This document shows positions 1-14,364 of a DNA stretch of 14,364 nucleotides, piece by piece. The translations under genes and the position numbers were made by a program. Position 1 is the stretch's first letter. Each line of letters begins with the position of its first letter. The notes beneath the pieces are model-generated. The model was not told where the DNA came from. It worked only from the letters and a program-made list of their open reading frames with translations, and ran no database searches. The DNA comes from Fidelibacterota bacterium (GTDB lineage Bacteria > Marinisomatota > Marinisomatia > Marinisomatales > Marinisomataceae): positions 1 to 14,364 of the forward strand of contig DTWI01000223.1 in the NCBI GenBank assembly GCA_012963075.1. The letters run 5' to 3'.

Positions 1-2
1 AT

Positions 3-677
3 ATACAGTCCACAGTAGGGACACAAGTCGAGGTAACGACTGCCATGGTAATTTTAGATAGTTATCGTGCTCTAGAAACATTGAGTACTCATCCCAACAT
101 TGATGTAGATCGCGTAGGGATTACTGGGTGGAGTTTAGGCGGTGCGGTATCTTTGTATTCTGCATGGCTACCGCTTGTGAGTGCCATTAATGGTGGTGAG
201 TTTATGTTTGCAGCGCATTTGCCGATTTATCCGCCTTGTGTTATTTATCCACACCCTGCTGAGAATATGCAATTTAGTGATGCTCCCATTCATATTTTGA
301 TTGGAGAATTGGATAATTGGGTTCCTGCGGTTGCGTGTACGGAATTATTGGACAAAATGGAAGCAAGTGGATTTGCAATGAATATTGATTTAACCATTTA
401 TAAGGATTCGCATCATTCATTCGATAAAAGAAGTACAGAAATCGTTGTAATGGAAAATGGGTATACGCTAGGAGATTGTCGTTTTCCAATGAATGAGGAA
501 GGAACAACATTATTGAGTGAATCTTGGAAGATTCCTATCAATACTCCTTTGATGCAAAAATTGGCATTAATGACGTGTGCAGGCAGAGGGCCAAGTTTTG
601 GAGGCAATGCGGATGCACGTGAACAATCCTTTGTCTTTGCAAAAGAATTCTTCACTAAACATTTGTTGTCTGATTAG
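3..677 (+). CDS. alpha/beta hydrolase, dienelactone hydrolase-like (5' end cut off by window)
   Basis: The frame is open from the first full codon at the window edge, so the true start lies upstream; the ATG at 45 is probably internal. Visible are 224 residues of an alpha/beta-hydrolase fold. The nucleophile elbow G-W-S-L-G-G has its Ser codon at 132-134. It is followed by a G-E-L-D-N-W-V-P segment that fits the acidic member of the triad, and a D-S-H-H-S-F-D segment that fits the catalytic His (near 409-425). The spacing and motifs suit the dienelactone-hydrolase family of small esterases and hydrolases. The substrate cannot be told from sequence. No signal peptide can be judged because the N-terminus is missing. 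The gene ends 3 bases before carbamate kinase, so the two are probably co-transcribed, although no shared pathway is evident. Fold assignment is firm; specific activity is unknown. Confidence 0.8.
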   Translation: MQSTVGTQVEVTTAMVILDSYRALETLSTHPNIDVDRVGITGWSLGGAVSLYSAWLPLVSAINGGEFMFAAHLPIYPPCVIYPHPAENMQFSDAPIHILIGELDNWVPAVACTELLDKMEASGFAMNIDLTIYKDSHHSFDKRSTEIVVMENGYTLGDCRFPMNEEGTTLLSESWKIPINTPLMQKLALMTCAGRGPSFGGNADAREQSFVFAKEFFTKHLLSD

Positions 678-680
678 GGT

Positions 681-1631
681 ATGAATAAAACTGCAATTAT
701 CGCTCTTGGAGGCAATGCTCTCTCTCAAAAAAAACAGGCAGGGACTATTGCTGAACAATTCAATAATACCCGCCATTCGTTTGAACAAATTATGGAATTT
801 TTACGTCGTGATTACAACATATGTCTTACGCATGGAAATGGTCCACAAGTAGGGGATGAATTACTACGAATGGACTTGACCCGTGAAACGGTTCCTCCTT
901 TGCCTTTGGGTGTCTGTGTGGCGGGAACGCAAGGTACCATGGGATATATGATCCAACAGACGTTCCAGAATGCATTACGTGCAGAAAATATTGATAAAGA
1001 GGTAGTAACACTTGTGACTCAAGTAATTATTAATCCAGAGGATCCATCCTTAAAGAATCCATCAAAATTTGTGGGAAAACGATATTCTGAAGAAGAAGCA
1101 AAGGCATTATCTAAAGAACTTGGATGGGATATTAAAGAACAAGAACTTGGACAATGGAGAAGAGTTGTTCCTTCCCCAGATCCTGAATTTGTAATGCATG
1201 GTCTTAGTATTCGTACCTTGGTTGAGTCTGGCATCATCGTCATTGCAGCTGGAGGTGGCGGAATTCCAGTATACAATACCGATGATCAAAAGCTAAAGGG
1301 AATCGATGCTGTTGTGGATAAAGATTTAAGTGCAGCAAAGCTTGGCAGGGTAATCCGAGCACAAGAATACTATATTATTACGGACGTAGATCAAGTCTAT
1401 AGGGACTACAATACGCCACAGCAATCTCCGATTAATCAAATGACAGATACGGAAGCAAAACAATTGCAAGAAGAAGGACATTTTCAACAGGGAAGTATGT
1501 GGCCGAAGATTCGATCTGCTATCCATTTTTTGAAACATCACGGAGAAAAAACCATCATTACAGACATTGCCAATATCAAAAAAGCAATTGATGGAAACGC
1601 TGGAACAACGATTATAAAAGATAATTCATAA
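681..1631 (+). CDS. arcC: carbamate kinase
   Basis: This cytoplasmic enzyme of 316 residues, the normal family length, interconverts carbamoyl phosphate plus ADP with carbamate plus ATP. Visible family motifs are ALGGNAL (residues 8-14), HGNGPQVG (51-58), the glycine-rich AAGGGGIPV (189-197), VVDKDLSAAKLG (211-222) and the late GSMWPKI segment containing Lys near 276, which fits the phosphate-binding lysine loop. The start at 681 follows the previous stop (675-677) by 3 bases; a GGGT stretch lies just before it but is very close for a Shine-Dalgarno, so coupling to the upstream gene is likely. No arginine deiminase or ornithine carbamoyltransferase gene is visible beside it, so whether it serves catabolic ATP formation (arginine, agmatine or purine breakdown) cannot be decided here. 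The stop at 1629-1631 abuts a GC-rich hairpin region. Identification is very secure. Confidence 0.95.
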   Translation: MNKTAIIALGGNALSQKKQAGTIAEQFNNTRHSFEQIMEFLRRDYNICLTHGNGPQVGDELLRMDLTRETVPPLPLGVCVAGTQGTMGYMIQQTFQNALRAENIDKEVVTLVTQVIINPEDPSLKNPSKFVGKRYSEEEAKALSKELGWDIKEQELGQWRRVVPSPDPEFVMHGLSIRTLVESGIIVIAAGGGGIPVYNTDDQKLKGIDAVVDKDLSAAKLGRVIRAQEYYIITDVDQVYRDYNTPQQSPINQMTDTEAKQLQEEGHFQQGSMWPKIRSAIHFLKHHGEKTIITDIANIKKAIDGNAGTTIIKDNS

Positions 1632-1675
1632 AAGGGGTGGTAGTGCGAATCATTTGAACCCCATTGGGATTTTTG
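1632..1675 (+). terminator. hairpin/T-tract segment between arcC and the hydroxylase, resembling the aro leader terminator
   Basis: GGGGT (1634-1638) can pair with ACCCC (1658-1662). The same CCCC can instead pair across a 3-base loop with GGG (1666-1668), followed by TTTTT (1670-1674). This looks like a weak or decayed intrinsic terminator with an alternative upstream helix. The stretch TGAACCCCA..TGGG.TTTTTGTTA is nearly repeated at 3614-3650 in the aro leader. It may terminate arcC transcription. No leader peptide with aromatic codons is visible upstream, because the carbamate kinase reading frame runs right up to it. Confidence 0.5.
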
Positions 1676-1687
1676 TTACTTAAAATA

Positions 1688-3460
1688 ATGAAAACATACG
1701 AAATAGAATTAAACAGTATAACGAAAAGATTGCCAAAATATCTACATAAGTATATTATAAAGCAACCTTATGATGATTACACAGGTCAAAATCAAGCTGT
1801 TTGGAGATATGTTATGAGATCAAATGTTGATTTTTTGCAACATGTTTCATATGGTGATTTTGTAGGTGGTTTAAAAAAGACAGGTATTGCGATTGATGAT
1901 ATTCCTAGAATGGAAGGTATGAATCGTATTTTAAAAAATATTGGATGGGCTGCAGTTGCAGTTGACGGATTTATACCTCCATCAGTTTTTATGGGATTTC
2001 AGGAAAATAATGTGCTTGTAATTTCTGCAGAAATTCGTACAATAAAGCACATAGAATATACTCCTGCTCCAGATATAATTCATGAATCAGCAGGCCATGC
2101 TCCAATAATTGCTGATCCTGAATATGCTACATATTTGAAACGATTTGGTGAAATTGGTTGCAAAGCTTTTTCAAAACCACAAGATGATAAACTTTTCCAT
2201 GCAATACGTGAGTTATCAACTATCAAAGAAAATCCAAATTCATCTGAAAAATCTATTAAAGAGTCATCAGAATTAGTTGAGTTTTTACAGAATAATATGG
2301 GTGAACTTTCAGAAATGGCTAAAATTAGGAATCTTCATTGGTGGACTGTTGAGTATGGGTTAATTGGGAATATTGAAAATCCGAAAATTTATGGTGCTGG
2401 GTTACTTTCATCTATTAAAGAAAGTAAAGAATGTTTAAATAAATCGTTATCCAAATTACCATATAATGTTAATGTAGCTGAAGTTAATTTTGATATTACT
2501 ACGCCCCAGCCACAACTATTTATTACTCCATCTTTTAAATTTTTAAGTGAGGTTTTGGAGCAGTTTGTTGATAAAATGTCATTTAAAATAGGCGGCTTGA
2601 AAGGAATTCAAAATGCTATTGACTCAGAAAAAATTGGGACTATTGAATTAAGTTCAGGGGTACAGATATCAGGTATTTTTTCTAATGTTATTTCTGACAA
2701 TGGTAAACCTATTTATGTTCAAACATCAAGCCCTACAGCTTTATATGTCAATGGTGTAGAAATTCCTAATCATGGAACCGAGTATCACAAAGATGGATTT
2801 GGAAGTCCGATAGGGTGTCTTTCTTTCTATTCTGCTCTATCATTAGAAGAATGCTCAGAAGAAGATTTAGATGCGCTGGGAATCATTGTGAACAAAGAGG
2901 TTGATATTTTTTTTGAAGGAGGAATTCATGTTTCAGGGAAGCTAATAAATAAGGTGTATTATCCTGATAATAAGTACAGAAGGCTCAGAATGCTTTCATT
3001 TGAAGACTGTACGGTTACACATGATGTAGACTTTCAAAACCAGACAACATTATTCCAACCAGATTGGGGTACATATGACATGGTATTGGGAGAGAGAATT
3101 ACATCCGCTTTTTGCGGTCCAGCTTCCTATGATTCCCTTGAAGATGATGGAATTATTTTATCTAAAAAACCACCTCAAATTGAATATTCTGATAAACAAA
3201 AATTGCTTCATAATTTATACAAACAAGTAAGAATTATGAGAGATAAGAATGATATCAAAGTTGATATTTTACAAGATATTTTTCTAAAAATCGGGAATGA
3301 TTTTTCTGGTGAATGGCTATTGGTTCTTGAGATATATGAACTTTTATACAAATCAAATTTGTCCTTTGAAAAAGAATTGTTAAAGTATTTAGAATCTTTA
3401 AAAGAAAATATTCAAATTTCGAACCTGATATCAACAGGTTTAAAATTAATTAGAAAGTAA
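1688..3460 (+). CDS. pterin-dependent aromatic amino acid hydroxylase with long C-terminal extension (probable phenylalanine 4-monooxygenase)
   Basis: A 590-residue protein. The first ~295 residues are the biopterin-dependent aromatic amino acid hydroxylase catalytic domain, which uses Fe(II), tetrahydropterin and O2 to hydroxylate Phe, Tyr or Trp. The iron ligands are visible: PDIIHESAGHAP gives His132 and His137, and WWTVEYGL gives Glu222. K-I-Y-G-A-G-L-L-S-S (233-242) matches the conserved segment after the Glu ligand. There is no N-terminal ACT domain. Residues ~300-590 form an extra domain I cannot name; long forms of about this size are, to my recollection, typical of Bacteroidota, whereas proteobacterial PhhA is about half this length. 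The start at 1688 is preferred over a TTG at 1664 that lies inside the hairpin. No Shine-Dalgarno is visible, unlike many downstream genes. Phe-to-Tyr conversion is the likeliest role, given the neighbouring Phe/Tyr operon; the substrate is inferred, not shown. Confidence 0.88.
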   Translation: MKTYEIELNSITKRLPKYLHKYIIKQPYDDYTGQNQAVWRYVMRSNVDFLQHVSYGDFVGGLKKTGIAIDDIPRMEGMNRILKNIGWAAVAVDGFIPPSVFMGFQENNVLVISAEIRTIKHIEYTPAPDIIHESAGHAPIIADPEYATYLKRFGEIGCKAFSKPQDDKLFHAIRELSTIKENPNSSEKSIKESSELVEFLQNNMGELSEMAKIRNLHWWTVEYGLIGNIENPKIYGAGLLSSIKESKECLNKSLSKLPYNVNVAEVNFDITTPQPQLFITPSFKFLSEVLEQFVDKMSFKIGGLKGIQNAIDSEKIGTIELSSGVQISGIFSNVISDNGKPIYVQTSSPTALYVNGVEIPNHGTEYHKDGFGSPIGCLSFYSALSLEECSEEDLDALGIIVNKEVDIFFEGGIHVSGKLINKVYYPDNKYRRLRMLSFEDCTVTHDVDFQNQTTLFQPDWGTYDMVLGERITSAFCGPASYDSLEDDGIILSKKPPQIEYSDKQKLLHNLYKQVRIMRDKNDIKVDILQDIFLKIGNDFSGEWLLVLEIYELLYKSNLSFEKELLKYLESLKENIQISNLISTGLKLIRK

Positions 3461-3490
3461 TTTTTTTAACTTCTAAATAATTAATTTTTC

Positions 3491-3520
3491 TTGCCAACTG
3501 TCCAATCTATTCCGTAATAT
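3491..3520 (+). promoter_or_regulatory. candidate promoter of the aromatic biosynthesis operon
   Basis: TTGCCA (3491-3496) and TAATAT (3515-3520) are separated by 18 bases, close to the sigma70 consensus. The same bases also read CTTG-N21-TAATATTG, near the Bacteroidota-type TTTG/TAnnTTTG pattern. Either reading puts transcription start at about 3526-3530, right at the leader peptide ATG (3529). The preceding 30 bases after the hydroxylase stop are almost pure A/T. This is a pattern match only. Confidence 0.55.
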
Positions 3521-3528
3521 TGTTCAAT

Positions 3529-3588
3529 ATGAAAAGTAATAACAATTTTTACTATTATTTTAATGGAAGGGGTTATGTAGGGACCTAA
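3529..3588 (+). CDS. 19-residue aromatic leader peptide of a transcription attenuator
   Basis: This ATG-initiated frame encodes M-K-S-N-N-N-F-Y-Y-Y-F-N-G-R-G-Y-V-G-T, then stops with TAA at 3586-3588. Five consecutive codons, TTT TAC TAT TAT TTT (3547-3561), specify Phe-Tyr-Tyr-Tyr-Phe, and a further Tyr codon follows at 3574-3576. A run of codons for the end-products of the downstream operon, followed by mutually exclusive hairpins, is the hallmark of ribosome-mediated attenuation (as in pheL, trpL and hisL). The stop lies just after the 5' strand of the antiterminator, so a ribosome that finishes the peptide would cover that strand and allow the terminator to form. Stalling at uncharged tRNA-Phe or tRNA-Tyr codons would leave it free. 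No clear Shine-Dalgarno precedes the ATG; with the candidate promoter used, the mRNA would be nearly leaderless. Confidence 0.82.
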   Translation: MKSNNNFYYYFNGRGYVGT

Positions 3589-3621
3589 GGATAGGACCAT
3601 ATAAAAAACTACATGAACCCC
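3569..3621 (+). promoter_or_regulatory. antiterminator helix of the Phe/Tyr attenuator
   Basis: GGGGTTATGTAG (3569-3580) pairs perfectly with CTACATGAACCCC (3609-3621) apart from one bulged G at 3615: 12 base pairs. The loop contains a small nested helix, CCTA (3584-3587) with TAGG (3592-3595), that includes the leader peptide stop. The 3' strand shares AACCCC (3616-3621) with the 5' strand of the terminator, so the two structures exclude each other. The 5' strand is itself inside the leader peptide coding sequence, 8 bases beyond the last codon of the aromatic run. Confidence 0.82.
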
Positions 3622-3644
3622 AGTGAACCCCACTGGGGTTTTTT
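3616..3644 (+). terminator. intrinsic terminator of the Phe/Tyr attenuator
   Basis: AACCCCAGTG (3616-3625) pairs with CACTGGGGTT (3631-3640) over a 5-base loop, followed by further T residues (TTTTTT in total at 3639-3644). It is a strong, self-contained rho-independent terminator located 20 bases before the first structural gene of the operon and downstream of the candidate promoter. This is the position expected for attenuation and not for ending the hydroxylase transcript alone. Confidence 0.88.
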
Positions 3645-3664
3645 GTTATATAAAAGGGATAAGA

Positions 3665-3922
3665 ATGAACGAAAAAATTAGAACAATACGAGAAAAGATT
3701 GATGCCATTGATAAGGAAGTCTTTCAATTGTTGGTTGATCGATTAGAAGCAGTGACAGCCATTGGAGAGGTTAAAAAACAAGAGGGATTGCCAATTTTGG
3801 ACCAAAGTAGAGAAAATGCGATTTATGAAAAGATTGACTCCTTGTTTTCTGACAAAGAAGCCACGTTTTTAAAAAAGGTTTATCAATCCATTATCACCGA
3901 ATCAAAAAAGGCGGAGCAATAA
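3665..3922 (+). CDS. chorismate mutase, AroQ class, monofunctional
   Basis: A small all-helical AroQ-fold enzyme (85 residues) that rearranges chorismate to prephenate, the entry to Phe and Tyr synthesis. Residues matching the E. coli chorismate mutase domain are visible: Arg9 (in IREKIDAID), Arg26 (in LVDRLEA), Lys37 and Arg49-Glu50 (in LDQSREN). It is not fused to a dehydratase or DAHP synthase domain. The start at 3665 follows an AAGGGAT Shine-Dalgarno; an upstream in-frame GTG at 3623 is inside the terminator stem and is rejected. It is the first gene after the attenuator and lies 1 base before class II DAHP synthase. Stand-alone short AroQ proteins bind and are activated by class II DAHP synthase in Mycobacterium tuberculosis; adjacency here makes a similar partnership plausible but unproven. 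Confidence 0.93.
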   Translation: MNEKIRTIREKIDAIDKEVFQLLVDRLEAVTAIGEVKKQEGLPILDQSRENAIYEKIDSLFSDKEATFLKKVYQSIITESKKAEQ

Positions 3923-3923
3923 G

Positions 3924-5273
3924 ATGAAAAATTGGAAAAAAGATTCTTGGAAAGATTGTACAATCAAACATGTTCCTCTTTATAAAGATCAAGAGAAGCT
4001 TGATAAGATTCTTGCACGATTGAATACCTTTCCACCATTAGTATTTGCTGGAGAGTGTAATAATCTAAAGATACAATTAGCCAAAGCAACAGAACGCAAA
4101 GCATTTTTAGTACAGGGAGGGGATTGCGCAGAAAGTTTTAAGGAATTTTCTGCCAATAATATTCGAGATACGTTTCGTGTGCTTTTGCAGATAAGTGCAG
4201 TCATTACTTCTGAAATGAAGGTACCCGTGATTAAACTAGGACGTATTGCCGGTCAATTTACAAAACCGAGATCTTTAGACACAGAAACTGTGAATGGAAC
4301 GACCTTAAATAGCTATTATGGAGATTCTGTAAACGGGATAGAGTTTACCAAAGAAGCAAGAGAACCTGATCCAGAACGTTTGTTGCGTACCTATTCTCAA
4401 TCTGCTTCTACCTTGAATTTATTGCGATCTTTTGCCCAAGGAGGGTTTGCCAATTTACGTAAGGTGAATTCATGGAATATGGGATTTGTTAGGAGCAGTA
4501 AAGAAGGAAAGAAATACGAGAAAATTGCACACCAGATTACAGAGTATTTAGATTTTATGGATGCGGTCGGGATTAATACCGAACAAATAATTGATTTAAA
4601 TACCGTTGATTTTTATACCAGTCATGAAGGGTTGCATTTACCTTATGAAGAGGCATTAACCCGTGTCGATTCGTTATCGAACAAAATCTATTGCACATCA
4701 GCCCATTTTATTTGGATTGGGGATCGAACCCGATTTATTGACAGTGCACATGTGGAGTTTTGTCGTGGGATTAGCAATCCAATCGGAATCAAATGTGGGC
4801 CATCATTAGATCCAGATGAATTAGTCAAGATTATTGATGTATTAAATCCCGACAATGGAGCTGGAAGAATATCACTAATCTTCCGATATGGAGAAAAAAA
4901 TATCAATCAACATTTACCGGTTCTAGTAGATACAATTAATAAACATAACAAAACGGTATTGTGGATTTCAGATCCAATGCATGGGAATACGGTTAAATCT
5001 TCAAAAGGGCTTAAAACAAGAGACTTCTCAGCTCTTTTAAATGAAACCACCAAAGCCATTCATATTTTAAAGTCAAAAGGGTCCCATTTAGGAGGCATTC
5101 ATCTCGAGATGACAGGGCAAAATGTTACCGAATGTACCGGCGGATTATATAAGCTTAGTGATAAAGATTTGCACTCAAGATATCATACTCATTGTGATCC
5201 TCGATTAAATGCTAATCAAGCGTTAGAGCTTTCTTTTAATATTGCAGCAGAGATGGAGAAAAATGGCCATTAA
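3924..5273 (+). CDS. aroF: 3-deoxy-7-phosphoheptulonate synthase, class II
   Basis: First committed step of the shikimate pathway: phosphoenolpyruvate plus erythrose 4-phosphate give DAHP. The 449-residue protein is of the class II (plant and mycobacterial) type, unrelated in detail to E. coli AroFGH. The metal ligands expected for that class are all present: Cys68 in QGGDCAESF, His353 in SDPMHGNT, Glu395 in HLEMTGQNVTEC and Asp425 in THCDPRLN. The conserved KLGRIAGQFTKPRS (104-117) and CGPSLDPDEL (291-300) segments are also visible. The start follows the chorismate mutase stop by one base, with an AAGGCGGAG Shine-Dalgarno inside the end of that gene. The 3' end overlaps aroA by 11 bases. The symbol is a convention; class II enzymes are also called aroG or aroA-II. 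Enzyme identity is secure. Confidence 0.95.
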   Translation: MKNWKKDSWKDCTIKHVPLYKDQEKLDKILARLNTFPPLVFAGECNNLKIQLAKATERKAFLVQGGDCAESFKEFSANNIRDTFRVLLQISAVITSEMKVPVIKLGRIAGQFTKPRSLDTETVNGTTLNSYYGDSVNGIEFTKEAREPDPERLLRTYSQSASTLNLLRSFAQGGFANLRKVNSWNMGFVRSSKEGKKYEKIAHQITEYLDFMDAVGINTEQIIDLNTVDFYTSHEGLHLPYEEALTRVDSLSNKIYCTSAHFIWIGDRTRFIDSAHVEFCRGISNPIGIKCGPSLDPDELVKIIDVLNPDNGAGRISLIFRYGEKNINQHLPVLVDTINKHNKTVLWISDPMHGNTVKSSKGLKTRDFSALLNETTKAIHILKSKGSHLGGIHLEMTGQNVTECTGGLYKLSDKDLHSRYHTHCDPRLNANQALELSFNIAAEMEKNGH

Positions 5274-6510
5274 TACTACTATTTCTTTACCAGGAGATAA
5301 ATCTATCTCTCATAGAGTATTGATGTTAGCATCTATTGCAGATGGGGTAAGTGAAATTACCAATCTCAATGATGGAAAAGATGTACAATCAACCATGCAA
5401 GCTTTGCAAGCATGTGGTGCTTCTATTGAGCAAAATGGAGAAAAAGTTGTCATCACGGGAAAAAAGCTTAGCAATCCTGATGAACCCATTGATTGTGGAA
5501 ATTCAGGGACAAGTGCAAGATTATTATCTGGGTTCTTGTCCTCCCAACGTCTTCAATTTTCGTTGACAGGAGATGCTTCTTTATCTACAAGACCAATGAA
5601 CAGAATTATTGTCCCACTTACAGAAATGGGGTGTACTATTGAATCCAACGATGGATTGCTTCCATTAACAATAGATGCATCGAATTCATTAAATGGAATT
5701 AACTATAAAATGCCTGTGGCGAGCGCTCAAGTAAAATCATCTATTTTGCTAGCAGGATTAGGAGCAGAATCATCGTCTAATGTTTCGGAGTTAAACAATT
5801 CACGAGATCATACCGAAATTATGTTACAGAACATGGGTGCAACCATTTTGGTAAACGACAATGATATCAGAGTGGAACCGCTTTCATCACCATTGACTCC
5901 TATCAGTTTGGACGTTCCAGCTGATCCTTCTTCTGCATCATTTTTTATTGCATTAGCAATCTTGTCAAAAGATTCAAAAATTATCGTTCGTAATATGTTG
6001 CTTAATCCAACCCGTATTGGATTTATGAATGTATTGGAGAAAATCAATATTCAGACCAATATATCCAATCAACATTATATTCATGGAGAATTATGTGGAG
6101 ATGTTGAGTTTATTTCATCGCCAATTAATAGTTTTGAGGTCCCAGCCTACATTATTACGTCGATTATTGATGAAATACCAATTTTAGCGGTTTTGGCTGT
6201 ATTTGGAGATGGTAAAACCATCTTTAACCGAGTAGAAGAATTAAAATTTAAAGAAAGCAATCGTTTGCAAGCGATTATAGATAATCTGAAGAATTTTGGG
6301 ATTAATGCCTACGAAGAAGATAATAGTCTTATCGTAGAAGGTGGTCATCCAACTATGGCAACAGTACAATCTTTTGATGATCATCGTATTGCAATGGCAT
6401 TTATTGTGTTGAGTATTGTCGCATTTGGGGAATATGAGATTGATAATAAGGAATGCATCAATATCTCCTTACCGGGATTTTTTAACACAATTGAGGTGAT
6501 GCTATCATGA
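5263..6510 (+). CDS. aroA: 3-phosphoshikimate 1-carboxyvinyltransferase (EPSP synthase)
   Basis: Sixth shikimate step: shikimate 3-phosphate plus phosphoenolpyruvate give EPSP. The protein has 415 residues. The chosen ATG (5263) has GGAG 4 bases upstream and yields the canonical LPGDKSISHR start with Lys13 and Arg18; an upstream TTG at 5242 would add residues not seen in the family. Other motifs are DCGNSGTSAR (77-86), STRPMNR (108-114), PVASAQVKSS (151-160), DEIPILAV (303-310), KFKESNRL (328-335) and FDDHRIAM (371-378), covering the substrate-binding residues. The RPM segment and overall divergence from the enterobacterial form suggest a class II-like enzyme, but this cannot be settled by eye. 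It overlaps DAHP synthase by 11 bases and aroE by 4 (ATGA), indicating translational coupling. Confidence 0.96.
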   Translation: MAINTTISLPGDKSISHRVLMLASIADGVSEITNLNDGKDVQSTMQALQACGASIEQNGEKVVITGKKLSNPDEPIDCGNSGTSARLLSGFLSSQRLQFSLTGDASLSTRPMNRIIVPLTEMGCTIESNDGLLPLTIDASNSLNGINYKMPVASAQVKSSILLAGLGAESSSNVSELNNSRDHTEIMLQNMGATILVNDNDIRVEPLSSPLTPISLDVPADPSSASFFIALAILSKDSKIIVRNMLLNPTRIGFMNVLEKINIQTNISNQHYIHGELCGDVEFISSPINSFEVPAYIITSIIDEIPILAVLAVFGDGKTIFNRVEELKFKESNRLQAIIDNLKNFGINAYEEDNSLIVEGGHPTMATVQSFDDHRIAMAFIVLSIVAFGEYEIDNKECINISLPGFFNTIEVMLS

Positions 6511-7334
6511 AATTAGGATTAATAGGAACTCCAGTGCATCAAAGTATTAGTCCAGAGTTACAAAAAATTCTTTTTGATACCTTCAATTTGGAAGGTTGTA
6601 CCTATGAAAAGAATGACATTTCTTCCGAGGAACTATCTTCCTTTTTTGATGCTTTTAAGGCAGGAGCGTTTGATGGAATCAATATTACCATTCCACACAA
6701 AGAACATGGTTTAGAGTTTGTCGATGAATTGGATGAAAGTGTGAAAATCTTAGGCAATGCGAATTGTATTACAAGAAAAGGGAACAGCCTAAAAGGGTAT
6801 AATACCGATTTATATGGATTTGAAATGATGCTCCACCATAATGATATTAGTGTGGAATCAAAACACTGTCTTGTATTGGGTGCAGGGGGATCTTCTAAGA
6901 CGATTGTAAAAGCATTAATTGATGGGCATGCAGCATCCATTACTATCAAAAATAAATCAATGGAAAATGCATTAAGAATACAAGCATATGCACAAGCAAT
7001 TTCTGACATAGATATTCAGATATTTGATAAAGCTGACATCAAATTTGATTTGGCAATTAATACCACACCACTTGGAATGTATCAACAAGATGATAAAGAT
7101 GATTTTTTTAATATTCCTATACATCAAGAAAGTATTCTTATTGACTTGATCTATACATCCAATCACACGCTTTTCTTGGACAAATACAAAGATAATGTCA
7201 AGCAGTCTATTAATGGATTGGATATGCTAATATTTCAAGCGCTGAAGTCTATTGAAATTTGGACAGAAACTACTTATAATGTGGGCCCAAAACTGGATTC
7301 GATCAAAAAACAATTGGAGAACGTATTATGTTGA
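6507..7334 (+). CDS. aroE: shikimate dehydrogenase
   Basis: Reduces 3-dehydroshikimate to shikimate with a nicotinamide cofactor. The 275-residue protein shows the shikimate-binding pocket (S-I-S-P at 13-16, NITIPHK with the catalytic Lys65, NAN at 84-86, GYNTD with Asp101) and a Rossmann loop GAGGSS (125-130), then NTTPLGM (185-191) and NGLDMLIFQA near the C-terminus. The NRT motif that usually recognises the NADP 2'-phosphate reads NKS here (149-151), so cofactor preference might be altered. The start uses the ATGA overlap with aroA and a GAGGTGAT Shine-Dalgarno about 6 bases upstream; the 3' end overlaps aroC by 7 bases. Confidence 0.95.
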   Translation: MKLGLIGTPVHQSISPELQKILFDTFNLEGCTYEKNDISSEELSSFFDAFKAGAFDGINITIPHKEHGLEFVDELDESVKILGNANCITRKGNSLKGYNTDLYGFEMMLHHNDISVESKHCLVLGAGGSSKTIVKALIDGHAASITIKNKSMENALRIQAYAQAISDIDIQIFDKADIKFDLAINTTPLGMYQQDDKDDFFNIPIHQESILIDLIYTSNHTLFLDKYKDNVKQSINGLDMLIFQALKSIEIWTETTYNVGPKLDSIKKQLENVLC

Positions 7335-8488
7335 AAAAAATATCATACATGACTGCAGGAGAGTCACACGGAAAAGGATTAATTGGGATTATAGAAGGGA
7401 TTCCGGCTGGAATGCATCTTACCGAAGAGTATATTGCCAAAGATCTGTTTAGAAGAATGCAAGGGCACGGTAGAGGCAAACGTATGAAAATCGAAAAAGA
7501 TTATGCCGAAATTTTTTCAGGCGTGCGCCATGCAATCACATTGGGTTCACCAATTTCATTATTAATTAAAAATTTGGATTGGGTAAACTGGGAAGATAGG
7601 ATGGCCATTGGGATACCTAAAAAAGAGCATAAAAAAGTTACCATGCCTCGTCCAGGACATGCCGATTTAGCTGGGGTCATGAAGTATGGTTTTGATGATA
7701 TTAGAAATGTATTAGAACGTTCTTCTGCACGAGAAACAGCAATGCGAGTTGCTATTGGTGCGGTTTGTAGAAGATTATTGGAAGAAGTAGGGATTACAGT
7801 TGGTAGCCGTGTTTATCAAATCCATAATGCGATAGATAAAACACCTGTTGAAGAAAATACTAATCTTGAAAAATTAAACGAAATAGTAGACAAATCTCCT
7901 GTTAGGTGCCTTGATAAGAAAACAGAGGCAAAAATGATTGCAGTAATTGATAAAGCAAAAGAAAATGGAGATTCTGTAGGAGGTTCATTTGAGGTTATTG
8001 CTAACGGGTTACCTTATGGACTTGGTAGTTATATTAACGCGGACGGAAAATTACAAGCACGTATTACACAAGCAATGATGTCTGTGAATGCATTTAAAGG
8101 TGTAGAAATAGGGGCTGGATTTGCTTCAGGGGCAATTTTTGGTAGTGAGCTACATGACGAAATACTCTATGAAGATGAAAAAATCACTCGATCAAGCAAT
8201 AATGCTGGTGGAATTGAAGGAGGCATGAGTAATGCACAACCAATTCATGTGAAGGTAAGCATGAAACCGCTATCAACCCTTATCAAACCACTTCGATCTA
8301 TTGATTTAAATACAATGGAACCAAAATTAGCACACAAAGAAAGAACAGATTCTTGTGCAGTGCCTGCTGCATCTATTATTGGTGAGAGTATGTTGGCAAT
8401 TGTGCTAGCGGATGCATTGTTGGAGAAATTCGGTGGTGATAGTTTAGAACAATTAAAAAAACACATAAAAAGCAGTGGAAAATATTAA
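7328..8488 (+). CDS. aroC: chorismate synthase
   Basis: Last common-pathway step: anti-1,4-elimination of phosphate from EPSP to give chorismate, requiring reduced FMN. The length of 386 residues is normal for the family. Conserved segments are GESHGKG (11-17, with the catalytic His14), RRMQGHGRGKRM, RPGHADL with KYGFDDIRN, ERSSARETAMRVA, and the C-terminal ERTDSCAVPAASIIGESM signature. The start at 7328 overlaps the aroE stop by 7 bases, with GGAGA 8 bases upstream. No fused flavin reductase domain is present, so it would be the monofunctional form that depends on cellular reduced flavin. The last 14 bases overlap aroK. Confidence 0.96.
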   Translation: MLKKISYMTAGESHGKGLIGIIEGIPAGMHLTEEYIAKDLFRRMQGHGRGKRMKIEKDYAEIFSGVRHAITLGSPISLLIKNLDWVNWEDRMAIGIPKKEHKKVTMPRPGHADLAGVMKYGFDDIRNVLERSSARETAMRVAIGAVCRRLLEEVGITVGSRVYQIHNAIDKTPVEENTNLEKLNEIVDKSPVRCLDKKTEAKMIAVIDKAKENGDSVGGSFEVIANGLPYGLGSYINADGKLQARITQAMMSVNAFKGVEIGAGFASGAIFGSELHDEILYEDEKITRSSNNAGGIEGGMSNAQPIHVKVSMKPLSTLIKPLRSIDLNTMEPKLAHKERTDSCAVPAASIIGESMLAIVLADALLEKFGGDSLEQLKKHIKSSGKY

Positions 8489-8984
8489 TCAAATCTTTTT
8501 AATAGGCATGATGGGTTCTGGAAAGTCTTCTACGGGAAAAGCATTAGCAGATTCTCTGAATTGGACATTTTATGATATCGATAATGAACTAGAAAAGGAT
8601 CATAATTTATCAATAAGTGATATGTTTGTGAATGGAGAACCTCAATTCCGTGAACAGGAAACAAAAAAATTAAAAGAAATAGCATTAAAAGATTGTATCG
8701 TGTGTTCTACAGGTGGAGGAATTATCCTAGATGAATCAAATCATGAGATACTAAAACAATCATTTTGTGTGTATTTATATGCTTCAATTGATAGTCTTTG
8801 TCAGCGATTAGAAGATGATGATTCAAGACCGTTATTATCGAACGGGAATAAACATGAAGTATTGCAAAATATTTTTGAGAATAGGCAATCTAAATATGAA
8901 GCATTATCAACGATAAAAATAGATACCGATAATTCTTCTATAGAAGACAATTGTGAAACAATAACCAAACAGATCAATGGATAA
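8475..8984 (+). CDS. aroK: shikimate kinase
   Basis: Phosphorylates shikimate at the 3-hydroxyl using ATP. The 169-residue protein is a P-loop kinase with Walker A GMMGSGKS (11-18), shikimate-binding Asp34/Asp36 in FYDIDNE, Arg59 in FREQE, STGGG (78-82), Arg118 in the lid segment SRPLL and Arg137 near the adenine site. The start is a GTG at 8475, inside the end of aroC; the next Met codons fall within the P-loop, so no shorter start is possible. No strong Shine-Dalgarno is visible, so translation is probably coupled to aroC termination. The 3' end overlaps aroB by 8 bases. Confidence 0.94.
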   Translation: MENINQIFLIGMMGSGKSSTGKALADSLNWTFYDIDNELEKDHNLSISDMFVNGEPQFREQETKKLKEIALKDCIVCSTGGGIILDESNHEILKQSFCVYLYASIDSLCQRLEDDDSRPLLSNGNKHEVLQNIFENRQSKYEALSTIKIDTDNSSIEDNCETITKQING

Positions 8985-10044
8985 GATAGTAAAAGTTGAT
9001 TTAGGAAAAGATAGCTATAATATTAGCATTGGAAATAGTTTTGTAGATGCTATCAAGAGCAAAGTTGAAGAATCCAATTCTAAATGTATTCTTATTACAC
9101 AAAAAGCTATTTATGATGCATTTGAAAACAAATTTTCTGAGTTAGAATCTTTAGGGATTGATATTCACTTTATCGGCGAAGGAGAGGATGCTAAATCTAT
9201 TGATACAGTAATTACAATCTGTGATAAAATGTCAAGCTTAGGCTACAATCGTTCTTCTACTATTTTTGCAGTAGGTGGAGGGGTTGTTGGTGATGTTTCA
9301 GGATTTGTTGCATCAATTTTTATGAGAGGAATCAATCATATTCAATTTCCGACAACCTTGCTAGCGATGATTGATTCGGCTATTGGAGGAAAAACTGGTG
9401 TGAATCTGAAAAACGGAAAGAATTTAATCGGAAGAATCCATCAACCAAGTGAAGTTATTATTGATACATCTTTTTTAAGTACATTGCCTAAAAGAGAGCT
9501 CAATGCATCCTTAGCAGAAGCAATTAAATATGGCTTTATTTATGACAGAGATTTGTTTGATTGCCTCGTTACCAACTTTAATGATATTCTTGAATTAAAA
9601 GACGATACAATGCTTGAGAAAATTATTCTCAGATCTTGTGAGATTAAAGGTGAAGTAGTTAGCCAGGATGTGAATGAAAATGAATTAAGAATGATTTTGA
9701 ATTTTGGTCATACCGTTGGGCATGCGATAGAAGCATATTTTGATTATAAAAAATTATTGCATGGAGAAGCTATCGTACATGGGATGAAATGTGCACTTTA
9801 CTTGTCAAACAAGATAAATAATTTAAATGAGTCTGACTATAATGCAGCGATTGATGCACTCTCTTTGTTTGCATTGCCTCCAATAGTTATTGAGGATAAA
9901 GATAGACTTATTGATTTTGTTAAAAGGGATAAAAAATTTAAAGAATCTCAAATAAGATTTGTTTTAATTCCCCAGATTGGAAATGTAACAATTAGTAAAG
10001 AAATAACGTTGGAAGATATTAAAGAAAGTCTAAGTGTCTTATGA
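8977..10044 (+). CDS. aroB: 3-dehydroquinate synthase
   Basis: Second shikimate step: NAD- and metal-dependent cyclisation of DAHP to 3-dehydroquinate. The 355-residue length is normal. The NAD-binding AVGGGVVGDVSGFVAS (98-113) and FPTTLLAMIDSAIGGKTGVN (124-143) segments are clear. The metal ligands expected by comparison with the E. coli enzyme are Glu181 (SLAEAIKYG), His245 (NFGHTVGHA) and His262 (LHGEAIVHGM). The ATG at 8977 lies within the end of aroK, and the stop TGA shares bases with the next start (ATGA). It is monofunctional, not part of a pentafunctional AROM fusion. Identification is secure. Confidence 0.96.
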   Translation: MDKIVKVDLGKDSYNISIGNSFVDAIKSKVEESNSKCILITQKAIYDAFENKFSELESLGIDIHFIGEGEDAKSIDTVITICDKMSSLGYNRSSTIFAVGGGVVGDVSGFVASIFMRGINHIQFPTTLLAMIDSAIGGKTGVNLKNGKNLIGRIHQPSEVIIDTSFLSTLPKRELNASLAEAIKYGFIYDRDLFDCLVTNFNDILELKDDTMLEKIILRSCEIKGEVVSQDVNENELRMILNFGHTVGHAIEAYFDYKKLLHGEAIVHGMKCALYLSNKINNLNESDYNAAIDALSLFALPPIVIEDKDRLIDFVKRDKKFKESQIRFVLIPQIGNVTISKEITLEDIKESLSVL

Positions 10045-10469
10045 AGATAATTATAGTTAATGGACCCAATTTGAATCTACTAGGCGAAAGAGAGCCAGAA
10101 ATTTATGGTTCTGAGACCTTGCATGAGATTAATGATTGGATTAAAAACCATGATGTTTGCCAAAATCTCGATTTAGAGTTTTTCCAATCAAATTCTGAAG
10201 GTGCAATCATTGATTTTCTTCATTCTAAAAGAGAAGAAGTTGATTATTTGGTAATCAATCCTGGGGCATTAACCCATTATTCTTATGCGCTTAGGGATGC
10301 GATTGTTGGTACAGATATCAAGGCTGTTGAAGTTCATTTATCTGATATCTATAATCGAGAGAATTTTAGAAAAATTTCGGTCATTAAAAGCGTTTGTTTA
10401 ACTCAAATTTTTGGTGAGGGAAAACAAGGATATATAACAGCAATTAAACACATATTGGAGAAAAGATGA
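10041..10469 (+). CDS. aroQ: 3-dehydroquinate dehydratase, type II
   Basis: Third shikimate step: trans-dehydration of 3-dehydroquinate to 3-dehydroshikimate. The 142-residue protein belongs to the small flavodoxin-like type II family, which forms dodecamers. Visible are NGPNLNLLGEREPEIYG with Arg17 and the catalytic Tyr22, QSNSEGAIIDFL (49-60), NPGALTHYS with Asn73 and the catalytic base His79, and VEVHLSDIYNRENFR with His99 and Arg106. It is joined to aroB by an ATGA overlap with no clear Shine-Dalgarno, and to the next gene by another ATGA overlap. The symbol aroQ here means dehydroquinase and should not be confused with the AroQ-fold chorismate mutase at the head of the operon. Confidence 0.95.
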   Translation: MKIIIVNGPNLNLLGEREPEIYGSETLHEINDWIKNHDVCQNLDLEFFQSNSEGAIIDFLHSKREEVDYLVINPGALTHYSYALRDAIVGTDIKAVEVHLSDIYNRENFRKISVIKSVCLTQIFGEGKQGYITAIKHILEKR

Positions 10470-11041
10470 AAAAGGTAGGCGTCCAAGGGCTAGAAGGAAG
10501 TTTTAGCGAACAGGCAGCAAAATTTTATTGTGATAAATTTAATATTAATGATTTTGAGTTGGACTATTTGGTAAGCTCAATGAATGTATTAGATAGTTTA
10601 AGTGATAAGAAGATTGATGTGGGTATTTTTGCAATGGAAAATGCTCAAGGAGGTGTTGTAATAGAAAGCGTAGAAGCGTTGGCAGAGAATAAATGTAAGA
10701 TTGTTGATATGTTTTATGTAGAAATCAGTCAAAACCTTATGGCAAGAGATAATATATCTCTTGGAGAAATTGAAGAGATACATTCTCATGAGCAGGCGTT
10801 AAAACAGTGTAAAGATTATCTTGCTGAAAAGTTTTGGTCCAAAAAGCTTGTAGAAACGGATGATACTGCAAAATCTGCTCAAGATCTTTCTTTGGATAAA
10901 TTGTCAGATAATGTTGCCGTAATTGCAAGCAAACAATGTGCAGAAAAGTATGGATTAAATATTATTGAACATGATATTCATGATTTGAAGAAAAATTTAA
11001 CATTGTTTCTTGCAGTAGAGAGGTTGGATACAGATGAATAA
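10466..11041 (+). CDS. pheA: prephenate dehydratase-like protein without ACT domain
   Basis: The 191-residue protein covers only the periplasmic-binding-like prephenate dehydratase catalytic domain, which aromatises prephenate to phenylpyruvate (or arogenate to Phe). Family features: GVQGLEGSFSEQAA (5-18), FAMENAQGGVVIES (55-68, in place of the usual ENSxEG), HSHEQALKQC (106-115), DTAKSA (133-138) and AVIASKQCAEKYGL (151-164). The usual C-terminal T-R-F motif reads Thr179-Leu180-Phe181: the key Thr is kept, but Arg is Leu. The feedback ACT domain is absent. Being in this operon argues for a real role in the Phe branch, but arogenate dehydratase or a decarboxylase of the BacA kind are alternatives. 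GGAGA precedes the ATG at 10466; the 3' end overlaps tyrA by 8 bases. Confidence 0.82.
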   Translation: MKKVGVQGLEGSFSEQAAKFYCDKFNINDFELDYLVSSMNVLDSLSDKKIDVGIFAMENAQGGVVIESVEALAENKCKIVDMFYVEISQNLMARDNISLGEIEEIHSHEQALKQCKDYLAEKFWSKKLVETDDTAKSAQDLSLDKLSDNVAVIASKQCAEKYGLNIIEHDIHDLKKNLTLFLAVERLDTDE

Positions 11042-11750
11042 AGTTAGCATTATCGGTTTTGGACGTTTCGGAAATTTGTTATATGAATTATTGCAAAAAG
11101 GATTTGAAGTAAACGTATTTGATATTGATTCTAACAATGAAACCGAATCAGTCCATTTTGTTTCTTTGGAGGATGTATTAAAAAATGATACCATTTTTTT
11201 AGCAGTACCTATAAGAGACTTTGAAGAATTAATGAAAGATCTTTCCACGAAGATACAAGGAAACAAAACAGTTATTGATGTTTGTTCTGTAAAAGTATAC
11301 CCGAAAAATATGATGGTAGAACATTTATCCAACGAGGTTGATATTATTGCAACCCATCCGTTATTTGGGCCTGATTCTTTTCAAGAACGGGGTTCAGTAA
11401 TGATGATGGAAAAAGTGCGAGATCAACATGATCGATATGATTTTTGGAAATCTTATTTCCAAAGTCAGAACATTATTATAGAAGAAATTACTGCTGATCA
11501 GCATGATATGATGGCAGCCAAATCACAGGGTCTTACTCACTTGATTGGACGGGTAATAGACGATTTTGGAACCCAAAAAACAAATATTGATACGGTTGGA
11601 TATCAGGCATTGCACAAGTTGGTTAGTCAGACTTGTAATGATTCTTGGGAATTGTTTGAAGATATTCAAAAATTTAATCCTTATACCGAGTCTATGATTA
11701 CTGATCTTAATCAGAGTTTTAAAAGAATAGTTGATAGTTTAGGAAAATAA
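11034..11750 (+). CDS. tyrA: TyrA-family prephenate/arogenate dehydrogenase, short plant-like form
   Basis: Oxidative decarboxylation of prephenate to 4-hydroxyphenylpyruvate, or of arogenate to Tyr. The 238-residue protein has a Rossmann loop GFGRFG (8-13) with Asp30 at the end of the second strand, suggesting NAD rather than NADP. It continues with DVCSVK (82-87, Ser85), THPLFGPDS (107-115, His108 in the catalytic position) and GLTHLIGR (166-173). The segments from DVCSVKVYPKN to THPLFGP and from NIDTVGYQALHKL to CNDSWELF resemble the plant arogenate dehydrogenase class more than E. coli TyrA. There is no chorismate mutase or ACT domain. The start at 11034 overlaps the previous gene by 8 bases. 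It is the last gene of the operon; its stop abuts the terminator. Family is secure; substrate is open. Confidence 0.87.
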   Translation: MNKVSIIGFGRFGNLLYELLQKGFEVNVFDIDSNNETESVHFVSLEDVLKNDTIFLAVPIRDFEELMKDLSTKIQGNKTVIDVCSVKVYPKNMMVEHLSNEVDIIATHPLFGPDSFQERGSVMMMEKVRDQHDRYDFWKSYFQSQNIIIEEITADQHDMMAAKSQGLTHLIGRVIDDFGTQKTNIDTVGYQALHKLVSQTCNDSWELFEDIQKFNPYTESMITDLNQSFKRIVDSLGK

Positions 11751-11780
11751 AAAAAGGGCTAATTTACTAGCCCTTTTTTT
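11751..11780. terminator. bidirectional intrinsic terminator between convergent operons
   Basis: GGGCTA (11756-11761) pairs with TAGCCC (11768-11773) over a 6-base loop. A5 precedes and T7 follows, so it reads as a terminator on both strands. It starts directly after the tyrA stop and lies 17 bases beyond the stop of the convergent lipoprotein gene, serving both transcripts. Confidence 0.92.
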
Positions 11781-11797
11781 ATTTAACCTTTAGTTAT

Positions 11798-12808
11798 TTA
11801 TCCATCAGTACCGCGAGGAGTATCTCCTTCATTGTATACATGGAATGGAAAAGCCAATACTGAAGAGTAGTAATCCACATCAGAATCTAACATAGTACCA
11901 AAGTCCAAAACACTAAAATACATTTTTAATGGACGTCTATGTTTTGAATCGCTACCAGCACCTTTAGGAACTTTGAGACGTCTAACGAATACGTTATCGT
12001 ATGTTATTGTTCCATCGTCCGCTTGAACCCCATCACGAAGGCCTCTTCGTGCTTTATGTTTTTTGTGCTTTCCTATATGTAGATTTACTGCTTCACCACT
12101 TCTGAAGTCTAAAATAGGATCGCTATTAGAAACACTTACTTCAATACGGAAAGATTCTCCGATAGCAAGTTTTGGCATACTTTCTTTATCTATTAGGCTG
12201 GTATCAGACGCATTTAAGGTATATACTGCTTCATCAGAATCCATTGGAGTATAAATTCGTACTTCATCAACAGATAATTTTGATCCAGCTCCACCAGTTC
12301 CGATACTAACGGCAGTAATACGCCATACATATCCATCAGGATTTTCAGCATTATCTTTCTTTTCAAGTCGTGCTCGTTTTACAAAAGTTTCACTGAAAGC
12401 TTTTTCAAAAGAATCAATCTCTTCATGACTTTCTTTGTTGTATGCTTTTGCATAGAATGTTCCTGATTGGGTTTGAGTAATAGTTGCAATTGCTACATCA
12501 CAATCTGTACAATCAAATTGTATGTCTCTTGTTCTATCCTCAACTTTTCTTCCAAATCTGAAAACAGCAGAACCATCGGTAGGGAATGGATCTATTCTAG
12601 ATGATGTAAAGTCCATATCATATAGTGTTTCATCATAATCTTCATCTTGTAATCCATCATCGTCTATTGCATCCAAACCAATCATTTCGTCTTGGTTAAT
12701 TGCTGCCATCATCTTCAAGTAATCTGCATGTGAGTAATTCATTCCATTGTCTTCACATGAGACAACAAATAGAGTTACAAGTAATAAGGTTAATAGTTTT
12801 TTCATCAT
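11798..12808 (-). CDS. lipoprotein of unknown function (SBBP not recognised), acidic N-terminal linker
   Basis: A 336-residue predicted lipoprotein. The N-terminus has a basic start, a hydrophobic segment and the lipobox V-V-S-C with the lipidated Cys18. Asp/Glu are strongly enriched at residues 46-66. A CxxC pair (Cys100, Cys103) follows in FDCTDC. The middle contains beta-rich sequence, and a basic patch with H-K-K-H-K lies in the second half. I do not recognise a named domain. GGAGG lies 8 bases before the first ATG of an ATG-ATG pair (12803-12808); either Met could start. It is the last gene of the - strand cluster, starting 24 bases after the stop of the repeat lipoprotein, and shares with it a short post-lipobox pattern (acidic residue, Met/Tyr, then A-A-I near residue 35). 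The mature protein would be membrane-anchored in the periplasm or at the cell surface. Confidence 0.8.
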   Translation of the reverse strand: MMKKLLTLLLVTLFVVSCEDNGMNYSHADYLKMMAAINQDEMIGLDAIDDDGLQDEDYDETLYDMDFTSSRIDPFPTDGSAVFRFGRKVEDRTRDIQFDCTDCDVAIATITQTQSGTFYAKAYNKESHEEIDSFEKAFSETFVKRARLEKKDNAENPDGYVWRITAVSIGTGGAGSKLSVDEVRIYTPMDSDEAVYTLNASDTSLIDKESMPKLAIGESFRIEVSVSNSDPILDFRSGEAVNLHIGKHKKHKARRGLRDGVQADDGTITYDNVFVRRLKVPKGAGSDSKHRRPLKMYFSVLDFGTMLDSDVDYYSSVLAFPFHVYNEGDTPRGTDG

Positions 12809-12832
12809 TTTTTATTCCTCCATGTTAAAATT

Positions 12833-13720
12833 TTATCCGCGTGTATTACCACTCCATGAACGACCGCCGCCGCCACGTGTTCTACAATTTTCCTTCCAAG
12901 CATTTTTCATTTCTTCTTTTGAATTAACAGTTAACACTGTTCCATCTTCGAATTGAATATCTGCTGGGAAATTAAGTTCAGGTCTTTTTCTTTCGCCCTC
13001 GTAAGATTCAAAAAACGCCTTCATTTTTTCTGCAAGATCTTCTTCGCTTTCTGCAGTCAGTGTTGAACCATCAGGCATAGTAAAGCTTACAGGGAAAACA
13101 AATGTAAAACATTTTTTGTCATTTTGTTCACCACGACAATCTTGAAATGCTTGACGTAATTCTTCTTCAGAGTTAATAGTTTTAACTTCTCCGTCACCGT
13201 CTTTTGATTTCATTTGAATTTCAATTGGGTAGGTGAATGCTGGTTTTTCTCTTCCTCCAGTAGCTTGATAATGTGCCTTTAATGTTGCACGGAATTCTTC
13301 TCCGCTGTTAACAGTGTGGCTAGAGCCATCTGAAAATGAGAATGATAGCGGGTATACAAAGTGGAAACATTTTCTTTTATGTCCGCCTCTGTCTTCACTA
13401 CCTCTTGAACCAAGTTCACGCCCATTTTTTGTAAAATAAACTTCTTTTACGTCACCGTAATCAAAACTTTCATCCCCAAGAGTGACTTGATATCCATGAT
13501 CTGTAGATAATTGAGCCATATATGCAAAGTGATCAAAATAATCATTGTCTATAGTATCCTGTGATTTGTTTGGCATTGATGATAATTCAATTTCTACCTT
13601 ATACGGGTCATTTTGAATTGCTGCAATCAAGGCATCATCGTTCATGTAATTACTTGACATAAAGTTTTCACATGATGTTATAAAAAAGGTTAAAAAAGCT
13701 AAACTTAATATTTTTTTCAT
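12833..13720 (-). CDS. lipoprotein with A-B-A-B internal repeats of a DG-TVNS-EE motif
   Basis: A 295-residue predicted lipoprotein: basic start, hydrophobic stretch, lipobox I-T-S-C (Cys17). Residues ~38-105 loosely resemble a PepSY-like segment (AAIQNDPYKVEIELSSMP, a later HGYQV, then EVYFTKNG). Residues 118-279 hold four repeats with the pattern aromatic-x-Phe/Tyr-Pro, then Asp-Gly, Thr-x-x-Ser, Glu-Glu. Repeats at 118-152 and 204-240 start K-C-F-x-F-V; repeats at 160-195 and 248-279 have P-I/A-x-I-Q and end in Cys. So a ~78-residue pair seems duplicated, with Cys118, 195, 204 and 279 regularly placed. The tail is Gly/Arg-rich. The start at 13718-13720 overlaps the preceding stop (TAATG), with GAGGGG upstream; a longer in-frame start at 13762 would give no signal peptide at the terminus. 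Function is unknown; similar repeats occur in exported proteins of marine Bacteroidota and relatives, from memory. Confidence 0.8.
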   Translation of the reverse strand: MKKILSLAFLTFFITSCENFMSSNYMNDDALIAAIQNDPYKVEIELSSMPNKSQDTIDNDYFDHFAYMAQLSTDHGYQVTLGDESFDYGDVKEVYFTKNGRELGSRGSEDRGGHKRKCFHFVYPLSFSFSDGSSHTVNSGEEFRATLKAHYQATGGREKPAFTYPIEIQMKSKDGDGEVKTINSEEELRQAFQDCRGEQNDKKCFTFVFPVSFTMPDGSTLTAESEEDLAEKMKAFFESYEGERKRPELNFPADIQFEDGTVLTVNSKEEMKNAWKENCRTRGGGGRSWSGNTRG

Positions 13721-14298
13721 TATCTTGTTCCCCTCATAGGTCCACGCCCACGTTGTTGCCATCCGCTTTTACTTTTAGAATCAGGCTTGTGGTTGTTTGG
13801 TCTCATATTTTTCATATCTTGTTGTTTATTTTTTGTTCCTTGAGACATTCTTTTCCTAATGGTGTCCTCAAAATAAATTAACTTCACCCATTGATTTTTC
13901 TCGAGTACATTTTTTGCACTATTTAAGAATTTTTCATGTTCATCCAACATTGTTCTTTTTACAGACATTTCTATCTTCAAGGCAGCATCTGCGTCAAATT
14001 TAGAACGATCATCTTTAGCAGCTGTTCTTAATTTTCCTAGTCTTTCTCTATGTCCTTTTTTAATCGCTTCTACTTTAGCATGGTATTCGCGTTGTAATGG
14101 AAAAAACTTTTCTGCTTGTTCAAGAGTTAATTTTAAATGCTCTGTTTGTGTTGCTACAAGCCACACTTGTTTTCTATTATCTCTTTGTTCTTGTTTTTTG
14201 TGATCTTCTGGACCTCTTTGTTCTGGTCGCTGTCTTTCATCGCGATCTTGAGCAAACAATCCAGTAATTAGTAACGATGCTATTAGTATTTTTCTCAT
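13720..14298 (-). CDS. exported Spy/CpxP-like protein ('sensor of ECF-type sigma factor' type)
   Basis: A 192-residue protein with a short signal peptide ending L-F-A before Gln17, and no lipobox. The mature part is highly charged. It starts with an Arg/Glu/Gln-rich linker (17-43), then a long helical region with an L-T-L-E-Q motif (57-61) followed by A-E-K-F-F-P-L-Q-R-E-Y. This arrangement matches the small periplasmic proteins annotated in Bacteroidota as sensor of ECF-type sigma factor and more distantly Spy/CpxP, which bind unfolded protein or metal at the envelope. The C-terminus (150-192) is a basic Lys/Asn then Gly/Arg-rich tail, unusual for Spy. AGGAT precedes the ATG. It ends in a TAATG overlap with the repeat lipoprotein, so those two are coupled. 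Role in envelope stress sensing is inferred from family and context. Confidence 0.7.
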   Translation of the reverse strand: MRKILIASLLITGLFAQDRDERQRPEQRGPEDHKKQEQRDNRKQVWLVATQTEHLKLTLEQAEKFFPLQREYHAKVEAIKKGHRERLGKLRTAAKDDRSKFDADAALKIEMSVKRTMLDEHEKFLNSAKNVLEKNQWVKLIYFEDTIRKRMSQGTKNKQQDMKNMRPNNHKPDSKSKSGWQQRGRGPMRGTR

Positions 14299-14307
14299 AT
14301 CTATCCT

Positions 14308-14364
14308 TTATTGTTCAAAAGTTAAGTCATTTTCAGATAATAATGCAATCATCTCGTATGTATC
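14308..14364 (-). CDS. C-terminal tail of an unidentified gene (cut by window edge)
   Basis: Read on the - strand from the window edge, an open frame gives 18 residues ending L-L-S-E-N-D-L-T-F-E-Q and a TAA at 14308-14310. It lies 9 bases upstream of the Spy-like start, with that gene's Shine-Dalgarno in the gap, so it is most likely the 3' end of the preceding gene in the same operon. Too little is visible to name it; an anti-sigma factor or related regulatory protein would be typical at this position. Confidence 0.5.
   Translation of the reverse strand, partial: DTYEMIALLSENDLTFEQ

Follow-up and report, generated by a model that had tools for sequence, protein, structure and literature searches.

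Leader-peptide attenuation is a textbook form of bacterial gene control. In the enterobacterial pheL/pheA and trpL/trp systems, a leader preceded by a Shine-Dalgarno sequence senses one amino acid with the help of a 1:2 pause hairpin, and in the multivalent attenuators of ilvGMEDA and thrABC one leader reads several amino acids for a multi-product operon. The aroR leader of Corynebacterium glutamicum, located before aroF (DAHP synthase), has a Phe-Tyr-Phe run and is described as acting through ribosome stalling (PMC11802643, citing Neshat 2014). Leaderless leaders have also been described. The transcript of Sinorhizobium meliloti trpL begins at the leader AUG (PMC7298713), and the account of Streptomyces lividans names eight leaderless leaders, including trpL and leuL, with none for Phe or Tyr among them; it also includes an ilvL (PMC8079986). 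For larger aromatic operons, Table 7 of PMC1173090 gives predicted attenuators in Bacteroides (pheA>hisHb>aroA-aroQ>tyrA) and in Desulfovibrio (...tyrA>[trp operon]). The main text of that paper never uses the term leader peptide.

Here we analyzed a 14,364-nt stretch of DNA (the window) from Candidatus Marinimicrobia (Fidelibacterota, FCB group), in which a first-pass annotation had placed an attenuator with a Phe/Tyr leader before an aromatic operon. Like pheL and trpL, the element has regulatory codons, a predicted 2:3 versus 3:4 switch and a stop placed to mask region 2, but it lacks a 1:2 hairpin, a Shine-Dalgarno sequence and an Rfam match. Unlike the ilv and thr attenuators, which serve branched-chain amino acids or Thr/Ile, it is aromatic, and the content of its leader shifts between lineages with operon content. 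It shares with aroR a Phe/Tyr leader peptide, a DAHP synthase operon and, as proposed here, ribosome stalling, whereas aroR is actinobacterial, has a shorter run and is reported to show no response to Tyr availability, the relevant part of PMC11802643 mentioning no Trp version. If it starts as predicted, our element would resemble in its leaderless start the S. meliloti and S. lividans leaders, which belong to other phyla and, in the accounts cited, include none for Phe or Tyr. The supraoperon attenuators of PMC1173090 likewise precede large phe/tyr(/trp) operons, but as set out there they are database-predicted alternative hairpins. A word-based search, mostly at title and abstract level and in largely non-subscription literature, returned no leader peptide or attenuator in Marinimicrobia, no leader reading Phe, Tyr and Trp together, and none whose codons track operon content. 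Within that scope, the annotation's suggestion that such an element was undescribed holds for Marinimicrobia; mixing of Phe and Tyr codons over an aromatic operon is known from aroR (PMC11802643). The more unusual features appear to lie beyond the annotated coordinates: the leaderless look, the leaders elsewhere that carry Phe, Tyr and Trp, and the Trp codons that seem to come and go with trp genes.

The locus and its operon

Sequence identity of the window's class II DAHP synthase is 94% with the homologue in Ca. Marinimicrobia Ct9H_300m.P24 (L001) and 72-87% with those of L002-L013, bearing out the suspected FCB-group host (phylum Fidelibacterota). Ten close-packed genes follow the leader in the order CM-DAHPS-aroA-E-C-K-B-Q-pheA-tyrA (Table 1). 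Since their ORFs overlap or are separated by 1-2 nt, a single transcript is likely. Pfam assignments agree with the annotation that one element stands before the whole shikimate pathway plus both terminal branches.

On the upstream side, a gene for a biopterin-dependent aromatic amino acid hydroxylase (1685-3457) adjoins the leader promoter. This gene is missing upstream of the L002 leader, which is adjoined instead by the end of the window's next upstream gene, the second before the leader, which we take to be carbamate-kinase-like. At the other end of the operon, a weak Rfam match to L20_leader on the minus strand (11740-11838; 27.3 bits against a gathering threshold of 58.7) is perhaps merely the operon-end terminator region.

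Table 1. Positions of the leader, its predicted regulatory parts and the operon genes within the window
Feature	Position	Strand	Basis or remark
-35-like hexamer TTGCCA	3491..3496	+	consensus match
-10-like hexamer TAATAT, 18-nt spacer	3515..3520	+	ends 8 nt before ATG 3529
Leader ORF MKSNNNFYYYFNGRGYVGT, 19 sense codons and TAA, no Shine-Dalgarno	3529..3588	+	conserved in L001-L013
Regulatory codons Phe-Tyr-Tyr-Tyr-Phe (TTT TAC TAT TAT TTT)	3547..3561	+	sequence
Region 2, antiterminator 5' strand GGGGTTATGTAG, within leader ORF	3569..3580	+	predicted to be masked by ribosome at stop (footprint model)
Region 3, antiterminator 3' strand CTACATGAACCCC, overlaps terminator 5' arm at AACCCC	3609..3621	+	pairing, covariation
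Intrinsic terminator hairpin (3:4) AACCCCAGTG...CACTGGGGTT, T-tract to 3644	3616..3640	+	sequence, covariation
Second AACCCC, in terminator loop	3626..3631	+	folding
Chorismate mutase type II, operon gene 1	3665..3922	+	Pfam PF01817 4.4e-19
Class II DAHP synthase	3924..5273	+	PF01474 5.3e-196
EPSP synthase (aroA)	5251..6510	+	PF00275
Shikimate dehydrogenase (aroE)	6507..7334	+	PF08501
Chorismate synthase (aroC)	7328..8488	+	PF01264
Shikimate kinase (aroK)	8475..8984	+	PF01202
3-Dehydroquinate synthase (aroB)	8977..10044	+	PF01761, PF24621
3-Dehydroquinase type II (aroQ)	10041..10469	+	PF01220
Prephenate dehydratase (pheA)	10466..11041	+	PF00800
Prephenate dehydrogenase (tyrA), final operon gene	11034..11750	+	PF02153 2.6e-15

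Leader peptide and helices

The annotated frame proved correct to the base: 19 codons from the ATG at 3529, with the five aromatic codons, an extra Tyr codon (TAT, 3574-3576) and the TAA stop at 3586-3588. In all 13 close relatives (L001-L013), a Phe/Tyr leader with its aromatic run is kept at the same place together with the stop, both mutually exclusive helices and compensatory changes; their peptides include MKNFFNYYYFRSRGTVEA, MSKFYNYYFYFRSGGTVDV, MNNFYNFYFYFERRGTVGA and MKNFNYYYFYFRCKGTIGA. The sole indel within the ORF among 19 aligned elements is one whole codon (3 nt, in frame), and indels after the stop are of 1-2 nt. The extra Tyr codon, codon 16, is present in the window, L001 and L002. 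Stalling there would favor termination, which counts against the attenuation reading.

The antiterminator of 12 bp with one bulged G and the terminator with its T-tract were confirmed, as was the AACCCC that they have in common. RNAfold of 3529-3650 gave -34.0 kcal/mol (z -2.41), and 3 of 200 shuffles were equally stable. Standard pairs fill 93.7% of the antiterminator cells in the 19 aligned elements (slid controls, 26-49%), with compensatory changes in 2 of 10 pairs, G-C/A-U at columns 49/85 and C-G/A-U at columns 47/87, the latter columns being unpaired in 11 of the 19 sequences. The terminator is paired in 99.4% of cells (slid controls, 25-74%) and has compensatory changes in 3 of 9 pairs. 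These counts of compensatory pairs were matched by 341 of 500 shuffles for the antiterminator and 76 of 500 for the terminator; the covariation score and the percentage paired were matched by none of the 500 for either helix. Covariation is thus found in both helices and the shared strand is kept in the relatives, but since the sequences are related, we take it as supportive and not as proof. Outside the window clade, 16 leaders (classes B and C and one of class D, as defined below) have the same layout, in which GGGG pairs with CCCC in the terminator arm, and one compensatory antiterminator pair, G-C in 10 and A-U in 5 of the 16. A consensus fold of these leaders recovered only 3 terminator pairs.

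The AACCCC in the terminator loop can pair with GGGGTTT into a 7-bp hairpin (-8.9 kcal/mol) that uses the same T-tract and is possible even when the antiterminator has formed. According to this folding, antitermination in the window should be leaky, which complicates the picture. AACCC-like counterparts occur in L007-L010 and are absent from L011-L013. A strong 1:2 pause hairpin, of which the annotation had already seen no sign, was not found: where the aromatic codons lie, the window fold shows just a weak hairpin of 6 bp, of which no counterpart was seen by eye in the relatives.

Survey of the phylum

Our strict detector looked for a small ORF with at least 4 aromatic codons in 6, or 2 Trp codons in 6, followed by a terminator that starts 11-59 nt past the stop. 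Elements were found in 82 of the 111 phylum genomes with fetched upstream regions, 73 of them by the strict rule, one as a duplicate sequence (G057) and eight by eye (G101, G195-G199, G213, G218). The 81 elements used below are distinct DNA sequences, many from close relatives, and a further detector match (L165) was removed by hand beforehand. The 29 genomes without an element include contig-cut cases and fifteen of G161-G183, these having no pheA match; inspection of G155-G157 and G159 revealed no element. Across 245 genomes, class II DAHPS was found in 82, pheA in 139 and trpE-type matches in 132 (57 over the cut-off). Beyond the collected elements, the detector gave 12 matches in the fetched DNA, which amounts to 2.70 Mb with both strands included. 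We rejected coincidence, as this background rate is too low for a chance element exactly before an aromatic operon.

Predicted promoter and leaderless start

No Shine-Dalgarno sequence was found in the 18 nt preceding the window ATG, and the predicted promoter would place the transcription start at about 3527-3529, i.e., at the leader start codon. A promoter-like pair (TTG...N16-19...TANNNT) ends 5-9 nt before an in-frame leader start in 53 of the 81 elements; in 100 shuffles the mean was 1.3 and the maximum 4. Both the scan and its shuffles admitted every in-frame start, as choosing the last ATG masked the layout in the SWYWFF group. L011-L013 and the aro leaders of G050 and G054 did not pass this rule. 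Among the 81 leaders, an SD-like motif was present in only one. Considering the position of the -10-like box in 53 elements and the lack of a Shine-Dalgarno sequence in 80, most leaders look leaderless. A GGAGG precedes the chorismate mutase gene in L003-L013.

Ribosome position and folding

That a terminating ribosome would mask the 5' strand of the antiterminator, as annotated, agrees with the footprint geometry, since region 2 lies inside the footprint of a ribosome at the stop codon in 80 of 81 elements. In our model, the ribosome leaves RNA available for pairing starting 13 nt beyond the first base of the codon in the A site. With the A site at codon 10 or earlier (through F Y Y Y), the window antiterminator forms with P 1.0 before region 4 is made; at codon 11 its GGGG/CCCC half is lost, and from codon 13 it is entirely lost. 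In the full window transcript, antiterminator and terminator are near balance for codons 7-10 (terminator P 0.35-0.55), and later positions give a terminator P of 0.97-0.98. Since the window terminator is only about half displaced at equilibrium with the ribosome on the run, its switch would have to be kinetic or partial.

Across the 81 elements, at least half of the terminator 5' arm was sequestered in 78 when the ribosome stood on the first aromatic codon, in 76 when it stood on the middle one, in 48 on the last and in 2 at the stop codon; without a ribosome this held for 68. With no 1:2 hairpin and the arm so often sequestered without a ribosome, an untranslated leader would default to read-through. 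At the first aromatic codon, the sequestered fraction of the arm was 0.67, and shuffles averaged 0.44; the window alone did not stand out from its shuffles, 27 of 50 of which reached its value. Similarly, 63 of 81 elements ranked in the best tenth against shuffles by antiterminator-stage energy, and the window did not (matched or beaten by 4 of 30). In full-transcript equilibrium, a stall flipped the terminator in 14 of 81 elements at the first aromatic codon and in 9 at the last. Equilibrium folding was dropped as proof of a switch because the terminator wins in most full-length transcripts; for the same reason, the order of folding must matter.

Trp codons and trp genes

We sorted the elements by operon: class A has the CM-DAHPS... 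operon without trp; class B has pheA first, without trp; class C has trpE and pheA on one strand of a single contig, no more than about 8 kb apart, or has trpA immediately preceding pheA; class D is the remainder, with trpE first and pheA unlinked or unplaced (several of its operons are cut by contig ends, namely those of G169, G190, G184, G130, G039, G203 and G017, and that of G185 runs into N). With lists A, B and C assigned by hand and the other genes of class C members checked only in part, Trp was present in the leader run of 0 of 19 class A elements, 3 of 15 in class B (G129, G094 and G008, which retain Trp codons without trp genes in the operon), 26 of 26 in class C, each with at least two Phe/Tyr codons, and 21 of 21 in class D. 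Leaders before trpE carry Trp in 47 of 47 cases, five of which were admitted by the Trp rule alone (G016, G014, G210 and G017 in class D, G182 in class C); elements in this position could enter by either the aromatic rule or the Trp rule, so a leader without Trp would also have been picked up.

The Phe/Tyr codons vary in class D. Where trpA is the final recognized aromatic gene, five leaders have essentially Trp-only runs, i.e., G016 (NRWWKN), G014 (NQWWKRY, with one Tyr), G210 (NNWWWE), G213 (QNWWWE) and G218 (NWWWQ). G181 and G125 are exceptions, their operons also being trp-only and their leaders nonetheless having F/Y, as does that of G185 though its pheA is far from trpE. F/Y together with W was found where other aromatic genes follow trpA: class I DAHPS (Pfam), aroA and aroE in G033; the same order in G032, with class I DAHPS called by likeness of size and place; a DAHPS-like ORF (class I by Pfam in G195, similar in G197 and G199), a TyrA-like ORF (by BLAST in G195 and G197, by eye in G199) and aroA in G195, G197 and G199; and DAHPS II, aroA, aroE and aroC in G108. 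G054 has two attenuators in tandem: a trp operon with the leader KTWKWYF runs into a second one without Trp, FNYYYFYF, which precedes CM-DAHPS. The presence of Trp codons in a leader therefore appears mostly to follow that of trp genes in the operon.

Two attenuators per genome were seen in G054, G052, G055, G050 and G004 (L244, L248, L255-L257), with a GTG-start W/Y/F leader preceding the trp operon and the aro operon having a Phe/Tyr leader of its own. No trpE match was found in G001 or in window-clade members outside these five, all small draft genomes. The DAHPS match in G050 (C1) holds many stops (6 TGA, 2 TAG, 8 TAA), and pheA in G001 (C4) holds three, from sequencing error or decay.

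Remnants of trpE and trpA lie between leader and pheA in three genomes, with three different break points. In G094 (L131), TrpE residues 1-28 are fused in frame to TrpA 172-254; in G129 (L174), TrpE 1-38 is followed by TrpA 224-255 in another frame; and in G103 (L268), TrpE 1-7 and TrpA 248-254 are matched over 7 residues each, with E 1e-4 and 6e-3 in a search of 18 proteins. A chimeric assembly is possible in any single genome, less so for three different break points. The run is YYSWYWFF in most intact relatives and in G129, YYSGYWFF in G094 and YLNLFYFF in G103. Aligned TGG positions hold GGG (G094), TTG (G008, G101) and CGG (G101). The G101 leader reads SLYRFF and the G114 leader SWYWFF.

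We also counted independent contrasts, with the Trp labels of class B assigned by hand. A DAHPS-only tree (48 rows) gave 4 supported contrasts, 3.4 for and 0 against, for which p cannot reach 0.05. Since these were too few, a PheA-TyrA-DAHPS tree was built for 30 B and C genomes (PheA in 27, TyrA in 27). Its supported branches force at least 6 changes in trp presence, and of 6 contrasts, 5.4 have Trp codons changing along with trp genes and 0.0 have them changing the opposite way (median p 0.06, range 0.03-0.125). Both trees counted G130, in class D by a contig break and with linkage unproven, as trp-bearing. Without it (29 rows), there are at least 7 changes and 7 contrasts, of which 5.9 follow, 0.0 oppose and 1.1 show no difference (sign test, median p 0.031, range 0.031-0.0625). 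The sign test for Trp codons tracking trp genes is thus marginal.

Proposed mechanism and alternatives

The 2:3 versus 3:4 logic of the first-pass annotation finds computational support in leader conservation, covariation, the exclusive helices and stop geometry, and we put the probability that the element is a ribosome-mediated transcription attenuator for aromatic amino acid biosynthesis at about 0.9. From features of the sequences, i.e., the leader and its stop, both helices, their covariation, promoter spacing, the match of codons to operon and the trp remnants, we infer the following stalling, read-through, start site, kinetics and order of losses. RNA polymerase would start no more than about 2 nt away from the leader AUG, and a ribosome would load on the leaderless mRNA and follow closely. 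When Phe- or Tyr-tRNA is poorly charged, the ribosome would stall with its A site on codons 7-10, and region 2, left free, would pair with region 3 before region 4 is made. The terminator would thereby be blocked and the ten-gene shikimate/Phe/Tyr operon transcribed. With adequate charging, the ribosome would reach the stop and cover region 2, so that regions 3 and 4 pair and transcription ends near 3640. In relatives with trp genes in the operon, the run adds Trp codons, and one leader would read three aromatic tRNAs; operons that no longer hold trp genes would mostly have shed the Trp codons as well, trp loss preceding codon loss.

It is possible, although in our view doubtful, that the leader senses Tyr or Phe alone and that the remaining aromatic codons are filler. 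The aroR leader offers a precedent, as Phe limitation acts on it and Tyr availability does not, according to the passage of PMC11802643 concerned, and in our alignment Phe and Tyr codons, one base apart, may interchange by drift within the run. However, both codons are present in 19 of 19 aro-operon leaders, and leaders of operons without trp genes have mostly lost their Trp codons, which argues that residue identity matters. Control by whether the leader is translated at all, in response to stress or growth, would suit the leaderless layout and the missing 1:2 hairpin, since an untranslated leader would favor read-through, but it leaves the aromatic run and its match to the operon unexplained, and we consider it improbable.

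Peptide conservation within the window clade could instead reflect a functional small protein, with the hairpins as an ordinary terminator of the upstream gene. We rejected this as very unlikely: there are 75 distinct peptides among the 81 elements, which across lineages have little in common beyond the aromatic run, and beyond the run the constraint is that of RNA region 2, where compensatory changes occur; moreover, the predicted promoter sits between the upstream gene and the ORF, and the upstream gene is not the same in the window and L002. Riboswitches, T-boxes and TRAP-like protein switches also have terminator/antiterminator pairs, and the ORF would then be incidental. A scan of the window against Rfam, including Phe_leader and Trp_leader, gave no match at E<=5 in the element region; the distance from stop to terminator is 24-43 nt in the 81 elements, with no further conserved domain visible in the alignment, and leader codons track operon content. 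A switch of this kind is scarcely credible here, and a riboswitch or T-box was rejected.

Ribosome-mediated attenuation remains the preferred reading, and it is likely that, in Marinimicrobia, one homologous, leaderless, multivalent attenuator serves as a general aromatic sensor that reads Phe-, Tyr- and Trp-tRNA jointly, and that loss or relocation of trp genes leads to point mutations that remove Trp codons. In such a sensor, with Trp codons lost after trp genes, nature would have recorded how selection acts on single regulatory codons. Each trp-losing lineage would serve as a replicate natural experiment on whether codons persist only while the operon makes the amino acid. Attenuation by leader peptides would also extend to a phylum of the FCB group for which most genomes are environmental. 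In marine MAGs, a leader of 60 bases could then reveal the logic of the operon behind it, and laboratory study would gain an attenuator that is leaderless and has no 1:2 hairpin.

Other leaders

Among 30 poly-His loci inspected, two had a leader with 5-6 His codons, a terminator 28 nt on and an ORF behind it that is presumably HisG-like. These are MKNTRRHHHHHHFHTSVGGAG (L297, ending at 1548, + strand) and MKKIQRHHHHHLLTTDGGAG (L298, ending at 177, + strand), in G014 and G015. Leader-peptide attenuation in the phylum thus seems not to be confined to aromatic operons.
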